Shown here in pieces: positions 1-64,000 of a stretch of DNA of 64,000 nucleotides; the stretch's first letter is position 1, and every line of letters starts with the position of its first letter. Origin of the DNA: a virus; the IMG/VR virus record IMGVR_UViG_3300025154_000068, positions 1 through 64,000 of that record; one strand, written 5' to 3'. Under the pieces are notes generated by a model. It saw only the letters and a list, made by a program, of their open reading frames with translations, had not been told where the DNA came from and did not search any database. The position numbers and the translations under genes were made by a program.

Positions 1-79
1 CGAAATGTCAACGGCAGGTAGAGAGCGAGCGACGTTCTGCAATGACAACGAAACACGGGAAGCGATTGAAGGAGGAGGC

Positions 80-1114
80 ATGTTGAAGGAATCAAAGAAG
101 CGAGAGAGTGAACCAGATGACAACGAAAGCACCGATAGCGCGCTGATCACAGTCAAGAAACTGGAGCGCGCCAAGGCGAAGCGTAAGCAAGAACGCCGCA
201 TCGCGGCACCGTCTAGCGATGACCCCAAGGTGGAACTGCGCCGGCTCGTTCAGGAGCATTCTAAGCGGACGCGTGGAGCGGTTGCCATGGAGTCGATGGG
301 CACCGCGAAGAAGGCTCGTGTCGACATGCCGCAGCGTGGACTGAAGAAGGGCGACAAGATCCCTTGCGCCTACCCCGACGACATCGCGGACGAGATGATT
401 GCCATGGCAAAGGCGATGAAGGGTTCCGCGTCGGACCTCGAATCCCCGATTCGGGCAAGCCTCAAGAAGTGCCCGATCTACACGACGTTTCTTCAGCACG
501 TCTACGGATTCGGCGTGGTGTCGAGTGCCTACCTGGTCGCCATGATCGACATCCATCACGAGGACGAGACCGGACGCCAACTACGCCCCTCCGGCCTGCG
601 TCGGTTCTGCGGATACGCCGTCATGAATGGCAAGTTGGAACGTCCCACCAAGGGACAGAAGCTCGGGTACAGCACGGAACTTCGAACGCGCATCTGGCAG
701 GCGTTTCAGGCCATGCGCAAGAACGCGGCGAAGTGCACGAACGACGCCCCGTATGGCGTGACAACCAAGTACCTCGACATCTGGTACAACGCAAAGCAGG
801 GAGCAACCACCGCCGGAATGCAGCCCGGGGCGGCGGACTCCAAGGGGCGCAATAAGGCGACCGACGTCTTTCTTCTGGACCTGTACACCGTTTGGCGGTC
901 AATCGAGGGGCTCGAATCGTGGCCTTCCTACTACGAGCAACACGTCGGCGAGGGACATCGAGGGTGGCACTTGCTCGGGTCCAATGGCCCGCAACGGTTC
1001 ACTGTCGACGCCGCGCTTCTGCTCGCTGGGGACCTCTCTCCGCGGCCGCTGAACGAGTCTCGATCGTGGAAGCTCGCAATCGAGGAGGCAATCGATGAGC
1101 ATCGAGGCGTTTGA
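80..1114 (+). CDS. Protein with IS110-transposase-like helix-hairpin-helix region
   Basis: 344 aa, function unknown. The first 60 residues are charged and rich in Lys/Glu. Residues about 134-180 (YTTFLQHVYGFGVVSSAYLV, then LRPSGLRRFCGY) resemble the helix-hairpin-helix part of the C-terminal Transposase_20 domain of IS110/IS116 transposases. The N-terminal DEDD RuvC-like catalytic domain of those enzymes is not present. I chose the ATG at 80 because GGAGGAGG lies just upstream; an in-frame ATG at 5 would add 25 residues. The next gene overlaps its 3' end by 20 bp, so it belongs to the early operon. A role in binding branched or structured DNA is inference. Confidence 0.6.
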   Translation: MLKESKKRESEPDDNESTDSALITVKKLERAKAKRKQERRIAAPSSDDPKVELRRLVQEHSKRTRGAVAMESMGTAKKARVDMPQRGLKKGDKIPCAYPDDIADEMIAMAKAMKGSASDLESPIRASLKKCPIYTTFLQHVYGFGVVSSAYLVAMIDIHHEDETGRQLRPSGLRRFCGYAVMNGKLERPTKGQKLGYSTELRTRIWQAFQAMRKNAAKCTNDAPYGVTTKYLDIWYNAKQGATTAGMQPGAADSKGRNKATDVFLLDLYTVWRSIEGLESWPSYYEQHVGEGHRGWHLLGSNGPQRFTVDAALLLAGDLSPRPLNESRSWKLAIEEAIDEHRGV

Positions 1115-1238
1115 CACGCTGTGCGCGCTGCGAGATTCGCTCGTAGCGCTGGGGTTGGAGTCGCTGCTGGACGCGATGGCAAGCGGCGACGAGGACGCGG
1201 TTGAGGCCGCATTGGAGGCGCTATGTTCTGTGGCCTGA
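1095..1238 (+). CDS. Small acidic hypothetical protein
   Basis: 47 aa, starts MSIEAFDTLC and is almost entirely helix-forming (Leu, Ala, Glu, Asp). GAGGAGG sits 5 bases before the ATG, and the gene overlaps the previous one by 20 bp. No family recognised. Good spacing and coupling support a real gene. Confidence 0.5.
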   Translation: MSIEAFDTLCALRDSLVALGLESLLDAMASGDEDAVEAALEALCSVA

Positions 1239-1393
1239 TCAATCGCGCATGTCCGCCCGCTCGAAGCGTCTGGCTCGCATGGGAACGAGCTCGCCGCCGG
1301 GCGCAGTGCAGGGCGATCCGAACGGGGGACACCGCACAGCTCGAATGGCTCGAGCGGGCGCGGACTGAACTGGAACTGAGCGCGGCGAACTGA
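1223..1393 (+). CDS. Small basic hypothetical protein
   Basis: 56 aa, Arg/Trp/Glu-rich (MFCGLINRAC, WERARRRAQC). GGAGG lies four bases before the ATG, inside the end of the previous gene, which it overlaps by 16 bp. No family recognised. Called on ribosome-binding site and coupling. Confidence 0.45.
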   Translation: MFCGLINRACPPARSVWLAWERARRRAQCRAIRTGDTAQLEWLERARTELELSAAN

Positions 1394-1412
1394 GCCGCAA
1401 GGGAGAAGAACG

Positions 1413-2573
1413 ATGGCACAAGCAGCACGACAACAGAGCATCAATGATTGGGCGGCGCAGGAGATAGCCGGGAGCTTCGCGGATGCGAACGAGGCTTCCA
1501 AGCGATTGAAGGCGGCCGCGGAGAATTGCCACCTGATCGGCGGGATGACCGTGTGCCCGATGCCCGAAGGCTACGAGGTACAGATCATTGTGGTGCCGAT
1601 CAATAAGGACCGCTGCTACGACATCAAGGGGCAGCCGAACGCCAAGGGCATCGGCAAGAGCACGCTCATGACGCTCTCGAACGCGGCAGGCGTCGAGTGG
1701 GTCGTGAGCCGCCGTATCGACGACGGCCGTGACCCGCGGTTCTGTCACTGGCACGTTGAGGGACGATACCCACTTATCGATGGCACCTACCGCATGATCG
1801 AGGGGGACCGCGACGTGGACCTCCGCGAGGGGGCAGACCAGATCGCCGGCAAGACCGCAGGAGAGATTGCGGCGCTGCGCCAGAACATGATGCGCAGCGC
1901 CATCACGAAGGCGAAGTTGCGGGCGCTTCGTGAAGGGTTTGGCGTCGACCAGGGGATGCCGATTCCCGAGCTCGACAAGCCCTTCGTGTTCGCAAAGGCG
2001 GTGTTCACCGGTCGGTCCAGCGACCCGAAAATCCGCCGCATGTTCGCCGCGGTCATCGCCCAGAAGCAACTCATGGCGTCGCAGGCGCTGTTCGGTGGAG
2101 CGCCCGCGCTCATGGCTCCGGCGCCTCTTGCCCAATTGCCCAGCGGGTTCAACATGCAGGAACCGCCTGGGATGGACCTTGACTACGACGATGATGGCGA
2201 GGTCATCGACATGCCCGCTGCGCCGCCTCCTGGTCCCGCGCCCGCGCCACCGACCCCGCCGCCGGCCAGGCAATCGCCTCCACCGCAACGCGGCTCCGCG
2301 CCAAGGCAGTCCGGAGGAGGCGTCTGGCCCTGGGCATCGAAGCGCGCGGGCGACCCCGAGAAGGGCGCGGCGCTGTCTTCGGTAAGCGATGAGGCGCTCG
2401 GTCGGCTCATCTCCTACTACGAGAAGAACCCAGGGGACGAGCGGTGGGCGGCGAAGAATGCCGCGCTCTCAGCCGAGGCCCAAGCCATCCTCGACTCGCG
2501 AAGCGGAGGCGGAAACGAGCCAGTGGGCGACGGCTTCGACGACCGCGACCCGGGCAACCCGGATGACTTCTGA
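1413..2573 (+). CDS. Phage protein, possible DNA-recombination function, SSB-like acidic tail
   Basis: 386 aa with GGGAGAAG before the ATG. Residues 1-225 are globular and contain blocks such as GIGKSTLMTLSNAAGVEW and ALRQNMMRSAITKAKLRALR, a pattern I associate with phage proteins found among recombination genes. I could not assign a named family. Residues about 230-310 are Pro/Ala-rich linker, and the last residues are acidic and end in Phe (DDRDPGNPDDF), like the protein-docking tip of single-stranded DNA-binding proteins. Position just before SbcD/SbcC fits recombination or replication. The function is inference. Confidence 0.5.
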   Translation: MAQAARQQSINDWAAQEIAGSFADANEASKRLKAAAENCHLIGGMTVCPMPEGYEVQIIVVPINKDRCYDIKGQPNAKGIGKSTLMTLSNAAGVEWVVSRRIDDGRDPRFCHWHVEGRYPLIDGTYRMIEGDRDVDLREGADQIAGKTAGEIAALRQNMMRSAITKAKLRALREGFGVDQGMPIPELDKPFVFAKAVFTGRSSDPKIRRMFAAVIAQKQLMASQALFGGAPALMAPAPLAQLPSGFNMQEPPGMDLDYDDDGEVIDMPAAPPPGPAPAPPTPPPARQSPPPQRGSAPRQSGGGVWPWASKRAGDPEKGAALSSVSDEALGRLISYYEKNPGDERWAAKNAALSAEAQAILDSRSGGGNEPVGDGFDDRDPGNPDDF

Positions 2574-2612
2574 GCAGGCCCGGGGCGAAAGCCGCCAAGA
2601 AAGGAGGCGCAC

Positions 2613-2876
2613 ATGTTTACGCACGCACTTGGATCCAAGGTTCGTGACCGAGTAACCGGGTACACCGGGATCGTCATCGGTCAGACGTCTTGGCTGTACG
2701 GATGCCGACGCTACACCGTCCAGTCGCAGGAGATGAAGGACGGCAAGCCCGTCGACGCCATGAGCTTCGACGAAGATGCCCTCGAGACAATCGAGGAATC
2801 GAAGGTTGTCAACCCAGTCAAGGACACGGGAGGACCGCAGCGCGAGCCTTCAAGGGGGCGCGAGGCAACACGGTAA
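2613..2876 (+). CDS. Small conserved phage protein, KOW/SH3-like
   Basis: 87 aa with AAAGGAGGCGCAC before the ATG. The N-terminal half (GSKVRDRVTGYTGIVIGQT, then GCRRYTVQS) has the alternating Val/Gly/Asp pattern of a small beta-barrel seen in many short phage proteins. The C-terminal 25 residues are polar and probably disordered. The exact role is unknown. Confidence 0.6.
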   Translation: MFTHALGSKVRDRVTGYTGIVIGQTSWLYGCRRYTVQSQEMKDGKPVDAMSFDEDALETIEESKVVNPVKDTGGPQREPSRGREATR

Positions 2877-2966
2877 CCAACTGACCACCACCCGCATCGC
2901 CACGTAGCCCCAGCGGTTCGTGGCTTTTCGGGTGTCCCGTGTAGGACTTTGACAAGGAGGTGACGC

Positions 2967-3005
2967 ATGCGCCGCCGGGGAAAGCCCGGGCCGATCTGTC
3001 GGTAG
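2967..3005 (+). CDS. 12-codon ORF with perfect Shine-Dalgarno
   Basis: MRRRGKPGPICR and stop, preceded at 2954-2963 by AAGGAGGTGA, a full match to the complement of the 16S rRNA tail, three bases before the ATG. It lies in a 350-bp gap with no other good gene. It may be a leader peptide that affects the genes from 3228 onward, or a ribosome-binding relic of a lost gene. Confidence 0.3.
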   Translation: MRRRGKPGPICR

Positions 3006-3025
3006 GTGTTTTGAAACAACAGATA

Positions 3026-3044
3026 CCCGCGTGGTGAACGCGGG
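3026..3044 (+). other. GC-rich hairpin
   Basis: CCCGCG (3026-3031) and CGCGGG (3039-3044) pair around a 7-base loop. No T-run follows, so it is not a standard terminator. It sits between the 12-codon ORF and the tRNA-like element and may be part of a structured leader for sbcD. Confidence 0.35.
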
Positions 3045-3143
3045 CCCGCACGGAAGCGAAAACTGTAACAATGATTCAAAGCCATTGGGTTACGACTCAT
3101 CTACGGGGAAATCTCTCGCGCTTCAGAGCCGTGCGGGATAGTT

Positions 3144-3215
3144 GCCCCTCAGCTCAGGTGAGCGACCCGGTGTGACGTCCCCGGGGATGGCGTGGTTCGG
3201 TTCCACGGAGGGGCG
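3144..3215 (+). ncRNA. tRNA-like cloverleaf (degenerate tRNA or mimic)
   Basis: 72 nt. GCCCCTC (3144-3150) pairs perfectly over 7 bp with GAGGGGC (3208-3214). Inside are a 4-bp D-like stem (GCTC 3152-3155, GAGC 3160-3163), a 5-bp anticodon-like stem (CCCGG 3166-3170, CCGGG 3181-3185) and a 5-bp T stem (CGTGG 3191-3195, CCACG 3203-3207) placed directly against the acceptor as in a tRNA. The 7-base T loop is TTCGGTT, where a true tRNA has A at the fifth loop position. The D loop has only 4 bases, the anticodon-like loop has 10, there is one linker base instead of two, and no encoded CCA. A working tRNA is unlikely; a decayed tRNA or tRNA-like RNA is plausible. Confidence 0.4.
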
Positions 3216-3227
3216 CCGAGGTGAACG

Positions 3228-4382
3228 ATGCGAGTAGTGATAACAGCGGACACACACGCAGACGAAAGGCGTAAGTGGTCGGAGCATTGCCGCGTGCTCG
3301 ACTGGATGGCCGAAGACATGCGCACAAGGCAAGTCGACCTGGTCTGTCACGGAGGCGACATCTACGATGGAGTGTCCACGCCCACAGGGCGCAAGTACGT
3401 CGCCGACTGGATCCAGCGCGTGGCGGAGTTCGCGCCGATGTGCCTCGTTGCAGGCAACCATGATCGACACCTCGACGTCGAACACATTGCGCGCCTACGA
3501 ACCAAGTACCCCATCATCGCGGTCGAGCGTCCTGGCGTTCACGTCGTAGCTGGCGTCGCTGTCGCGATGCTTCCATGGCCTAGGATGGCCCATCTGCTCG
3601 CGGCCTTGGGCCGGAACGTGGGGCGCGAGGAAGCCGGGCAGGTGGCGATCGAGGCGCTCCGGTCCGTTCTGACAGGCCTTGGCGTGGAGCTCGCGCGTCA
3701 TGCCGGCCCGCGCATTCTTCTCGCCCACGCCATGGTCGACGGGTCGAAGACGGATAGCCGACAGCCAATCATGGGAGCTGACCTTACCGTGTCGATCGCG
3801 GATATGTCGCTCTGCAAGGCCGACATCATGGTCGCTGGGCACGTGCACGCTGAGCAGGAGATGGCGCACGCTGGAGCCGACCTCGTCATTCCCGGATGCC
3901 CCTACCACCGCACGTTCGGTGAGCCTGGCCCGACGAGCTACGTGGTTGCGCACTTCGCCCCCGACAGGACCGCAGAACCGCCGACATGGGAGCGAATCTC
4001 TACCCCCGCGACGAAGATGCTGTTGCTCGATGCCGAATGGGACACCGAGAGCCAGGCACTCCTGGGGCACCACCGGTTCGTCGACGTGGAAGGCTGCGAA
4101 GTTCGCCTTCGCTACACAGTACCGAGCGACCAGCGAGAAAGCTCCAAGCAACGCGCGAATGAGGCCGAGGAAGCCTTGAAATCGCGCGGCGCAGTGAGCG
4201 TCAAAGTAGATGAGGTCGTGCTGCCCAAGACCCACGCCCGGGTGCCAGAGGTGGCGGAAGCCAAGACCCTGGAGCAGAAGCTCCGAGCGCTGTGGAAGGC
4301 GCGCGACCCGGAGTTGGAAGAGGCCCGCAAGTCGAGGCTGCTCGGCATGGCGGATGAACTGGAGAGGGAGGCCGCGACGTGA
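3228..4382 (+). CDS. sbcD: SbcD-like metallophosphoesterase (Mre11 family nuclease)
   Basis: 384 aa. Calcineurin-like phosphoesterase motifs are complete: D8/H10 (TADTHAD), D44 (GGDIYD), GNHD 76-79, H167 (LLAHAMV) and GHVH 204-207, which bind the two catalytic metal ions in SbcD/Mre11/gp47. The C-terminal region is Glu/Lys-rich and should contact the ATPase partner. The next gene starts with GTG inside its stop codon (GTGA overlap), so the pair is co-translated as for other SbcDC nucleases. It likely opens hairpins and processes DNA ends during phage replication or recombination. Confidence 0.9.
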   Translation: MRVVITADTHADERRKWSEHCRVLDWMAEDMRTRQVDLVCHGGDIYDGVSTPTGRKYVADWIQRVAEFAPMCLVAGNHDRHLDVEHIARLRTKYPIIAVERPGVHVVAGVAVAMLPWPRMAHLLAALGRNVGREEAGQVAIEALRSVLTGLGVELARHAGPRILLAHAMVDGSKTDSRQPIMGADLTVSIADMSLCKADIMVAGHVHAEQEMAHAGADLVIPGCPYHRTFGEPGPTSYVVAHFAPDRTAEPPTWERISTPATKMLLLDAEWDTESQALLGHHRFVDVEGCEVRLRYTVPSDQRESSKQRANEAEEALKSRGAVSVKVDEVVLPKTHARVPEVAEAKTLEQKLRALWKARDPELEEARKSRLLGMADELEREAAT

Positions 4383-6811
4383 GATACCGATCCATCCGCT
4401 TTGTAGGGATTCGACCGTACGCGGGCGAAGTGTTCCTCGACCTCGACTCGATTCCCGGACCGATCGTCGCGATCCACGGACCGAATGGGTCTGGCAAGTC
4501 CACGTTGTGCGAGATGCTCGCGACCGGCGCCTACCGTCGCACGCCAACGCATGGCCGCATCGTAGACATGGCGACGACCCGCGACGCCTACGTGGAAGTT
4601 GTGGTGGAAAACGGACAGACCTACACCGTGCGGCACAAGGTCGACGCAGTGAGCCGCAAGGGAACCTCCGAGGTCACTGGGCCCGCCGGCCCGGTGTTCG
4701 ACACGGGCAAGTCCAGCGACTTCGACGCGTGGGCGAAGGTGGTATTCCCTCCGCGCGAGGTCTACTTCGCCGGAGCGTTCTCTGCGCAGGAGTCCGACGG
4801 GCTGTTGAAAATGGACGGCTCTGACCGCATGCGAACGCTACTGAGAGCGATCGGGTGTGAACGCTACGAAGTACTCGCCAAGATCGCACGAGACAAAGCG
4901 GCTGCCGTTGCCAAACGGCTCGACGTACTCGCTGCGCGAATTGCCGATGAGCAGGTTCGAGGGCTTGACGTCGCGGTGGCTGAGCAGGAGTTGGTGGAAG
5001 CACGTGCCCGGGCAGCGGGGGCTGATGCCGAGCTTGAACAGGCAAAGGCCGAACTCGCGCGGGTCGAGGAGGAGGCACGGATCGCTCGAGAAGCGCGCAC
5101 CGCTTTCGAGACCCATGTCGACCGGACAGCGATGCTTCGCAATCTGCAGTTGGAGGTTCTCCAACGCATCGGCGACCTGGAGAAGCGCATTGCGAACAAC
5201 CGCATGGTGCTCGACGACGCAGATCGAATCCGTGCCGCCGTTTCCGATATCCCGACGCTACGCCAGGGCATGGAAGACCTTCGAGTCAAGTGCTCCGACG
5301 CAGCCCACGACGTCCGAGCCTTCGAGACGGAATCGCTCTCATGGCTTGGCCGATCGAAGGATGCCGAACGCCGGGTCACGGCAGCCAGTGCACGCGTCCA
5401 GTCTGCTCGGTATAGGCTCGCTGGTCGGGAAGCCGTTGAGCGCGCCGTGGCCGAACTGGAGCGCTTGCGCGATGCCGTTGGGGTTGCGGCGCAGGAGCAT
5501 CTTGCGGCAACGGAGGCGTACGAGGCGCTTGCAAGTCAGACGGTGGCAGGCCTTGGCGAGCGTATCGATGGGCTACGCGGTGGGCTGCAACGAATCGCGG
5601 ACCTCCCCGCTACCATCGAGAATGCGCAGGATATCGCGGCGCGTTCGTTGGACGCCGACGATACCGCAGCACGCCTTGCCATCGAGTTGCCACGTCTCAA
5701 GATCGAAGCGGTCGAGCGTTGGGACAAGGCCAGAATCGCTCTGGACAAGGCGCGAAGCCAACTCAGCACAGCCGAGGCCACCGCCTCACGTGCTCCCGAT
5801 CTGGACCTCGCACAGCAAGACCTTGACGCCGCGCAGGTCGACGCGCGCACGGCAACCGAGGAAGCGTTGGCACACGTTCGTCGTTCGAAAGATGCGCAGG
5901 CGAAGGCGGACGCAGCATCAAATAGCATGCACGCTCTCGGGGATGCGGTGTGCGCGGCGGAAGACCGGCTCGCCAAGGCTGAGGCCCTCGCCGCCCGCGC
6001 CAAGCACATCGACTCCGCACAAGCACGCATCGAAGAACTCGCCCTTCAGCTCGCTGCCGCGAACGCCGATCGCGAGCGCATCGAGGCCGACATGGAGGCC
6101 ATGGACCGCCCCCCAGTCGTTCCGCCGACGCCCAACGTGGAGCCTTCCACACTCGCCCTTCGACAAGCCGAACGCGCTGCCAGGGACGCCCACGCCGCGC
6201 CGCCAGTCCGAGAGCACGCCCTGAAGCAAGCGACGGAGTCGGTCGCCAAGCTCTACGCCCTGGCAGCAGAGCGCGCCGCCGTTGAGACGGAGATCGGCGA
6301 CTGGACAAAGCTGGCCGAGTCCTTGCGCGACCTTCAAAGCCTCGAGATCGATGCGGCCGGCCCCGAGCTCACCGAGCTGACGAACGATTTTCTGCGCTCC
6401 TGTGTTGGCGACAGGTGGTCGGTCTCGTGGGAGACGACGCGCATGGACAGCAAGGGCAAGAGGGAACTCGACGACTGCCACATCTCGGTGCTCGACACGG
6501 AGGAAGGGCGCGAGGCAAACGGCAAGGAATTCTCCCCGGGACAACGCGCTGTCGTGGAACTCGGGTGCTCGCTGGCGCTCACGACGTATTCGTGCCGAAA
6601 GCTGGGCATCGAGCGGCCCACCCTTGTTCGCGACGAGTCAGACGCGCCGATGACGGAGGAGGCGAGCGCGGCGTTCATCCCGATGCTCCGCCGGGCGGCG
6701 AAGCTCATCGACGCCGACAAGGTGCTCATCATCACCCACCGGCCGAACACCGTGGAGCTCGCCGACGCTCGAGTGCTCGTCGCCGATGGGAAGGTCGAGG
6801 TGCAGGTATGA
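4379..6811 (+). CDS. sbcC: SbcC-like ATPase (Rad50 family)
   Basis: 810 aa starting with GTG. Walker A GPNGSGKST is at residues 34-42. A long Ala/Glu/Arg-rich coiled coil fills about 175-650. The signature-like FSPGQRAVVELG is near 717, followed by a Walker-B-like LVRDESDAP and a His switch region LIITHRPN. I see no clear CxxC zinc hook at the coiled-coil apex, so dimerisation may differ from bacterial SbcC, and the length is short compared with E. coli SbcC (about 1050 aa), as in phage gp46-type proteins. It forms the nuclease complex with the upstream SbcD. Confidence 0.88.
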   Translation: MRYRSIRFVGIRPYAGEVFLDLDSIPGPIVAIHGPNGSGKSTLCEMLATGAYRRTPTHGRIVDMATTRDAYVEVVVENGQTYTVRHKVDAVSRKGTSEVTGPAGPVFDTGKSSDFDAWAKVVFPPREVYFAGAFSAQESDGLLKMDGSDRMRTLLRAIGCERYEVLAKIARDKAAAVAKRLDVLAARIADEQVRGLDVAVAEQELVEARARAAGADAELEQAKAELARVEEEARIAREARTAFETHVDRTAMLRNLQLEVLQRIGDLEKRIANNRMVLDDADRIRAAVSDIPTLRQGMEDLRVKCSDAAHDVRAFETESLSWLGRSKDAERRVTAASARVQSARYRLAGREAVERAVAELERLRDAVGVAAQEHLAATEAYEALASQTVAGLGERIDGLRGGLQRIADLPATIENAQDIAARSLDADDTAARLAIELPRLKIEAVERWDKARIALDKARSQLSTAEATASRAPDLDLAQQDLDAAQVDARTATEEALAHVRRSKDAQAKADAASNSMHALGDAVCAAEDRLAKAEALAARAKHIDSAQARIEELALQLAAANADRERIEADMEAMDRPPVVPPTPNVEPSTLALRQAERAARDAHAAPPVREHALKQATESVAKLYALAAERAAVETEIGDWTKLAESLRDLQSLEIDAAGPELTELTNDFLRSCVGDRWSVSWETTRMDSKGKRELDDCHISVLDTEEGREANGKEFSPGQRAVVELGCSLALTTYSCRKLGIERPTLVRDESDAPMTEEASAAFIPMLRRAAKLIDADKVLIITHRPNTVELADARVLVADGKVEVQV

Positions 6812-7317
6812 CCCTCTATCACGGCGGGATCGCCGGCAAGCAACCGGGGGACATCCTTGTCCCGTCCCCGCCTCACGTGGTGTGCGGGTGCCCGGTCTGC
6901 GCTGCAAGGGCCGCGGGGCGTGTCTGCACCGTTGGGGAGTTTCGACTGTGGGCTATGGGCCTCGGGGAGCGCGGCAGGCCCATCCTCGAAGGCCTCAAGG
7001 ACGCAGACCCGTTTGACCCGGTCGACCCGCCGACAGGGCGCCAGGCCATCTACGTCACGACGAGTTTGCCGTACGCTCGGTGGTACGCTGCGAGAAGTCA
7101 GGGCGCGCTCTACACCGTCGAGCCCATCGGCGAGATGCAGCGGTCGACTGAGGACCATTTCCCGTCGTGGGCCTGTCAATCCGCTCGCGTGCTGAGCGTT
7201 GTGGAGCGACGCGTCCGACTCGACCGCAGGGACAGGCGAGAGATGCTGAGACTGTGGAAGCGGGCAGACAGGCGGGCAGACAAGGAGCATGGGAATGAGC
7301 ACGCCAAAGACGTTTGA
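6808..7317 (+). CDS. Arr-like ADP-ribosyltransferase
   Basis: 169 aa, ATG overlapping the sbcC stop. The opening LYHGGIAGKQPGDIL, the central AIYVTTSLPYARWYA and the later LYTVEPIGEMQ match the order of the NAD-binding blocks of rifampin ADP-ribosyltransferase (Arr)-type enzymes: first-strand His, middle Tyr/Thr, and an acidic residue after the YTVEP strand. It would move ADP-ribose from NAD to an unknown target (protein, nucleic acid or small molecule). Being coupled to sbcDC suggests action on DNA or on host machinery during takeover, but the target is not shown by the sequence. Confidence 0.65.
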   Translation: MTLYHGGIAGKQPGDILVPSPPHVVCGCPVCAARAAGRVCTVGEFRLWAMGLGERGRPILEGLKDADPFDPVDPPTGRQAIYVTTSLPYARWYAARSQGALYTVEPIGEMQRSTEDHFPSWACQSARVLSVVERRVRLDRRDRREMLRLWKRADRRADKEHGNEHAKDV

Positions 7318-7732
7318 CCTGGAAGCAATCGAGGCGAGGGCGAATGCTGCGACTCCCGGCCCCTGGGAATGGTTCGGAAACACTAAGACCCACACCTGCC
7401 ACCTGTCCACGGTCCACGGTGGACACCGGCACGTGCTCAACTTCTGGCGGTGGGGGATGAACGCGGCGCAACCAGCGTTCCAGGTCGCACTCGGCCCACC
7501 GATCGTTGCCGGCGATGGCTGCATGATGAGGCTCTCGGAGATGGAACATGAATGTCCAGAGCTGGGGCCGCGGTTCGAAGTGGAGTACCGACGGGACTTC
7601 TATGGTATCGCCCATCCGGACGCCGAATTCATCGCCCGCGCTCGCGAGGACGTGCCAGCGCTCATCATGGAAGTGAAGAGGCTTGAGGTCGAAGTTCAGG
7701 CGCTCTACGACGCATTGGCGGGCGAGCCATGA
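7295..7732 (+). CDS. Phage conserved protein of the LEAIEARANAATPGPW type
   Basis: 145 aa. I chose ATG 7295 over 7289 because AAGGAG (7282-7287) is then seven bases away. The N-terminal LEAIEARANAATPGPWEW and the C-terminal DAEFIARAREDVPALIMEVKRLE are the typical ends of a widespread short phage protein family often found in early regions. Function unknown. Overlaps the preceding gene by 23 bp and the next by 4 bp (ATGA). Confidence 0.65.
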   Translation: MSTPKTFDLEAIEARANAATPGPWEWFGNTKTHTCHLSTVHGGHRHVLNFWRWGMNAAQPAFQVALGPPIVAGDGCMMRLSEMEHECPELGPRFEVEYRRDFYGIAHPDAEFIARAREDVPALIMEVKRLEVEVQALYDALAGEP

Positions 7733-8169
7733 AGTGCCTGTCGATTCGCCAGCCGTGGGCCTGGTTCATCGTCAACGCCGGCAAGACCATCGAAAACCGC
7801 ACGTGGCGCTGCCATTACCGCGGCCGCATTGCCATTCACGCGAGCAAGCTCCCGACATCAGGGAGGCGCTACGAAGAGGCGATCGACGACTTCTACGCCG
7901 GCAAGGCGATGGCTTTGGACGGAGGCGTGGACCTGCGAAAGCATCCCACGCCGATCAAGATGGACATGCTCGTCGCCCAGTCCGGTGCGATCATCGGCAC
8001 AGCGCGGATCGTGGACTGCGTGACCACGTCCTCCTCCCCCTGGTTTGTGGGCCCGTTCGGGATCGTGCTCGAGGATGTCCGACCCACCCCCGTCATTCCG
8101 TGTCGCGGGTCACTCGGGCTGTGGACGGTGCCGCCGGAGGTTGAGCGGCGGATTCTGGAGGCAGCGTGA
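7729..8169 (+). CDS. ASCH-domain RNA/nucleotide-binding protein
   Basis: 146 aa. The opening CLSIRQPWAWFIVNAGKTIE followed by NRTW is the ASCH (PUA-like beta-barrel) signature. GAIIGTARIVD and the closing GSLGLWTVP are the other core strands. ASCH proteins bind or act on modified nucleosides or RNA; at least one bacterial member hydrolyses N4-acetylcytidine. ATGA overlaps with both neighbours place it in one unit with the DndC-like gene that follows, so a shared role in nucleic-acid modification is possible. Confidence 0.8.
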   Translation: MKCLSIRQPWAWFIVNAGKTIENRTWRCHYRGRIAIHASKLPTSGRRYEEAIDDFYAGKAMALDGGVDLRKHPTPIKMDMLVAQSGAIIGTARIVDCVTTSSSPWFVGPFGIVLEDVRPTPVIPCRGSLGLWTVPPEVERRILEAA

Positions 8170-9392
8170 GCGTCAAGCAATTGGCCCTCTTCGGCGGCCA
8201 ACGAATTCAGATGAGCGAGTCCATCGATCTGACGATCGCCTCGCTGAACGCCTACGGTCCGACTCACAGGCACTGGGCAATCGCGTGGAGCGGTGGGAAG
8301 GATTCCACGACGCTGGTCACACTGGTCGTGTACCTCATCGAATCCGGCAAGGTCGCCAGGCCGGAAACTCTCACCGTCCTATACGCGGACACGCGGATGG
8401 AGCTGCTGCCTCTGTACCACGCATCACTCGCCATCCGCGAAGAACTGGAGGAACGCGGCATCGACACACGAGTAGCGCTGGCTCCGCTCGACAAGCGGTA
8501 CTTCGTCTATGTGCTGGGCCGCGGGGTGCCACCACCAAACAACAACACGCTGCGATGGTGCACGCGCCAGATCAAGATCGATCCGATGGCTGCAGAGCTG
8601 CAGCGTCTCTTTGGAGACCGTGGCGAGAAGGTTCTGCTACTGACAGGGGTTCGGCAGGGGGAAAGCGCCATCCGCGACGGCCGGATCGCGATGTCCTGCG
8701 GTCGAAACGGCGCCGAGTGCGGGCAGGGTTGGTACCAAGAGACCATGCCGGAGCAGCTGTGCGACACCCTTGCTCCGCTGCTCCACTGGCGCGTCTGCCA
8801 CGTCTGGGAGTGGCTCAAGCACTGGGCCCCCGAGGTAGAGTTCGGCGACTGGTCGACGCGGTGGATCGCGGATGCATACGGAGGCGACGAGGCCGAGGAG
8901 ATCAACGCTCGCACCGGGTGCGTTGGATGTCCGCTCGCGAACAAGGATGCCGCGCTCGATTCTGTGATAGCCCAGCCTCAGTGGGAATACCTCGCGCCGC
9001 TGAAGGGGTTGCGTCCACTGTACCGAGAGCTGCGCAGCCCGCTTGTTAGGTTGCGCAAGCGAGGAATTGAGAGACGGAAGGATGGCACCGCGGCAAGTAA
9101 TCCGCAGCGCATGGGCCCCATCACTTTGGAAGCGAGGCGGCTCGCATTCGGTCGCATCTTGGCTATCCAAGATGCCGCGAACGAAGAGGCGGACAGGCTA
9201 GGACGTCCTCGCATCGACCTCATCAATGAGGAAGAGAAGGCCCGAATCGAAGAGCTGATAGATGCAGGAACGTGGCCGCAGAAGTGGTCTGAGGATGACG
9301 CGCTCGCCACCGAGATGATGGATTCCGTCTTTCCAGACGGAACGGTTCAGCCGTTGCTAGCAGCGTTCTGTGGGCAGGGAGGCAAGGAATGA
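8166..9392 (+). CDS. DndC/PAPS-reductase-like PP-loop protein
   Basis: 408 aa, GTG start overlapping the previous stop. PP-loop SGGKDST at residues 42-48 (WAIAWSGGKDST) defines the PAPS reductase/ATP pyrophosphatase fold. Cysteines at 132 (RWCTRQIKI), 178/185 (SCGRNGAEC) and 252/255 (GCVGC) are placed as in DndC, whose cysteines hold an Fe-S cluster used in DNA phosphorothioation. No DndA, DndB, DndD or DndE partner is visible in the window. It may modify phage DNA or tRNA, or act with host Dnd proteins; phage homologues are often annotated only as PAPS reductase. Confidence 0.75.
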   Translation: MSVKQLALFGGQRIQMSESIDLTIASLNAYGPTHRHWAIAWSGGKDSTTLVTLVVYLIESGKVARPETLTVLYADTRMELLPLYHASLAIREELEERGIDTRVALAPLDKRYFVYVLGRGVPPPNNNTLRWCTRQIKIDPMAAELQRLFGDRGEKVLLLTGVRQGESAIRDGRIAMSCGRNGAECGQGWYQETMPEQLCDTLAPLLHWRVCHVWEWLKHWAPEVEFGDWSTRWIADAYGGDEAEEINARTGCVGCPLANKDAALDSVIAQPQWEYLAPLKGLRPLYRELRSPLVRLRKRGIERRKDGTAASNPQRMGPITLEARRLAFGRILAIQDAANEEADRLGRPRIDLINEEEKARIEELIDAGTWPQKWSEDDALATEMMDSVFPDGTVQPLLAAFCGQGGKE

Positions 9393-9568
9393 TCCGCATT
9401 GAACCAAGCATTCGAAGGCTACGCGGCTGCGGCCCCGGGTTCGGAGCGGGCTTCGACGTGGACTGGTGGAGGCAGACCGACACGCTGTTCATCGTCGAGG
9501 TGTCGGTGTACCTCTCCGCGTTTCGCGGCGGGCGAGAGGCGTTGCTTCGGATTGGACGTGGCACATGA
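9389..9568 (+). CDS. Small hypothetical protein
   Basis: 59 aa (MIRIEPSIRR). ATG overlaps the previous stop, and AAGGA sits close before it. The next ATG overlaps its stop in turn, so it fills a chain of ATGA junctions. No family recognised. Confidence 0.45.
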   Translation: MIRIEPSIRRLRGCGPGFGAGFDVDWWRQTDTLFIVEVSVYLSAFRGGREALLRIGRGT

Positions 9569-10020
9569 TCCGCGTCCTCCGCATGAACCCGCAGCCGTGG
9601 CAAGGCACACGAGCCGACGGCACATCGGGTCCGTGGCTGTGGAGCCAGCCGAGGTGTCAGGCGCACGAGGACTGGCTCGTTGGATGGGGCGACCATCCCA
9701 ACCTGGTGCAGTTCCACGCCCCGCCCGGCCCTGGACCGTGCGTAGCAGTTCGCCGGAAGCATGGCGCGTGGTTGTGGGTGTACAGATTCGAGCGGCGGGC
9801 GAAGCACACGTGCGAGACCTGTACGCACTGGTCAGGGCTCGTCACCGCGTGGGATCTCACCCCGCTTGGCGGCGATAGGATTGAAGGCGAGCCGCCGTAC
9901 TTCGGGTGGTGCATCGCGATGCGGGCATGGACTCGCAGCACCGACGGGCCGTGGAGCGAGCATCCGGACGACGGGTGCGAATGGGAGGCGTGGGAGCGGC
10001 AGATCGAGAGGACCGAATGA
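9565..10020 (+). CDS. Hypothetical Trp/Cys-rich protein
   Basis: 151 aa starting MIRVLRMNPQ at the ATGA junction. Many Trp and a CETC motif near the middle, with later Cys and His, suggest a small zinc-stabilised fold. An upstream in-frame ATG at 9466 is less likely because it would run through the previous gene. No recognised family. Confidence 0.55.
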   Translation: MIRVLRMNPQPWQGTRADGTSGPWLWSQPRCQAHEDWLVGWGDHPNLVQFHAPPGPGPCVAVRRKHGAWLWVYRFERRAKHTCETCTHWSGLVTAWDLTPLGGDRIEGEPPYFGWCIAMRAWTRSTDGPWSEHPDDGCEWEAWERQIERTE

Positions 10021-10484
10021 GAGACTCAATTCAGGCAGAACCAGGAACGAGAGAGTGGGTCGAGGAAGCGCGCAGCCTCTTTGACCGGTCGTTGCGCGAT
10101 GTTGAGAACGCCATTCGAGACTTGGTTGCAAGCGACCCGACCGGAACAGACGCGGCCAAGCGACGGGTGATCAATGCCGTTGACGTGCTCGCATCAAAAC
10201 TCTGGTTGCATCGCGATGCCAACCTGACGGTCAGTCGGATGCACGTGTGCCCGAAGTGCAACGGATCGGGCAAGATGAAGCACCCGACGAAGGTGCATGA
10301 GTACACGGTGCAAGTGCCCAACGACTACATGTGCGGACCCTGCGACCCACGAACCATAACCGAGCGACGGCAGGATCCAGTCATCGTCGAATGCGACCTG
10401 TGTGAAGGTTTTGGGAAACTGAAGGACGCGCCGGTCCCGATTACCAAAGTTGTCGGGTGGGCTAAGGTGGAGGAGAAAGCGTGA
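10017..10484 (+). CDS. DnaJ-type zinc-ribbon phage protein
   Basis: 155 aa, ATGA-coupled to the previous gene. The N-terminal 75 residues are helical. The rest holds CPKCNGSGK, MCGPC and CDLCEGFGK, which match the CxxCxGxG knuckles of the DnaJ zinc domain. Such short proteins are common in phage early operons; their partner is unknown. Zinc binding is well supported, function is not. Confidence 0.6.
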   Translation: MRDSIQAEPGTREWVEEARSLFDRSLRDVENAIRDLVASDPTGTDAAKRRVINAVDVLASKLWLHRDANLTVSRMHVCPKCNGSGKMKHPTKVHEYTVQVPNDYMCGPCDPRTITERRQDPVIVECDLCEGFGKLKDAPVPITKVVGWAKVEEKA

Positions 10485-10765
10485 GCACACGTACGCACTT
10501 GGAAGCCATGAACGCGGCTCGCCATCCGGGGCAACTCCTCACCATCCCAATCTGTTCGGCCAAACGGTTCCGCCGGTTCCGCCGGATGACCGAACTCGAC
10601 ATTCGCGTTCTCGAGAACCACGTCAGGCGGCAGTGGCGGGGCAAGGCGAAACGGCGAATGCTGCGGGCGACGAGAGCCGCATTGGCTTGGGCTCCAGCCA
10701 GACTATTTGGAACGGCGCTCGAGTACATACCGAAGAATGGTGTGGGGATGGTGGACCTAGCATGA
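10481..10765 (+). CDS. Hypothetical basic protein
   Basis: 94 aa, GTG start overlapping the previous stop, with GGTGGAGGAG upstream. Arg-rich middle (AKRFRRFRRM, KAKRRMLRA) suggests nucleic-acid binding. No family recognised. Confidence 0.5.
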   Translation: MSTRTHLEAMNAARHPGQLLTIPICSAKRFRRFRRMTELDIRVLENHVRRQWRGKAKRRMLRATRAALAWAPARLFGTALEYIPKNGVGMVDLA

Positions 10766-10812
10766 AGCTGCGAATACGTCCGACCTGGGGCTTGTACAGG
10801 GGAATGCGATGA
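10762..10812 (+). CDS. 16-residue coupling peptide
   Basis: MKLRIRPTWGLYRGMR. Its ATG overlaps the stop of the gene before, and its stop overlaps the ATG of the gene after. It may exist only to carry ribosomes from 10765 to 10809. Weak on its own. Confidence 0.3.
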   Translation: MKLRIRPTWGLYRGMR

Positions 10813-11246
10813 ACATCATAGTTACACGACGACATGGGCGCGAGAAGTTCCTCCAAGCCCTCTCGGAGTACGAACAGGAATTCCGACGCAGAGTCATCTC
10901 CATCCTGGTGACAGAACTCGAACAGCACGAGTTCAGATTCCCGAACGAGAGGGACCTCCAAGACGGGATCGAGCAGGCGATCTCCGCCGCCGGTCTGACC
11001 TACGAGCGCGAAGCCGTCCTGGACGAGCGAAGCCGGGTCGACTTCCTTCTCTGCCCAGGGGTCGCAGTCGAGGTGAAGGTGGACGGCTCGAGCGCGGACG
11101 TCATGCGCCAACTCCACCGGTACGCGCTGAGTCCTGCGGTGCGGGCGATCGTGCTGGTGACCACGCGGCAACGACACTGCAGCGTCCCGCGCGAACTCGC
11201 GGGCAAGCCGATCACTATCGTCGTTCTGACTCGGAGCATGTTGTGA
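10809..11246 (+). CDS. PD-(D/E)XK-type nuclease
   Basis: 145 aa. The segment ERDLQDGIEQAI, then SRVDFLL and VAVEVKVDGS gives the E, D, ExK order of the PD-(D/E)XK nuclease core, and the following helix and strand (AIVLVTTR) complete the fold. GTGA overlap couples it to the SNF2 helicase downstream, so the two probably act together on DNA. It could serve recombination or attack other DNA; the sequence does not decide. Confidence 0.65.
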   Translation: MNIIVTRRHGREKFLQALSEYEQEFRRRVISILVTELEQHEFRFPNERDLQDGIEQAISAAGLTYEREAVLDERSRVDFLLCPGVAVEVKVDGSSADVMRQLHRYALSPAVRAIVLVTTRQRHCSVPRELAGKPITIVVLTRSML

Positions 11247-12979
11247 GGACCTACGGAACAGTCACGTTGAAGGGCGAGACCTGGGTGGTCGAGTGCGAGC
11301 CTCACGTCCTGCTCCGGCTCAAGCGTATGTTCGCCCGGGCTGGTCGAGCTCACGGTGCCGTGAAGTTGAGCGCGACTCCGGAGGTCAGCCTCGAACTCCG
11401 ATGGTTCCTCCAGCGTTACCCGATGGAGGTGACCCCCAGTGGGGAACTCGACGCTCGCGCGGACGCCCACCAGGAGTCGATGGCGCTGGTCGACGCCCTG
11501 CTCTCGAGACAGGTTGAGCCGCTGGCGTTCGACCTGGCGATACCGCTCCGCGAGTACCAGCGCCTGGCCGCAAGCGTGACCCTGGCGACGGGGAGCCTGC
11601 TCTTGGCGGACGACGTCGGGATCGGGAAGACAGCGAGCGCGATCGGCATCTTCTCGGACCCGCGGACGTTGCCAGCGTTGGTCGTCACCCTGACCCACCT
11701 CCCCAAGCAGTGGGAGAACGAGATCCACCGATTCGCTCCGCGCCTGCGTACCCACATCCTGAAGAAAGGGACTCCGTACGACCTGACCCAGCTCGGCCGG
11801 GCGCGCGGGAAGCAGCTCTCGCTGGCAGGCACGTTCCCAGACGTGATCATCACGAACTACCACAAGCTGGCTGGCTGGGTAGACACCCTCGCGCCGGCCC
11901 GCAAGGCGCCACTGGTGCGCTCCATCGTCTTCGACGAATGCCAGGAACTCCGCACGGGCAAGAAGAGCAACAAGGGGGCAGCGGCTCATCACGTCGCCAA
12001 GAAAGCCGCCTTCCGCCTCGGGCTGAGCGCGACTCCGATCTACAACTACGGGGGCGAGTTCCATGCGGTGATGGAGTGCCTACGACCCGGCGCCCTCGGG
12101 ACGTGGGAGGAGTTCAACGAGGAGTGGTGCATCGGATCGAGCGACAAGCCGCGGATCAAAGATCCCAAGGCGTTCGGTAGCTACATGCGAGAGACCGGGC
12201 TCATGCTCAGGCGCACGCGCTCCGACGTCGGCCGGGAACTCCCAGCTCTGACCAAGGTTCCGCACCACGTCGACGCGGACCCCGCGGTGTTCGACAAGGT
12301 GGCGGACGCTGCCAGCGAGCTCGCCCGCATCATCCTCCGCCAGGGCCAGGAGACACGCGGTGAGAAGATGCTCGCGAGCGACGAGCTGAACGTAAAACTC
12401 CGCCAGGCCACCGGGCTCGCGAAGGCTCCGTTCGTCGCGGAGTTTGTGCGCATGCTCGCGGACTCCGGCGAGCGGGTGGTTCTCTACGGCTGGCACCGCG
12501 ACGTCTATTCGGTGTGGCTCCAGCGTCTGCGCGCTTTCGCCCCAGCGATGTACACGGGGACTGAGAGCACGTCTCAGAAGGATGTCGCCCGCAAGCGATT
12601 CTTGGAGGGCGAGACACCGATCCTCATCATGTCACTGCGGTCTGGCGCCGGCTTGGACGGCCTCCAGAACGCGTGTCGGACGGTCGTGTTCGGCGAACTC
12701 GACTGGTCCCCCGGGGTCCACGAACAGTGTACGGGGCGCGTGTACCGCGACGGGCAAGTCGATCCGGTTGTGGCGTACTACCTCCTTGCGGACACCGGTA
12801 GCGACCCGATCGTTGCGGACGTGCTCGGCCTGAAGAAGCAGCAGATCGAGGGGCTCCGCGACCCAGATGGGGCGCTGGTCGAGAAGCTCGATGTTGGGGA
12901 GGGCAACGTGCGCAGGTTAGCGGAGGCCTTCCTGGCGCAGAGAGGTATTCAGATCGAAAATGCCCGTCCGCCCAAGTAA
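11243..12979 (+). CDS. SNF2-family DNA translocase/helicase
   Basis: 578 aa starting with GTG. Motif I DDVGIGKT (123-130), motif II DECQ (231-234) in place of the usual DEAH, motif III GLSATP, and motif VI GRVYRDGQ mark a full two-lobe SF2/SNF2 motor. About 100 N-terminal residues precede the motor. The gene is coupled to a nuclease gene and ends the first long operon before a repeat-rich gap. Likely role: phage replication, repair or fork remodelling. Confidence 0.85.
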   Translation: MRTYGTVTLKGETWVVECEPHVLLRLKRMFARAGRAHGAVKLSATPEVSLELRWFLQRYPMEVTPSGELDARADAHQESMALVDALLSRQVEPLAFDLAIPLREYQRLAASVTLATGSLLLADDVGIGKTASAIGIFSDPRTLPALVVTLTHLPKQWENEIHRFAPRLRTHILKKGTPYDLTQLGRARGKQLSLAGTFPDVIITNYHKLAGWVDTLAPARKAPLVRSIVFDECQELRTGKKSNKGAAAHHVAKKAAFRLGLSATPIYNYGGEFHAVMECLRPGALGTWEEFNEEWCIGSSDKPRIKDPKAFGSYMRETGLMLRRTRSDVGRELPALTKVPHHVDADPAVFDKVADAASELARIILRQGQETRGEKMLASDELNVKLRQATGLAKAPFVAEFVRMLADSGERVVLYGWHRDVYSVWLQRLRAFAPAMYTGTESTSQKDVARKRFLEGETPILIMSLRSGAGLDGLQNACRTVVFGELDWSPGVHEQCTGRVYRDGQVDPVVAYYLLADTGSDPIVADVLGLKKQQIEGLRDPDGALVEKLDVGEGNVRRLAEAFLAQRGIQIENARPPK

Positions 12980-13335
12980 AGCCCCGTCGCGAAGTTGACC
13001 TCCTTCTACCTATCAGACCCTATGGGCGGGATGAAAACCGATTCGACGCTGTGACATATTTTCAACGACACCTCCCCTTCATTTTCAACGCTTTTCGCAA
13101 CTATGACCTACCTGCACACCTTCGCAACGGCGTGTGCATACCTGCATTGCGCAAGAGACTCCGCGCTCCAAACACCGTCGTAACCCATCCATAACACTAC
13201 GCTTATCGCGTAGTGCATAATGGAAATAGAGGGTAGTTCAATAGTGCATTAGCGCAACGCGAGAGTAGGTAAACGTGCGTAACTACTCAATATTACACGC
13301 TGTTTCTTGGCTCACAGAGTGCATTACCTGTATGC
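12980..13335 (+). promoter_or_regulatory. Repeat-rich, AT-richer intergenic control region
   Basis: No gene is visible in these 356 bp, which are clearly richer in A/T than the flanks. ATTTTCAACG occurs at 13058 and 13081, TTCGCAAC at 13094 and 13121, and TGCATT followed by GCGCAA at 13143 and, with one extra base, at 13245. TGCAT occurs six times between 13135 and 13337. A strong palindrome lies at 13195-13215. This could be a replication origin or a multi-operator promoter for the genes from 13336 on. I found no clear -35/-10 pair. Confidence 0.5.
13195..13215. repeat. 8-bp-arm palindrome
   Basis: CACTACGC (13195-13202), a 5-base spacer TTATC, then GCGTAGTG (13208-13215), a perfect inverted repeat. 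No T-run follows, so an operator or origin element is more likely than a terminator. Confidence 0.55.
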
Positions 13336-13713
13336 ATGAACAGTGTCTCAAGAGGGCGGAAGTCAGGACAGGGCAGCAAGTGGATCCGACCCGAGAAACG
13401 TCTCGCCATCTACCACCGAGATGGCTTCTGCTGCGCATATTGCGGCGCTGGTGCCGAGGACGGCGACTACCTGACGCTGGACCACATCGTCCCTTGCGAG
13501 GTCGGCGGGACCAACCACCATCACAACCTGATCACCGCGTGCGGACACTGCAACAGCTCGAAACAGGACAAGCCCATGCGCCAGTGGCTGACAGCTCTCC
13601 GCGATCAAGGCGTCGATACCAGCAAGATCGCTGCGCGGGTGCGACGGCTGACCGCCAAGAAGCTGAACAAGGCGAAGGGGAAAGAACTTCTTCTCGACCG
13701 CAACGCGGCATAA
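13336..13713 (+). CDS. HNH endonuclease
   Basis: 125 aa. The core has CAYC, then YLTLDHIVPCEVGG (catalytic His after Asp), NLITAC and CxxC closing with NSSKQDK, a standard zinc-stabilised HNH domain. A basic C-terminal tail follows. It stands alone after the control region and may be a free-standing homing endonuclease or a phage nuclease. The start is not supported by a strong ribosome-binding site; GTG 13342 is an alternative. Confidence 0.8.
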   Translation: MNSVSRGRKSGQGSKWIRPEKRLAIYHRDGFCCAYCGAGAEDGDYLTLDHIVPCEVGGTNHHHNLITACGHCNSSKQDKPMRQWLTALRDQGVDTSKIAARVRRLTAKKLNKAKGKELLLDRNAA

Positions 13714-13725
13714 GGAACAACGAAC

Positions 13726-13755
13726 GAGGCCAGCGACGCGGTAACGTCTGGCCTC
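13726..13755 (+). other. Intergenic hairpin
   Basis: GAGGCCAG (13726-13733) pairs with CTGGCCTC (13748-13755) around 14 bases. It lies between the HNH gene and the next gene without a T-run, and may be an attenuator or mRNA-stability stem. Confidence 0.4.
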
Positions 13756-13794
13756 AGGCCGAACACGAACCGAACCAACACGGAGACCACAACC

Positions 13795-14391
13795 ATGGAC
13801 ACCGAGCCTTCTGTCACCATCAAGCCCGTCACCGGAAAACGCGCGTTGTTCTGTCACTACAAGGGGCAGTTCTCTCCGCAGGACTGCTTCGTCGAGCTCG
13901 ACTGCGAGGAGCGGACGTTGTCCGCCTCCTACAACGGTGAGATCGGCAACTCGATCCCGTTCCGCGTCTACCATCGCCGCTGCATTCGCTGGACGATCCC
14001 TTGTCTCACCGCAGACGCCGCGAACGCGCTGCTCGAGGAGTTGGCAGACGAAGCCGCGATCGTGTGCGACGGCTACGAGAGCGTGTGGGATGGCCACAAC
14101 CACATCGGTAAGCTGGACGACGATGCAAGGGCCGCGAGCGAGACGATTCAGGCGACATGCGAGGGCGGGTCGTGGAGTGACCACGAGATTATCTCCCCGC
14201 CCTGGCACGCGGGCGACTGGTACGAGCCGGTGAACGTCGAGCAGGAGCTCGGCATCACTGTCGAGACCACGAACGAGCAGCTCGCCGAACTGGCCGAGCG
14301 TGAGGAATCGGCAGCGAATGCCGAGGGACACGAGGTCGAGGGCATTTTTGAGCACCTGACCAGCGTGCGAGATAGGCTCGCTGAGGAGTAG
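13795..14391 (+). CDS. Hypothetical acidic protein
   Basis: 198 aa. CACGGAG is upstream of the ATG. The N-terminal half is beta-rich with paired Cys (LFCHYKGQF, DCFVELDCEE, IRWTIPCLT). The C-terminal third is Glu/Ala-rich helix. No family recognised. It lies with two other acidic hypothetical proteins. Confidence 0.6.
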   Translation: MDTEPSVTIKPVTGKRALFCHYKGQFSPQDCFVELDCEERTLSASYNGEIGNSIPFRVYHRRCIRWTIPCLTADAANALLEELADEAAIVCDGYESVWDGHNHIGKLDDDARAASETIQATCEGGSWSDHEIISPPWHAGDWYEPVNVEQELGITVETTNEQLAELAEREESAANAEGHEVEGIFEHLTSVRDRLAEE

Positions 14392-14410
14392 CCCCACCCT
14401 CTCCCGCTAC

Positions 14411-14434
14411 GCCCCGCAGCCTTCGGCCCGGGGC
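14411..14434 (+). other. GC-rich hairpin before the next gene
   Basis: GCCCCG (14411-14416) pairs with CGGGGC (14429-14434), with an inner GCC-TTC-GGC stem. It sits directly before the ribosome-binding site at 14453 and could influence translation or partly terminate transcription. Confidence 0.4.
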
Positions 14435-14464
14435 TTGAGGACGCAAAAGACCAAGGAGAAGTCC

Positions 14465-15352
14465 ATGAGCACGAACACCGCAAAATCCCTCGCCCGCACC
14501 CTTATCGCCGATGACATGTCCCGCGCAGACGAGACCCCAGTGGAGCGCGACGGAGCGAAGGCCGTCGCAGGCTGGCTCCAGTCGGCTCACGACGCGGGCG
14601 ACTCCGACACATACGAGGCCATCGAGGCCTGCGGAGCCGATGCGGTGGCGAGAGCGTGGGATGCCCTGATCGATGAGATGTATCCTGAGGAGGACGAGGA
14701 GGAGGACGAAGGCGTGGACGCTGACGATTGCTGCCTCGCCTGCGGACACCCTGCCGATGGCAGCAGCGGGCACGGCGCGTGTCACGCCCCCTGCCACACG
14801 CAGGACCGGTCGGAGTGGACCCGTCCCGACGCGGAGCCCGCGACGAAAGAGGATGTGACCCGCTGGGAGTCCGTCGCTGCCTACGTGTCTACCTTCCCCT
14901 CGGACGACGGCGAGGGCGCTTGCGATGGCGAGGTGAGGGTTGGAGAGGCGGGTGTCCGCTGGTACGTCCAGACCTCGGACGAGGCTGGCGGGAGCGACGA
15001 GGCCGATGACACGGCCTACGATACCCGCAAGGAGGCGGTGGCTGCGGCTGAGGAGTTGGCCGATCGCCTCGGTGAGGGCGAACCTGGCGAGGACGCTGAG
15101 GACTACCTCGCGCGCAAGCTCCGAGAGCGCGCAGGCGAGCCCTGCACGGACGGCGAGTGGTGCGTGTACTGGTCCACGTCCCTCGAAGACAGCGGCCCCC
15201 GCGAGCGATACGACTCCGAGGACGCCGCCCGGGCGGCAGTCGAGATCGCGAACGCGGACCTCCACGCGGCGCACCCCGGCGGGAATCTGCTCTGCGGGTT
15301 CGAGGTCCGCGAGCTCGTGGACGGCGAGTGGGTGAGGTCGGACGACGAGTAG
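14465..15352 (+). CDS. Hypothetical very acidic protein with zinc knuckle
   Basis: 295 aa. ATG 14465 follows AAGGAGAA (14453-14460); an in-frame ATG at 14435 has no such site. Residues about 75-85 are an unbroken Glu/Asp run. It is followed by CCLACGHP and then HGACHAPC, a likely zinc site. The rest is rich in Glu, Asp and Ala. Strong negative charge suggests DNA mimicry or binding of basic proteins; that is inference. Confidence 0.6.
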   Translation: MSTNTAKSLARTLIADDMSRADETPVERDGAKAVAGWLQSAHDAGDSDTYEAIEACGADAVARAWDALIDEMYPEEDEEEDEGVDADDCCLACGHPADGSSGHGACHAPCHTQDRSEWTRPDAEPATKEDVTRWESVAAYVSTFPSDDGEGACDGEVRVGEAGVRWYVQTSDEAGGSDEADDTAYDTRKEAVAAAEELADRLGEGEPGEDAEDYLARKLRERAGEPCTDGEWCVYWSTSLEDSGPRERYDSEDAARAAVEIANADLHAAHPGGNLLCGFEVRELVDGEWVRSDDE

Positions 15353-15361
15353 GAGAACGCC

Positions 15362-15562
15362 ATGCTCAGCACATACGTCAGCGGTCGTCGTCTCGCCACC
15401 ATCCGCCGAATCTTGCGATCCCGCGGACTCGACCCAGCCAGCGCGAGACCGGGCGTGCCTGGACCGGGGTGCTACGTTTCAACGATCCTGGACCGCGCGG
15501 ACATGCGCAGAGAGCGGGCGGCAGTCGAAGCGGAACTGCGCCTGGTCGGATTGCTTGAGTAA
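15362..15562 (+). CDS. Small basic hypothetical protein
   Basis: 66 aa with AGGAGAACGCC before the ATG, nine bases after the previous stop. Arg-rich N-terminus (SGRRLATIRRILRSRGLD). No family recognised. Confidence 0.5.
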   Translation: MLSTYVSGRRLATIRRILRSRGLDPASARPGVPGPGCYVSTILDRADMRRERAAVEAELRLVGLLE

Positions 15563-15652
15563 CCGGGCCGCTGTGGTCGCAGCGGAAGAGCCTCTCAGTG
15601 TCCGGACCCTGTTGCGGTCGGTCGGGATCGCTGGCAACGATGATGGACGACG

Positions 15653-16648
15653 ATGCCTGACACCCCACGCCCCGCCCAACACCTCCAACGCATCTCCGCA
15701 CTGTTCCCGAAGTTCTGGCGAACGTACGACGAGTTCCGCGCTGACCGAGGCCGAGGCCTGCCCGAGTGGCCGAACTGGTGCTACGCCCCTCTCGCGGCCT
15801 CATACGCGATCGTGAGCGGCGGCGGGGACAACCGCGTGCCGTTCGACCAGGCCCACCTCATCGCCGAGCTTGGGGCGCTCGCAGCGTGGCGGCCCGGCAA
15901 GGGCATCTACCGCTTCGATGAGGATCTCGCTCGCGCTCTGCTCGACACACCGATCACGGGAGACCTTCCGCGCGAGGTGCTCCACAGGCTCCCGGAGTGG
16001 TGCGTGTACGTCGAAACGCCGTGGCTCGCCCCAGAGATGCTCGGGTTCTTCGCCCACCTCGAGTGGGATGCGGGTGACGGCCGCTCGGAGCTGCGCATCA
16101 TCACGGACTCGGATGTCGGCGGCGTTCCGAAGCTGACGCCGATCATCCTGCACCTCGTTGAAGGGGCGCTGGAGGATGCGCTGCACGCGTTCGAGGCGGA
16201 GGCCGCCATTCAATGGCAGAAGGCCGGCAGTCCTGCGTGGATCGGGCCCCGCCCGATCGCGGCGGATGTTGCGGAGGTCGTTCGGCCGCTTCTCTCGCTC
16301 CTGCTCTACATCTGCAGCGACGACGCCGACTACGCAGGCGACGCCCGTCCCGTCAGGCCCAAGCCGAAGAAGACGAACAAGGGGATGCGTCTGGTCGCTC
16401 CCGATGCGCCGGTGCTGTGGGACGTCGGTGTCCGGATCGGCGCAGCTCTGCGCGGAGCGACGCGGGCGGCTGAAAGCGAGCCAGAAGGGGGCACGCACGC
16501 CTCCCCTCGCCCTCACGTCCGCCGGGCCCATTGGCACACGTACCTGACCGGAAAGGGACGCACGACGAGGGCGCTGCGGTGGGTGTCTCCCATGCTTGTT
16601 GGGAGCGGTGGAACGGTGCCGACGGTGCGGAAGGTTGGGTTGGAGTAA
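15653..16648 (+). CDS. AcrVA2-like protein
   Basis: 331 aa. Several blocks follow the order I recall for AcrVA2, the phage anti-CRISPR acting against Cas12a (about 320 aa): LAAWRPGKGIYRFDEDL, LHRLPEWCVYVETPW, a DSDVGGVPKLTPIIL stretch, SLLLYICSDDADY, and the C-terminal RPHVRRAHWHTY followed by ALRWVSPMLVG. AcrVA2 relatives occur in many phages and plasmids of hosts without known Cas12a, so the target here may be another protein. It closes the plus-strand operon and is convergent with the toxin-antitoxin module. Confidence 0.7.
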   Translation: MPDTPRPAQHLQRISALFPKFWRTYDEFRADRGRGLPEWPNWCYAPLAASYAIVSGGGDNRVPFDQAHLIAELGALAAWRPGKGIYRFDEDLARALLDTPITGDLPREVLHRLPEWCVYVETPWLAPEMLGFFAHLEWDAGDGRSELRIITDSDVGGVPKLTPIILHLVEGALEDALHAFEAEAAIQWQKAGSPAWIGPRPIAADVAEVVRPLLSLLLYICSDDADYAGDARPVRPKPKKTNKGMRLVAPDAPVLWDVGVRIGAALRGATRAAESEPEGGTHASPRPHVRRAHWHTYLTGKGRTTRALRWVSPMLVGSGGTVPTVRKVGLE

Positions 16649-16796
16649 CGGTGAGAACAGGGTGCGTTGTCTGCGTCGCGGCCGTCCAGGAGTACGCTTC
16701 CACACGCGGGGCTCGGGCGACATGAAGGGCTGCCAGGCTTGGATCCTGGGCGAAGGTAGCCGTGGTGCCGCGAGCAGGGAGGTTCGTTCCAGACTT

Positions 16797-17273
16797 CTAG
16801 GCCGCTGTCCTCGTCCCCGAAGCCGCTTGGATCTCCGCAACGTCATCCGTGAAGTCCAGCACCATCTGAATGGGCGCAACGTCCATGTGCTTGTCGTTGT
16901 AGACGTCGACATCGATCTTGAGCTGAACGCAATCGCCAACGATCTGCCTGCGTCTCTGCCCGAATGCTTTGACCATGTGTTCGCGCGGCGCGACGTCCAA
17001 TTCAGCCCACAAGGACGACTGTACGCCGCCGCTCGTAATGGTAACCGAATGGTTTACTCGGAATCTCCTACCTGTGTCGTCTGTCCGATACTCCTCCCGA
17101 AGTGCCCTCGCCATGTCGCGGCAAAGCAACGCCACAGGATCCACGTCGGGTGCCTGCAACAGGCCATTCGCCATCGCCCACTCGACTACTTCGCGAGGCG
17201 TCGCAGGAGTGCCGCCGCGCTCCTTTTCGAAGCGATGATAGAGCGTCTGCAACTGCTCGTTGTACGGTACCAT
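16797..17273 (-). CDS. Third gene of toxin-antitoxin module, conserved hypothetical
   Basis: 158 aa. The start is MVPYNEQLQTLYHRF, with TAGGAG upstream on the minus strand; a longer reading from 17390 would run into the antitoxin gene. The pattern ATPREVVEWAMANGLLQ, then DMARALREEYRTDDTGRR is one I associate with genes next to HigA-type regulators. It lies 20 bp after the antitoxin. Role unknown, perhaps a chaperone or target of the module. Confidence 0.6.
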   Translation of the reverse strand: MVPYNEQLQTLYHRFEKERGGTPATPREVVEWAMANGLLQAPDVDPVALLCRDMARALREEYRTDDTGRRFRVNHSVTITSGGVQSSLWAELDVAPREHMVKAFGQRRRQIVGDCVQLKIDVDVYNDKHMDVAPIQMVLDFTDDVAEIQAASGTRTAA

Positions 17274-17293
17274 AGCATCTCCTAGACGGACGC

Positions 17294-18424
17294 CTAGACG
17301 GACGCCGTCACCTCTCCCCATCCATCTACGGTAGCCGATGGGAGCACTGCAAATCTGATCTTCACAAGGTGTTTTCCAAACACGTTCCACTTATTGATGC
17401 GTCGGCGAAGCTGCCCGGCGACGATCCCCGGGTGAACACCCAACACCCTAGCGAAACCGACAAGATCCACTTCAGAAAAGAATGGGCTCTTCCTAGCAAC
17501 GAACGAGTCCATCTGCTTTGTAGGAACACAAAAATCAGTAGCAGCGCGGTTCGCCGCTCGTTCCGAGGTAGGCAACTCGGTTCCGGTGCCGGCGTTGTCG
17601 CCCTCTAGTTCCGCGTCGACTATGGCTTCCGTGCGCCCATCCTTTCGCAGGACGTGTTCCAGTTCATGACGAAGCACAAACCAGAAGTTATCGATCCTGT
17701 CGAAGCGCATGGACATCGCGATGACTGGACGTTCTTCGTCGAGCCAGAAGCAGGCGCCGTCGATCTTCGATCCAGGTAGCGACTCGACGATTACAAACCG
17801 CACGCCACACTCGGCAACAACTCGCGGTACATGACGCGCCTCTTCCGGCTCGGTCAAAAATGCTCGCAGTCTGTCGAGACTCTCGCGGAGTGCCCTTTCC
17901 GAGTACGTCGGGAGCACCATCTCGCGCGCAAGCTGACGGGCACGGCAAAGCCACGCGATCTGCGATGGCGACGCTTGCTCGCTGTAATCGGTTCTCTTAG
18001 CGGCCGCGCTGAACTGCGGCTCGTCGTCAAGCGACGACATTTCGAGAAAGCTCATCACCCTCTGCTCAAGTACGTCGATGCTGTCGGTGGGTTCGACCCA
18101 CCCTCGGCGAAGCAATTCCTTTATCGGGGCCTTGGCATAAAGGCGGGCGCGGCGGCCGACGACATCGCCCGGTGCGCGCGCCCGCGATAGCCGGTAGGCG
18201 CTCTCAAGATTCATCCAAACCTGTGGGTCCATGGCGAATGCGGCGCCCAGCCCATGGGCTGTTTCTGGCGTGAGATGCTTCTTGCCGGCAATGATTTCGC
18301 TGACCAGTCGCGCTGGCCGGCCCAGGATCTCTGCGAGATCGGCCTGCGTCCAGCCGCGTGCCTCAAGCTCGTCCTTCACGAACTCCCCGGGCGAGAAAAC
18401 TTCTGCGGGAATGCGCTGGTCCAT
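17294..18424 (-). CDS. higA: HigA-type antitoxin with ImmA/IrrE-like metalloprotease domain
   Basis: 376 aa starting MDQRIPAEVF, with AGGGGTAAG before the ATG. A Xre-type HTH covers about residues 12-60 (GWTQADLAEILGRPARLVSE). The C-terminal half holds HELEH at 253-257 (FVLRHELEHVLR), the zinc motif of ImmA/IrrE proteases. It follows the toxin by 11 bp. The HTH should bind the palindromes at the module's promoter. The metalloprotease half may cut a regulator when triggered; this is known for ImmA but not shown here. Confidence 0.8.
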   Translation of the reverse strand: MDQRIPAEVFSPGEFVKDELEARGWTQADLAEILGRPARLVSEIIAGKKHLTPETAHGLGAAFAMDPQVWMNLESAYRLSRARAPGDVVGRRARLYAKAPIKELLRRGWVEPTDSIDVLEQRVMSFLEMSSLDDEPQFSAAAKRTDYSEQASPSQIAWLCRARQLAREMVLPTYSERALRESLDRLRAFLTEPEEARHVPRVVAECGVRFVIVESLPGSKIDGACFWLDEERPVIAMSMRFDRIDNFWFVLRHELEHVLRKDGRTEAIVDAELEGDNAGTGTELPTSERAANRAATDFCVPTKQMDSFVARKSPFFSEVDLVGFARVLGVHPGIVAGQLRRRINKWNVFGKHLVKIRFAVLPSATVDGWGEVTASV

Positions 18425-18435
18425 CGTTCTTACCC

Positions 18436-18738
18436 CTAGTGGTAGTCCTCGATCCTCACGATGGTGATGACCTTCGCCTGAGCCTCGGTGCCATTGTTGA
18501 GCCTCACAATGAGTCGCCACTGGTCGTTCAGGCGCAGCGAATAGTCATCAACTCGGCTTCCTTTCAGTCTTTCGAAACGAAACGACCGCATCTGTCGAAG
18601 GGACCGCTCGTCCGGAGCGGCTCGAATGAACTGCATGGTCTTCCGATATGAACGGACGATCGCCTGCGTGAACCCCGCGTTGAACCTTGGATCCGTTTCC
18701 AAGCGATCGAGGCTTCGGTCAAGGAAGAGCACTTCCAT
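18436..18738 (-). CDS. higB: HigB/RelE-type toxin
   Basis: 100 aa, plasmid-maintenance killer (HigB) type. The C-terminal block RMRSFRFERLKGSRVDDYSL, then RLNDQWRLIVRLNNG has the charged loop and strands of RelE-fold mRNA interferases (reading QMRSFRFERLKG in the sequence). The toxin-first order with an HTH antitoxin downstream is typical of higBA. Its -10 element is only about 12 bases before the ATG and there is no Shine-Dalgarno, so the mRNA may be almost leaderless. Confidence 0.8.
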   Translation of the reverse strand: MEVLFLDRSLDRLETDPRFNAGFTQAIVRSYRKTMQFIRAAPDERSLRQMRSFRFERLKGSRVDDYSLRLNDQWRLIVRLNNGTEAQAKVITIVRIEDYH

Positions 18739-18749
18739 CGCGGTAGAGG

Positions 18750-18778
18750 ATAATGCGCCTCACAGGCGCGCATGTCAA
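18750..18778 (-). promoter_or_regulatory. higBA promoter
   Basis: On the minus strand TTGACA (18778-18773), a 17-base spacer and CATTAT (18755-18750) form a near-consensus sigma-70 promoter. Transcription would start near 18743, five bases before the higB ATG. Confidence 0.75.
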
Positions 18779-18801
18779 CATCCATCTTTACACTATGTGT
18801 A
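18755..18801. promoter_or_regulatory. Two palindromic operators at the higBA promoter
   Basis: GCGCCT-CAC-AGGCGC (18755-18769) fills the promoter spacer and TACAC-TAT-GTGTA (18789-18801) lies just upstream of the -35. They are good candidates for binding by the HigA HTH. The remaining bases up to 18950 show no gene. Confidence 0.55.
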
Positions 18802-18950
18802 CAATCATCGAAATGCGGCGCAATGCGTGAGGTGATCGCGATGGGACCGCCCGCCTCGAGCGCTCGGCGTCCGCGAGCTCCAGGAGGTTAGGGACCTGCG
18901 CGGCAAGGCGGGCCAGAAGTGGTGGCGGGACGGGGAGCGGTAGCCTGCCG

Positions 18951-19256
18951 TCAGCTGTCGCAGCCGCACACGCCCTTGTGACGCGAACAGCATCCCCGTC
19001 GCGGTCCCCCACAAGAGCAGGAAGGGGACAACGTTCCGTCGCAGCATCGAAGCATCCCAGACCCCGCTCTTGTCGGCTTCGGGGTGGACGGCTTCGCGGG
19101 GGCGGGGACCGCCTTTCCTGCCAAGGGAAGCCTCTCCACTGTCGCTGTTGCGGCCGGTTGCATCGACTTCGTATCGCTCGACTTCGACTTCCCGCAGCAG
19201 CAACCGCCAAGGAAGACGGATGCGCCAACAATCGTTACCGCGAGTCGACAAGTCAT
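18951..19256 (-). CDS. Cys-rich lipoprotein
   Basis: 101 aa starting MTCRLAVTIVGASVFLGGCC, with GGAGGGGG upstream. The signal peptide ends in a lipobox (LGGC at 16-19), so it should be lipidated. After a Pro/Ala/Lys linker the tail contains LRCCDGTLSPSCSC, then RGCCSRHKGVCGC, close to the DUF3761-like CxDG...GxCSHHGG motif of small secreted proteins. Probably exported to the outer membrane or periplasm of a Gram-negative host. Confidence 0.65.
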   Translation of the reverse strand: MTCRLAVTIVGASVFLGGCCCGKSKSSDTKSMQPAATATVERLPLAGKAVPAPAKPSTPKPTRAGSGMLRCCDGTLSPSCSCGGPRRGCCSRHKGVCGCDS

Positions 19257-19335
19257 CGATACCCCCTCCGCGGCCCAGGTTGACCGTGAGTAGGAGCGTA
19301 CCAGGATCGGCATCTTCGCGATATCTGGATGTCTC

Positions 19336-19506
19336 TTACGCCTGGCCGGGGCGGGTTCTCCAAGTCGTAGACCCGTCGATCGTCCACAACAGGTCGGTGC
19401 CCCGTGGCCCCTGAACAAGCGCGACCATGATGGCGATCTGGCGGTGGGGGAAGTCAACGAGCAGCACGCCGCCGGCGCGGGCGGTATCTTCGAAGGTGAT
19501 GGTCAT
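19336..19506 (-). CDS. Small hypothetical protein
   Basis: 56 aa (MTITFEDTARAGGVLLVDFP). AGGAGGG is directly upstream and an in-frame TAG lies 9 bases before the ATG, which fixes the start. One copy of a 20-bp direct repeat is 23 bases upstream. No family recognised. Confidence 0.45.
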   Translation of the reverse strand: MTITFEDTARAGGVLLVDFPHRQIAIMVALVQGPRGTDLLWTIDGSTTWRTRPGQA

Positions 19507-19528
19507 GCCCTCCTATCGGACGGCTGCC

Positions 19529-19548
19529 GGATCGGTTGCGTGAAATCG
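19529..19548. repeat. 20-bp direct repeat, copy 1
   Basis: GGATCGGTTGCGTGAAATCG, identical to the copy at 19883-19902. It lies between the minus-strand start at 19506 and the plus-strand gene at 19584, as a shared promoter or binding site might. Confidence 0.7.
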
Positions 19549-19583
19549 TCCCAGCGACGATTCTTGCTAGAAGGAGGTGCACC

Positions 19584-19823
19584 GTGCGATTTGATGACGT
19601 CGACGACATGCTGTTGCAGAACCTTACGCTGGGAGAACCCGACGAGGCCGCACCAGGCAAGTACTTGGAAAGGGCCCGCGAGATTCTGGACAAGCGCCAG
19701 AGGGCGACCGACCGCTACCACATTTTCGTGGACGATGGAGTTCTCGTCCTGGCTCGTGACCGTGACCGGCTTGGCCAGATTTCCAATCGCTGGCTTCGGA
19801 AAGAGATGGCCGCGTTGGGCTAG
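19584..19823 (+). CDS. Small acidic hypothetical protein
   Basis: 79 aa with GTG start after a strong AAGGAGGTG (19571-19579). Sequence is helical and charged (DDVDDMLLQNLTLGEPDE, YLERAREILDKRQRA). It is bracketed by the two copies of a 20-bp direct repeat. No family recognised. Confidence 0.55.
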   Translation: MRFDDVDDMLLQNLTLGEPDEAAPGKYLERAREILDKRQRATDRYHIFVDDGVLVLARDRDRLGQISNRWLRKEMAALG

Positions 19824-19882
19824 TGACATTCGACGTGCTCGCTGGCGCCGGCACCGCCCTTCATCGCTCGACAGGAGGTCGA

Positions 19883-19902
19883 GGATCGGTTGCGTGAAAT
19901 CG
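19883..19902. repeat. 20-bp direct repeat, copy 2
   Basis: Exact second copy of the repeat at 19529-19548, 354 bp away in the same orientation. The bases between 19824 and 19940 otherwise show no gene. Confidence 0.7.
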
Positions 19903-19940
19903 ACCGCCCCTGTGCGCCGCGCCAACTTGCACGCTTCGGC

Positions 19941-20369
19941 TCAGTATCCCCACTTGTCGTCCTTGCGGATGGGCTGGGCGCAGCTCTGCTGTGGACGGGA
20001 CCTGCAATCCGTGCCGCAACGTCCCACCGGCCGGTACCATTCGACCCGCGCGCCGTTGATCAAGAACTGGTGATGACAACACGACTCACCCCCGCCGGAG
20101 CAGACCGTGTTTGTTCGACCTGTGAATTGATTGGGTGCTGTTGTCGAGCATTCGACCGATCGCTTCCGGCACTCGTGGTACGTCCACAGTTCGAAGCCGC
20201 CCGCAACATCGGCGGTGGAGCGCGGCATCGTCGAGAACAGGGGATGAACTTGAAGCGATTGGATGTGCGCGCCGCTCCACGCAACGACGTCGCTGTCTCG
20301 CACTTCCATGCGCTTGCCGCCGCACCCAGGCATGGCCATCGTCAGCAGAGTCAACGCGACCCATCTCAT
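19941..20369 (-). CDS. Cys-rich lipoprotein
   Basis: 142 aa. MRWVALTLLTMAMPGCGG gives a short signal peptide with lipobox (MPGC). The mature part has about a dozen cysteines (CSGGGESCCHHQ, GRCGTDCRS), suggesting disulfides in the periplasm or at the surface. No strong ribosome-binding site. A plus-strand reading across the same bases has no such features. Function unknown; possibly a lysogenic-conversion gene. Confidence 0.6.
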   Translation of the reverse strand: MRWVALTLLTMAMPGCGGKRMEVRDSDVVAWSGAHIQSLQVHPLFSTMPRSTADVAGGFELWTYHECRKRSVECSTTAPNQFTGRTNTVCSGGGESCCHHQFLINGARVEWYRPVGRCGTDCRSRPQQSCAQPIRKDDKWGY

Positions 20370-20431
20370 GGTGCGAGGCTACCACGAGCGCGACACGAAA
20401 AATTGACGCCCCACCCCGAACTTTCTTTCCC

Positions 20432-20466
20432 AAACTGTTGACACCAACAGTTTCTCGACCTATGTT
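20432..20466 (+). promoter_or_regulatory. Promoter with overlapping palindromic operator
   Basis: AAACTGTTG-ACAC-CAACAGTTT (20432-20453) is a perfect 9-bp-arm palindrome. Its centre holds TTGACA (20438-20443), followed after 17 bases by TATGTT (20461-20466). A repressor on the palindrome would cover the -35. It should drive the genes from 20534. Confidence 0.75.
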
Positions 20467-20533
20467 TCTTCTCGTCGGGGCAACCTGACACCGACCCGGC
20501 GGAACCGGGAGGTCCTTGAAAACGGAGCTAGAC

Positions 20534-20842
20534 ATGGTCGAGGTAACCATCCTCATCCCGGTCGCTGACAATGACGGCGACCACTTCACCCCCAACCACC
20601 ATGCGGCCTTCGAGAGCTTCATCCTCGAACGGTTCGGTGGCCTGAGTCGAGAGGCTCAAACAATCGAGGGGGTCTGGGAAGACCAGGGTCGCACCTACCG
20701 CGACACCAACCTGGTCTACCGGATCGCCATCAACTCGATAACGGAAGGGGGGCTGCTGAAGGAAGTCGCAGACTTCGCCAAGCAGCACTACCGACAGGAA
20801 GCCATCTTCCTGCGGTACCTAGGGGTCGCCGAGATTGTCTAG
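20534..20842 (+). CDS. Conserved hypothetical protein
   Basis: 102 aa (MVEVTILIPVADNDGDHFTP). ATG 20534 has ACGGAGCT upstream; a TTG at 20516 with GGGAGG is an alternative. The pattern of an N-terminal strand, AAFESFILERFGGLSR, then YRDTNLVYRIAI and a C-terminal YRQEAIFLRY is that of a small conserved protein found on plasmids and phages. First gene behind the palindrome-controlled promoter and followed by a terminator. Role unknown. Confidence 0.6.
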   Translation: MVEVTILIPVADNDGDHFTPNHHAAFESFILERFGGLSREAQTIEGVWEDQGRTYRDTNLVYRIAINSITEGGLLKEVADFAKQHYRQEAIFLRYLGVAEIV

Positions 20843-20856
20843 CCCCGAGTGAGATG

Positions 20857-20882
20857 GGGGCCCGCTCGGAGGGGCGGGCCCC
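20857..20882 (+). terminator. Rho-independent-type terminator
   Basis: GGGGCCCGC (20857-20865) pairs with GCGGGCCCC (20874-20882) over 9 bp around an 8-base loop, followed by the pyrimidine-rich TTCTCTCCCCCTTT. It is placed 15 bp after the stop of the preceding gene. Confidence 0.7.
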
Positions 20883-20921
20883 TTCTCTCCCCCTTTCCGG
20901 ACCCGTACGAAGGAGCGCGTC

Positions 20922-21758
20922 ATGGCAACCAAGATCGACAAGCACAACACCATCACCGGCGAAACGCTCGAGTACCCGCGCCCGTCGAAGGCCGTTGCGG
21001 CGTTCCTCGCCCGCGTCGTCGATGGTGCCAACGATCCGAACGTCTCGGAGGCCGAGCTCACCGCGTTGGTCTACGGCAAGGAGAACCCGCTACTCGACCA
21101 GACGATGTTCCCCCACCACGGCGCCGTGACGGTGGCTGTGTTCGCCGATCCGGTCTACCACGTCATGTTGGACCTGCTCGGGCGCAAGCGCGTTCAGGCG
21201 GGCACGCTGGACCTGGGGGCGGTGTCCGCGGCGTCGACGATGACCATCACCGAAGCGGCCGCCGAGCTCGGCGTCACGTCGTCTGCAGTGCGTCAGGCAA
21301 TCCACGCTCACCGCCTCCCCGCGATCAAGCGCGGCGGGAGCTACCTGCTGGACCCTCGCGACGTCGCCAGCTTCCGGGTGATGCGGAGGGGGCCGAAGCC
21401 TCGAGGCGAGCGCGAGGAGGCCGTGGGGAAGGCGCCAGCGCCCGAGGAGCGCGAGCCTGACCTACGCCTCCGGATCGGCAACAAGCCCGGCGGAAGCTTT
21501 CGTGTGAAGGTCGACGGGTTCGAGGTGACGGGCAAGGAGGGGAAGGTCGTGGATGGGGTGGTGCGCGAATTCCGCGGGCGCGCCGCGATCGCGTTCAGCG
21601 GGAAGGACTCGAACCGGATGATGGTGCTCGAGCCGGCCGAGGAGGAGGAGAGCTTCGAGATCGGCGGGTTCTATGTGCGGGGGAAGTTCCGGGTCGTCGA
21701 GAAGGTGAACAACCCGCGGGAAGCGGCGGAGCGGTGGAAGGGGTTCAAGGTGGGGTGA
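20922..21758 (+). CDS. HTH (excisionase/MerR-like) DNA-binding protein
   Basis: 278 aa, AAGGAG upstream of the ATG. Residues about 106-158 (TMTITEAAAELGVTSSAVRQ, then IKRGGSYLLDPRDVASF) form a helix-turn-helix of the excisionase/HTH_17 kind. The N-terminal 100 residues and the C-terminal beta-rich 110 residues are of unknown fold. Likely a local regulator or DNA-architecture protein; it could act on the nearby operators. Confidence 0.65.
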   Translation: MATKIDKHNTITGETLEYPRPSKAVAAFLARVVDGANDPNVSEAELTALVYGKENPLLDQTMFPHHGAVTVAVFADPVYHVMLDLLGRKRVQAGTLDLGAVSAASTMTITEAAAELGVTSSAVRQAIHAHRLPAIKRGGSYLLDPRDVASFRVMRRGPKPRGEREEAVGKAPAPEEREPDLRLRIGNKPGGSFRVKVDGFEVTGKEGKVVDGVVREFRGRAAIAFSGKDSNRMMVLEPAEEEESFEIGGFYVRGKFRVVEKVNNPREAAERWKGFKVG

Positions 21759-21794
21759 TTTCGCGCTGGTCGGGTTTCTGCTATCCGTTGAATC

Positions 21795-22061
21795 ATGGCT
21801 ACAGCAACGATCAAAGAAGAATACCGGAAGCAGTACGGCAAGGCCTCGTTCTTTGGTAGGGTTGCCAACATCGACGAGACAACTTGGGAGGTCGAGTTCT
21901 GGCTGATGGAGGATGGGCAGAAGCCGCCCGAGAAGATGATGCTACCGCTGGCGCACCTTGAGTCCTGCGTTGAGGTTGGGACAGGCGCCACGCTGGAACT
22001 CGCTCGGAAGAACAGGGTTGACTACTTCGAGTTGGCGAAACAGCAAGGCTGGAGAGGGTAA
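21795..22061 (+). CDS. Small hypothetical protein
   Basis: 88 aa (MATATIKEEYRKQYGKASFF). No clear Shine-Dalgarno, but the sequence has the balance of a real protein (VANIDETTWEVEFWLMEDG). It is the last plus-strand gene before the late region, and is convergent with it. Function unknown. Confidence 0.45.
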   Translation: MATATIKEEYRKQYGKASFFGRVANIDETTWEVEFWLMEDGQKPPEKMMLPLAHLESCVEVGTGATLELARKNRVDYFELAKQQGWRG

Positions 22062-22097
22062 CAACCCGTCGCCTCACCTGCGAAGCGCCCAAGCCTC

Positions 22098-22115
22098 AAC
22101 CCAAGTCGATGGGTT
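22098..22115. terminator. Weak hairpin between convergent genes
   Basis: AACCCA (22098-22103) and TGGGTT (22110-22115) form a 6-bp stem that reads the same on both strands. It lies between the plus gene ending at 22061 and the late operon ending near 22138, where termination is expected. No T-run follows. Confidence 0.3.
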
Positions 22116-22137
22116 CCACGTCAAAGGCCGTTCCGCG

Positions 22138-22194
22138 TCACTGAACGCCTCCCCACCCTGCCGGCACCGTGATCACCCCTCCCCGGCGCATCAT
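22138..22194 (-). CDS. 18-residue peptide resembling the upstream protein's C-terminus
   Basis: MMRRGGVITVPAGWGGVQ, coupled by TGATG to the gene before. Its end resembles the last residues of the protein at 22367-23065 (ELVTVPEGWRNVEV). It may be the remnant of a duplicated 3' end. Confidence 0.25.
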   Translation of the reverse strand: MMRRGGVITVPAGWGGVQ

Positions 22195-22388
22195 CAAATC
22201 CACCGCCCCCATCCCAGCACGTGTCGCCAGGCCCCGCCGTGCTCCGGCCGCAGGTCGACCAGCCGCACGCGCCCCTGATACAGCTCCCACCGCTGGCGCA
22301 CTTCCTCGATGCACTCTCCAATCCGCGAACACCGCGACGTGCCGATCCGGCCAATCTGCTGTTGAGTCAGACCTCGACGTTCCGCCAC
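22194..22388 (-). CDS. Small hypothetical protein
   Basis: 64 aa with GTG start two bases after GGAGGGG, overlapping the previous gene by 22 bp. It contains LTQQQIGRIGTSRCSRIGEC and a Trp-rich end. No family recognised; it is near the end of the late operon. Confidence 0.4.
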   Translation of the reverse strand: MAERRGLTQQQIGRIGTSRCSRIGECIEEVRQRWELYQGRVRLVDLRPEHGGAWRHVLGWGRWI

Positions 22389-23065
22389 CCCTCCGGAACA
22401 GTGACGAGCTCGTCACGGTAGCCAAGCATGTCCACCTCGATCCAGCCGTCGACCTTGCACGATCCCAGGTAGCACCCGTCCGACCGCACCTCCCACCGTC
22501 GGCGCCGCATCGCGCACGCCTGCAGCCCCTTGCGGCCCGTCTGCCCACCGTCCGCGGTGATGAGGTCGTCTCCGTCCCACCGAATCGCCACGGCCACGTG
22601 CATCGGCTTGACGACCTGAATGATGGCACTGGGACCAGGGCGAAGTCCGTGCCCGGGCGTCTGCCACGCCCCGCACGTCTTCGCGTAGTCGATTCCAACG
22701 CCGAGGCCGGTGCCGATGTCGTCCGCGTACCCGTCCAGCCAGTCCTCGCAGTCGACCAGCACACGCCTTCCGAGCCCGAGCGCGGTCATGGAGCAAGTGG
22801 AGATACCCTCGGTTCGGAGCCTGCCCTCGTCGTCGCGCCAGCTGTGATAGGGCACGTCGAGGCACCACGCGCCGGGGCCCAGCAGATCCTCGAAGGCACG
22901 GCGGGTCTCCAGGCTGCCGGCCTCGAGCCCAACGCCTGGGTAGAGCTTGGCCCCCATCGTCGACTCGTCGACCGTCGACAGGGCGTTCGCTACCCAGCAC
23001 CGCCGGACATCGTCGGCGAGTTCCGGGCGAGGGATCTGGATGAGGGGGGTGCGCTGGTTGATCAT
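22367..23065 (-). CDS. Putative cysteine-peptidase or amidase-like protein
   Basis: 232 aa with AAAGGTG before the ATG. The middle has STCSMTALGLGRRV, later PMHVAVAIRWDGD and LITADGGQTG. This gives a Cys, His, Asp order with spacing like the CHAP/NlpC-type papain fold used in cell-wall amidases. No signal peptide. Placed next to the GH25 muramidase, it could be a second lytic enzyme or a virion-associated hydrolase. Family assignment is tentative. Confidence 0.45.
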   Translation of the reverse strand: MINQRTPLIQIPRPELADDVRRCWVANALSTVDESTMGAKLYPGVGLEAGSLETRRAFEDLLGPGAWCLDVPYHSWRDDEGRLRTEGISTCSMTALGLGRRVLVDCEDWLDGYADDIGTGLGVGIDYAKTCGAWQTPGHGLRPGPSAIIQVVKPMHVAVAIRWDGDDLITADGGQTGRKGLQACAMRRRRWEVRSDGCYLGSCKVDGWIEVDMLGYRDELVTVPEGWRNVEV

Positions 23066-23172
23066 CGGACACCTTTCGGCTGTGGAGGGGCCGCCAGAGA
23101 GGCGGAGGAAGGGCGAGGCCGGTGGAAGGCTTCGGCGTTCACCAAGGGCGCTCGGCCGGGTACGATTCGCCG

Positions 23173-23454
23173 ATGACCAAGCACATCAAGCCGATCGCCA
23201 TCGCCGCAGTCTTCCTGGTGGGGTGCGCCGTGGGTGGCGCGTCGTCCCATTTCGTTGTGCCGCTGGCGAGCGCGCAGCAGCAGGTGACGATGACGCGGTG
23301 GGAGTACCTTTGCGTCAGTACGTCGGCCGAGGATGGTGAGGAGGGTGCGCAAGCGAAGGCCAATGCGGCCGGTAGAGAAGGTTGGGAATTGGCTTCGGTG
23401 GCATCCATGCACCGCGGCTACCAAATGGTCTGGTGTTTCAAGCGCCCGCTGTGA
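23173..23454 (+). CDS. Exported protein with DUF4177-like domain, inserted against the late operon
   Basis: 93 aa on the plus strand between two minus-strand lysis genes. MTKHIKPIAIAAVFLVGCAV is a signal peptide, possibly with a lipobox ending at the Cys. The rest (RWEYLCVSTS, then AAGREGWELASVASM) matches the W-E-Y...N..G.EGWEL pattern of DUF4177-type proteins. Opposite orientation marks it as an independent moron gene, perhaps expressed in the lysogen. Confidence 0.6.
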   Translation: MTKHIKPIAIAAVFLVGCAVGGASSHFVVPLASAQQQVTMTRWEYLCVSTSAEDGEEGAQAKANAAGREGWELASVASMHRGYQMVWCFKRPL

Positions 23455-23469
23455 ATTCACTCCAATCGG

Positions 23470-24117
23470 TCATGCTGTCCCCAAGTCGCAACTTGCCAAG
23501 TCGTGCCTCGCCATCCACCGAAGATCGTCGATGCTGCCGTTGAACACGTTCGTGTCGACGTCGGTGGTGATGCCCGTTACCAGGCCGTCGTTCGATGCCT
23601 GCCAGACGATCCAATCGGTCCAGGGCCTCGGAATTGCCGGCTTCTGCACGCCCCAGTGAGCGACCCAGAGTGGGTGCCGCGAAAAACGATCGTCAGCACC
23701 GATCGCTGGCGTCCACCATCCCGTCGAGGTGTAGATCCACGGGCATAGGCCCGTCACGCCTTCGACGGCCTCGAGCCATTCGAGTAGAGCCTCCGGTCCA
23801 GGGGCGCCTTCCTCTGCGTCGAGCACTGGCGGGAGGCAGGGCGAGTACAGGGGGCCACGCGGAAGCCACACGCTGGCGAGCTGCGCCCAGAAGGTGTGCG
23901 CCTGCATGTCTGCCGTAGCGCCCGGGTGCTCGTAGTAGTGGTAGGCGCCGGGAATGATGCCGGCGTCGACTGCACCGCGCCAATTCTCGATGAAGCGCGG
24001 GTCATCGGTGTCGCCGTGGCTCGCACGAATGAAGGCGAACGAGACGCCATCCCGAGCCACGGCGGGCCAGTCGATCTTGCCCTGCCACTTCGAGACGTCG
24101 ATGCCGCGGGCGCTCAC
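23470..24117 (-). CDS. Endolysin, glycoside hydrolase family 25 muramidase
   Basis: 215 aa, GTG start overlapping the previous stop. The opening GIDVSKWQGKIDW, the strand FAFIRASHGD, GAYHYYEHPG, the catalytic-region PVLDAEEG and the late VDTNVFNG follow the (beta/alpha)8 GH25 lysozyme pattern. It should hydrolyse the N-acetylmuramyl bond of peptidoglycan at lysis. No signal peptide or binding domain is present, so holin-dependent release is likely. Confidence 0.9.
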   Translation of the reverse strand: MSARGIDVSKWQGKIDWPAVARDGVSFAFIRASHGDTDDPRFIENWRGAVDAGIIPGAYHYYEHPGATADMQAHTFWAQLASVWLPRGPLYSPCLPPVLDAEEGAPGPEALLEWLEAVEGVTGLCPWIYTSTGWWTPAIGADDRFSRHPLWVAHWGVQKPAIPRPWTDWIVWQASNDGLVTGITTDVDTNVFNGSIDDLRWMARHDLASCDLGTA

Positions 24118-24479
24118 TGGTGGACCTCGAAGGTGAAGCGCTTGAAGATGGATGGGAATGCTTCGCGAGCGGCCGCCATTACTTCGTCGAAACAGTGCTC
24201 ACCGTCGGCCACGAATGCACTGTTGCTGCCAAAGCGTCTGTCGCCGCTACGATCCCAGAATGCAACGATGGTCAGGCCAGCTACGCGCGTCACCGTGGCG
24301 AAGCCCTCCGGTTGCACCGGGGGACCGGATTGGTATGGCCGACGGGGCCGTTCCGGCTGTGGGGCCAGGTTTCCATCGATGAGGCGACTGAGACGACGAT
24401 CGTCCCGATCCAGCCTCCCATCCGCGGTCCACAGGTAGTGGCCTGGATGGCCCCAAACGCCGAAGTATCGAATCGTCAT
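24114..24479 (-). CDS. Hypothetical protein of lysis region
   Basis: 121 aa (MTIRYFGVWGHPGHYLWTAD). ATG overlaps the stop of the zinc-ribbon reading upstream, and its own stop overlaps the endolysin GTG. The C-terminal half (LTIVAFWDRSGDRRFGSNSA) is well ordered. No family recognised. Confidence 0.6.
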   Translation of the reverse strand: MTIRYFGVWGHPGHYLWTADGRLDRDDRRLSRLIDGNLAPQPERPRRPYQSGPPVQPEGFATVTRVAGLTIVAFWDRSGDRRFGSNSAFVADGEHCFDEVMAAAREAFPSIFKRFTFEVHQ

Positions 24480-24580
24480 ACGGGCTCCACATGCTCACAC
24501 GTCGGACATCGACGCTTCGCCAGTACGCTCGAAATCCAAGTGCGGCCGCAGCGCGAGCAGACCCACCCAGGCCCAGCGGC
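24476..24580 (-). CDS. Zinc-ribbon reading continuing in frame after a UGA stop
   Basis: The 34 codons after the UGA at 24581-24583 encode WVCSRCGRTW, then RRCPTCEHVEPV, a clear two-knuckle zinc ribbon, and end in an ATGA overlap with the next gene. There is no ATG, GTG or TTG between the UGA and the first Cys. So the ribbon is reached only by reading through the stop, by an unusual start codon, or because the stop is a recent mutation or sequencing error. Confidence 0.5.
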   Translation of the reverse strand, partial: AAGPGWVCSRCGRTWISSVLAKRRCPTCEHVEPV

Positions 24581-24937
24581 TCAAGTCTGCCTCCTCGGCA
24601 TCACCGACACGTCGAGGAACAGGTTCCCGTGCGTGCCGAGATGAATCGTCCAAGCAAGGCGCCCATGCGGCATCTTCGTTGGCGCGTCCCCATGCACCGT
24701 TTCCCACTCGCCGTCTTTGCTCCGGCTCCCATCGGTGAGGTAGCCACCAGTCACGCTTAGCAGGCGCATGATCAGCGCCTCAGCCGACGTGGCCTCCTCG
24801 GTCCAGGGGACGGCGATGATGTCGAGGTCACGCGCCATGCTCCCGTGAGGGGCAATCGCGTAGCCGCAGTCGCGCCCGGCCTGAACGAGGTCCGGGAGGA
24901 GGCTGGCGTAGGTTGCTGCGGGAGAGACGTCTTTCAT
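24581..24937 (-). CDS. Phage protein with nucleotidyltransferase-like GS...DxD motif
   Basis: 118 aa starting MKDVSPAATYASLLPDLVQA; its ATG overlaps the previous stop. HGSMARDLDIIAVPWTEEA contains a Gly-Ser then Asp-x-Asp spaced as in minimal nucleotidyltransferases. The end HGRLAWTIHLGTHGNLFLDVS completes a pattern common among tailed phages. A longer reading upstream has poor protein character. Its stop UGA separates it from an in-frame zinc ribbon. Confidence 0.6.
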   Translation of the reverse strand: MKDVSPAATYASLLPDLVQAGRDCGYAIAPHGSMARDLDIIAVPWTEEATSAEALIMRLLSVTGGYLTDGSRSKDGEWETVHGDAPTKMPHGRLAWTIHLGTHGNLFLDVSVMPRRQT

Positions 24938-25224
24938 CGAATCTGGCCTCCCTGCACGAATCCGTGCCAGCACCCGGCGACGTTGATCGACGGCGCGAGC
25001 GTGAGGTCGTCGATCCCTGTCCCGGAGACGGCCCACCGGGGAAGCGGCACTTCTTCTTCCGGAGCTCCGCGGCCCTTGAACCACACGATGACCTGGTGGT
25101 TGCCGCATTGCGGGCATTCGAAGCGGATGCCCTGGGCCTCGGCGAGCGCGTCGACGTACCTGTAGCGCTTCCCCGGTTCCTCGATGCGAAGCAGTTGGGG
25201 TTCGAGATCGCGGACCTTCACCAT
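24934..25224 (-). CDS. DUF6527-like phage protein
   Basis: 96 aa starting MVKVRDLEPQ after GGAAGG; a GTG at 25230 is possible. The blocks IRFECPQCGNHQVIVWFKG, RWAVSGTGIDDLTLAPSI and AGCWHGFVQGGQI give two zinc-type cysteines and the closing CxWHGF..G. motif of DUF6527, a family of phage proteins of unknown role. Confidence 0.7.
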   Translation of the reverse strand: MVKVRDLEPQLLRIEEPGKRYRYVDALAEAQGIRFECPQCGNHQVIVWFKGRGAPEEEVPLPRWAVSGTGIDDLTLAPSINVAGCWHGFVQGGQIR

Positions 25225-25260
25225 AGGCACTATCCTTCCAGTGTGTTACATGCGCCGATC

Positions 25261-25602
25261 ATGCGGTTCGCTCACTTCATACTGGTCGCCATAGGAGTGT
25301 CGCTCATCGCCTGCTCCAGCGACGACGATCCGGCAGAGAAGCCAGGTCCCTGGGAATGTGTTATCTGGACTGGTGGCATTAGTCCGGGGGGCTGCAGTTG
25401 TGCGGAATCGGTCAATGATATCCGCACCGATTTTGCAGACATCGTGAAGGACACAACCTCGTGCACCGGGGAGTGTTGCGTCCTCTATCCCGGGCATCCA
25501 GACGATCCATCGGACCATGACTACTGCGAGTGCCAGCCCGAACCGTGTCCAGAAAACCTCACGGGGGAAACAGTCGCTGACTGCAACACTAACCCGTTTT
25601 GA
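25261..25602 (+). CDS. Cys-rich lipoprotein on the plus strand (moron)
   Basis: 113 aa. MRFAHFILVAIGVSLIACSS is a signal peptide with lipobox (LIAC). The mature part is acidic and has 14 cysteines by my count (GGCSCAES, CTGECCVLYP, DYCECQPEPC), so it is probably disulfide-bonded outside the cytoplasm. It stands opposite to the late genes on both sides. Likely a surface or superinfection-related lysogenic gene; this is inference. Confidence 0.65.
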   Translation: MRFAHFILVAIGVSLIACSSDDDPAEKPGPWECVIWTGGISPGGCSCAESVNDIRTDFADIVKDTTSCTGECCVLYPGHPDDPSDHDYCECQPEPCPENLTGETVADCNTNPF

Positions 25603-25603
25603 C

Positions 25604-25921
25604 CTACCGCTCGCACCGCACGTTGCATCCCCTCACGCCGTCGACCGTCCCGTCGCTCGCTAGGACGCACTGAGGCCCCGACTCCGGACCGATCCACACG
25701 TAGCCCAGCCGGGACAGCCGCTCGCAGTCGGCCGTGCACTGCTCGACGTCGTTGCCCTCCCGACACTCGAGCTCGTGCATCATCCCGCACGCAGCGGGGC
25801 ACGCATCGAGGCCTGGGGAAGGGTGGACGACATGCGAGGAGCACCCCACGATCGACAGGAGCCAGAGCATGGCGCCCGCGACCGCTGCGAGTCCGAGGTA
25901 GTCGAGCCAGGTGTTTTTCAT
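25604..25921 (-). CDS. Cys-rich lipoprotein of lysis region
   Basis: 105 aa starting MKNTWLDYLGLAAVAGAML. The hydrophobic segment ends in SIVGC, a lipobox. The rest has paired cysteines (CPAACGMMHELEC, QCTADCERL). ATGA overlap with the gene before shows it belongs to the late operon, unlike the opposite-strand lipoprotein next to it. Confidence 0.65.
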   Translation of the reverse strand: MKNTWLDYLGLAAVAGAMLWLLSIVGCSSHVVHPSPGLDACPAACGMMHELECREGNDVEQCTADCERLSRLGYVWIGPESGPQCVLASDGTVDGVRGCNVRCER

Positions 25922-26733
25922 CGAAGCGCCCCCATGAGTTTGAGGTTGTGCACCAGCGCTTCCACGTCGACGTCCACGATCCACGTCTCGGAGTCGTGGT
26001 CCTCGCGCACGTTGCGCCAGGACTCGCGCCGGTCGTAGGTGTCATTCCAGCTCGACACCTTGCCCAATGATTCCGCGTCGTACGTCGCGCACAACTCCGC
26101 GTGCCTGCCCTTGGCGCCGTCTTCGTCGAGCGTCCACGGCGGGTCCCCGGGCATCCAGTCGAGGTAGGGTTGATCGACACGGATGCCACGGATGACTGGA
26201 CGCGCAGCCCTGCCCGGCGCGGACAGCGTTGCTTTGATGATGGCCTCGAGCTCGCCGCCGTACGCAAGCACCCGACGGGGGCGTAGCCAGTCGTTGCGCA
26301 AGCCCTTCGTGAGTACGTCCCACGGGGGCTCCACACAGACCTTGCTAACCCGAAACGGCCAGTCCGCGTCGATGGCAAACCCAGCCTCGCGAAGCATCGC
26401 GGCCATGTCCGGCATGCGGCACCCGAGGTCCACGATCTTGCTCTTGTCGCCGTCGTGCGTCTTGGCGAGCGTGAGATAGTACATCCCGAGCACCGACGCC
26501 CACACACGCGGCAGACCGAGGATGCCGAGCAGCGTCCAGATCGCGCCGGCATACGCCCACGCGACGCAGGTCTCCGTGATGCTCTGGTCGCCTCCGCGCC
26601 GAACGAAGTTGGTCAGCTCGGTGCACTCGGTGGGCACAGAACCAGCGCGGTAGGTCGCGACGCCGTAGGGGGCCACGCCGCGGGGCGTGGGGACGAGACC
26701 GTTGCACTTCAGCACGCGGGGTTGGCGGGGCAT
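25918..26733 (-). CDS. Possible papain-like cysteine peptidase
   Basis: 271 aa starting MPRQPRVLKCNGLV. QSITETCVAWAYAGAIWTLL resembles the Gln/Cys helix of C1A (papain-like) peptidases, and later His and Asn/Trp residues are available, though I could not place the full triad with certainty. It lies among lysis genes, so it could be a wall or envelope hydrolase. Start chosen at TGATG overlap with the previous lipoprotein gene. Confidence 0.45.
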   Translation of the reverse strand: MPRQPRVLKCNGLVPTPRGVAPYGVATYRAGSVPTECTELTNFVRRGGDQSITETCVAWAYAGAIWTLLGILGLPRVWASVLGMYYLTLAKTHDGDKSKIVDLGCRMPDMAAMLREAGFAIDADWPFRVSKVCVEPPWDVLTKGLRNDWLRPRRVLAYGGELEAIIKATLSAPGRAARPVIRGIRVDQPYLDWMPGDPPWTLDEDGAKGRHAELCATYDAESLGKVSSWNDTYDRRESWRNVREDHDSETWIVDVDVEALVHNLKLMGALR

Positions 26734-27149
26734 CACTTGCTCATCCCCACCGTGTACGCCTTCGGATCCGGGACGTATCCGCCGGCGCCCCCGGTGTTGC
26801 CGACGAACGGCCGCAGCACATCCCACGCCGTCGCGAAGGCACGGAACACCGCTGCGAGGTCAGGCGTGTTGCACTGCTCCCTGGCGCCGTCGAGCAGCTC
26901 TTGGGCAATCCGCAGGCCCATCGACGCATCACGCAGCGCCTCCAAAGCCCGCGTCTTGGCCGTGCCATCCGGCATGGTCGAGACCATCGCGGACGCCTGG
27001 GCGATTGCCGTGTTCGCCTCGGGGAGCATCGCCTCACCGCGTTCGATGAGTGGCTTTGCGATGTCACACGCGTCCGTGAAGAGCGAGCACGAGGGAAGTG
27101 TCACCATCAACGCCAACACCATGAGAATCAGACTTCGAAACCTCGACAT
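26733..27149 (-). CDS. Lysis-region lipoprotein, possible outer spanin
   Basis: 138 aa. MSRFRSLILMVLALMVTLPSC is a lipoprotein signal (LPSC). The mature part is helical and Ala-rich (RGEAMLPEANTAIAQASAM). Its place between a tail-anchored coiled-coil protein and the hydrolases suggests the outer-membrane spanin role, but it is longer than Rz1-type proteins. Confidence 0.55.
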   Translation of the reverse strand: MSRFRSLILMVLALMVTLPSCSLFTDACDIAKPLIERGEAMLPEANTAIAQASAMVSTMPDGTAKTRALEALRDASMGLRIAQELLDGAREQCNTPDLAAVFRAFATAWDVLRPFVGNTGGAGGYVPDPKAYTVGMSK

Positions 27150-27151
27150 GA

Positions 27152-27745
27152 TCAGCCTCCAAACAGTTGAGCGATCCCAGCACCACTACCGAGCGCCGTG
27201 ATGATCGCGACGATGACGGCGGCAATGATTGCCCCGATTTTTTCCCACTTCGTCCACTCGCGTTTCGCAGCCTTGTCCACGCGCTCGGAGTTGCGCCGAC
27301 GCTCGGCCTCCGTCGCGGTGATGGTCGCTCGAGCAGCTGCGAGCAGGGCCTGCAGCTCCGCTACCTTGTCGTCCCGGTCTATTGCGCGCGCCCTCCACAC
27401 GGTGGCCGCGGCCTCGGGCTCGCGACCGCTCAACGTCGGCTCGTCGGGATCCCAATCGGGCATCGACACGAGCGGGAGTCGCGGAGCGATCCTCATGTCA
27501 CGCCTGAGCCCGCGGATCTCGCCCACGACTCCCGCGACCGCGGCCACCTGGTCGAGCATGTCACCTTCCAGGCCGTGGACCGCTTCCTTCAGGCCTCCGA
27601 TTTCGGAGTTCTGCGCCCGGAACGCTTCTCGCAATTCCTCCCACCAGAGACGCTCGCGGCGCTGTTCAGCTTCGAGAGCTTCGAGTCGGTCGTTCTCGAC
27701 GCAACCCCTTCCACCGTTCTCTGGGATCCCACACTCGGATCGCAT
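27152..27745 (-). CDS. Tail-anchored coiled-coil membrane protein, possible inner spanin
   Basis: 197 aa starting MRSECGIPENGG at a TAATG junction with the sigma gene. Residues about 20-75 and 115-165 are Glu/Arg-rich coiled coil. The C-terminus is a single membrane segment (IGAIIAAVIVAIITALGSGA). The topology is reversed relative to classic Rz (N-terminal anchor), so the spanin idea is uncertain; it may be a pinholin-like or anchor protein. Confidence 0.5.
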   Translation of the reverse strand: MRSECGIPENGGRGCVENDRLEALEAEQRRERLWWEELREAFRAQNSEIGGLKEAVHGLEGDMLDQVAAVAGVVGEIRGLRRDMRIAPRLPLVSMPDWDPDEPTLSGREPEAAATVWRARAIDRDDKVAELQALLAAARATITATEAERRRNSERVDKAAKREWTKWEKIGAIIAAVIVAIITALGSGAGIAQLFGG

Positions 27746-28476
27746 TATGCAGCCTCGCTCAGCTCTGCGCGCAGACGCTTGAGCGCCCGGTCGCGGATGC
27801 GGCTCATACGCATGCGTGCAGCGCGCGGTCCGCACGACGTGCGCGAGCCGACGTCAGTTAGGGTCTCGTCGCCAATCACGGTCCGCACGACGACTTCACG
27901 CTCATCGGGTGGCAGACGATCCACTGCGGATCGCACCAGATGGGCCAGTTCCGCGCGCGCCATCTCGCGCTCCGGATCCGCAGTGCAAGGGATCGGAATG
28001 TCGTCGCTGTCGACCGAGGTCATCTTTGCCGCCTGCACCGCTGCGGTGGCGTGGTCGTGCCGGGGTCGGTGGCCAGTCCTTGCGGCAATGGCGTCCGAGA
28101 TCGAGCGGTTTGGATCCGGCGTCTGTTGGGCCTCGTCCCACATCCCAGGCAGCGCCCACCATAACCGTGCAGCGAGCGACGTGCGGCCCACCGTTCCGAT
28201 TGTGCGCGATGCCCGTACGGCGTCGAGCTGCCGCAGTCGAATCCAGTACATCGCAGTCGTGGTGTAGGAGGTGTCCCTTTCGGGATCGTGGACCCGGACG
28301 GCCTCGAGCAGACCGAGGACACCCTCGGCGACGAGATCCTCGTGCTCGACTTGGTATCCGGCGAGTCGCGCAGCGCTGCGATGCACCAGGCCGAGGTTGC
28401 CCTCGACGAGCTCGGCCGCGGCACGGCGGTCGCCAGCCTTTGCTCGAGCAACGTGGTCGGCCCAGCGGTCGGTCAT
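27745..28476 (-). CDS. Sigma-70 family RNA polymerase sigma factor (lysis region)
   Basis: 243 aa starting MTDRWADHVARAKAGDRRAA. Region 2 is clear: EGNLGLVHRSAARLAGY, EHEDLVAEGVLGLLEAV, then YTTTAMYWIRLRQLDAVRAS (core-binding and -10 recognition helices). Region 4 follows LPPDEREVVVRTVIGDETLT and ends in a basic recognition helix. Region 3 is present but short. It is coupled by 4-bp overlap to the membrane protein upstream. It likely directs host RNA polymerase to phage promoters late in infection. Confidence 0.8.
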   Translation of the reverse strand: MTDRWADHVARAKAGDRRAAAELVEGNLGLVHRSAARLAGYQVEHEDLVAEGVLGLLEAVRVHDPERDTSYTTTAMYWIRLRQLDAVRASRTIGTVGRTSLAARLWWALPGMWDEAQQTPDPNRSISDAIAARTGHRPRHDHATAAVQAAKMTSVDSDDIPIPCTADPEREMARAELAHLVRSAVDRLPPDEREVVVRTVIGDETLTDVGSRTSCGPRAARMRMSRIRDRALKRLRAELSEAA

Positions 28477-28808
28477 GGCTTCGTCGGCTCTTTCTTGGTC
28501 GGGGACTCCTTCGCGATCCACTCGTCGATCGCCTTCGCGGTGGGGAGCGCTGCCGGCGTGGTGTCGCGCATCTTGCGCACCGATTCGACGAGCTTGATCG
28601 CGAGTTCCAGGCGCTCGTCCACGGTAGTGTTGTCGGCACCGACGAATGCCACGTAGGCCCTGAGCGAGAAGATGATCAGCCCCGTCGCGAGCGGCACGCA
28701 CGCCGGAATCCACAGCGGCACAGTGATTCCTACGCCTGCCAGGAACACGACGAGCGCCGCTGTCAGGACGCCGACGGCGGTGATGGTGGTCAGGTCGGTG
28801 GTCTTCAT
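28473..28808 (-). CDS. Small membrane protein, candidate holin
   Basis: 111 aa. Two hydrophobic segments (LTTITAVGVLTAALVVFLAG and VPLWIPACVPLATGLIIFSL) are followed by a charged cytoplasmic tail rich in Lys/Glu and ending KKEPTKP. Size and location in the lysis region suit a class II-type holin. No sequence family recognised. Confidence 0.5.
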   Translation of the reverse strand: MKTTDLTTITAVGVLTAALVVFLAGVGITVPLWIPACVPLATGLIIFSLRAYVAFVGADNTTVDERLELAIKLVESVRKMRDTTPAALPTAKAIDEWIAKESPTKKEPTKP

Positions 28809-28811
28809 ATT

Positions 28812-30671
28812 TCACATCTCCGGCTCGTGACCGAGCCCCATGTAGGTTTGCGTTCCGTTGGCGTTCGTCACCGTCACGACGACGGGCAGTGAGCTGGACC
28901 GGATCCGGAGCGGATAGGCCCCCGCTTCCGGCAGCGTCTCCCCGCATCCCACGGGGCCCTCGAGGGCGAGTTCGGGGAGGATCGAATCGACCCACAAGTC
29001 GACGACTGGGCTCGCACCAACGCCGGCTTCCCCGCCGTCGACGTCCACGCGCAGGCGAGTTGCGGTCTTGAGTCGTCCGAGCCCATCCACCCAGGACTCG
29101 GGAAGCGTGGCGCCGGCAAAGCGGGCTTCGTACGGTCGGTACGTCGGGCAGACCTCGGCGCCAGCATCAGCGGCCGACACGCTGGTCGTGGCGGTCTGTG
29201 CGAGGGTCTCGCCGCGGCCTGAGTAGAGCGTCGCGGTTGAGCCCACGTCTGCGTTCGTGCACGCAACTACCGTGTACTGCGCGCCCGTGGTCCCCAGATC
29301 CTCGTCGCGCCGCGGGCCGTTGTTCGCGAGCACGCGTTTGGCGATGTCTGCGGCCACCTCGAGGCGAGAGCCACCTATCGGATCGATGATCTCAACGCTC
29401 GGCCCGGTGACACCCCAGCAGCTCACGGCCTGGATCGTCTTGGTGCTGACGTTGCGGACCGCGTCGTACACCGAGACGCGCAGGTCGAACGGTGCAGTCC
29501 CCGGGCAGTCGAGCTCGACGCATGCGCCGTTGGGCGACTGCGTGCTGTCGGTGCACGTCATCTCCGGCGCGCCAGGGCACGGACATGTCAGAGCGCCGTT
29601 GCACAGCGAGGTGGCGTCCGGTACCGACGCGTCCCTGGACGTCCAGTACGCCGACGATCCTCCAGCGGTCATCGCGGCGCACGCTGGAGTGGACGTTCCG
29701 AATGCAACGCACAGATTCGACTGAGCGTCTCCGAGGTCCGCGGAGAGCCCAAGGGCATCGGAGGACGTCGACGACACGCACACGCGGAGCTTGCCGGCGG
29801 CCACGTGCACCGTATCTCCAGCCTGGGGCGTCAGCGTCGTGAGCTGGGGAGGCTTCGTGTCCGTCGCAACGAGGGCGCGCGTCGAGAATCCCACGGAGCC
29901 GTCAGTGCCAACGCACTTCAGGTAGACCGTGTGGTCCCCGTCGTCGGCGCCGATCGGAACGCCGGCGATCTGCATGCGAGTCCCGCCGGTGGGCCGGTAG
30001 GCTTCGCCTGTCTTCGTGCCATCGACGTAGACTTCGACCTTCGACCCCACTCCGACGCCAGTCAAAAGATCAATTTTGTACTGGTAGGGCGACCCCGCCG
30101 AGCTCGTCCTGTCTCCACCCTGTGAGGTCCACACGGACTCCGGGCTTGCCTCTGCTTCGGCGCCGGCGTCGTAGCCTCGAGGCTGCCCGTTGAGCCCGGG
30201 CGTGTCCGGCGACCAGGTCGGGCCAAGCATCCGGCACGTCGCATGGTCCGCGCAGGCCACGGTGACGACAGACACCGCGCGAGCTCCCGCCACCTTCGCG
30301 ACGAGCACGTGCTTGCCGCGGGTACCGAGCATCACCGACGTGAAGGTGACCGAGCCACCGGAGGCGGAGGCCTCCGCCACGCGCAGACCGTCGGCGGTGA
30401 GGATCGCATCGGTGCCGTCTGCAGCGTTGGTGCGCACGACGACATCGGTGGTGAATCCATTGGAGCACCCGTCGGAATCCGTCGTCTGCGTGCTGTTGTC
30501 CGCGGGGCTGGTGATGGACGCCCCGACCGGCCCGCTGTCCACGCTGGTCACGTAGTACAGGCCAGTGCCAGCGCCCGCCAGGAACAACGTCGCAGCGGCC
30601 AACTTGCCGATGTGCTTACCCAGGCGTTGGAACGGAGTCCGCAGGATACCGTTGAGTCGTGAGCCAAACAT
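28812..30671 (-). CDS. Large Cys-rich Ig-like repeat protein, putative adhesin or tail fibre
   Basis: 619 aa. ATG chosen at the TGATG junction; a GTG one codon earlier is possible. One membrane or signal-anchor segment (LAAATLFLAGAGTGLYYVTS) near residue 30 is followed by about 570 residues of beta-rich, Ser/Thr/Gly-rich sequence with repeated segments like VTNANGTQTY and DTKPPQLTTLTPQAGD, typical of bacterial Ig-like domains, and many cysteines. A phage fibre rarely has an anchor, so it may instead be displayed on the host. Confidence 0.5.
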   Translation of the reverse strand: MFGSRLNGILRTPFQRLGKHIGKLAAATLFLAGAGTGLYYVTSVDSGPVGASITSPADNSTQTTDSDGCSNGFTTDVVVRTNAADGTDAILTADGLRVAEASASGGSVTFTSVMLGTRGKHVLVAKVAGARAVSVVTVACADHATCRMLGPTWSPDTPGLNGQPRGYDAGAEAEASPESVWTSQGGDRTSSAGSPYQYKIDLLTGVGVGSKVEVYVDGTKTGEAYRPTGGTRMQIAGVPIGADDGDHTVYLKCVGTDGSVGFSTRALVATDTKPPQLTTLTPQAGDTVHVAAGKLRVCVSSTSSDALGLSADLGDAQSNLCVAFGTSTPACAAMTAGGSSAYWTSRDASVPDATSLCNGALTCPCPGAPEMTCTDSTQSPNGACVELDCPGTAPFDLRVSVYDAVRNVSTKTIQAVSCWGVTGPSVEIIDPIGGSRLEVAADIAKRVLANNGPRRDEDLGTTGAQYTVVACTNADVGSTATLYSGRGETLAQTATTSVSAADAGAEVCPTYRPYEARFAGATLPESWVDGLGRLKTATRLRVDVDGGEAGVGASPVVDLWVDSILPELALEGPVGCGETLPEAGAYPLRIRSSSLPVVVTVTNANGTQTYMGLGHEPEM

Positions 30672-30931
30672 CACCAGTACACCGTGATCATTTCGGCGGT
30701 GGAGTCGGCCTTGATAACGAATGCCTTGATCGCGTCGACATCTCCGCTCTGGTAGGTAATCGTGTCCTGAACCTCTCCGGCGTAGACGACGTGCAACGTG
30801 CCGCCGGTGCCAATTCGAACCAGGCGCGGGACCTTGTTTCCGCCTTCTTCGTAGAGGTTGATGTCCTCGGTGAGCGCGCCCGCCGAGGCGAATGTCTTCG
30901 AGAATTCCGCAGCGTCAAGCTGAGTGATCAT
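30671..30931 (-). CDS. Small structural protein
   Basis: 86 aa (MITQLDAAEFSKTFASAGAL). Beta-rich, ends MITVYW. It is downstream of tail-fibre-region genes and ATG-coupled to the large Ig-like protein. Perhaps a fibre tip or fibre chaperone. No family recognised. Confidence 0.5.
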   Translation of the reverse strand: MITQLDAAEFSKTFASAGALTEDINLYEEGGNKVPRLVRIGTGGTLHVVYAGEVQDTITYQSGDVDAIKAFVIKADSTAEMITVYW

Positions 30932-30943
30932 GGTGTCCTCCGA

Positions 30944-31507
30944 TCAGGCGTCGTCGGCCTTACGTCGCTCGACGATGGGCAGAATGGTTGCGCCGGACGC
31001 GATGTTCGCCTGAACCGTTGTGTGCGAGTTCTTCGTCTGAAGCGTGATGGTGACCGTTCCGGTGGCGTTGATCTGCCGTTGCCCAATCAGCGTGAAGTTG
31101 GCGAAGCTCGCGCCGGCGGCTGGTGCATCGATCGCCGCTTCTCGAGACGTGGTCGTCGCCCCGTCCGTGATCTTGATTCGGAAGTAGGCGTATTGGTCGG
31201 CGGCATCACCTGCAACAATCGCCTCGAAGCTGGCCCAGACCGTGAGGATGTCCCCGGCGGTGATGGTGAGCGTGGTCTCGATCGCGGTGTCCTGCCAGGA
31301 GTCGGAGCCGGCTCCGTTGTACGTGGTTGCGTCGGTGTCGTTGACCAGGTCCTTGATCCGCGTCGCACGCTCTTGCAGCCACTTGGCCGCGTTGGCCTGC
31401 GCCTGCGCGACAGCTTCGTCATCGGCTGCGTCGTAGGTCTCGAGGTTCTTGACGGACTTGAACGTCGGCCAAGTTGTACCGACAGGAGTGATGTCTTTGG
31501 TCGCCAT
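30944..31507 (-). CDS. Tail-fibre-region structural protein
   Basis: 187 aa. A helical stretch (DEAVAQAQANAAKWLQERA) is followed by a beta-sandwich-like part (LTITAGDILTVWASFEAIVA, GTVTITLQTKNSHTTVQANI). Gly/Thr/Ala-rich, typical of virion fibre or decoration proteins. Family unknown. Confidence 0.5.
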   Translation of the reverse strand: MATKDITPVGTTWPTFKSVKNLETYDAADDEAVAQAQANAAKWLQERATRIKDLVNDTDATTYNGAGSDSWQDTAIETTLTITAGDILTVWASFEAIVAGDAADQYAYFRIKITDGATTTSREAAIDAPAAGASFANFTLIGQRQINATGTVTITLQTKNSHTTVQANIASGATILPIVERRKADDA

Positions 31508-31515
31508 TCAACGCC

Positions 31516-32025
31516 TCACGCCGCGACCACGTACTGGTCGGGAATCAGTTGGAGGGTGCCGCCAAGGTTCGCGCGGCCAAGGATGTAGTTGGTGCCTTCC
31601 GCTGTACCGCGCAGCGCTGTTGCGTCAGCCGTGTCGACACGGACGAGCTCGCCCGCGTCGCCGGATCCGAGCCCAGTGATGGTGTACGGGATCAAGCCAG
31701 CAATCGCGACTGGCACAACGCTCCCGTCTGCCGTGCCACACACGATGCCGAGAGGGAGCCCGGCCTGGGCCAGTGCGGCCGCGACGGCGCGGGTCACCAC
31801 TTCGTTGTTCGACGCCCCCATGCAGACCGCTTCGCCGAGCTGCGGAGTGTCGCCACTGAAGTAGTACGGCAGCCAGAGGTAGGTGCCGCTCAGTCGCGCC
31901 TTCAGATAGCCAGTTCTCCTCGTAAGGTCGCCGGCTGGGCCATCAATGACGTGCGGCCCGTAGGGGTCCGATGCGGGCTCATAGACGACTACGTCGACCC
32001 AGTCCTCGCCAGTGAGGATTCTCAT
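31516..32025 (-). CDS. Tail-fibre-region structural protein
   Basis: 169 aa starting MRILTGEDWVDVVVYEPASD. ATGA overlap with the preceding tail gene. Late-region position directly after the gp48-like gene corresponds to Mu's tail fibre gene S, but the protein is short. Hydrophobic beta strands, no family recognised. Confidence 0.5.
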   Translation of the reverse strand: MRILTGEDWVDVVVYEPASDPYGPHVIDGPAGDLTRRTGYLKARLSGTYLWLPYYFSGDTPQLGEAVCMGASNNEVVTRAVAAALAQAGLPLGIVCGTADGSVVPVAIAGLIPYTITGLGSGDAGELVRVDTADATALRGTAEGTNYILGRANLGGTLQLIPDQYVVAA

Positions 32026-32804
32026 GATTCGGTGTATCCTTCCTCGCCGACGGTCCCCCGCACGAGGCGGGCTCCTCGAGTTGGCCCAGCGACTCCCCGG
32101 CGCCACCACGGCCCGCGGACGTCGTAGATGCCTCCATCCGAGCAGATGAAGATGGCCTCGAAACAGGTCTCGCCAGCTCCGCGCCACTTGCGGATCGAGC
32201 GCTTCAGAGTCTGCCACTCACCAGCCGACAGCTTGGTACCCCTCGCCCCCCAGGCAGTCCCGTAGCGGCTGTCTCCGCGGATGAAGGTCGGGTCGTCTCG
32301 GACGTGGGCGACATCGCCGCCGGTGTGGGCGTAGTAGTCGATGATGACCCAGAACCGTGACCACTGCGATGGGTCGCCATCGTCGGGCGGGGTCGCAAAG
32401 ATTCGGACTGGAGCGAGCCAGACGTGGCCCTCGGATGTCTCGGGCCAGTTGGTCGGCCAGTCGTCGAGGTTCCAGCGCGGAGCCGCGAAGCCGCACGAGG
32501 CGACGCCAGCCAGGATCCCAGGGCCAGTGCCCGCCCAGGTCCACGTCACCCAGGCATCGCGGAGGCGCACGGCGTAGAGCACCGAGGACTCGCCTGGGGC
32601 ACGCTGGATCTGGCGCTCCCAGCCAATCAGCGCCAGCGCGTCCGACGGGGCGTACTCCGGATATCGCACCAGCACGCTCTGAGTCAGGCGCTTCTTCTGC
32701 CAGTCGTACTCGGCCGCAAACGCGGTGACCCACTTCGTCCCCCACGGGCCGCGGAGCCGGGGAGGGGAGAGCACCTCGGTTGCGTATTCGACGAAGGTCG
32801 ACAT
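32022..32804 (-). CDS. Tail protein in gpI/Mu gp48 position
   Basis: 260 aa starting MSTFVEYATEVLSPPRLRGP. ATG overlaps the stop of the J-like protein. The first 90 residues (TKWVTAFAAEYDWQKKRLTQ) fit the helical start of P2 gpI/Mu gp48-type proteins that join baseplate to fibres. The C-terminal half is Trp-rich. Assigned mainly by gene order. Confidence 0.6.
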   Translation of the reverse strand: MSTFVEYATEVLSPPRLRGPWGTKWVTAFAAEYDWQKKRLTQSVLVRYPEYAPSDALALIGWERQIQRAPGESSVLYAVRLRDAWVTWTWAGTGPGILAGVASCGFAAPRWNLDDWPTNWPETSEGHVWLAPVRIFATPPDDGDPSQWSRFWVIIDYYAHTGGDVAHVRDDPTFIRGDSRYGTAWGARGTKLSAGEWQTLKRSIRKWRGAGETCFEAIFICSDGGIYDVRGPWWRRGVAGPTRGARLVRGTVGEEGYTES

Positions 32805-33931
32805 CAGACCTCGGTGACCGTCAGCCCGGCGGACGTGCCAACGACGCAAACGAAGCCGCTGGTGGGCACCACGTCAGCCGCCGGGGCGGTTAGATCGGTA
32901 TTGCGTACCTTGGCGGTGTTGTACTGCAGAGCGTCGACGAGCTGGGTGAGGTAGGCCGTTCCGTTGATCGATAGGGTGCGGAGGTACGTTTGGAGCTCCG
33001 CGAGGGCTTCGGCCTTCGCGGTGCCGCCGAAGCCGGCGAACGCGAAGATGGTTCCGGTCAGGTCGATTGTCTGGTTGCCGGCGCTCTGGACGGTGACGCT
33101 GGTGCAGAGCGGCTTGCGCGCCTGGATCCAGCTGTTGACGACGCCCACCACTGTTCCGCTCAGCGCACCGTCCGGACCTGCAATGGTCACAATGACGTTA
33201 CCGTTGCCGTACGGGTCAGTCTCGACCAGGACGCGGGTGACTTGGGCGGCGTAAGGATGCTCGTTGCGGCACCAGTATAGGTACCAGTCGGAGTTGGCTC
33301 CGATCCCAAGCACTGCCCAGCGCGAGCGACAGCGCTGCTTGAGTAGGGGGTCGGACTCCTCGTCGGTCCCCTGCGTGGTCGCCCACGTTCCCGACCCGTT
33401 GTCGATATTCGTCGCGGTGACGCCAACCAGCGTCGTGAGCATCGACGTGATGGTGCCGATGGCAACGTTGTAGTCGGCTCCCGGGCTCTCGGCTCGGATG
33501 GTCAGGTCGAGCGTGCCACCGGATGCGAGCGTGCCGCCGGTGGTGTTCCAGTATCTCCGAACGCCGTCCGTGAACCAGAGCTGCCCAGCGAGGATGGTGA
33601 ACGGGCCCTCTCCGGGCGCGCACGTCAGCCGCTCCTTGCCCTCGGAGTAGGTCGCGGCGTAGCGGGTCAGGCCGTAGACCTCTCGAGCGTAGAGCGTGAG
33701 CCAATCGCCGAGCGCGGTCGAGAGGAAGCCGGATTTGGCGACCTCGACCTGGGTCTCGGAGTACATCCGAGACTCCTCCGCATCCATCTCGACCATGGTG
33801 CGGGCCACACCGCCATCGTTCCAGTCGGTGACGGGGAAGCTGGCCGCTCCGAGCCTGGCGAGCAGCCGCGCCTTGGCCTCGTCGTTGGTCGAGGAGGTGA
33901 TCAGGCTTTCGAGCGTGATTGTGACCGTCAT
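32804..33931 (-). CDS. Baseplate J-like protein (Mu gp47, P2 gpJ)
   Basis: 375 aa. The N-terminal MVEMDAEESRMYSETQVEVA, a middle GWLTLYAREVYGLTR-like helix (seen as GDWLTLYAREVYGL) and the later LRIRA-type strands, plus DEESDPLLKQRCRSRWAVLG, are the standard baseplate J pattern. C-terminal beta domain with VTVQSAGNQTIDLTG. It forms the wedge ring of the contractile-tail baseplate. Flanked correctly by gp25-like and gp48-like genes. Confidence 0.85.
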   Translation of the reverse strand: MTVTITLESLITSSTNDEAKARLLARLGAASFPVTDWNDGGVARTMVEMDAEESRMYSETQVEVAKSGFLSTALGDWLTLYAREVYGLTRYAATYSEGKERLTCAPGEGPFTILAGQLWFTDGVRRYWNTTGGTLASGGTLDLTIRAESPGADYNVAIGTITSMLTTLVGVTATNIDNGSGTWATTQGTDEESDPLLKQRCRSRWAVLGIGANSDWYLYWCRNEHPYAAQVTRVLVETDPYGNGNVIVTIAGPDGALSGTVVGVVNSWIQARKPLCTSVTVQSAGNQTIDLTGTIFAFAGFGGTAKAEALAELQTYLRTLSINGTAYLTQLVDALQYNTAKVRNTDLTAPAADVVPTSGFVCVVGTSAGLTVTEV

Positions 33932-34383
33932 CCTTGCACCGTGACGAGTTCAGTCGTTGCGCCTGTGACGTTGGTGACGAGCTTCCACGGGCCGGCCGCG
34001 CTGCGCCCCTCGAGCTGCGTGCGCAGCGTGCGTGTGGCGGGTGTCCACTGGACGCTGGCCTTTGCGCTCTTGGCCCGAGGGTCTTTCAGCGCCTCGGACT
34101 CGAGCCCGGATCGGCACGAGTGCAGGTCCTGGCGATCGATCTCGCTGTGACAGTAGCCGTTCAGGCTTCGACCGTAGTCGAGGCAGTAGAACAACGAACC
34201 GCGGGGAGACATCGTTCGCCATGCCAGCGCCCACGCTACGTTGCGCGTTCCCGACGTGAGGCGCAGGTAAGGATCGAGATCCTCCTCGCACATGATATCC
34301 ACGCCGAGGTCGACCTGGGTGGTGGACGCAGCTCGGCCCGGCGCGACCGGTGTGGGCGCCAGCGGGAACACGAATGTGGGCAT
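33928..34383 (-). CDS. gp25/GPW-like baseplate wedge protein (Mu gp46)
   Basis: 151 aa. Contains DLGVDIMCEEDLDPYLRLTS, ALAWRTMSPRGSLFYCLDYG; the segment before and after 'TPxGSLxYxxDYG' is the gp25/gpW core. Sits directly upstream of the J-like gene with 4-bp overlap. Acts in baseplate assembly. Confidence 0.7.
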   Translation of the reverse strand: MPTFVFPLAPTPVAPGRAASTTQVDLGVDIMCEEDLDPYLRLTSGTRNVAWALAWRTMSPRGSLFYCLDYGRSLNGYCHSEIDRQDLHSCRSGLESEALKDPRAKSAKASVQWTPATRTLRTQLEGRSAAGPWKLVTNVTGATTELVTVQG

Positions 34384-35892
34384 CTAGATGGCCTTGTTTC
34401 CTGACGTGTCGATGGCGTCGACTTCAAGGGCGAGGGCCTGGATCCAGCCGCCGTTGCGCTGAACGGTGAAGCGGTATCCAGTGGCGGTTTCGACGCGGGA
34501 CGACGAGGTGTACGGGCCGACGAAGCCTGTGCCGTCCCAGATCGTTTCGACCGCGTCCCCTTGGGGGGCGCGCACTTCGATGTGCCTGAGCGCGGTCGGC
34601 CCGCCGTCGTCGTCGACGTCGAAGACAACGGTGTCCGTAGGGCGAAGCGGAGTGCCCTCTGGCGGGGAAACCACGGTCACGGTTGGAGGGGTGGTGTCAC
34701 CCGCTGCCGACGTCAGTTGCTCTGGCCCGAACACGTACGCGGCTCCGGTGTCGGACGCGCTGTACCGAGGGGCTGCTACGATGAGTGTGGTGCCATCGTA
34801 CGCTAGGGCTTGGCCGAAATACTCGTTGCCAGCGATGGCAGCTGGCAACGCAAACCAATGCTTGTAGCCAGTGGCCCAATCCGGGTCCGGCAGAAAGGCG
34901 ATGACCATCCCGGCGTTCGCTGCACCAATGTCAACGGCTCCAGCGCCAACCACAACAGTATCGCCGACCACTGCGAGTGACCCGTGATACTGCCCAAACT
35001 CGTCCGATGTGCTTTGGAACCTAGCCACGTAGCACTCGTGCCTAAATGTCCAGGTGCCTCCTACAAGTTCGTACACGTGCACAGTGCCCGCAAAATACGT
35101 AGGAGTATTGTCTCCGTAGGAAGCAACTGCGAGTAGATCTCCATCGATCGCGACTGCGGAACCGAAGTAGCCGCTATTCTGAGCACCAGCGATCTTGACG
35201 GTTTGCGACCAAGCGGCCCCGTCGTAATCAAACACGTAGGCCGATCCGCTATCGGTGGCGCCAGAGTCGTCCGTGATTGACCCGACTACGATCGTGGTAC
35301 CGCTGATTGCGACGGCGCGTCCGTAGATGTCGTTGCCAGACTGACCAACGCCAGCGAGATTCTTGCTCGCTCCCCACGTCGATCCGGTGCGGTGGAAGGC
35401 ATACGCCCATCCCGAGTTGCCAGACATGCCGCCCTCGCCACCTGCGGCGATGATGTCGCCGTCGATAGCGACAGCCCAACCGAGGCCCCCAGTATCATGC
35501 GGGGTTGCAGAGACTAGCTTTTGCTCAAACCCCCATGTGCCCGCGACCTTGCGATAGACGTGCACCGCGCCTTCATAAATGACCGTCGTTGTCTCTTGTG
35601 GCGCGCCTACCACAATAGTGTCTCCGCTGATTGCTACGGAGTAACCGTATCGGCTAAAGGCGATATTGTTGGTCAGCTTGGCGACCTGCGTCCACGTGCC
35701 AGCGACGTTCTCGAACACGTACGCGGCACCACTCTGCGCACCGGCGCCGCTGTTTTGCCACGGCGTCCCGATGACCATGACATCGCCATCGACAGCGCAC
35801 GACCAACCAAATGCGTCGCTGGCAACGACGTCGGCGGGCAGCAATAGCTGCGAGTCGTGCGTCGTCTGTCCGTATTCGTAAAGGTCAGTCAT
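34384..35892 (-). CDS. FG-GAP beta-propeller protein inserted in the baseplate cluster
   Basis: 502 aa. At least six repeats of the form 'FGxSVAIxGDxxVVGAxxxxxxxxGAAYVF', for example DAFGWSCAVDGDVMVIGTP, RYGYSVAISGDTIVVGAP and YFGSAVAIDGDLLAVASY, define an integrin-type FG-GAP propeller over residues 1-390. The last 110 residues form an Ig-like domain (TPPTVTVVSPPEGTPLRPTD). Mu has no equivalent between its spike and gp25-like genes. The gene is less G/C-rich than its neighbours, hinting at recent acquisition. A receptor-binding or decoration role is likely. Confidence 0.75.
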   Translation of the reverse strand: MTDLYEYGQTTHDSQLLLPADVVASDAFGWSCAVDGDVMVIGTPWQNSGAGAQSGAAYVFENVAGTWTQVAKLTNNIAFSRYGYSVAISGDTIVVGAPQETTTVIYEGAVHVYRKVAGTWGFEQKLVSATPHDTGGLGWAVAIDGDIIAAGGEGGMSGNSGWAYAFHRTGSTWGASKNLAGVGQSGNDIYGRAVAISGTTIVVGSITDDSGATDSGSAYVFDYDGAAWSQTVKIAGAQNSGYFGSAVAIDGDLLAVASYGDNTPTYFAGTVHVYELVGGTWTFRHECYVARFQSTSDEFGQYHGSLAVVGDTVVVGAGAVDIGAANAGMVIAFLPDPDWATGYKHWFALPAAIAGNEYFGQALAYDGTTLIVAAPRYSASDTGAAYVFGPEQLTSAAGDTTPPTVTVVSPPEGTPLRPTDTVVFDVDDDGGPTALRHIEVRAPQGDAVETIWDGTGFVGPYTSSSRVETATGYRFTVQRNGGWIQALALEVDAIDTSGNKAI

Positions 35893-36173
35893 CGGATCGG
35901 GATCGTCTGCTCGATGGGCGCGGGTGGAGCCGTTGGGGATCCGACGGCCGTGGACGTCTGGAGAGCGCCGGTTGTCAGCGAGATGACGGCCTCGGCGTTG
36001 GCCTGGATCTCATCGACGACGGCGGTCGCGATTGCGTAGCAATCGGCCTTGAGCGGGACGTGGCCGTTGGGGTCCGTCGCGATTCCAATGACCTCGGCCA
36101 TCGCGACGCGAGCGTCGTAGATGCGTTTCGACAGCCCCTCGGTGCACAGCACGTTCCCGGCCTGGAGTGTCAT
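35889..36173 (-). CDS. Small baseplate-region protein
   Basis: 94 aa (MTLQAGNVLCTEGLSKRIYD). Helical N-terminal half, Pro/Thr-rich tail. ATGA overlaps on both sides link it to the spike gene and the FG-GAP gene. Family unknown; gene order indicates a structural or assembly role. Confidence 0.55.
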   Translation of the reverse strand: MTLQAGNVLCTEGLSKRIYDARVAMAEVIGIATDPNGHVPLKADCYAIATAVVDEIQANAEAVISLTTGALQTSTAVGSPTAPPAPIEQTIPIR

Positions 36174-36592
36174 TCTGCGAGCACCTTTGTAGAAGCGGAG
36201 GTGATGAGGTAGGGGCCTGCGGTGTCGCCGTGCCTAGCCACGCCCTTCAGCGCGTTCTTACCGAACTTGATCGTGGTCGAGGCGTCGAAGGTGACGGTGA
36301 TGGGGGTGCCGCTCGCCCAGATCTCAGCGCGGGGCTCCGACGGGTCGCCGCCCTCGAACATTAGCAGCACACGGGCGCCTGGCGGGACTGTCATCTCGAG
36401 ACCCGGGACGCCGACCAGGATCGGGACACCTTTGATGCCAGGGATGCGCGGGTCGTCGGGGAGTAGCTCAAGCTTGTTGCCGGTCTGCGAGACGACGCGC
36501 GCTGGGTAGCGAGCGAGGTAGTCGAGGCGCGCGCCGACGAGCTGCTCGAGCACGGACTCGATGCTCGCCTTGAATCGGTCCCAGAGGCTCAT
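36170..36592 (-). CDS. Baseplate spike, gpV/Mu gp45-like
   Basis: 140 aa. PARVVSQTGNKLELLPDDPR followed by GVPILVGVPG and PPGARVLLMFEGGDPSEP is the OB-fold pattern of baseplate spike proteins. The last 60 residues are beta (ITVTFDASTTIKFGKNALKG) and can form the short membrane-piercing needle. Lies between the gpD-like and gp25-like genes as in Mu. Confidence 0.75.
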   Translation of the reverse strand: MSLWDRFKASIESVLEQLVGARLDYLARYPARVVSQTGNKLELLPDDPRIPGIKGVPILVGVPGLEMTVPPGARVLLMFEGGDPSEPRAEIWASGTPITVTFDASTTIKFGKNALKGVARHGDTAGPYLITSASTKVLAE

Positions 36593-37227
36593 CCGAACCA
36601 GACCTTCGCGCGGGACGCGTGGGGGAACGCGGCAACTCGTTCGACGTGGCGCCCCTGCAGCGTTGTACCTGGCAGGATGAGGCCGTCGGTGGCAACGAAG
36701 ACGGCGTCTTGCTCGGGGAACTGTTCCATCACTTCGTAGGTGACCGTGGACGCAGGCCAGGTCTCATCTCCGAACCAGAACGTCCCATCGGGGAGGAAGC
36801 GCCACGCGAATCCGGCCGTGCGCGCCAGCATTCCGAGGCACTGTGCGGCTGGTCGCTGGGTCCGAATCCAGTGGGTGAGCACGAGGTCGAGCCCGCCCGT
36901 CGCGGTATCCGAAAGCTCCTCGCCGGCTTCTTCGATGACGTCGCGGATGGGGAGGCGAATCGGGGCGCCCTGGTACGACTTCGCGGGGAGCTCCTCGCCG
37001 AGCCGGCCGGCGCCGCCCGCCATGCGCAGGGGGATGCGACCGTGCTTCGACTCGCCGCCGTCAGCCACCGTGCCGACGAGCGGCTCTGCCCATCCGGCGT
37101 AGGAGAGCGTGGCAGTGCCGACGAGCGACACGTCGCCGTCGAGCACGATGTCAGCCCACAGCACACCGATCCTCGGCATGTGCAGCGATGTCTCGAGCAC
37201 GGTAATGCCGTTGAGGGTGCCTGCCAT
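36589..37227 (-). CDS. Tail/baseplate hub protein, Mu gp44 or gpD position
   Basis: 212 aa. Beta-rich with LSYAGWAEPLVGTVADGGES and AAQCLGMLARTAGFAWRFLPDG, DGTFWFGDETW: the latter resembles the hub-protein segment in which a cofactor-like region precedes the spike. ATGA overlap with the spike gene. Assigned from order and this weak pattern. Confidence 0.6.
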   Translation of the reverse strand: MAGTLNGITVLETSLHMPRIGVLWADIVLDGDVSLVGTATLSYAGWAEPLVGTVADGGESKHGRIPLRMAGGAGRLGEELPAKSYQGAPIRLPIRDVIEEAGEELSDTATGGLDLVLTHWIRTQRPAAQCLGMLARTAGFAWRFLPDGTFWFGDETWPASTVTYEVMEQFPEQDAVFVATDGLILPGTTLQGRHVERVAAFPHASRAKVWFG

Positions 37228-37230
37228 CTG

Positions 37231-38052
37231 TCACTCGTAGGTGCGCTCGTCCTCTTCCCAGTACCCGTCCGTGTCCCAGTTATCGCCAGTGTCTGGCGGG
37301 ATGGGCGGCGGCGGCCCAGGAGGCTCGAGTCCGTTCGCTCTCGCGATGTCCTCCCAGGCGACGTCTGCGCCCGCGGCGACGAGAGCCAGCCACGCAGCCT
37401 CTGCGTCTGTCCGGGCCTTGCTGGGGGCGGTATCTTCAGCGCTCTTCGCGCCTGTGGGCGTGCCGGTGCCGACATCTTTGACTTCAGCGGCCCATTCGAC
37501 CGCTTCGATCTTCACGCTCTTCGTACCCACGATGCGACCGTCCTCAAGTCCACCGATCCGCTTGACCATGATCGCGCGGATGTTCGAGTCCTCGGTGACT
37601 GGATGGATGATCTCCATCGGGTCGGACTCGGCGTCGTCGTTCGGATCGCGAAGGTCCGCGCGGACCCTGCGCCACTCGCTCAGGTGAGGAGGCGTCCACA
37701 GAAGCAGCGTGATTTCGACTTCTGCCGAATCCCATCCCTTGACCGTGAGCTTCGCCTTCGCCTTGCCGTCGGGGCTCTTGTCGTCGATCTTCCGCTCTGC
37801 CGGCTTCGAAATCGACACGTGCACCAGGCCGGGGAGTTGGTGCGCACCAAGCGTGCAGCGGTCCCACGGAGCTCGCTCGCCTGTGTCGAGGATGCCAAGC
37901 GTACTCGAGACCCAGAACGGGACACTGTCGACAACGATCGCCGGTGTCGTCGGCTCGCCGTCTCCTGCCGTGCCGCCTGGCACGTCTTCGGGCGGACGTC
38001 CGTTGTCTCCCGGGGGTGTCCAGGGTCCGAAGGTGTCGTTGTCGTAGGGCAT
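37231..38052 (-). CDS. Tail protein, Mu gp43-like position (DNA circularisation/N-like)
   Basis: 273 aa. Middle part (VHVSISKPAERKIDDKSPDG, LTVKGWDSAEVEITLLLWTP) is beta-rich. N- and C-terminal ends are Pro/Gly/Asp-rich and acidic. Next to hub and tape measure genes, it corresponds by order to Mu's N or a baseplate linker. No family recognised with confidence. Confidence 0.5.
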   Translation of the reverse strand: MPYDNDTFGPWTPPGDNGRPPEDVPGGTAGDGEPTTPAIVVDSVPFWVSSTLGILDTGERAPWDRCTLGAHQLPGLVHVSISKPAERKIDDKSPDGKAKAKLTVKGWDSAEVEITLLLWTPPHLSEWRRVRADLRDPNDDAESDPMEIIHPVTEDSNIRAIMVKRIGGLEDGRIVGTKSVKIEAVEWAAEVKDVGTGTPTGAKSAEDTAPSKARTDAEAAWLALVAAGADVAWEDIARANGLEPPGPPPPIPPDTGDNWDTDGYWEEDERTYE

Positions 38053-38061
38053 GGGACTAGC

Positions 38062-38775
38062 TCAATTGAGCTTGAGCAATTCTTGAGTGTGAGTCTTTGC
38101 CGCATGACGAGCGAGCGAGCGACGCAAAGACGCGTCCTCCGCTTCCATCTCATCGAGTGCAAGAAAAACGTCTCCCAACCGATGGCGAGGAAACGACTCC
38201 CACCTATGTCCGTTGCCCACCTGAAACTGGACGCGGCCTCGCAATTCGTTGTCGACCCGGCGGAACGCCACAAGCCTGGACAGACGCTCGTCGGAGTTGC
38301 GGACAGCAGCAATGGTATTGACCCGATGTCGGATCTTGACCGCCTCGCACTTTCGAAGCTGCGGGCTGTCCAGCTCGACGATTCGCTCCAAGAGCCCGGC
38401 GACTTGGGCGCGTAGAAGGTTCTCCGTGCGGTGCTTCACAACGAGGTAGACGTCGATGACCTCGTTCGTGATCTTGTACGCCGTCTTGGTTCGCGACTTG
38501 GCGATGACCTGGAGGGCTTCCCGCTCGGTCAGGTAGTAGGCCGGCACGACCCGTTCCTGTGGCCCTTTCCCTCGGAGATTCCCCGAGGCGACAGTTCTGT
38601 CGGCTCGTAAAACACCGGGCAATTCACCATCCGCCACGAGCCCCTCGATAACGCGTTGAACCTTCAACGGGTCCGCGTACCCGAGCCGCTCACCAAGTTC
38701 CACGTCCAGGATACGCCGCACTTCGGACGCGTCCACCTTCACCAGATTCCAGCCGTTGACCGTGATCGATTGCAT
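38062..38775 (-). CDS. ANT/Bro-N-like phage regulatory protein within the tail cluster
   Basis: 237 aa starting MQSITVNGWNLVKVDASEV, with AGAGGAACC before the ATG. The N-terminal half has RVIEGLVADGELP and AYYLTEREALQVIAKSRTKT, then ITNEVIDVYLVVKH, the pattern of phage antirepressor and Rha/Bro-N DNA-binding domains. The C-terminal half is helical and Arg-rich. Such a regulator is out of place between tail structural genes and sits next to the opposite-strand gene at 38912, with which it shares an intergenic region. Confidence 0.65.
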   Translation of the reverse strand: MQSITVNGWNLVKVDASEVRRILDVELGERLGYADPLKVQRVIEGLVADGELPGVLRADRTVASGNLRGKGPQERVVPAYYLTEREALQVIAKSRTKTAYKITNEVIDVYLVVKHRTENLLRAQVAGLLERIVELDSPQLRKCEAVKIRHRVNTIAAVRNSDERLSRLVAFRRVDNELRGRVQFQVGNGHRWESFPRHRLGDVFLALDEMEAEDASLRRSLARHAAKTHTQELLKLN

Positions 38776-38911
38776 GGTTCCTCTTTCCGCATGCACAAAA
38801 CGCCAGCGCGCCACCCAACCCGGAAAGAGGAACGGGTCAGACAGCGCGCTCGCGCATCGTGCAGATCAGCTTGGCGTTGCGCGGAGGTCCGTTGTCTGCG
38901 AAAATCCGGAC

Positions 38912-39418
38912 ATGTACCAAGGTCCGCAAGGAAACTGGCAGCCTCCGCAAGCCCCACAGAAGAGATTCAGCGAGACTACTTGGATCATCCTAGCGGTTGC
39001 GGCTGTCGCCGTTCTCGGCGTGCTCGCAGGTGGTGGCTTGGTGTGCGCTGGTTTCGTCGCCAGGGCTGTGAGCCCACCGGCGGCCGCGGCAAAGGCGAAG
39101 CCCGCAGCCCCAGCTGCAGCCGAGACAAAGCCAGAGCCGCGCGCAACATGCACGGTTGGCTCAGACTGTTATCTGCGCTCCGTTGCTGGGGATAGCGGTG
39201 TGCCCGTGTTCGCCACGGAAGAAGCTTTCGATCGGGCCGCGGAGGCCGCGTCAAAAGATGATCCTCTCGGGTTCGCCATGAACACTGCATTCTTTGCGCC
39301 TGACAGAACCAAGTGTCGAGTGCTGGAATATGGATGGGACAAGCGCAAGGTCCGCATCTACTCGGGTCAGTTCATGGGGCGTACCGGCTGGGTTCTAGCC
39401 GAGAGCCTCAAGCCGTAG
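38912..39418 (+). CDS. Membrane-anchored SH3-like protein on the plus strand (moron)
   Basis: 168 aa starting MYQGPQGNWQPPQAPQKRFS. One membrane segment (TTWIILAVAAVAVLGVLAGG), an Ala/Pro/Lys linker, then a C-terminal beta domain ending RKVRIYSGQFMGRTGWVLAE, typical of bacterial SH3-like repeats. The short Gly/Gln/Pro N-terminus is in the cytoplasm. It points against the late operon and overlaps the next minus gene tail-to-tail by 11 bp, so it is probably a lysogen-expressed envelope protein. Confidence 0.65.
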   Translation: MYQGPQGNWQPPQAPQKRFSETTWIILAVAAVAVLGVLAGGGLVCAGFVARAVSPPAAAAKAKPAAPAAAETKPEPRATCTVGSDCYLRSVAGDSGVPVFATEEAFDRAAEAASKDDPLGFAMNTAFFAPDRTKCRVLEYGWDKRKVRIYSGQFMGRTGWVLAESLKP

Positions 39419-39791
39419 CCTCCCACGCATCGAGCGCGGCGAACTTCGACGCAGCCATGTTGCTCGCGAGTGCCACGAGTTCCTCGAGGATGGGATCGCG
39501 ACCCATCTTGGCGCGGACGTTGTCACCAACGGCCAGTTTGAGGTACCCGATCGCAAGTTCGATCGACGCCCGCATGCTCGTGGAACCCTGGACGTGAACC
39601 GGGTACATCGGCGTTGGCAACGGCGCACCGGACACCGGGTCGCTCGCCTTCACAAAGCCCGTGTCGGCGGATGTCACGAGCCGGGCCGTGCCTCCGAGGA
39701 AGTCCGCCCCGTCAATGACTACGTCGTAGACGCCGACCGCCGGCTCCGTCATCGTGAAGCGCGGTCCATTGCTTGTCTGTGAGATTGCCAT
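39408..39791 (-). CDS. Tail structural or assembly protein
   Basis: 127 aa. Beta-rich N-terminal part (PAVGVYDVVIDGADFLGGTA) and a helical C-terminal part (ASIELAIGYLKLAVGDNVRA). It lies between the tape measure gene and the baseplate genes in a contractile-tail cluster. Family unknown. Confidence 0.5.
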   Translation of the reverse strand: MAISQTSNGPRFTMTEPAVGVYDVVIDGADFLGGTARLVTSADTGFVKASDPVSGAPLPTPMYPVHVQGSTSMRASIELAIGYLKLAVGDNVRAKMGRDPILEELVALASNMAASKFAALDAWEATA

Positions 39792-39862
39792 GCTTTATGC
39801 CTCAGACCATCCTGGATCCAACTTGGCTTGCGCATCCTTCCAGATTCTGCGAACGTCTGGAC

Positions 39863-40399
39863 ATGCGACGGTTGTTGGTCCTGTTGATCTCCGTGGCGTT
39901 CGCGGCGGGATGCTGCAAGACGAAGGGTTCGTTAGGCTCGTCCAAGGCCGTCGCATCCTCCGTCGGGCCAGCGAAAGCGAAGGTATGGGCGCACAACATC
40001 GCTCGCGTCGCGAGGACCCCGCTCGCGATCGACCCGAGCACCATCGACAAAAACGGCGAACGCTCGGTCATCTACTCCTACGACATCAGCAAGATGGGAA
40101 TGCGCGATGGGATGCCAAGTCTTGCGATCCTGAGGTCTGACAAGGATGCATGGTCATTCAGAATCGGTTCATCGAAGTACGTGGAGTTGTCTGACTTCGG
40201 AGAGACCGAGTTCGTCACGATGGGCTTGGGTAGCAATAGATGGTTCAAGATCAGGAGCGGCCCGCTTGCGGGTCATTATGTTGAGAAGATATCCCTCTTT
40301 GGAGACGATGAACGCGCCACCTGGTTGGTTGTAAACAGCGCTTTCGCCTGCACCTCTCTCAATCCACAGGAGCGAAGACTCGAGTGTTGCGGCTACTGA
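39863..40399 (+). CDS. Lipoprotein on the plus strand (moron)
   Basis: 178 aa starting MRRLLVLLISVAFAAGCC, a lipoprotein signal with lipobox (AAGC). The mature domain is beta-rich (KDAWSFRIGSSKYVELSDFG, TEFVTMGLGSNRWFKI) and ends in paired cysteines. It faces the tape measure gene, whose 3' end it overlaps by 7 bp. Same arrangement as the moron at 38912. Confidence 0.65.
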   Translation: MRRLLVLLISVAFAAGCCKTKGSLGSSKAVASSVGPAKAKVWAHNIARVARTPLAIDPSTIDKNGERSVIYSYDISKMGMRDGMPSLAILRSDKDAWSFRIGSSKYVELSDFGETEFVTMGLGSNRWFKIRSGPLAGHYVEKISLFGDDERATWLVVNSAFACTSLNPQERRLECCGY

Positions 40400-42483
40400 C
40401 CAAACTCGAGCGCAATTTCCTCGAACGCCTCGAGGATGCCGCTCTTGATCTCCGCACGGTCGCCGGTGCCGTTGATGACGATGGCGTTGCTGCCGAGGTG
40501 GAACACCACCGACTTGCCACCGCTCGCCCCGTCACCCGAGGACCTGGACCTGGACGACATGCCGGCCGCCGGGAGTTGCCTGGGAGTGGGCGGCGTGACC
40601 ATGTCGTAGACGGATGCCTTCACCCGAGGAGCGCTCGCATCCATTCCGCCGGCAAGGCCCTCACCAGCGAACATTCCAAGCTCGTGGAACTTCCTCGATG
40701 GTGAGTGCGAATCATGAGCCACTCTTGTCGCGTTGAGCACAGCGTTCGCCATCTCGGTGGCCGCAGATACAGCCATTCCAATGCCAGCTCGAATGCCGTC
40801 GGCTAGCCCTAAGGGGACACTGATACCGGCTGCAAACATCTGCCCGGCCAAGCCCATGACTACGCCAAGAACCTGGCTTGGCATACCTGTCACGGTGTCG
40901 ACCAATTCGGAGGCAAACACCGTGATGCGTCCTGGCAGGTAGGCAATCTGGGCAACCACCGAAACGAACGCGGCGGAGATGGTGGCACCGGCGCCCACAA
41001 CGAACCCCAGCGCTTCTCCCAAGATCCTGAACGCCTCGGCGGTCTTTTCAATGTCGCTCGCCTTCTTTCCGTCGATGGAGTCGAAGGCTTTCATGAGCGG
41101 CCCGAGGCCCGAGAGCAAGCCTTCCTTGAAGCCTTTGCCGAAGCTTTCGATGAGAGGAAGAACGGTTTCGACGATGGTCAGAACCCTGTCGAACGACGCG
41201 CTCGCTTCTTTCGCGTCGAACTTGCCAAGCATGTCCGACAGCGCCTTTCCGATGCTGTTGATGATCGCTACCACTCGCTGCCCCGAATCCGACTTTGGAT
41301 CCAGCGCGTCTCCCAGCCACTTCCCTGCGTCCTTGAACGCGTTGAAGTAGGTTGCCAGTCCGCCCTTCACGTTCTTGCCAGCGGCCTCGAAAAGCTCCTG
41401 CGGACGAGAGGTGGCCGTGGACCAAATACCAGTCCACATGCTGGAGAACTTCTCCATCGCCATGCCCAAGGTGCCGCCGGAGTACGTGGTGCGAATGACC
41501 TCGATGATAGCCTTCTCGGCCATGGCCGAGTCGATCTTGCCATCCGACATCGCCTTGCGGACGGCGTCCACGGACTTGCCGCCCATGTCCTTGCCGAGCT
41601 GCTCGTAGATCTTGCCTGCGATGCCCTGGAACGACTCCATCTCCATGACCCCTCCGGTGAGCTTCCCCATGCCGCGGAGCTTGGCAAAGCCGCGAATCAT
41701 CTCATCCATCTTGGAGGCGTCGAACCCCTTCATCGCCGCGACATCGCCCACGGCCTTCATAATCGTCTCGAGCTCGTTGGTCTTGAACCCGCCCACCAGT
41801 AGCTTCTGGTAGGCGCCGACGATTTGGTCCGTGCGAAAGGGCGTCTTCGCGGCAAAGTCCACCGCTTTGCCGTACAGCCGATCGGCCGCGTCGGCCGTGC
41901 CCAGCATCGTCTCGAAGGCGACCATGGCGTTCTCTCGGAATGAGAGAGACTGCATACCAAACTTCGTGAACGCAATCACTGCCTTGGCGCCAAAGTAGAC
42001 GACCGCCGCTGCCGCTGCGGCGAGAGCAGCTGTGACAGCCGCAATGGCGCCCACAAAGGCCATCGCTCCAGCACTGGCGACGCCGCCCAGTTTGGAACCA
42101 ACTCCGCCGACCGAAGTGCCAAAGATGCCCAGCACGCCGTTGGCCTTACCGACCGCGCTGTCGACGGACACCAGCGCGCGCGACAGAGACATTGCCGCGT
42201 TGACGGCACTGGGGCCGCCAATGCTTCCAATGCCCTGAATCATGCGCTGGAACATGCTCAGCTTGGCAACTGCACCACCAGGAACGGTCGGAACGAGGGC
42301 GTCCCCACCCTTGACGAACCTTCCGTTAGCATCCCGAGCTCGCCCCTGTGACGCCTCGAACTTCTTCGTTGCCTTATCGGCCTTCTGCAGAGACGCCGTG
42401 ACCTTGTCTACGCCCTTGGCCGCGGACGCAGCGGGGCCGCTCATCCGGTCGCTGATAGCGAATGCCCAGCTGAGAGCGCCCAT
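40393..42483 (-). CDS. Tape measure protein
   Basis: 696 aa starting MGALSWAFAISDRMSGPAAS. Ala/Lys/Gly-rich helices at the N-terminus, a hydrophobic centre (AMAFVGAIAAVTAALAAAAA, AVVYFGAKAVIAFTKFG), the typical tape-measure core FGMQSLSFRENAMVAFETML, and a later LGVVMGLAGQMFAAGISVPL. It follows the frameshifted chaperone gene by two bases, the usual order. It sets tail length and is ejected ahead of DNA. Length is modest, implying a short tail. Confidence 0.85.
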   Translation of the reverse strand: MGALSWAFAISDRMSGPAASAAKGVDKVTASLQKADKATKKFEASQGRARDANGRFVKGGDALVPTVPGGAVAKLSMFQRMIQGIGSIGGPSAVNAAMSLSRALVSVDSAVGKANGVLGIFGTSVGGVGSKLGGVASAGAMAFVGAIAAVTAALAAAAAAVVYFGAKAVIAFTKFGMQSLSFRENAMVAFETMLGTADAADRLYGKAVDFAAKTPFRTDQIVGAYQKLLVGGFKTNELETIMKAVGDVAAMKGFDASKMDEMIRGFAKLRGMGKLTGGVMEMESFQGIAGKIYEQLGKDMGGKSVDAVRKAMSDGKIDSAMAEKAIIEVIRTTYSGGTLGMAMEKFSSMWTGIWSTATSRPQELFEAAGKNVKGGLATYFNAFKDAGKWLGDALDPKSDSGQRVVAIINSIGKALSDMLGKFDAKEASASFDRVLTIVETVLPLIESFGKGFKEGLLSGLGPLMKAFDSIDGKKASDIEKTAEAFRILGEALGFVVGAGATISAAFVSVVAQIAYLPGRITVFASELVDTVTGMPSQVLGVVMGLAGQMFAAGISVPLGLADGIRAGIGMAVSAATEMANAVLNATRVAHDSHSPSRKFHELGMFAGEGLAGGMDASAPRVKASVYDMVTPPTPRQLPAAGMSSRSRSSGDGASGGKSVVFHLGSNAIVINGTGDRAEIKSGILEAFEEIALEFGQ

Positions 42484-42485
42484 TG

Positions 42486-42644
42486 TCAGTCTTCGAGTAG
42501 GTTGATCCGAACGGCGTGAAAGAACTCAGCGACGAGCAGATATCCGACGTCAGCGTCCATCGTGTCCTCGTCGCGACGTGCGGCGCGCAGACATCGAGCG
42601 GCAACTCCCGGCTTCCACCGCGCCTCGTGGAACCGGTTCAGAGT
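42486..42644 (-). CDS. Tail assembly chaperone extension reached by -1 frameshift
   Basis: 52 codons beginning TLNRFHEARWKPG and ending NLLED before the tape measure gene. They are in frame only if the ribosome slips back one base at seven A's on the minus strand (42650-42644). The fused protein would be 157 aa: 105 from the short form and 52 here. This matches the lambda G/GT and Mu gp41-type chaperone strategy. Confidence 0.7.
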   Translation of the reverse strand, partial: TLNRFHEARWKPGVAARCLRAARRDEDTMDADVGYLLVAEFFHAVRINLLED

Positions 42645-42958
42645 TTTTTTGCCTTCACCTTCTCGTGGAGCTTGGCGAGCTCGGCGAGCTTGTTGCCGAG
42701 GGTGACGACGATGAACGGGTAGTCGACCACGACTTGATCGAAGTCCTCCGGCCACACGATGCACGTCGCGGCAAGGCCTTTGAAGGCGTCGAGCTTGTTG
42801 CCGTCCTTGTTCCCGCCGTCCTGCAGGAACCGCTCCACCTCCGGCTCGGTGGGCGCCTTGGCGACGTAGTCGTCGCCGTCCTCGTCGGTCAGAAGGTAGA
42901 GACGGCCGCCGAACTTCTTCTTCAGCTCAACGATGGTTGTTTCTTCGATTTTCGGCAT
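42638..42958 (-). CDS. Tail assembly chaperone, short form (gpG-like)
   Basis: 106 aa starting MPKIEETTIVELKKKFGGRL, with GAGGAAACC upstream. Acidic and Lys-rich with LLTDEDGDDYVAKAPTEPEV, ends KVKAKKL. In position and length it matches the short tail chaperone that lies between tail tube and tape measure genes. Its last codons contain the slippery run. Confidence 0.7.
   Translation of the reverse strand: MPKIEETTIVELKKKFGGRLYLLTDEDGDDYVAKAPTEPEVERFLQDGGNKDGNKLDAFKGLAATCIVWPEDFDQVVVDYPFIVVTLGNKLAELAKLHEKVKAKKL
42644..42650 (-). other. Slippery heptamer A AAA AAA
   Basis: On the minus strand the codons read GCA AAA AAA CTC TGA, so A-AAA-AAA is a perfect -1 slippery site one codon before the stop. 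The downstream frame stays open to 42486. Confidence 0.75.
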
Positions 42959-42965
42959 GGTTTCC

Positions 42966-43415
42966 TCAGACCCGCTTGCTGACGCCGGGCTTTCCGTTCC
43001 AGAGAATGACGCCGGCAACGAGGAGCTCGACCTTGACCGGGATTGCCTCGTTGCTGCCCTTTGCCGCGCTCACGGAGGGCTTCTTGATGCGGCACCGGGG
43101 GATGGTGTCAGTGATGACAGGCGAGACGTTCTTTTCGCTGTACGAGTTGGTGAGCGTGAAGAACTGCTCGTACGGGGCATCGCCAAGTGAATCGAAGAAC
43201 TCCTGGTAGTGGGAGCGAGTGTGGAACTCGATCGAGCACGTGCCTTCGTACTCCCCCTTCGTTGCCCCGACCGGGTTGCCATCGCTGTCCTTGATGACGG
43301 CACCATCCAGGCCGTCGTCGTAGTCGATGCTGGAAATGTAGTCGCCGCGCAGCTTGCCTACCGAGGTCCGGAGCGACGAGAAGCTGTACTCGTGACCGTT
43401 GGTGTTGAATCCCAT
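42966..43415 (-). CDS. Tail tube protein
   Basis: 149 aa (MGFNTNGHEYSFSSLRTSVG). Beta-rich with YEGTCSIEFHTRSHYQEFFD and RCRIKKPSVSAAKG. The pattern of a FSSLRTSVG start, GATKGEYEG and the closing SNEAIPVKVELLVAGVILWN is that of phage tail tube proteins, and it lies between sheath and chaperone genes. It forms the inner DNA-conducting tube. Confidence 0.75.
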   Translation of the reverse strand: MGFNTNGHEYSFSSLRTSVGKLRGDYISSIDYDDGLDGAVIKDSDGNPVGATKGEYEGTCSIEFHTRSHYQEFFDSLGDAPYEQFFTLTNSYSEKNVSPVITDTIPRCRIKKPSVSAAKGSNEAIPVKVELLVAGVILWNGKPGVSKRV

Positions 43416-43427
43416 GGTGTCCTCCGA

Positions 43428-44816
43428 TCACTCGCTCACGGTGCGGGTGAAGCCGATATCGTGCTCGATCCACTTCGCATCGGGCTTGATCTGGATGCGC
43501 GTCTTGCAGCGGAGCGTGCGGTTCGTGTAGACGCGGTTCACCACGAACGCGACGGCGCTGGCGTTCTTGTCCGCGACGACGCCGTCCTCGAGCATCTGCT
43601 TGATGAACTCCTCGATGCCCTTCGCCTCGTGCTCAGCAAGGGCGCCGGATGCCGCGAGTTCGAAGTCGTCGTGGAGATACTCCCAGAGGCCGGCATCGGA
43701 GATGCGCAGAGCCTTGTCCATCACCCGACCGTTTCGGAGCTGGGAGAAGTCCGAACCCTGCGCGGCAAGCGTGTAGTCGTCCTCGACGAAGTACCCGGCA
43801 CCCGCCTTCTCGACGTAGGTCCGAAGGACGCAGAATCGGCCAGTGTCGGTGCCGAGTCCGGGCGTCTTGCGCTCGTCCCGATGCAGGCTCGTGATGCCGA
43901 GAAGCGTCCCGTCCTTGGTGCGACCGATGTGGGTGTTCGGCTTTGTCTGGAGCGCCCGCCGAGCCATCACCCACGCCGCACTGCGCTTGTAGTAGCGTCC
44001 GTCGACGTCGCTGAACAGCTCGACGAATCCTGCGCCGCACACAACGCGCTTCGCGTCGGTGTTGATCGTGGCGGTGAGCAAGTTCGTGTCGGTGTCGTCC
44101 GCCGCCTCGATGAAGAACCGCATGTAGCGCTTCGATGTTTCGGCGGAGGCAAGCTTGACCTGCAATGCCGCGGCGAGGGCTGCAGTCGCAGCCCCGTCGG
44201 CGGGGGTCCCGACGACCAGGCCAAGCGATGCCTGGTGGGGAGTGAGCAGGAACGCGTCGATGGCATCGTTGAGCTCAGAGGTGGAGAAGCCAGGCGCGGT
44301 GCACGGCCAGGTGTAAGTCTCGTCGAGAACGTACGTGCCGGCCGAGAATGTGAGCGTCATGTTGCTGTCCGGGATCGCGTAGGTCCCTCCGACCGGCACC
44401 TGAATGACGCCCGACCAGGTGTCGCCTCCGTCGAGGGTAACCTGGAATTCCGCCACCCCGAGTGCGCCGGCCTTCGTGATCTTCGCCGTCGGCTGGTAGG
44501 CGTCATACGGAGCGCCTGCCACCGTGACCGCTGGGCCAGTTCCGGACTGCGTCACGGCCCCCACTGTCCCCACTACGTCCTTGTTGACCGGCACGAGGAG
44601 AATCGGGCCGGAGCCGAGCAAGTACGACGCAGCGTGCACAAGCGGGCCGAAGCCCTGCGCAGCCTTCATGTCGTCCTTGTCGGAGTACGAGTAGACCTCG
44701 TCGTCAGTGCCGCCGGAGCATGCCCCGAACACCACCATCACGTTTTCGACGCTGGCCGGGACAGTGCCCAGCGCACCGTCGCGAACCGTATTGCGCACGC
44801 CTGTCTGCTGTGTCAT
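43428..44816 (-). CDS. Tail sheath protein
   Basis: 462 aa. N-terminal ALGTVPASVENVMVVFGACS, a variable middle, and a C-terminal half with ITSLHRDERKTPGLGTDTGR and FVVNRVYTNRTLRCKTRIQI that fit contractile sheath subunits. Located directly before the tail tube gene. It contracts on attachment to drive the tube through the envelope, so the particle is a myovirus. Confidence 0.8.
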   Translation of the reverse strand: MTQQTGVRNTVRDGALGTVPASVENVMVVFGACSGGTDDEVYSYSDKDDMKAAQGFGPLVHAASYLLGSGPILLVPVNKDVVGTVGAVTQSGTGPAVTVAGAPYDAYQPTAKITKAGALGVAEFQVTLDGGDTWSGVIQVPVGGTYAIPDSNMTLTFSAGTYVLDETYTWPCTAPGFSTSELNDAIDAFLLTPHQASLGLVVGTPADGAATAALAAALQVKLASAETSKRYMRFFIEAADDTDTNLLTATINTDAKRVVCGAGFVELFSDVDGRYYKRSAAWVMARRALQTKPNTHIGRTKDGTLLGITSLHRDERKTPGLGTDTGRFCVLRTYVEKAGAGYFVEDDYTLAAQGSDFSQLRNGRVMDKALRISDAGLWEYLHDDFELAASGALAEHEAKGIEEFIKQMLEDGVVADKNASAVAFVVNRVYTNRTLRCKTRIQIKPDAKWIEHDIGFTRTVSE

Positions 44817-44824
44817 CGGTTACC

Positions 44825-45037
44825 TCAACGGATCGGCATGGATTTGGCGGCATTGATCGCCTTGTCGTATTCGGCTTCAGTGAGCTGGACACCGGATCGG
44901 ATCCAGCGGTGGAGAGCCTCGGCCGCGGCGAAGAGCCAGGCCGGGGTCGGCTTCGTGTTGCGCCATTCCTCTGGCGACTTGCGCACTGGTGCCTTCGCGT
45001 CACGCTCGGCGACGCGCGTCTCGGTCTTCTCTTCCAT
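44825..45037 (-). CDS. Small conserved phage protein of the tail-completion region
   Basis: 70 aa (MEEKTETRVAERDAKAPVRK). The segment SPEEWRNTKPTPAWLFAAAE followed by HRWIRSGVQLTEAEYDKAI is a widespread short phage pattern. It sits just upstream of the sheath gene. Role unknown. Confidence 0.6.
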   Translation of the reverse strand: MEEKTETRVAERDAKAPVRKSPEEWRNTKPTPAWLFAAAEALHRWIRSGVQLTEAEYDKAINAAKSMPIR

Positions 45038-45039
45038 GA

Positions 45040-45528
45040 TCAGGGTTCTCCGTGCTCGATCCAGCCGTCGCCGGAGGTCGAGTCGCTTTCGTACACCCAG
45101 CCGTCGAGCGTCGTTGTCTCGACGAGCTCGTCGCGGATGGGCCAGTTGATCGTTATCGTCAGCACCGTGGCCTCGCCGCGACTGAGCCATTCCTGGGACT
45201 CGGCGACAGGCATGCTCCGCCGCGGGGTCATCGACGTAGACGCGTGCCGCTGCAGCGCGACCATCTCGTTGTTCCGAATCGCCCGGAGCGTCTCTTCGTC
45301 TTTCGCCCAGCAGTGAATCTCGACGAGCTGGCTCTCGACCCACAGCTTGCGCGGATTGCCCCCCGCGATGTCCGGCCCAGTGAACTCGGAATCGGCCGCG
45401 ATCCAGCAGACGTAGGGCGGCGACTTGTGCTTGTTCAGCTCCTTGCGCCCGAAGCCGTGTGGCGGGGCATTCACGCCCAACTCGACCACGACAGCGTCCA
45501 TAAGCTGCTCGAGTTCGCACTTGGCCAT
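45040..45528 (-). CDS. Head-tail completion or tail terminator-like protein
   Basis: 162 aa. PPYVCWIAADSEFTGPDIAG, KLWVESQLVEIHCWAKDEET and TVLTITINWPIRDE give the alternation seen in tail terminator (gpU/Mu gp37-like) proteins. Lies two genes before the sheath. Order supports the role; the family is not certain. Confidence 0.55.
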   Translation of the reverse strand: MAKCELEQLMDAVVVELGVNAPPHGFGRKELNKHKSPPYVCWIAADSEFTGPDIAGGNPRKLWVESQLVEIHCWAKDEETLRAIRNNEMVALQRHASTSMTPRRSMPVAESQEWLSRGEATVLTITINWPIRDELVETTTLDGWVYESDSTSGDGWIEHGEP

Positions 45529-45531
45529 TGC

Positions 45532-45780
45532 TCACGCCTGCTTCAGCCACATGTACACGCCTGCAGCCAGCATCCCCAGCGCCAGCATGCCCCAGAGCGC
45601 CTCCCGCGTCGGATGCAAGTAGACGATGACCCAGCCGACGATGATAAGCAGCAGTCTGGCAACACGCCAAGCCCAAGTGTGCCACGGCTGAGGCACCTTC
45701 GGAGGCGGCTCGTAGGGCGGCTCTCCGAGCTTGCGATATCGCGTTCGCCCGTGGCTGTAGTACTCGATTTCGACGCCCAT
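45532..45780 (-). CDS. Small two-segment membrane protein in the head-tail region
   Basis: 82 aa. Hydrophobic segments WRVARLLLIIVGWVIVYLH and ALWGMLALGMLAAGVYMWLK are separated by a few charged residues; the N-terminal 40 residues are Pro/Tyr-rich. Unusual among structural genes. It could be an extra holin or an exclusion protein. Confidence 0.5.
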   Translation of the reverse strand: MGVEIEYYSHGRTRYRKLGEPPYEPPPKVPQPWHTWAWRVARLLLIIVGWVIVYLHPTREALWGMLALGMLAAGVYMWLKQA

Positions 45781-45783
45781 ATG

Positions 45784-46350
45784 TCACTCCCCGAAGTGTG
45801 CACGCATGAAGTCGTCGGCCGCCTCGAGCGCACGGGCGTCGAGCTCGGCAGGCATGCCATTGAGGGGAGCGAACGGGCGAGCGGGGATGACCACCTTCTT
45901 GACGAAGACGAATCCGCCGCCCTTGCGACTGGCGCCTTGCCGTCGCGTTCCCCTGCCGCTCTGCTTGAACGACACGCCCTGGAACCGCAGGGCCTTGGCC
46001 TTCTTCGGACGGATCGTCGCACCGTACTGGTGAGTCGTGGCGTACTTGACCCCGACGCTGACGCTGAATCCGGTGGCCGAGACGCCAATCGGCGTGATCG
46101 CGCCGCGCATGATGCCGGAGTTGAGCAGCGGCTTCTGACCCCGGCCGTTCGCGGAGCTCCGGAACTTCAGCGGTGCCCACCGATCGCCGTAGGGGCTCTC
46201 TCCTCGGCGAAAGCAGTCGGTCATGAAGTCGCGGTATTCCTCAGCGAGGTTCTGAACGAAGGCCTTCTTCCACGACGCGGTGCTCAGCTTGGAGAACTGG
46301 GCGCTGAGCTTCCGTGCCTTGCCGAAGTCTCCGACTACGCCGCCCATCAC
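45784..46350 (-). CDS. Phage virion morphogenesis protein (Mu gpG / HK97 gp10-like)
   Basis: 188 aa. FMTDCFRRGESPYGDRWAPL, then NSGIMRGAITP and ATTHQYGATIRPKKAKAL is the clear core of the virion-morphogenesis family (FxxGxxPxGxxWxPL...LxxSG...HQxGxTI). It completes the head-tail joint. The gene overlaps its neighbour by 4 bp. Confidence 0.8.
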   Translation of the reverse strand: MMGGVVGDFGKARKLSAQFSKLSTASWKKAFVQNLAEEYRDFMTDCFRRGESPYGDRWAPLKFRSSANGRGQKPLLNSGIMRGAITPIGVSATGFSVSVGVKYATTHQYGATIRPKKAKALRFQGVSFKQSGRGTRRQGASRKGGGFVFVKKVVIPARPFAPLNGMPAELDARALEAADDFMRAHFGE

Positions 46351-47054
46351 CAGCCTCGCAGTGGTTTTGTGACAACGAACGCACCACCGTCCTCAACTGT
46401 TGGAGTCGAGTCCACGATGTCATCGGGTTTGATCTTGCCCTGACTCACCTTCTCGAACCAACGAATGGCATCCTCGTAGTTCATTCGGATGAGTTCGTCT
46501 TTGCCTTCCGGGGCATATCCGGTGGACACCATGAACCGATACGCCGCGATCGAGGCGGTGTGGCTGGTGACGTCTTCGCCCCAGCTCACCAGGGGCAGCT
46601 CGTATTGGTTGCTGAGATAGCCGGTGGCCGTCCCGCTCGCCGCAATCAGAGCACGGTTGAGCTTCTGCGTGTCGGCGCCGTCCAGCGCGTCGCCGAGAGA
46701 CAGCGCCTCGAGGTCGGCTTCCGTGGCGAAGAGCTGCTGTGCGGCACCGGTCACCAGCAGCGTCGCCGATGTGCCGACGAGCGTGTAGGTGACTCGCACG
46801 TAGCGGTCGAGGCCGACCAGCGCGAGTTCCTCGGTGCCAGCGGCGACCGACGTGGTGAAGGAAACGACCGTGCGCCAGGACGTCTCGTTCGGAGACGTCT
46901 GGACAGCGACACCCACGGACGTGCCGACGAGTGCTGCCACGACCAGCATGAGCTTCGCCGCGGATCGGTGCTCGCCGATGTCGGCGGACGCACCTTCCCC
47001 GCTCGCGTCGATCGTCGTCAGAGCGAGCGGGGTGATGGCAAGCTTATTGGCCAT
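46347..47054 (-). CDS. DUF1320/Mu gp36-like head protein fused to a beta domain
   Basis: 235 aa. Residues 110-220 (LFATEADLEALSLGDALDGA, TASIAAYRFMVSTGYAP, YEDAIRWFEKVSQGKI) form the DUF1320 domain of Mu gp36. Residues 1-105 are a beta domain (VAVQTSPNETSWRTVVSFTT) similar to the whole of the protein at 48080. Mu gp36 lacks this extra domain, so this is a fusion. Likely a head-tail connector with a surface-exposed arm. Confidence 0.7.
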   Translation of the reverse strand: MANKLAITPLALTTIDASGEGASADIGEHRSAAKLMLVVAALVGTSVGVAVQTSPNETSWRTVVSFTTSVAAGTEELALVGLDRYVRVTYTLVGTSATLLVTGAAQQLFATEADLEALSLGDALDGADTQKLNRALIAASGTATGYLSNQYELPLVSWGEDVTSHTASIAAYRFMVSTGYAPEGKDELIRMNYEDAIRWFEKVSQGKIKPDDIVDSTPTVEDGGAFVVTKPLRGW

Positions 47055-47066
47055 GATCGGCTATGG

Positions 47067-48020
47067 TCACGGGCTGACGTAGGCGTTCGCGTACCAGGCC
47101 GTGCCGACCTTGAGACAGAACACGCACAGCCGCTTGGACGCCGTAAGCGCCGTGGTCAGGTTGGTCGGTCCCGTCGCGTCGCGCACGGTCACGGCCTGAT
47201 CGTTGAGGGTCCCATCGCCGATGATCCAGCAGTAGGTCCCCGACAATGCATCCGCGGGAAGCGTGATGGTCGACCCAGCGTCGAGCGCGGGAATCGTGTA
47301 GATGCCACCGCTCACGATTGCCGGCGGAATGACATCGTTTGCAGCGTGTGCGGGAAGGGCCGCTACGGGACCTCCCATCGCGGCGCCCCACTCGGGCAAC
47401 GTCGCGCCCGCGTTCATTCGCAGGAGCTGGTACGCGGTGCCCTTGGCGAGGTCGTCGATCGTGTCGTCGGCGCTCGCGATGAGTACGCCGCCAGCATCCA
47501 CGGTCGCGAGGCCCGTGCCGCCGTTGACGACGGGAACGGCGCCAGTCAGCGCCACGGTTGCGTCGATGTCGCCACCGTTCGCCGCGTCAGAGTGGTCGTG
47601 GTCGGCGTTGGAGAAGTCTTCGATCGTGGGCGCGGACGAGATCTGACTGACCGCTGCGAACGTGAGACTCGTCGTTCCGATCACGATCGAGCCGGTGGTC
47701 GTCAGCTGGTACTCCAGGTTCGCACTGACGCTGCCCTTGCGAACGGAGACACGCAGTCCGCCGCCGTTGCTCATGACGTTGTCGGGCTTCTCGACGCGGG
47801 TGAGAGGTGCCTCGGACGAAGCCACCTTCCCAACCCTGTACACGCCGTTCTCGGCGCCCGTGGTCTGGTTCTTGAGCAGGACAAGGTCACCCTCGACGAG
47901 GGTGATGCCGTCCATGGTCGTAGAGCACGCGGTCAGGTCCGCGACGTTGGCCGTGCTGGCCGCCGCGACGGCGAGGACCAGCAGCGCCCCGGGCATGGGG
48001 AGTCCATACGGAGAGAACAT
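47067..48020 (-). CDS. Virion structural protein, beta-rich
   Basis: 317 aa starting MFSPYGLPMPGALLVLAVAA. TLVEGDLVLLKNQTTGAENG-YRV and LEYQLTTTGSIVIGTTSLTF are typical of short repeats in phage fibre or head-decoration proteins; the middle holds VVNGGTGLATVDAGGV, a fibre-like motif. Located between major capsid and connector genes, so a head fibre or decoration protein is plausible. Confidence 0.55.
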   Translation of the reverse strand: MFSPYGLPMPGALLVLAVAAASTANVADLTACSTTMDGITLVEGDLVLLKNQTTGAENGVYRVGKVASSEAPLTRVEKPDNVMSNGGGLRVSVRKGSVSANLEYQLTTTGSIVIGTTSLTFAAVSQISSAPTIEDFSNADHDHSDAANGGDIDATVALTGAVPVVNGGTGLATVDAGGVLIASADDTIDDLAKGTAYQLLRMNAGATLPEWGAAMGGPVAALPAHAANDVIPPAIVSGGIYTIPALDAGSTITLPADALSGTYCWIIGDGTLNDQAVTVRDATGPTNLTTALTASKRLCVFCLKVGTAWYANAYVSP

Positions 48021-48079
48021 GTTTCTGTGCCTTTCAGCCGCGAGGCGGCCGTGAATTGTCGATGTGCTTCAGCGTACGG

Positions 48080-48442
48080 TCAGACGGCTTCGCCGCTGAC
48101 GGAGTAAGTGGCAGTCGTGGTGCCGCCAGCGAGTGCCCAGTTGGCCCGGGCGTACCGGTCGCAGCCGGGGAACGACTTGCGCTCGGTGCCGGCTTCGGTC
48201 TGGGCTGTGAAGGCGGCAAGCGTTCGCCAGGTCGTCCCGTCTTTCGACGTCTGGACCGTGACGGTGAGCGCGGTATTGGCTCCCACCGCGGTGGAGGTGA
48301 GGTCGAGCAGCAGGGTGCCCTTCGTGCCCACCTCGACGGTGTCTCCGTTGCCACTGGCCCCGCTCACGGACTTGGCGGACGCCAGGGCGATTTCGTCGTA
48401 GTGCTCCATGCGGTGGAGCCGTTCGTTCTTGTACGAGCCCAT
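48080..48442 (-). CDS. Virion beta-domain protein, paralogue of the 46347 N-terminus
   Basis: 120 aa. LTVTVQTSKDGTTWRTLAAF, then ERKSFPGCDRYARANWALAG aligns by eye with the first 105 residues of the DUF1320 fusion protein. A stand-alone copy of the same fold suggests domain duplication in the capsid surface layer. Confidence 0.55.
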   Translation of the reverse strand: MGSYKNERLHRMEHYDEIALASAKSVSGASGNGDTVEVGTKGTLLLDLTSTAVGANTALTVTVQTSKDGTTWRTLAAFTAQTEAGTERKSFPGCDRYARANWALAGGTTTATYSVSGEAV

Positions 48443-48444
48443 GA

Positions 48445-48732
48445 TCAGGTCTCCAGTGCCGCAAGGGCGGTGAGAACGGCGCGTGCCGCCCGGCGCGACA
48501 ATCCGCGCCCGGCGAGCTCGGCCTCGGTGACGTCCTGCAGGTCCTCGACCGCGCCGTAGCCGGCCGTGATGAGGTCCGCACGACGGGGGAAGTCGTCGGG
48601 GATGGGAGTGCCGGAGATGTCGTCGCGCACCTTACGGTACACGCCGCCGAGCTCCGACTCCTCCTCATCCGCGGCCAGCGCCTGCATCGTCAGCACCCGC
48701 CGGTGATGCAGGATCATCGATTCGTTGCCCAT
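48445..48732 (-). CDS. Small head protein with helix-hairpin-helix end
   Basis: 95 aa. DLQDVTEAELAGRGLSRRAA contains a helix-hairpin-helix-like turn. It lies just downstream of the major capsid gene. Perhaps a head-completion protein. No firm family. Confidence 0.5.
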   Translation of the reverse strand: MGNESMILHHRRVLTMQALAADEEESELGGVYRKVRDDISGTPIPDDFPRRADLITAGYGAVEDLQDVTEAELAGRGLSRRAARAVLTALAALET

Positions 48733-48744
48733 GTGACGACGGAC

Positions 48745-49608
48745 TCAGTTGTGGGTGAGCAGAGCGATGCCGGGCTTGGTCTTCCCGGGCATACGCTTGT
48801 AGCGATGCACAACCGCGTAGGTCGAGACCACCACGATGTCAGAAGTGCCGAGGATGTCGCGCCCCACCTCGACAACGGGTTTGCCGTTGTACCAGAGCGC
48901 GATGGCGTTCTTCTTGGCGATGATCGTGGTGTACTTCGGAGGGGTCGCGCTCGATGCGGAGACGCGGTCGCTCTTGCCCCACGGGATGCCGGCGAACTTC
49001 GACAGACCGCCGTTGGCGGCGTCGGTGACGAGCGGGCGCCCCGTCGCGTCCTTGAGCTTGAGCACGTCGGACTCGACCTTGGAGTGCGAAACCATGAGCG
49101 CAATATCGTCGCTCTCGTCGCCCCACTTGGCGCGAGCATCGACAACCGCGTCGTAGTCGAGCGTGCGAGGAGTCGTCGCGCTGTAGATGTCCGTCAGCAT
49201 CGCGGGCAGCGACGCCACGCCGCCAGTGATGGCGAGCCGATCGACGGCCGCGCCGAAGCCACCCAGCAGCTGCTTGGCCGCCTCGACGTAGGGGTCGCCA
49301 GCGCCGGCGAAGCGGGCCCAGTCCGTGGACGAGAACGCCTTGCCGATCTTGACGACGGTCCCCTTCTCGTCTTCCTGCGTGATCTTCTGCGGGGTGAAGG
49401 CGGCTCCGTCGGAGATGGTCTCCCACTCGCCGATGCTCCCGAAGTACGGCACGGTCACTTCCGTGCCGACTTCGTTGATTCCCCCTGGGAACGTGTTGTT
49501 GACGGCCACCGCCCCGGTTCCCCAGAGCGCATTAAGCCCGCCGGCGAACGTGGCCTCAACGGCTTCCACGAGCACCTCGGGCACGACGAGATCAATAAGC
49601 TTCGTCAT
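48745..49608 (-). CDS. Major capsid protein
   Basis: 287 aa with GAAGGG upstream. N-terminal helix, long beta strand GINEVGTEVTVPYFGSIGEW, then AAKQLLGGFGAAVDRLAITG and ALMVSHSKVESDVLKLKDAT show the HK97-fold order (N-arm, E-loop, P-domain, A-domain). Immediately after the protease/scaffold gene. No separate processing site can be seen. Confidence 0.8.
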   Translation of the reverse strand: MTKLIDLVVPEVLVEAVEATFAGGLNALWGTGAVAVNNTFPGGINEVGTEVTVPYFGSIGEWETISDGAAFTPQKITQEDEKGTVVKIGKAFSSTDWARFAGAGDPYVEAAKQLLGGFGAAVDRLAITGGVASLPAMLTDIYSATTPRTLDYDAVVDARAKWGDESDDIALMVSHSKVESDVLKLKDATGRPLVTDAANGGLSKFAGIPWGKSDRVSASSATPPKYTTIIAKKNAIALWYNGKPVVEVGRDILGTSDIVVVSTYAVVHRYKRMPGKTKPGIALLTHN

Positions 49609-49625
49609 CTGTCTTCAATCCCTTC

Positions 49626-51059
49626 TCAGGCCGTGTGCGCCTGGTGTTCGGCCTTGAGAGCCTCGTAGGTCTTCCGATCGGTCCGGTAGAGATCGGCCTT
49701 CTGCTTGTAGGTGAGCTCCGCCCACTTCTTGCCCGCGATCGTGGCGGCGACGCTCTGACCGGTGGCGCTCTCGTCGGTGTTGTTGGTCTTGGAGGCGAGA
49801 GCCTGTTGGACGGGCATGGTCTCGATGTGACCCTTCAGCCACTCAGGATCGCCCAGCCCCTTGTCGCGAAGGGAATTCTCCATCGCCGGGGTGATCTTCT
49901 TGTCGGCGATTCCCTTGGCGATGAGACCGGCGACCTTCGACTCGTTCACGGCCGCCTCGAGCTTGACGATGTCCTTCTGGGCTTCCTCGAGCTTCTTGGC
50001 GGACTCGCTCCAGCCTTCGAGCTTGCCAATGGCCTCGCTGTCGGTCTTGGCTCCGGTCGCATCGAGCACACGCTTGCGCGTCTGCAGTGCGAGGGAGACC
50101 TCGGACACTGCCTCGTCGAGCGAGGCGGTATGGGTCATCGTCTCGAGCGTCTTGAGCACGCTCAACCGGGAGTTGAGCGCGTCGGACACGTCCTTGTCGG
50201 TGGCAGTGGCCATGAGGCCGAGTGCCAAGATGAGAGCGGTGCGTTCCATGGTGGAACCGGCTTTCTCCGTCGCTTGGACGGTGTTGTCTTCCGTGGCACT
50301 CCGCACACGGATCGAATGCGTTCGTTCGTCGCGTGGAGCTGGCCGGCGCGACATGGTGATTGGCTCGTAGGTGCGGTGGACTTCCTCCACCTCGTCAGCG
50401 AGCGTGGCTTCGAGTCCGGTGAGCGAGTAGCCCCGCCGGTACATCTTGCCGTTGAGCTCGTACACGAATACGTCGTCGTAGACCGCCTCGATGTACGGCC
50501 ACTCGTCCGCCACCTTGATCGAGAGCGCCTTGCGGATCGCTCGGCTGATGTCCTCAAAGGACAGACTGGCCTGCAGCTTCACCGAGCGCCGGTCGGCCAC
50601 CAGCGGTTCGATGCCCAGCATTGCCGGGTCATTCGTCAGCGCGATGTTCCGGAGCTCGACGACGCGGCCCGTCTCGACCTCGGCCATGCACCATGGGGAG
50701 AAGTAGCCCCACTCCTTGTCTTCGATTGCCTTGTAAGCAGCAGGTGTCCACTCGATGTTGACGGCCCAGAGTTCGGGCCCGTCGTCGGTTTCGCGAACCT
50801 CGAGGTCGAACCATCCCGCCGCCTTCTGGTGCTGCGGATCCGGGTCCTCGACATCCAACGCGTGCGGCCGAGCGTGGGCGTAGTCGAAGTGCAGCCGAAT
50901 CCCTCGCGCGGTGAATTCCGACATCACCGCTTCGGCCGCCTCGGCGTCGAACACAATGGGGCCGGTATACGATGGATTCACGCCGGCCTTGAAGATGCGA
51001 ATCTCCGAGGGCGGCTTGCCTGCCAGCTTCTTCGCCAGCAAGTAGCGTCGCTTTAGCAT
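49626..51059 (-). CDS. Prohead protease/scaffold, Mu gpI-like
   Basis: 477 aa. ATG 51059 has CGGAG seven bases upstream; a 5-codon longer start would lie inside a terminator hairpin. Residues 1-170 match Mu I-like protease (IRLHFDYAHARPHALD, WGYFSPWCMAEVETGRVVEL). The C-terminal 230 residues are helical, Lys/Glu-rich scaffold (KLEGWSESAKKLEEAQKDIV). An internal ATG at about residue 270 (MERTALILALG) could start a free scaffold, as with Mu gpZ. Confidence 0.75.
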   Translation of the reverse strand: MLKRRYLLAKKLAGKPPSEIRIFKAGVNPSYTGPIVFDAEAAEAVMSEFTARGIRLHFDYAHARPHALDVEDPDPQHQKAAGWFDLEVRETDDGPELWAVNIEWTPAAYKAIEDKEWGYFSPWCMAEVETGRVVELRNIALTNDPAMLGIEPLVADRRSVKLQASLSFEDISRAIRKALSIKVADEWPYIEAVYDDVFVYELNGKMYRRGYSLTGLEATLADEVEEVHRTYEPITMSRRPAPRDERTHSIRVRSATEDNTVQATEKAGSTMERTALILALGLMATATDKDVSDALNSRLSVLKTLETMTHTASLDEAVSEVSLALQTRKRVLDATGAKTDSEAIGKLEGWSESAKKLEEAQKDIVKLEAAVNESKVAGLIAKGIADKKITPAMENSLRDKGLGDPEWLKGHIETMPVQQALASKTNNTDESATGQSVAATIAGKKWAELTYKQKADLYRTDRKTYEALKAEHQAHTA

Positions 51060-51074
51060 TGCAACTCCGGGCAT

Positions 51075-51102
51075 GAAAAAGCCCGCCGGGTCGGGGCGGG
51101 CT
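51075..51102 (-). terminator. Rho-independent terminator between head genes
   Basis: On the minus strand AGCCCGCC (51102-51095) pairs with GGCGGGCT (51087-51080), 8 bp around 7 bases, followed by five T's. It lies after the small gene at 51126 and just before the capsid protease gene, so it can separate packaging from capsid transcription. Confidence 0.75.
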
Positions 51103-51125
51103 CTCAGCGTCAGTTCGTCAGGTGG

Positions 51126-51473
51126 TCAGTAGATGGCGTCGGGGTCGGGCTCTTCTTCAGCCCAGGCCGCGTCTCTCGCGATGATCGCTACGGCATCCGC
51201 AGGGATGTCGGCGTCGGTCGGAGCGTATGTCGAGGTTTCGAGCTGGACTCCGACTCGCCGGGCATGCTGGTCGAGGAAGCGGTGCATGAGCCATGCGCTC
51301 AGCAGGTCGAGTGGGACATCGCCACCGGGCGCCATTCCGACGTCGACCGGAGAGCCGAGCTCCACGCCCGCCCTGACCCGCTCAGCGAGAGGAGTCCGGC
51401 CGGTCACGAGGACGGAACCCTTGTCCGTCCAGCGCACCGTCGTGCCGTCCTCGAACTCCCACTTGTGGATCAC
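51126..51473 (-). CDS. Hypothetical protein after the head-morphogenesis gene
   Basis: 115 aa with GTG start; GGAGG is six bases upstream and the GTGA overlaps the previous stop. It contains a beta hairpin (HKWEFEDGTTVRWTDKGSVL) and LDLLSAWLMHRFLDQHARRV. The end is acidic. No family recognised. Confidence 0.6.
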   Translation of the reverse strand: MIHKWEFEDGTTVRWTDKGSVLVTGRTPLAERVRAGVELGSPVDVGMAPGGDVPLDLLSAWLMHRFLDQHARRVGVQLETSTYAPTDADIPADAVAIIARDAAWAEEEPDPDAIY

Positions 51474-53974
51474 GCGTAGCCTCCAAGACAACCGAGCACC
51501 CACCAGAAGTGCTCGCTGTCTTCACGGTAAGTCCAGAACGGGTCGGTCGCCACTTTTTCTGCTCCCATCGAGAGCAGTTCGGTCGCGTCGGCCTGGTAGA
51601 TCTTCCCGCAGTAGGCGGAGAAGAACTTGTCGGGCTTGGCAACTTCGCTCCACCCGTACGGGATCCCCGTGAGCGCGCTCAGCGGCTTGGCAACCTCGCC
51701 GGCGGTCCGCTTTCCGAGGAATGCAACTGCGGCCTTATGCACCGAAGCGTTGAGCGTCTCGATGGCGTGCCCCCATTCGTGAATCAGGGACCGCAGGTCG
51801 TTGGCGTTGACCCGAGGCGGGGACATCCGGATATCGCAGTAGGCCCGTCCGTTGACGAACCGGATCTGGGCCCGGCCGTCGAGCTTCTTGCTCATCATCG
51901 CGTCGTAGAACGCCTTGGCTCGATCGAGTCCAGGCATCTTGCGGGGCCGATTCGTGACCTTGGCTGTGCCCTTTGCTGAGTCGATGTTCGCGATGTGCCC
52001 AAGGATCGATGCGACTGCGTTGCCATCGTCGCCCTTGAGAAGCTCGCGCACGGACTTGTCCGGGTGGGTCTTGGCCGCTTCGACTACCGCTCTGACGCGA
52101 TCGACGAGAGCCCCGGTCATCGGGCCGTCGTACTTGTCGAGGGCGTGCTTCTTGGCGATTGCCCCGACTTGCTTCGCGGTCATGTCGAGGCCCCGTTCCT
52201 GGGCCGCTCTCCCCCACGCCATCGCACGCGCAGCGTCGCCGTACTTCGAGAATTCCTTCTCCCAGTGCTCGACGGTGTGCTCAGGCTTCGGCCCCGCGCC
52301 CGACTTGGGCTTCGGCCTGGCTTCCGCCTTCTCGGGCTTCGGTGTCCGCTGAACCGGGCGCTTGTCGAGTCGCTTGAGCCTCGCCTCCAGCTCCTTGCGA
52401 ATTTCCGGCGGATACTTCTTCGTGTCCGGCTTCCACTCTGCAGCATCCGGAGTCAGACCGAACCCATCTTGCGACGGTTCCGTCGAGGGAGTCTTGGTGA
52501 TGCCCTTGCGCTCGGCCTGTGACTTGCGGATCGAGCGAACTACACTGCGGCACCCAAAATGCCGAGGGGGGTAGTTCGTCTGCCACCAAGGGTGTTCGGC
52601 CGGAAGGATCGTTCCGTCGGCCTGCTCGCACATCAGCGTCACGCGATTGTCGAGGATCGCGTCGAATTGCCAGAAGGGCCGGACCTTCAGGAGCGCTGGC
52701 TCCGTCATCTGCTGGTGCCGACCTGCGTTGTACGCGAGTTGCACGTTCGTCCGGTAGATGGTATTACCTGTGTACAGACCGTTGATGGTGAAGTAGCCGT
52801 GCGCGGTAGAGAGGTTGAACACATGTCCGCGAAATGGAACGAAGCGACGCGAGGCAACGTGATCGAACTCTATATTTCTGGCCTCAGCATCAAGCGCGTT
52901 GCATTGGAGGTTGGCGCCTCCACTGGATGGGTAGCCTCCGTGATCTCCTCCGAGGGGCTCACACGATCGCTGCGCGATGCCAGAAGACTGCACTTCGCGC
53001 GAGGTGGCAGGCCCTCGCGAGAACGAACCGACCTGCCTAGAGAACAGATCGTTCAGCGATACGTCTCCGGCGAAAGCGCCAACAGTCTTTGCGGCGCGTT
53101 CGGTGTTCACCAGGATACCATCCGGCGCATCGTTGTGTCTACGGGACTCCACTGGCGCAGCGTCGCAGAAGCCGCAACGCTTCGTGACCACGATCAGATG
53201 GCCGCACGCGGCGCAGAATCTAGGAGTCGTAAGGTTGGCCGGTTCGAAGACGTGATCGCTGATTGGATCTCGCAGCGCGGCGAATTGCCCGAAGCTCAGG
53301 TTCCTTGCAGGACGCGCAACATCGACATCGCAATTCCCCCCGTCGCCGTGGAAGTCGTCACTGCGTCCGTGAATCCGTTCAACGTTGCCTACCTGCGCAA
53401 TCGCACCGAAGATCTGCGAGATGGTGGATGGTGGTGCTGTTACGTGATTATCTCCCAGCGTACCAAGGTGCTGTTGCCCACGGTAGCCGATCAGATCGTC
53501 GCCCTCGCGAAGTTGGCCCGCGGCAACCCATCCACGGCGCGTGAGCATTGGGTGATTCGGGGTTGCGGAGAACTTGCGGCCCGACGCGGTGACGACCTCG
53601 ACAAGGGCCCCCTCGAACCACCGTCGATGAGCTGCCCTTATCACCCCTCCGCTCACAAGGGTGTCCCCGGGTAGGCACTCCACCCGCCACGCCGGATTCA
53701 CGACGCTCCCAGCCCAGGCATCGAGGAGCTGCTGACCCACACGTTTCTTGAAGTCGTCCAGCGTCTCGCCGTTGGCAACGGCCCGGTCGAGAGCGAGCAG
53801 GACATCTCGAATCACGTCGGCTTGGGCCACGCCGGCCACGGTGAACGCCTTGCGCTGAGCCCGTTCGTCGAGCAGGTCCCAAACCTTCTTTCGGACCGGA
53901 GTTCGACCGAGCAGCCAAGACGCCGCGGGAGTGAACTCCTCGACGTCGGTGGGTGCGGCCCAGGGTGCGTTCAC
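51470..53974 (-). CDS. Head morphogenesis protein (Mu gpF/SPP1 gp7-like) with intein and HEWGH protease-like tail
   Basis: 834 codons, GTG start overlapping the portal stop. The extein reads WRVE, then after the intein TIYRTNVQLAYNAGRHQQMT and DGTILPAEHPWWQTNYPPRH, with FGCRSVVRSIRK, the gpF/gp7 minor head core. A Lys/Pro-rich linker leads to a C-terminal domain with LIHEWGHAIETLN, a zinc-protease HExxH-type site. The intein lies at 52763-53677. Without it the protein is about 529 aa. Confidence 0.8.
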   Translation of the reverse strand: MNAPWAAPTDVEEFTPAASWLLGRTPVRKKVWDLLDERAQRKAFTVAGVAQADVIRDVLLALDRAVANGETLDDFKKRVGQQLLDAWAGSVVNPAWRVECLPGDTLVSGGVIRAAHRRWFEGALVEVVTASGRKFSATPNHPMLTRRGWVAAGQLREGDDLIGYRGQQHLGTLGDNHVTAPPSTISQIFGAIAQVGNVERIHGRSDDFHGDGGNCDVDVARPARNLSFGQFAALRDPISDHVFEPANLTTPRFCAACGHLIVVTKRCGFCDAAPVESRRHNDAPDGILVNTERAAKTVGAFAGDVSLNDLFSRQVGSFSRGPATSREVQSSGIAQRSCEPLGGDHGGYPSSGGANLQCNALDAEARNIEFDHVASRRFVPFRGHVFNLSTAHGYFTINGLYTGNTIYRTNVQLAYNAGRHQQMTEPALLKVRPFWQFDAILDNRVTLMCEQADGTILPAEHPWWQTNYPPRHFGCRSVVRSIRKSQAERKGITKTPSTEPSQDGFGLTPDAAEWKPDTKKYPPEIRKELEARLKRLDKRPVQRTPKPEKAEARPKPKSGAGPKPEHTVEHWEKEFSKYGDAARAMAWGRAAQERGLDMTAKQVGAIAKKHALDKYDGPMTGALVDRVRAVVEAAKTHPDKSVRELLKGDDGNAVASILGHIANIDSAKGTAKVTNRPRKMPGLDRAKAFYDAMMSKKLDGRAQIRFVNGRAYCDIRMSPPRVNANDLRSLIHEWGHAIETLNASVHKAAVAFLGKRTAGEVAKPLSALTGIPYGWSEVAKPDKFFSAYCGKIYQADATELLSMGAEKVATDPFWTYREDSEHFWWVLGCLGGYA
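52763..53677 (-). mobile_element. Intein in the head morphogenesis gene
   Basis: 305 codons. Block A CLPGDTLVSGG begins at Cys (53677). Block B is SATPNHPML, with GWVAAGQLREGDDLI following. Block F is FRGHVFNLSTAHGYFTINGL, and block G ends YTGN before Thr+1. The next-to-last residue is Gly where His is usual. The middle (about residues 205-410 of the precursor) has no LAGLIDADG or HNH motif in this frame. On the other strand the same bases encode an endonuclease-like gene. Confidence 0.85.
52823..53674 (+). CDS. Antisense endonuclease gene nested in the intein (HTH plus PD-(D/E)XK/Vsr-like)
   Basis: 283 aa on the plus strand, with AGAGAGG (52808-52814) eight bases before ATG (MSAKWNEATRGNVIELYISG). 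Two HTH units (IKRVALEVGASTGWVASVIS; ANSLCGAFGVHQDTIRRIVV) are followed by a nuclease-like domain: VGRFEDVIADWISQRGEL, then NIDIAIPPVAVEVVTAS (D...ExV) and YLRNRTEDLRDGGWWCCYVI. It lies entirely inside the intein's 915 bp, and its stop is at the intein's first codon. The gene looks better as a protein than its complement. It is likely the intein's homing enzyme; specificity is unknown. Confidence 0.75.
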   Translation: MSAKWNEATRGNVIELYISGLSIKRVALEVGASTGWVASVISSEGLTRSLRDARRLHFARGGRPSRERTDLPREQIVQRYVSGESANSLCGAFGVHQDTIRRIVVSTGLHWRSVAEAATLRDHDQMAARGAESRSRKVGRFEDVIADWISQRGELPEAQVPCRTRNIDIAIPPVAVEVVTASVNPFNVAYLRNRTEDLRDGGWWCCYVIISQRTKVLLPTVADQIVALAKLARGNPSTAREHWVIRGCGELAARRGDDLDKGPLEPPSMSCPYHPSAHKGVPG

Positions 53975-55833
53975 AGGTCCTCGACGACAGCGACGCGTCC
54001 CGCGAGCTCCGCCAAGATGGTCGCCTTGTGGGCGAGTTGCTCGAATGCGGCGTTGTCCTTGACCTGCCCATAGTGCTCGGCGAGCTGCGTCCGAAGACGC
54101 TCCGGCCAATCGTCCCCGTCCTCGAGGTCGTCGATGAGCTCGAGCAGCTTCGCCACGTCGGGCTCGATGGCGCGGGCGGTCACCTGGGCAGCGTCGGTTG
54201 CGATGTCGTCAACGAACTGCTGGCCGTTGATGACGCCGGACGCCTTGGCTGGGTCGTCGCCAGAGGCGAGGGTGATAGAGCGCGCCGACAGCTTCGCCTC
54301 AATGATGGGTCCGACGATGCGTGGCACTTCGGCTTGCAGCACCTGGTGGAGCCTTCGCTCAGTTTCCGCCATAGCGTCAGCGACAACCGCGTCCCAGACG
54401 GGACGCCGACGGCTCGCCTTGACGTCTTCCGCATCGTCCTGTGGCTCTGCGTCGTCCCCTTCGTTCGACGCATCCTCGTCACCTCCGAACTGCGGCGGAA
54501 CCGGCGCTGGCTCCGACTCCTCCCACTCTGCCCCTTCCTCAAGAGGCATCCCGAACGTCCGTGCGTACTCGTTCTTGTCCACCGGAGCGCCCAACCCGAG
54601 CCACTTCTTCAGCGCGTCAGCGGCCTTGTCCCACGTGGTGGCGAGTGCTGCAGTGTCCGCCGGCGGTGTCGTGTCGCGCTTCGGCCAAGGGGCCTTGCGT
54701 CCATCGCCGAAGTTGAACGCCGCCCACCACCAGATGAGCTGCGACCGAATCGTCGTGGCGCTGGTCTCGTCGTCGGCGCGGATGATGGCCGCCGCCACCG
54801 CCGAGTGCACCTGCGCAGCGGCGTAGCTCCCGCCCTGAACCTCGGTGGAGAGGTTCTGTCCGAGGATGCGAATCGCGATGGCCGCGTTGGCCATGTTGAT
54901 CTGCGCCTGGAACGTCTCCCAGGTGTCGGCGACAGCTTCGACGAGCTTCAGATCGTAGCCTGGCGGCGTAACGATCGTTGTGTCCCGCCCGAGGTCGGAG
55001 ATGTCGCTCGCGAGCTCGTCGCGGTGCTCCCTGGTCGACCCCTCGTCGGTCGGGAATCCGACGAGCGTGCCCTGCCCGTGGCGCTCCGAATAGCGCCCCC
55101 AGTCGTCCCGGCCGTACTCCTTCAGGAGCCACCAGCGCGATACTGACCGCCACGCTCCTCGCGCCCACGGACGCTTGCTGCCGTACGGCGTGTACAGCAG
55201 CCACGTTCCGTCACCGGGGGTGACCTCGAGCTCGGAGCCGTCCTTCTGCCGAGCGAACCACTTGCGCTTGTCCTGGTCGTACCGAAGCGACGATGGGTGG
55301 ATGACGTCGAAGCCGGGAGTCCCGTCCTCCCGGTGGGGGATGAGTCGGATTCCGCTCGGCTGCTCGACGCGCTCCCACGACGCAATCCGACCGACGCCCA
55401 CACCGAGGATGATGCCCCACTCCATCCACTCGGAGAGGACGTCCTCGGGGACCATGTCCCACCAGTCCTCCTCGAGCTCCTCGAGCGGGGCGTTGGTATC
55501 CTGCTTCGGCGGCTGGAACTCGAGAGGCAGCCCCAGCAAGCCCCGGACGCGCACCTCGCGCAGACACCCGCTCACTCGGTCGTCGGCGAGAATCTCATCG
55601 CACAGCAGAGCGGCAAGCCGGAGGTTGCCGGTGTCCGCCATCGCCTCCGCACGCTTGATGAGCGTGGGCGACCACTCGATTGACGACGAACGGACGGACG
55701 ACTCGATGAACGGCGCAGGTTTCGGGATGCGCGGCACAACAGTCGCAGCGAGCGACACGGCACTGGCGATAGCGAGCACACGCCTCCCCACTTGCGTGAG
55801 AGTCGTCGATGCTCTGGTTCGCCAGTGGGTCAT
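53971..55833 (-). CDS. Portal protein, DUF935/Mu gp29-like
   Basis: 620 aa. Residues 60-350 hold the DUF935 pattern: ALLCDEILADDRVSGCLREV, SEWMEWGIILGVGVGRIASW, HPSSLRYDQDKRKWFARQKD and WRSVSRWWLLKEYGRDDWGR. AAAQVHSAVAAAIIRADDET follows. A long acidic and helical C-terminus (EDASNEGDDAEPQDDAEDVK) precedes the end. It forms the 12-fold DNA channel. The head-morphogenesis gene is coupled by GTGA at its stop. Confidence 0.85.
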   Translation of the reverse strand: MTHWRTRASTTLTQVGRRVLAIASAVSLAATVVPRIPKPAPFIESSVRSSSIEWSPTLIKRAEAMADTGNLRLAALLCDEILADDRVSGCLREVRVRGLLGLPLEFQPPKQDTNAPLEELEEDWWDMVPEDVLSEWMEWGIILGVGVGRIASWERVEQPSGIRLIPHREDGTPGFDVIHPSSLRYDQDKRKWFARQKDGSELEVTPGDGTWLLYTPYGSKRPWARGAWRSVSRWWLLKEYGRDDWGRYSERHGQGTLVGFPTDEGSTREHRDELASDISDLGRDTTIVTPPGYDLKLVEAVADTWETFQAQINMANAAIAIRILGQNLSTEVQGGSYAAAQVHSAVAAAIIRADDETSATTIRSQLIWWWAAFNFGDGRKAPWPKRDTTPPADTAALATTWDKAADALKKWLGLGAPVDKNEYARTFGMPLEEGAEWEESEPAPVPPQFGGDEDASNEGDDAEPQDDAEDVKASRRRPVWDAVVADAMAETERRLHQVLQAEVPRIVGPIIEAKLSARSITLASGDDPAKASGVINGQQFVDDIATDAAQVTARAIEPDVAKLLELIDDLEDGDDWPERLRTQLAEHYGQVKDNAAFEQLAHKATILAELAGRVAVVEDL

Positions 55834-55837
55834 TCGG

Positions 55838-57967
55838 TTACCGTCTGCTTCCGCCTCGCGCTGACCTGCTCGATGGTCGGCCCCGCCGGAGTCCGTCGTA
55901 GTCCTGGAGCTTCTTGTTCAGGTCGAGGGCAGTGATGCCCCACACGAGAGCGTCGACCCTGTCTGGCGATGTCTCATCGTTCGCTGGGTCCCATCCGCAC
56001 TGCTGGTCCTCGAGCTTCGGCAGCGTTCCCACGTGGTGGACTCTTCCCTTCTCGTAAAGGGTCGAGATCGGGTCTGCCCGGGTTGCCTTGCCCCGCGACG
56101 CGTGAACGGCCTTGAACGGCACACCCTGGCGCTCGGCTTGGACGTTGCGCTCGACAAGGTCTCCACCGTTGTTGACCTCGCCGATGATGTAGTCCGCTTC
56201 CCAGCGGTCGAAGGCCTCGAGAGCTCGCGCTGCCCATTGCGCTGGCGAGAAGACCCCGGAGAGGTCATCGAGAACGTAGGCGTGCCCGTCCTCGCCCAGG
56301 CCGACGACGATGATGCCGGTCTCGTTGCTCTTCGGGTTGGTCGATACCGCCGGGTCGATGGCGACGACCACCCGCCGCATGGGCGGGAGCGCGGGCGAGT
56401 ACGACCCATCGTCATTGACCCTGAGTCGAAGGTCATCAATCCGAGTGCGCTGCCAGAGCGCGTTCGGGTTGTCCTCGAGAATCTCGGCATCGATTTCCTG
56501 CCTGCCGAGCCTCGTCCCCTCGTACTCGGTGAGGATGGAGGCGAAGAACGGCTTAGCGAGGTTCGACCGATTCTCGTAGGTCGAGCCCTTCGTAAGGGCG
56601 ACATCCGCGCCTGCACGCTTGACGAGCTTCTTGATCGTCGCGATCGGCCTGGGCGTCGTCGTGACGATGCCTTGCGGATTCGTTCCGAGCCGGAACCCGA
56701 ACTGCAGCTGCGTCCACGCTTCCTGGAAGCGCCAGGCCGCAACTTCGTCCGCCCAAAACGTGTCGCAGTTGTGAACGAGAATCCCGTTGGCGAAGTACTC
56801 CGGCAGGCCCTCAACCGTGAGGTTGAACACCCGTCGAACGCCAACGTGCTCCCAGGTTGACGCAACGCTGACTGCAGTACCGTCCGCGCCTTGACACGAA
56901 CTCTCGCCCGCAGTGCTCGCACTTCCGGGTGCTCCTTCTGGCCTCGTCCGCGCGCTTCTGTTGGCACGCAGGGCACGCCGATGTGAAGCCGCCCCGCTTC
57001 CTGGGGAATGGCTTGCCGCAGTCCGAACAATCGATGTCGAACACCTCTCGTGACTCGACGTGCCTGTCGTAGTGCGTTCTGGGTGGCACGCACTCGAGGT
57101 TCTCGATCGCGTTGTTCGCCCGGTTGCCGTCCTTGTGATGGATGTGCCAACCAGGCGGGATCGGCCCGAGTTCCTGCTCCCAGATGACCCGGTGTTGGAT
57201 GTAGTGGCGACCGTTCGCGTAGCCGATGACGTATCCGTTCGCTCCAACGCGCCAACGAATACCCTCAAGCCCTTCGTCAGCTTGCCGAGTGGTACCCATT
57301 GTTCGCAAGATAAGACCGGATGATCGGCTGTGCCAGTGAGAGAAGCCCCGTTTGAGAAGCTGACGACGCCTACCTCGGCATCGTTCGAACCCGTTGCTAC
57401 AACCGGTCGAAGACCATGTCTCGTTACGACCAAATCGCCAACGGCAATGGCCTCGATCGGTCTGGGCCCCGCCTCGGTCTCGACAAGCGTTCCAGCGACG
57501 AAGCACTGCGGACCGCGCAGTCGATCGGGTCGGTCGGCCGACAGGATGGTGGCAACAGCCCCGTTGGGCCATGTCAGCCGCCGCTTCGATGGCTCGTAGT
57601 GCGGCTTGAACCACGGAGGCGAGATCGTCAGAAGTCCCGACTCGCCCTCGAGCATGACGTCGCGCGCATCCGCGGACGTCGCTGCGATCAGGGTGATTCG
57701 CTTGGACTCACCTGATTCAACCTTGCCTCGGATCCACTCGGCGCCAGTGCGGGTTTTCCCGAACCCGCGGCCCGCGAGGATGACCCAGATGACCCACGCC
57801 CACACGGGCGGGAGCTGCTTGTCGCGAGCCCAGAGACCTTGCCAGTCATACAGAAGCGTCCGAGCCGCTTCGTCCGGCAGCGTCGCTATCGCTTGCCGTA
57901 CCTGGCTCGGACTCATCTGGCGGAGCAAGCTTCGCAATCGCTTCTGCGAGCTGGCTCCTTGCATCAT
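55838..57967 (-). CDS. terL: Terminase large subunit with intein
   Basis: 709 codons from ATG 57967, which overlaps the upstream gene by 122 bp; ATG 57916 is a shorter option. Walker A is AGRGFGKTRTG (about residues 65-75). The extein continues after the intein as CDTFWADEVAAW (Walker B region). The nuclease part has RRVVVAIDPAVST, then GEVNNGGDLV and a late DRVDALVWGI, the acidic metal sites of the RNase H-like domain. Without the intein it is about 463 aa, normal for Mu gp28-like terminases. Confidence 0.85.
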   Translation of the reverse strand: MMQGASSQKRLRSLLRQMSPSQVRQAIATLPDEAARTLLYDWQGLWARDKQLPPVWAWVIWVILAGRGFGKTRTGAEWIRGKVESGESKRITLIAATSADARDVMLEGESGLLTISPPWFKPHYEPSKRRLTWPNGAVATILSADRPDRLRGPQCFVAGTLVETEAGPRPIEAIAVGDLVVTRHGLRPVVATGSNDAEVGVVSFSNGASLTGTADHPVLSCEQWVPLGKLTKGLRVFVGALERTDTSSATRTVATTSNTGSSGSRNSGRSRLVGTSITRTATGRTTRSRTSSACHPERTTTGTSSHERCSTSIVRTAASHSPGSGAASHRRALRANRSARTRPEGAPGSASTAGESSCQGADGTAVSVASTWEHVGVRRVFNLTVEGLPEYFANGILVHNCDTFWADEVAAWRFQEAWTQLQFGFRLGTNPQGIVTTTPRPIATIKKLVKRAGADVALTKGSTYENRSNLAKPFFASILTEYEGTRLGRQEIDAEILEDNPNALWQRTRIDDLRLRVNDDGSYSPALPPMRRVVVAIDPAVSTNPKSNETGIIVVGLGEDGHAYVLDDLSGVFSPAQWAARALEAFDRWEADYIIGEVNNGGDLVERNVQAERQGVPFKAVHASRGKATRADPISTLYEKGRVHHVGTLPKLEDQQCGWDPANDETSPDRVDALVWGITALDLNKKLQDYDGLRRGRPSSRSARGGSRR
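56768..57505 (-). mobile_element. Intein in the terminase gene
   Basis: 246 codons. Block A CFVAGTLVETEAGPRPIEAI begins at Cys (57505). Block B is LTGTADHPVL. Blocks F/G are VRRVFNLTVEGLPEYFANGI and LVHN before Cys+1, so the terminal His-Asn/Cys chemistry is complete. The insertion is between Walker A and Walker B at RLRGPQ/CDTF, a conserved site. The middle of this frame is Ser/Thr/Arg-rich low complexity, and a HNH gene is read there in another frame. Confidence 0.9.
56811..57299 (-). CDS. HNH homing endonuclease in an alternate frame within the terminase intein
   Basis: 162 aa starting MGTTRQADEGLEGIRWRVGA. It has YIQHRVIWEQELGPIPPGWH followed by IHHKDGNRANNAIENLECVP, the HNH core of pathogenesis-related/AP2-linked homing enzymes, then a zinc tail (CSDCGKPF, CPAC, CEHCGREF, YCSQRC). 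It lies wholly inside the intein and is shifted relative to it on the same strand. No strong Shine-Dalgarno is visible, so its translation may depend on the terminase mRNA. Confidence 0.8.
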   Translation of the reverse strand: MGTTRQADEGLEGIRWRVGANGYVIGYANGRHYIQHRVIWEQELGPIPPGWHIHHKDGNRANNAIENLECVPPRTHYDRHVESREVFDIDCSDCGKPFPRKRGGFTSACPACQQKRADEARRSTRKCEHCGREFVSRRGRYCSQRCVNLGARWRSTGVQPHG

Positions 57968-58376
57968 CAATCTCGATTGCTCCGCCGTCTGGACCGCTCA
58001 CCTCGGAGCGGGATGGCGCATCCGTGCCGAGCAGTCGAGCTCGCCGCTCCTCGATCCGGAGGGCTGTGTCGATGGCCCTCGGGTCTCCACGCCTCACCTT
58101 GCCGCGCAGTGCCCAGAGCATTCCGTCGAGGCGGATGAGCATCAGGTCCCGGACGTCCTCTGCGGACTCCTCCGTCTGCTCCCGAAGCTCAGCGAACTGC
58201 TTCTGGACAAGCTTCCAGGCCGCTTGCTTGGAGATGCCGAGCGCCTTGCCGATCGCGGGATAACTCGCGCCAGTGCGCTTCAAGTCGAGTGCCTTGGCGG
58301 CTCGGTCGATCGTGCGCACCTTCCGCGGCGTGACCTTGGTCGTCTTCGCCTTGGCCTTCGCCGTCTTCTTCTGCAT
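57846..58376 (-). CDS. Small terminase-like HTH protein
   Basis: 176 aa; ATG chosen over an upstream TTG. A Lys-rich N-terminus, then RTGASYPAIGKALGISKQAA forming an HTH, and long helices (ADVRDLMLIRLDGMLWALRG-like) follow. Placed directly before the large terminase, it is probably the DNA-recognition (small) subunit. The acidic, Ser-rich C-terminus overlaps the start of the large subunit. Confidence 0.7.
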   Translation of the reverse strand: MQKKTAKAKAKTTKVTPRKVRTIDRAAKALDLKRTGASYPAIGKALGISKQAAWKLVQKQFAELREQTEESAEDVRDLMLIRLDGMLWALRGKVRRGDPRAIDTALRIEERRARLLGTDAPSRSEVSGPDGGAIEIDDARSQLAEAIAKLAPPDESEPGTASDSDAAGRSGSDASV

Positions 58377-58394
58377 CGTCAACCAGTCCGTACG

Positions 58395-58613
58395 TCAACC
58401 CCACGACCACCGAAACGAGAACCGGCGGCTCCCACACTTGCACGCTGCCAAGGGGTCGGGCACCTCGAGCTCGAACACCGTTCGGCCGTCCACCTTCACC
58501 TCGCGCGAGATCTTCGCGCCGGCTTCCTTGAGCCGGTCGAGGTCGGCCTCAGCTCCGCAACGAATGCACCGGCACCCGATGTCCACGCCGATTCCGTGCT
58601 CGAGCTCGGCCAT
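58395..58613 (-). CDS. Small zinc-ribbon protein
   Basis: 72 aa starting MAELEHGIGVDIGCRCIRCG. CRCIRC and CKCGSRRF are the two zinc knuckles. A longer start at 58757 is possible, but its added residues are poor. The stretch 58614-58861 shows no convincing gene on either strand; a plus-strand reading from 58708 with a purine-rich leader is rejected below. Confidence 0.55.
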   Translation of the reverse strand: MAELEHGIGVDIGCRCIRCGAEADLDRLKEAGAKISREVKVDGRTVFELEVPDPLAACKCGSRRFSFRWSWG

Positions 58614-58861
58614 CTGGTGATGGTAGCTCCGGATAAGTGCGCTCGCCAGGTCCCACACGAAGGAGGCACATGTGAGACCTGGCTCGCGCTGGGGAGGAAG
58701 GAGGCGATGGCCCGACACGAGGTCGGGGCAGGCGTCCGACTCAAGCGCCGCACCCACGAAGTGGTGAAGCTCGTCGTTCGTCTGCCTCGGCCCCGCCTCG
58801 CGCGTCTATCGTCTGTGGAAGAGGTTGACGCCGTTCCGCTCTCGGCTGCGCCGGTCGCGAG

Positions 58862-59311
58862 TTACTCGGTTCGGGCTTCGCCCTCCCGTCCCACCCCCTG
58901 TTGTCCCCCTCCCAGAGACAACTCCTCCCTCTGTTCGTAGTGCGAACGAATTATCCCGGACTTCTGTCGCCTCCTGTTCCGTTTTCTCGCTGCATCCTCG
59001 CACCTCTTGCAGCAGAATCGCTTGGGCTGCCCGCCGGCTGGCACAAGGACGACAAACACCTTCCGGAACCCATCTTCTCCGCAACAGCACCTCGGGTTTT
59101 GGCAGATCCGTTTTTCAGCGCGCCGCTCTTTCACCCGATCCTCAGCGCGGCGCGCCTCCATTCTGTGCCTTGCCTTCTCCCTTCTCTGATCGATTCGCAC
59201 TTCGAGATACATTGCCTCAATGAAGTCGACGTCAGAGTCGAATCCGCCCGCCTCGTCGACGAAGTTCTCTGCAAGCTGTACAAACATCGGCACGGTTTCA
59301 TCCCAAGCCAT
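58862..59311 (-). CDS. Basic zinc-binding phage protein
   Basis: 149 aa (MAWDETVPMFVQLAENFVDE). The N-terminal 35 residues are acidic and helical. A run of Arg/Glu (VRIDQRREKARHRMEARRAE) leads to CQNPRCCCGE and FCCKRCEDAARKRNRRRQ, a zinc site within a strongly basic region, likely nucleic-acid binding. Function unknown. Confidence 0.6.
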   Translation of the reverse strand: MAWDETVPMFVQLAENFVDEAGGFDSDVDFIEAMYLEVRIDQRREKARHRMEARRAEDRVKERRAEKRICQNPRCCCGEDGFRKVFVVLVPAGGQPKRFCCKRCEDAARKRNRRRQKSGIIRSHYEQREELSLGGGQQGVGREGEARTE

Positions 59312-59313
59312 GG

Positions 59314-59535
59314 TCACTCACCAGCCTTTGGTACCGGGCGTCGACCAGATCGCCACCTGCGACGAACGACCGGCACACCACATAGATTCGCATCACAACC
59401 GGCGCGTACGGCACCGTGTACATCGACGACAGCAAGCACCACGGAAGGGCCTACGTCGAGCAGCACTTCCGGCGATATCACACCGATGTACACCCAAGGG
59501 CCCCGCCACAGCATCATTGCCCCAATCGCACCCAT
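59314..59535 (-). CDS. Small hydrophobic protein
   Basis: 73 aa starting MGAIGAMMLWRGPWVYIGVI; GGAGG is five bases before the ATG. Two weak hydrophobic stretches, then an Arg-rich end. Could be membrane-bound. No family recognised. Confidence 0.4.
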   Translation of the reverse strand: MGAIGAMMLWRGPWVYIGVISPEVLLDVGPSVVLAVVDVHGAVRAGCDANLCGVPVVRRRWRSGRRPVPKAGE

Positions 59536-59548
59536 TGTTCCTCCCACG

Positions 59549-60082
59549 TCATCGACTCGCCTCGTAGTCGGCGTGCGCGGCATTCAGCGCCGCGATTGCC
59601 TCGTTCAGCACCTTGTCGAGAATCGCTTGTGCAGCCTCGCCATCCCGCTTCTGGGCCTGCATCGAGATCCAGAGCAACCACATCCGGCTCGTGGCGAGCG
59701 CGCGTGATCGCGCCGTGTCGCTCTTGCGTCCCCGCATTGCCGAGGACGCGGCCTTGTACCCACTCCGCGCGGTCGGCGTCCAGCATGCGAGCGCCAGCGA
59801 CACTCCGGCCGACCCGAGTTGCCCATCAACTCCGTGGTGCAGTTCGAGCACCAATTGGCTTCGCTCCGAGCACCGTCGCAGGCGAGCGGCAACCTTGTTC
59901 GCGCGATCGCCCGCCATGGCGACGTATTCGTTGATGTCCGCGCTCACCCGTCGCTCGTTCTTACCGGGCAGCGTGCCTTGCCTGAGCATCTCGAGTTGGG
60001 GGCCAAGGCACGAGCGAACCCCGCAGTCGCCTCGAGCTTCCACGAAGTACCATCGCAGGTCGGCCTCGTCGTCAGGTAGCAT
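59549..60082 (-). CDS. Phage hypothetical helical protein
   Basis: 177 aa. Helices with ADINEYVAMAGDRANKVAAR, VDGQLGSAGVSLALACWTPT and a long C-terminal helix (EAAQAILDKVLNEAIAALNA). It overlaps the sigma gene by 11 bp. No family recognised. Confidence 0.55.
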   Translation of the reverse strand: MLPDDEADLRWYFVEARGDCGVRSCLGPQLEMLRQGTLPGKNERRVSADINEYVAMAGDRANKVAARLRRCSERSQLVLELHHGVDGQLGSAGVSLALACWTPTARSGYKAASSAMRGRKSDTARSRALATSRMWLLWISMQAQKRDGEAAQAILDKVLNEAIAALNAAHADYEASR

Positions 60083-60851
60083 TCACGCCTCCAAGCCTCA
60101 CCCGGAGCTTGCCGAGTGCTTCAATCTCGAGTTGCTGCGCGCGTTGCCGCGTCACGCCGAACTGCTGCCCGATCGCCTCAAACGACATCGGGTGGCGAGA
60201 CATGTGACGCCAGATGATGGTCAGGCGCATCTTCTCTGGCAGGCTGTCCACCGCGATGCGTACGGCCTTGTCCCGGGCCCTCCGGCCCAGCGCTTGATCG
60301 ACGGGTTCGCGAGGATCTGCCAGGACGTTCTCCAGCGTTCGCCCATCCTCGTCCGAAGCAGCTGCGTCCAGCGATGCAATCCTGTGGTGCATGGCAATGA
60401 ACGCCTCCGCAACATCGCGCCGGGAGTTCGACCGCCTCATCAGCCCTTCAACGGGATCGTCATCCGCCAGCGCAGCCTCCATGTGCCTTCGCATGGTGTA
60501 GTATCGGGTGAACAGAATCGATTTGACCCCGCTGCGCCCCGCGGCGAACTGGAGCTTTGACTCGCGCCGGATGTGCTGCGTCCACCAGTGTTGTGCGTAC
60601 GTCGAGAACCGGACTCCGACGGCGGGATCGAACTTTCCGATCGCATGGACGGTGCCCATCAGCGCGAGCTGCATCAGGTCCTCAGCGTCCTGTTCGGTCG
60701 CCTGCCCCCGGCTCCATCGCTTCACGTCGATGTTGATCAGCCTCACGAGCGAGGACAAGATCCGAACGATCGCAGCATCGTCGCCGGCCTTCGCCCGGAC
60801 GAGAAGGTCAAGCTCCTCGGCTGGCGTCATTGGCGGGGTTGGCAAAATCAT
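60072..60851 (-). CDS. Sigma-70 family RNA polymerase sigma factor (replication region)
   Basis: 259 aa starting MILPTPPMTPAEELDLLVRA, with GGGAG seven bases upstream. Region 2 runs from LSSLVRLINIDVKRWSRGQA through EQDAEDLMQLALMGTVHAIG to FSTYAQHWWTQHIRRESKLQ, as in sigma-32/sigma-B-type factors. A full region 4 follows: LPEKMRLTIIWRHMSRHPMS and FEAIGQQFGVTRQRAQQLEI. It is distinct in sequence from the factor at 27745. Likely directs transcription of middle or late phage promoters. Confidence 0.85.
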   Translation of the reverse strand: MILPTPPMTPAEELDLLVRAKAGDDAAIVRILSSLVRLINIDVKRWSRGQATEQDAEDLMQLALMGTVHAIGKFDPAVGVRFSTYAQHWWTQHIRRESKLQFAAGRSGVKSILFTRYYTMRRHMEAALADDDPVEGLMRRSNSRRDVAEAFIAMHHRIASLDAAASDEDGRTLENVLADPREPVDQALGRRARDKAVRIAVDSLPEKMRLTIIWRHMSRHPMSFEAIGQQFGVTRQRAQQLEIEALGKLRVRLGGVNAT

Positions 60852-61150
60852 CGCATGGCTCCCAACAGCTTCAGGCCCCTTTTGCGAGCCTTGCCCCGCC
60901 AGTACCGGCGGATGTGCAGCGTCTTCCTGGGAGCCCACCATGCCGTGGACATGCGCACCCAATCCAGGTACCGCCGAATGGCTCGATTGGACATCTTCAG
61001 CGTGAACGTGCACTCGTAGGTTCGTGGCGCGTACCTTCGAATCGGGTCGCTTTGCGGGGTAGCTGTTTCCCAGGTCACGCCTTTTACTGGGTATTCGACC
61101 CCATCGATCCACATCTGCGTTATGCGCGCGCCCTGGATCTCACCCGGCAT
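60848..61150 (-). CDS. Hypothetical basic protein
   Basis: 100 aa starting MPGEIQGARITQMWIDGVEY after GAGGTG. Beta hairpin (YPVKGVTWETATPQSDPIRR, YECTFTLKMS) then an Arg/Trp-rich helix. Its stop overlaps the sigma ATG. No family recognised. Confidence 0.55.
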   Translation of the reverse strand: MPGEIQGARITQMWIDGVEYPVKGVTWETATPQSDPIRRYAPRTYECTFTLKMSNRAIRRYLDWVRMSTAWWAPRKTLHIRRYWRGKARKRGLKLLGAMR

Positions 61151-61382
61151 TCGACACCTCCGCGCTTTCCTGTTCGAGCAGCTCGACAATCGCCCCCGCC
61201 TCCCGTTCCAGCTTGGCGAGACGCTTCTCGGTCAACACGCCCTTCGTCGCCCGGACGACAAGCGCCCCATCCTTTGCGACAGAGAGCGCACATCCCGCGT
61301 TACGAGCTCGCTGCAGGAGAGTCCGGGTGGCCTCGGTTACCGATGCCGCTCTGCGAACATGGATGAAGACCGTCTCCGTCAC
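61140..61382 (-). CDS. TubC_N-like small protein
   Basis: 80 aa with GTG start (MTETVFIHVR) after GGAGGTGCGG. The end (RARNAGCALSVAKDGALVVR, then GVLTEKRLAKLEREAGAIVE) resembles the small TubC N-terminal docking-like fold that also occurs alone in phages. Overlaps the next gene by 11 bp. Role unknown. Confidence 0.5.
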   Translation of the reverse strand: MTETVFIHVRRAASVTEATRTLLQRARNAGCALSVAKDGALVVRATKGVLTEKRLAKLEREAGAIVELLEQESAEVSNAG

Positions 61383-61504
61383 CCGCACCTCCGGTGCTCT
61401 TCGATCCACTCCCAGGGGTAACCGCACAGCCCCCACCAGATCGCTCCGCAAACCGCGCAGCCCCATCCCCAGGATCGCGCCATGATGTTCGGCAGCGGTT
61501 CCAC
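61379..61504 (-). CDS. Very small Trp/Cys-rich protein
   Basis: 41 aa from GTG 61504 with GGGAGG upstream, or 34 aa from ATG 61483 (MARSWGWGCAVCGAIWWGLC). Two Cys pairs (CAVC, C...C) suggest a minimal zinc knuckle. GTGA overlap with the next gene's start supports it. Confidence 0.45.
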   Translation of the reverse strand: MEPLPNIMARSWGWGCAVCGAIWWGLCGYPWEWIEEHRRCG

Positions 61505-61521
61505 GATCGAATCCTCCCGCT

Positions 61522-61977
61522 TCACGCTGCCATCCTTTCTCGAACGCTTCGCTCCACCGCCTTGGCGTCACCCACGCTGCGGACTACGGCGTAGACACCA
61601 CCCGCCGCCTCGTGCATGGCCTGCCACTCTCGCTGCTCCGGGGTCTGGTCCTCGTCGTCGTCGCGCTTCACCTCTAGCGCGACCGACACCCCGCACACCA
61701 CGCCGAGGATGTCCGCGGTGCCCTTCGGTGCGGCCTTGAACAACCCGCGGCCGGCCTCCCCGGCCTTCGTCGTGTACTCGTATACGCGCCTGCCGCTATT
61801 CGCGCGCCACCAGTACGCCTTGCCGTCGCGCGAGACGTACAGACCTGTCCGGACCCACTTGCCCTTGCCGGTCTTCTTCGAGATCTCGTAACGGCGCCTT
61901 TCGACGCCGAGCGATGCCAGGATCCAATCCTGCACGCTGTGCTCGAGCGGGCCTCGGAGTTGGAATCTACGCGGCAT
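61522..61977 (-). CDS. VRR-NUC domain nuclease
   Basis: 151 aa starting MPRRFQLRGPLEHSVQDWIL at a TGATG junction with the helicase gene. GLFKAAPKGTADILGVVCGV, then VALEVKRDDDEDQTPEQREW and AAGGVYAVVRS are the VRR-NUC PD-(D/E)XK motifs (D, ExK, Gln). These enzymes act as Holliday-junction or flap nucleases. Coupling to DnaB fits a role in resolving replication intermediates. Confidence 0.75.
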   Translation of the reverse strand: MPRRFQLRGPLEHSVQDWILASLGVERRRYEISKKTGKGKWVRTGLYVSRDGKAYWWRANSGRRVYEYTTKAGEAGRGLFKAAPKGTADILGVVCGVSVALEVKRDDDEDQTPEQREWQAMHEAAGGVYAVVRSVGDAKAVERSVRERMAA

Positions 61978-63317
61978 CACCACCCTCCTCCGCGCGGACC
62001 GGGTTCGTCGTAGTCCGCCAGATCGTCGAACCGGGTGTAGACCTTCTGCCACGCAACCTTCGTCGAGCCGGTTGCGCCGTTCCGGTTTTTCGCGACGATG
62101 ATGTGCTGGACTGTTTCGCTGTCCGAGCTCGGGTGAATGAAGATCACCTCGTCGGCGTCCTGTTCGATGTTTCCGCTCTCGCGAAGGTCGGAGAGCTGCG
62201 GGCGCGCGGACTTGCCGCGCTTCTCGACGTCCCGGTTGAGCTGCGAAAGGCACAGCACGACCACCCCGAGGTCCTTCGCCAGCGCTTTCAGTCCCTTGGA
62301 GTTCTCGCCCACCTTCTCGTCCCGACTCTTGAGCTTCGGGTCGGTCGCCATCAGCTGCAGGTAGTCGATGACCACGAGACCAAGCGGCGTTCCCTGGCGC
62401 TTGAACCCGGCCGCCATCCGCCGTGCCTTGGCCCGAAGTGACGCGAGGGAGATCGAGGACTCGTCGTCAACATCGATCGGGAGCTTCCCGAGCCGCTGGC
62501 ATTCGGTGGACAACCTGGACCACCCCTCTGCGTCCAGCTTGTTGGTGCGCAGGAGTTGCGAATCCACGCGGGCTCCGGAGCACGTCACACGGTCAACGAG
62601 CTGCTCTCGCGGCATCTCGAGCGAGAACACGCCAACGCCGATGTTTCTCTCGGCCGTGCTCACCGCCATGTTGTTGAGCGCGAGCGATGTCTTGCCCTTC
62701 CCCGGGCGAGCAGCGAGGTAGCACAGGTCTCCCGGTTGCAGCCCGGCCAGGATGGCGTCCACGTCGAGCAGCCCGGTGCGCACCGCGGATGTTTGCGCGA
62801 GGCCGGATTGCAGCGCCTTGAAACGCTCCCGAATCACGTCCTTGAGCCGAGCCGGCTTGATAACCTCGTAGCGCTGGGTCGCCGCCAGAATTTCACGCTC
62901 CGCCCCGTCGATGAACTCGTCCGGGTCGCTCACGTTCTCGTTCTGCGCTTCCACTGCGACTTTGCGACACGTGGTAATGATCTGGCGAAGCCGCCACTTG
63001 TCGCGAACGCGCAGCGCGAGCTGCTCGACGTTGGCCTGCATCGGCACCTCGTTCACGAACTCGGCGATGGTCTTCGCTCCGCCAATCCGCTGGAGCTTAC
63101 CGCGGTCCTCCAGCCATCCTTTCACGACCACCGCGTCGTACTCCACTCCAGCCTCCCGGAGCGAACGCAATGCCTCATAGACCTGTTTCGTCACGTCGCT
63201 GTAAAACTGCTCCGGCGTGACGATGGGAATGACCCGATCGAGGAAGTCGACCGATATCAGCGCTGCGCCCACGATGGCCTGCTCCGCGCTCACGTCGCGT
63301 GGAAACAGCTCGTTCAC
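61977..63317 (-). CDS. dnaB: DnaB-like replicative helicase
   Basis: 446 aa. An N-terminal DnaB domain (PRDVSAEQAIVGAALISVDF) is followed by the RecA-like motor: Walker A ARPGKGKTSLALN, VGVFSLEMPREQLVDR, Walker B LGLVVIDYLQLMAT, VVVLCLSQLNRDVEKR and the end DLRESGNIEQDADEVIFIHP. Complete and in the usual length range. It should unwind phage DNA at forks, loaded by the upstream initiator-like protein. Confidence 0.95.
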   Translation of the reverse strand: MNELFPRDVSAEQAIVGAALISVDFLDRVIPIVTPEQFYSDVTKQVYEALRSLREAGVEYDAVVVKGWLEDRGKLQRIGGAKTIAEFVNEVPMQANVEQLALRVRDKWRLRQIITTCRKVAVEAQNENVSDPDEFIDGAEREILAATQRYEVIKPARLKDVIRERFKALQSGLAQTSAVRTGLLDVDAILAGLQPGDLCYLAARPGKGKTSLALNNMAVSTAERNIGVGVFSLEMPREQLVDRVTCSGARVDSQLLRTNKLDAEGWSRLSTECQRLGKLPIDVDDESSISLASLRAKARRMAAGFKRQGTPLGLVVIDYLQLMATDPKLKSRDEKVGENSKGLKALAKDLGVVVLCLSQLNRDVEKRGKSARPQLSDLRESGNIEQDADEVIFIHPSSDSETVQHIIVAKNRNGATGSTKVAWQKVYTRFDDLADYDEPGPRGGGW

Positions 63318-63826
63318 GACGCACCTCCAAACATGGCTTGACGCTGCCGCTGGTAGTCCGCCTGAGCCTTCGCTGGATCAACGGCCGCATCACGCGACCA
63401 CGGCGTGCCGTACGTCGAGAGACTCTTGAGAATGAACCGGATCGGGTGACGGGCATCCACGAGAAATCCATCTCGCCCGTCGTCCCGTAGGTACGCCGCG
63501 AACCAGTGCTCAAGCACCTCCTGCACAACCGGCTCGACCGGATCGCCCGGCTTGCCGCGTGCCTGCAGCTCCGAGATCGCCTCGGACAGCGCTCGCTCAG
63601 CGACCTTGCCCATCGTGCCCCTACAGTCGCCGTTCTCGACGTACTTGCCGTACTTGCGCCGACTGGTCGCGTACATCTTGCGCCAGATCGAGAACGCTTG
63701 GCCCACCGGGGCCTTGGGCTTCAGTTCAGGTTGCTTGGCCTTCCGGCGCTTCGACTCTGGGGGCGAGTCCGGGACAAGGGCCAACAGCTCAGGCTTCAGG
63801 TCCGGGTCCGGGTCCGGCAACGCCAC
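63314..63826 (-). CDS. Probable replication initiator or helicase loader
   Basis: 170 aa from GTG 63826, the first start in frame after a TAG near 63910; the true start is uncertain. The Pro/Asp/Lys-rich N-terminus is followed by SIWRKMYATSRRKYGKYVEN and a C-terminal DARHPIRFILKSLSTYGTPW, the pattern of phage initiator or loader C-terminal parts. 4-bp overlap with dnaB. The iteron-like array 90 bases upstream supports an initiation role. Confidence 0.55.
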   Translation of the reverse strand: MALPDPDPDLKPELLALVPDSPPESKRRKAKQPELKPKAPVGQAFSIWRKMYATSRRKYGKYVENGDCRGTMGKVAERALSEAISELQARGKPGDPVEPVVQEVLEHWFAAYLRDDGRDGFLVDARHPIRFILKSLSTYGTPWSRDAAVDPAKAQADYQRQRQAMFGGAS

Positions 63827-63876
63827 CGGCGCTTGGGGCGGGACCGGATCGGTCTCGCCCGTACCGTAGGTACGTA

Positions 63877-63910
63877 TCTCTTCTCTCTCTTCTCTTCTCT
63901 TCTCTTCTCT
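63877..63910. repeat. Polypyrimidine tract
   Basis: 34 bases of C and T only, with a CTTCT-like 5-bp period. Such tracts melt or form triplexes easily. It lies between the initiator-like gene and the GTGAC/GTCAC array. Confidence 0.7.
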
Positions 63911-63912
63911 AC

Positions 63913-64000
63913 GTGACGCCGTGTGACCGCGCGTGACGGTGGCATCACAGTTTGTGACTGTTGAGTCACGTGGCGTGACGGCGCCGTCACGTGGCGTGAT
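63913..64000. repeat. Helically phased GTGAC/GTCAC array with 21-bp repeats
   Basis: GTGAC begins at 63913, 63923, 63933, 63954 and 63975, with GTGAT at 63996: steps of 10, 10, 21, 21 and 21 bp, close to one or two helical turns. GTCAC begins at 63965 and 63986. Two complete 21-bp units (63954-63974, 63975-63995) share GTGAC, six bases, GTCAC, then GTGGC; a third begins at the window edge. Candidate replication origin iterons or a cooperative operator array. Confidence 0.7.

What the first reader, a model, noticed from the sequence alone, without database searches (positions are those of the whole stretch)
15653..16648. AcrVA2-like anti-CRISPR relative
The 331-aa protein follows the block order I recall for AcrVA2, including RPHVRRAHWHTY and RWVSPMLVG near its end and WCVYVET in the middle. 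AcrVA2 acts against Cas12a synthesis. A relative at the end of a phage accessory operon, next to a toxin-antitoxin module, may mark an anti-defence locus.
Basis: partly seen in the sequence, partly recalled or inferred. Interest (0 to 1): 0.72.

Follow-up and report, generated by a model that had tools for sequence, protein, structure and literature searches.

The report
Phage relative of AcrVA2 and FinQ
A phage gene belongs to the same protein family as the anti-CRISPR AcrVA2 and, unexpectedly, as FinQ, a plasmid protein that shuts off a rival plasmid's transfer genes, which suggests one widespread toolkit that mobile elements use to remove the messages of chosen rival or host genes.

Summary
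It is homologous to AcrVA2. A single-sequence search of solved structures finds only AcrVA2 (E 1.7e-20), a family profile matches AcrVA2 end to end (E 7.8e-67), and a confident AlphaFold model (pLDDT 91.5) matches only the AcrVA2 crystal structures. It is not a close AcrVA2: about 25% identical, in another branch of a large family on phages and plasmids. No Cas12a was found in 20 carriers tested. A Cas12a target is therefore unproven and not the likeliest. The unexpected result is that the Enterobacteriaceae members are FinQ, the fertility-inhibition protein of IncI1 plasmids. FinQ matches AcrVA2 directly (E 3.9e-17) and the family profile (E 4.7e-39). Nineteen residues, including R-P-H-x-R-R-x-H-x-H, are shared by AcrVA2, FinQ and this protein. 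Both studied members lower a specific target's transcripts: AcrVA2 by translation-coupled decay of cas12a mRNA, FinQ by 'termination' in the F tra operon. I propose that the window protein is a target-specific transcript silencer of this family, target unknown. No held paper mentions both FinQ and anti-CRISPR. The mechanism is inferred.

The parts
15653..16648 (+). AcrVA2/FinQ-family gene, 331 aa (P0001)
   Evidence: open frame; phrog_6160 E 1.3e-50; AcrVA2 7CI1 E 1.7e-20; AlphaFold model matches 7CI2/7CI1; dN/dS about 0.15 against L002
15887..16021 (+). Conserved central block, residues 79-123 (W79, Y86, P106, P114, Y119 shared by AcrVA2 and FinQ)
   Evidence: 80-sequence alignment; alignments
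16508..16561 (+). Most conserved block, residues 286-303 (RPHVRRAHWHTYLTGKGR); H288, R290, H293 and H295 present in 80 of 80 relatives
   Evidence: lowest mean entropy of the protein, 1.14 bits; predicted beta hairpin, strands 288-290 and 293-299
13336..13713 (+). Upstream gene: HNH endonuclease, 125 aa
   Evidence: Pfam PF01844 E 3.3e-10
13795..14391 (+). Upstream gene, 198 aa, unknown function
   Evidence: ORF; weak relative L053 4264-4947 directly upstream of another family member
14435..15352 (+). Upstream acidic protein, 305 aa, unknown; part of it recurs upstream of family members in L002/L003 and L084
15362..15562 (+). Small ORF, 66 aa, directly upstream; unknown and uncertain as a gene
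   Evidence: no family match
16797..17390 (-). Convergent gene, 197 aa, unknown
17294..18520 (-). HigA-like antitoxin/regulator (HTH plus IrrE-type M78 domain)
   Evidence: Pfam HTH_31 E 7.1e-7, Peptidase_M78 E 2.3e-5
18436..18738 (-). HigB-like (RelE-type) toxin
   Evidence: Pfam PF05015 E 1.3e-7

Best explanation
The gene encodes a phage member of a superfamily that unites AcrVA2 and FinQ. It most likely acts as a target-specific transcript silencer: it recognises one particular protein, probably as its nascent chain on the ribosome, and causes loss of the mRNA that encodes it. The conserved C-terminal and central core would be the shared effector part, and the variable N-terminal and 171-212 regions would help set the target. 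The target is unknown and is more likely a host defence or rival-element gene other than cas12a. Shown here: gene, homology, fold, conserved core, FinQ link. Known from others' work: AcrVA2 and FinQ each lower a specific target's transcripts. Inferred: that this protein does so, that it works through the nascent chain, and the division into effector and recognition parts.
For: Homology to AcrVA2 by sequence, profile and fold. Homology of FinQ to AcrVA2 (E 3.9e-17), to the family profile without AcrVA2 in it (E 4.7e-39 over 257 columns) and to phrog_6160 (E 9.6e-48). Nineteen residues identical in this protein, AcrVA2, its two nearer relatives, FinQ and an Acinetobacter plasmid member; H288/R290/H293/H295/W79/W310 in 80 of 80. 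AcrVA2 recognises the nascent Cas12a N-terminus and triggers cas12a mRNA decay (PMC13131331). FinQ stops tra operon transcription at multiple sites, Rho-independently (PMC8744291 citing Ham and Skurray 1989), an effect that mRNA decay could also produce. The family sits on phages and mainly conjugative plasmids in hosts such as E. coli that are not known to carry Cas12a.
Against: No functional data on this protein. FinQ was described as causing transcription termination, not decay, and no LSKT-like motif lies near the N-terminus of any F Tra protein, so the AcrVA2 recognition rule does not carry over to FinQ as it stands. At about 25% identity the biochemical function may have changed. The degradation machinery for AcrVA2 itself is unknown.
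Confidence: 0.45

Rival explanations
1. It is a true anti-Cas12a protein: it recognises the nascent Cas12a N-terminus and removes cas12a mRNA, as AcrVA2 does.
For: Same fold and conserved core as AcrVA2; phage gene at the end of an accessory run. The host is unknown, so a Cas12a host is not excluded.
Against: Distant from the AcrVA2/Moraxella/Shewanella-phage group, and closer relatives form other branches. No Cas12a in 20 carriers tested; Cas12a found in 1 of 369 genomes of the class searched, while the family is spread over plasmids of many phyla. Even the Shewanella phage member annotated AcrVA2 is discussed beside a type I-E, not a Cas12a, system (PMC10846135).
Confidence: 0.12
2. It is a FinQ-like transcription terminator or RNA-polymerase-directed factor: the family acts on transcription of chosen operons rather than through the nascent chain, and AcrVA2's translation dependence reflects coupled transcription and translation.
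For: FinQ is a member and was reported to end tra transcription at several sites. The invariant His/Arg/Trp hairpin would suit nucleic-acid contact (inference).
Against: AcrVA2 depends on the amino-acid sequence of the Cas12a N-terminus rather than on nucleotides or promoter (PMC13131331).
Confidence: 0.2
3. It is a peptide-binding inhibitor: it binds the finished target protein (as the AcrVA2 crystal with an internal Cas12a peptide suggests), and transcript effects are secondary or absent in this branch.
For: 7CI2 shows AcrVA2 bound to Cas12a residues about 618-636 (PMC13131331, PMC10846135).
Against: The functional role of that interface is unsettled. Pocket positions proposed by docking are not conserved across the family.
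Confidence: 0.15

Closest known systems
AcrVA2 (Moraxella bovoculi; PDB 7CI1, 7CI2)
   Same: Full-length homology and fold; all core motifs (LPxWxxY, GFF/GFW, YLC/WLC, RPHxRRxHWH, RW) conserved
   Different: About 25% identity, different branch, loops at 124-170 and 171-212 differ; no evidence of a Cas12a target
FinQ (IncI1 plasmids, fertility inhibition of F)
   Same: Homologous over the central and C-terminal parts, 26% identity over 248 aa; profile E 4.7e-39; same invariant core
   Different: Plasmid-borne, acts on the F tra operon; N-terminal part not alignable in profile comparison; about 22% identity overall
Shewanella phage vB_SbaS_Y11 ORF43 (annotated AcrVA2, PMC10846135)
   Same: Phage-borne AcrVA2 homologue, same phrog_6160
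   Different: Groups with AcrVA2 (100% support), 42% identical to it, against 24% to this protein
PHROG 6160 (unknown function)
   Same: This protein (E 1.3e-50), Moraxella phage Mcat1, Y11 and FinQ all match it
   Different: Carries no functional label in PHROGs

Membership tests
AcrVA2 family | Significant sequence homology over the whole protein | tested here: met
   phmmer E 1.7e-20; profile E 7.8e-67, positions 4-321 to 2-320
AcrVA2 family | AcrVA2 fold | tested here: met
   pLDDT 91.5 model; Foldseek 7CI2 E 7.5e-15, 7CI1 TM 0.63/0.70; nothing else below E 0.1
AcrVA2 family | Orthology with, or clustering next to, tested AcrVA2 proteins | tested here: not met
   quick ML tree: P0001 with L002 and L031 (98); AcrVA2, Mcat1 and Y11 apart (100)
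AcrVA2 family | Peptide-binding pocket for Cas12a | tested here: inconclusive
   only docking-derived positions were available; they vary across the family; 7CI2 coordinates could not be read
AcrVA2 family | Inhibits Cas12a / lowers cas12a mRNA | not testable with these tools
   needs a plaque assay and RT-qPCR
AcrVA2 family | Carriers or hosts encode Cas12a | tested here: inconclusive
   0 of 20 carriers (5 genomes, 12 plasmids, 3 viral records), model works (1 of 369 genomes, E 8.7e-176); the host of this phage is unknown
FinQ family | Sequence homology to FinQ | tested here: met
   BLASTP E 7e-22; profile E 4.7e-39
FinQ family | Inhibits F conjugation / tra transcription | not testable with these tools
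   mating assay needed; the gene is on a phage, not an IncI plasmid
Acr-Aca type operon | HTH (Aca-like) regulator directly beside the gene | tested here: not met
   none adjacent in the window; the nearest HTH protein is the convergent HigA-like one. Small HTH genes do adjoin the gene in several other viral loci

The most novel reading that the evidence does not exclude
AcrVA2, FinQ and hundreds of 'hypothetical' phage and plasmid proteins form one class of programmable, protein-sequence-guided transcript silencers used in conflicts among mobile elements and hosts. FinQ's 1980s 'transcription termination' would then be co-translational mRNA decay, and the window protein a member with a new target.
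Probability: 0.35. Interest if true: 0.85.

Novelty: new member of a known kind. Interest (0 to 1): 0.62.

Why it matters
AcrVA2 is the first bacterial example of nascent-peptide-guided mRNA decay, and its machinery is unknown. Placing a classical, genetically tractable E. coli plasmid factor (FinQ) in the same family gives a second target system to dissect it, suggests that the family's targets extend well beyond Cas12a, and makes hundreds of uncharacterised phage and plasmid genes candidates for the same activity.

Tried and rejected
Pfam, NCBIfam and PADLOC give no match, but neither Pfam nor NCBIfam matches the Moraxella phage Mcat1 homologue of AcrVA2, so this says nothing against membership. 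Mapping of the docking-derived Cas12a pocket from PMC10846135 was uninformative. A search for an LSKT-like N-terminal motif in 33 F plasmid Tra/Trb proteins was negative: none within the first 40 residues, 0.47 expected by shuffling for the relaxed pattern. Host assignment failed: only 2% of the first 25 kb matches any phage record (Pseudomonas phages, PAPS-reductase gene, 76%), plasmids none, SbcC-like protein only Leptospira phage LE1, no tRNA. A large 'neighbour family' was frame shadow of the gene itself and was discarded. Promoter and terminator scans were no better than shuffles. Considered and rejected: coincidence of motifs (E-values, fold), and a toxin-antitoxin operon partner (convergent strand, a gene between). 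The careful ML tree did not finish; the quick tree is used.

Full report
OBSERVATION. The frame 15653-16648 (+) is open for 331 aa and contains the quoted blocks. It is a gene under selection: against its nearest relative found (L002, 77% identity) changes fall mainly at third codon positions, dN 0.18 against dS 1.23. The window is part of an 83,034-base virus record with phage genes such as a tape-measure protein and an SbcCD-like pair.

WHAT IT IS. Pfam, NCBIfam and PADLOC are silent, but they have no usable model: Pfam and NCBIfam also miss the Moraxella phage Mcat1 homologue, which is 58% identical to AcrVA2. PHROG 6160, unlabelled, matches with E 1.3e-50, and the same PHROG matches Moraxella phage Mcat1 with E 6.6e-109. 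Against all solved structures the single sequence finds only AcrVA2, E 1.7e-20 in two stretches. A profile of 18 relatives that does not contain AcrVA2 itself matches it end to end, E 7.8e-67; note that the profile includes the Mcat1 homologue. An AlphaFold model from 60 phage and genome relatives (pLDDT 91.5, pTM 0.90) matches 7CI2 and 7CI1 (E 7.5e-15 to 3.1e-13, TM 0.60-0.70) and nothing else below E 0.1 in the PDB. In the viral model library only uncharacterised phage proteins match with E below 0.001, apart from one named a putative mycothiosynthase.

HOW CLOSE. Identity to AcrVA2 is about 25%, to Mcat1 22%, to Y11 24%. In a quick ML tree of 80 sequences the window protein groups with L002 and L031 (support 98), while AcrVA2, Mcat1 and Y11 form their own group (100) on the other side of a supported split. 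The tree is unrooted, the careful search did not finish, and several long branches (FinQ among them) are unsure in place.

THE FINQ LINK. Homologues occur in 699 of 72,556 plasmid records, mostly conjugative. The Enterobacteriaceae rows in an even sample of them are almost all annotated FinQ. The full FinQ frame (363 aa, L110:3740-4831; the annotated start in that record leaves out 104 residues) matches AcrVA2 in the PDB with E 3.9e-17, in two separate stretches. It matches the profile of phage relatives with 99.96% probability and E 4.7e-39 over 257 columns, and PHROG 6160 with E 9.6e-48. Nineteen positions are identical in the window protein, AcrVA2, Mcat1, Y11, FinQ and an Acinetobacter plasmid protein: W79 Y86 P106 P114 Y119 G131 D152 L218 G259 R286 P287 H288 R290 R291 H293 H295 G300 W310 V316. 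W79, H288, R290, H293, H295 and W310 occur in 80 of 80 sequences. The most conserved stretch is 286-303 and the most variable 171-212. No paper in the held library contains both FinQ and anti-CRISPR. Preprints are not held, so prior notice elsewhere cannot be excluded.

MECHANISM. AcrVA2 recognises the nascent Cas12a N-terminus (LSKT) and triggers decay of cas12a mRNA; the decay machinery is unknown (PMC13131331). A 2025 meeting report says AcrVA2 can silence other enzymes when they carry the tag (PMC12908700). FinQ ends transcription of the F tra operon at multiple sites independently of Rho (PMC8744291 citing Ham and Skurray 1989). Both studied members thus reduce transcripts of one specific target. 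The simplest common reading is a family of target-specific transcript silencers with a shared core and changing targets. The window protein, with the whole core, is most likely one of them. This step is inference. A naive transfer of AcrVA2's recognition motif to F Tra proteins fails, so FinQ's recognition element must differ, or its mechanism does.

TARGET. No Cas12a was found in five carrier genomes, twelve carrier plasmids and three viral records; the model works, since it finds Cas12a in 1 of 369 genomes of the class. Plasmids alone cannot show what their hosts carry, and five genomes is a small sample, so this is weak evidence. That E. coli and Salmonella, which carry the FinQ branch, use type I systems and not Cas12a is general knowledge, not tested here. 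The host of this phage could not be assigned.

CONTEXT. Upstream on the same strand are an HNH gene, two unknown genes and a small ORF; downstream genes are convergent: a 197-aa unknown, then the HigA/HigB-like pair. Outside the gene, L002, the nearest relative, shares only a 105-base piece of the 305-aa upstream gene and a 52-base piece near window 19,500, so the gene moves among contexts. Elsewhere the family is found overlapping the end of a BREX gene run on a Thioflavicoccus plasmid, a few genes from two annotated antirestriction genes in Shewanella phage Y11, near an ArdC-like gene, overlapping a solo cas1-like gene in L085, and beside small HTH genes in several phages. This fits an accessory conflict gene but does not name a target.

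VERDICT. The homology claim is confirmed. Membership of the wider AcrVA2/FinQ family is supported; identity as an anti-Cas12a protein is not shown. Interest comes chiefly from the FinQ connection.

Noticed in passing
L110:3740-4831 and L111:3001-3783: finQ annotations are truncated: in L110 the open frame starts 104 codons before the annotated start. In L111 the 5' part of finQ is replaced next to a blaCMY/sugE insertion, leaving a 260-aa remnant.
   Followed up: partly
L011:967-7020 (Thioflavicoccus mobilis plasmid pTHIMO01): A family member overlaps by 4 nt the end of a gene run with pglZ and brxL, as if part of a BREX operon.
   Followed up: no
L085:4214-5885: A phage-borne solo cas1 (type I-E like by PADLOC) overlaps the start of a family member by 80 nt; no CRISPR-like repeat array was seen in the 10.8-kb locus.
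   Followed up: partly
L028, L030, L033, L034, L042, L044, L070: Small (60-94 aa) HTH proteins lie beside or close to the family gene, in L033 overlapping its stop codon; this resembles acr-aca pairs.
   Followed up: partly
window 8166-9392 (+): PAPS-reductase-family gene (phrog_12882 E 1.2e-193), 76% identical in DNA to Pseudomonas phage genes, the only stretch of the first 25 kb with a megablast match in the phage collection.
   Followed up: no
window 3228-6811 (+): SbcD- and SbcC-like nuclease pair; the SbcC-like protein matches only Leptospira phage LE1 in the phage collection, over 20% of its length.
   Followed up: no
window 11243-12979 (+): SNF2-type helicase overlapping by 4 nt a 145-aa gene of phrog_5928 (unknown function).
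   Followed up: no
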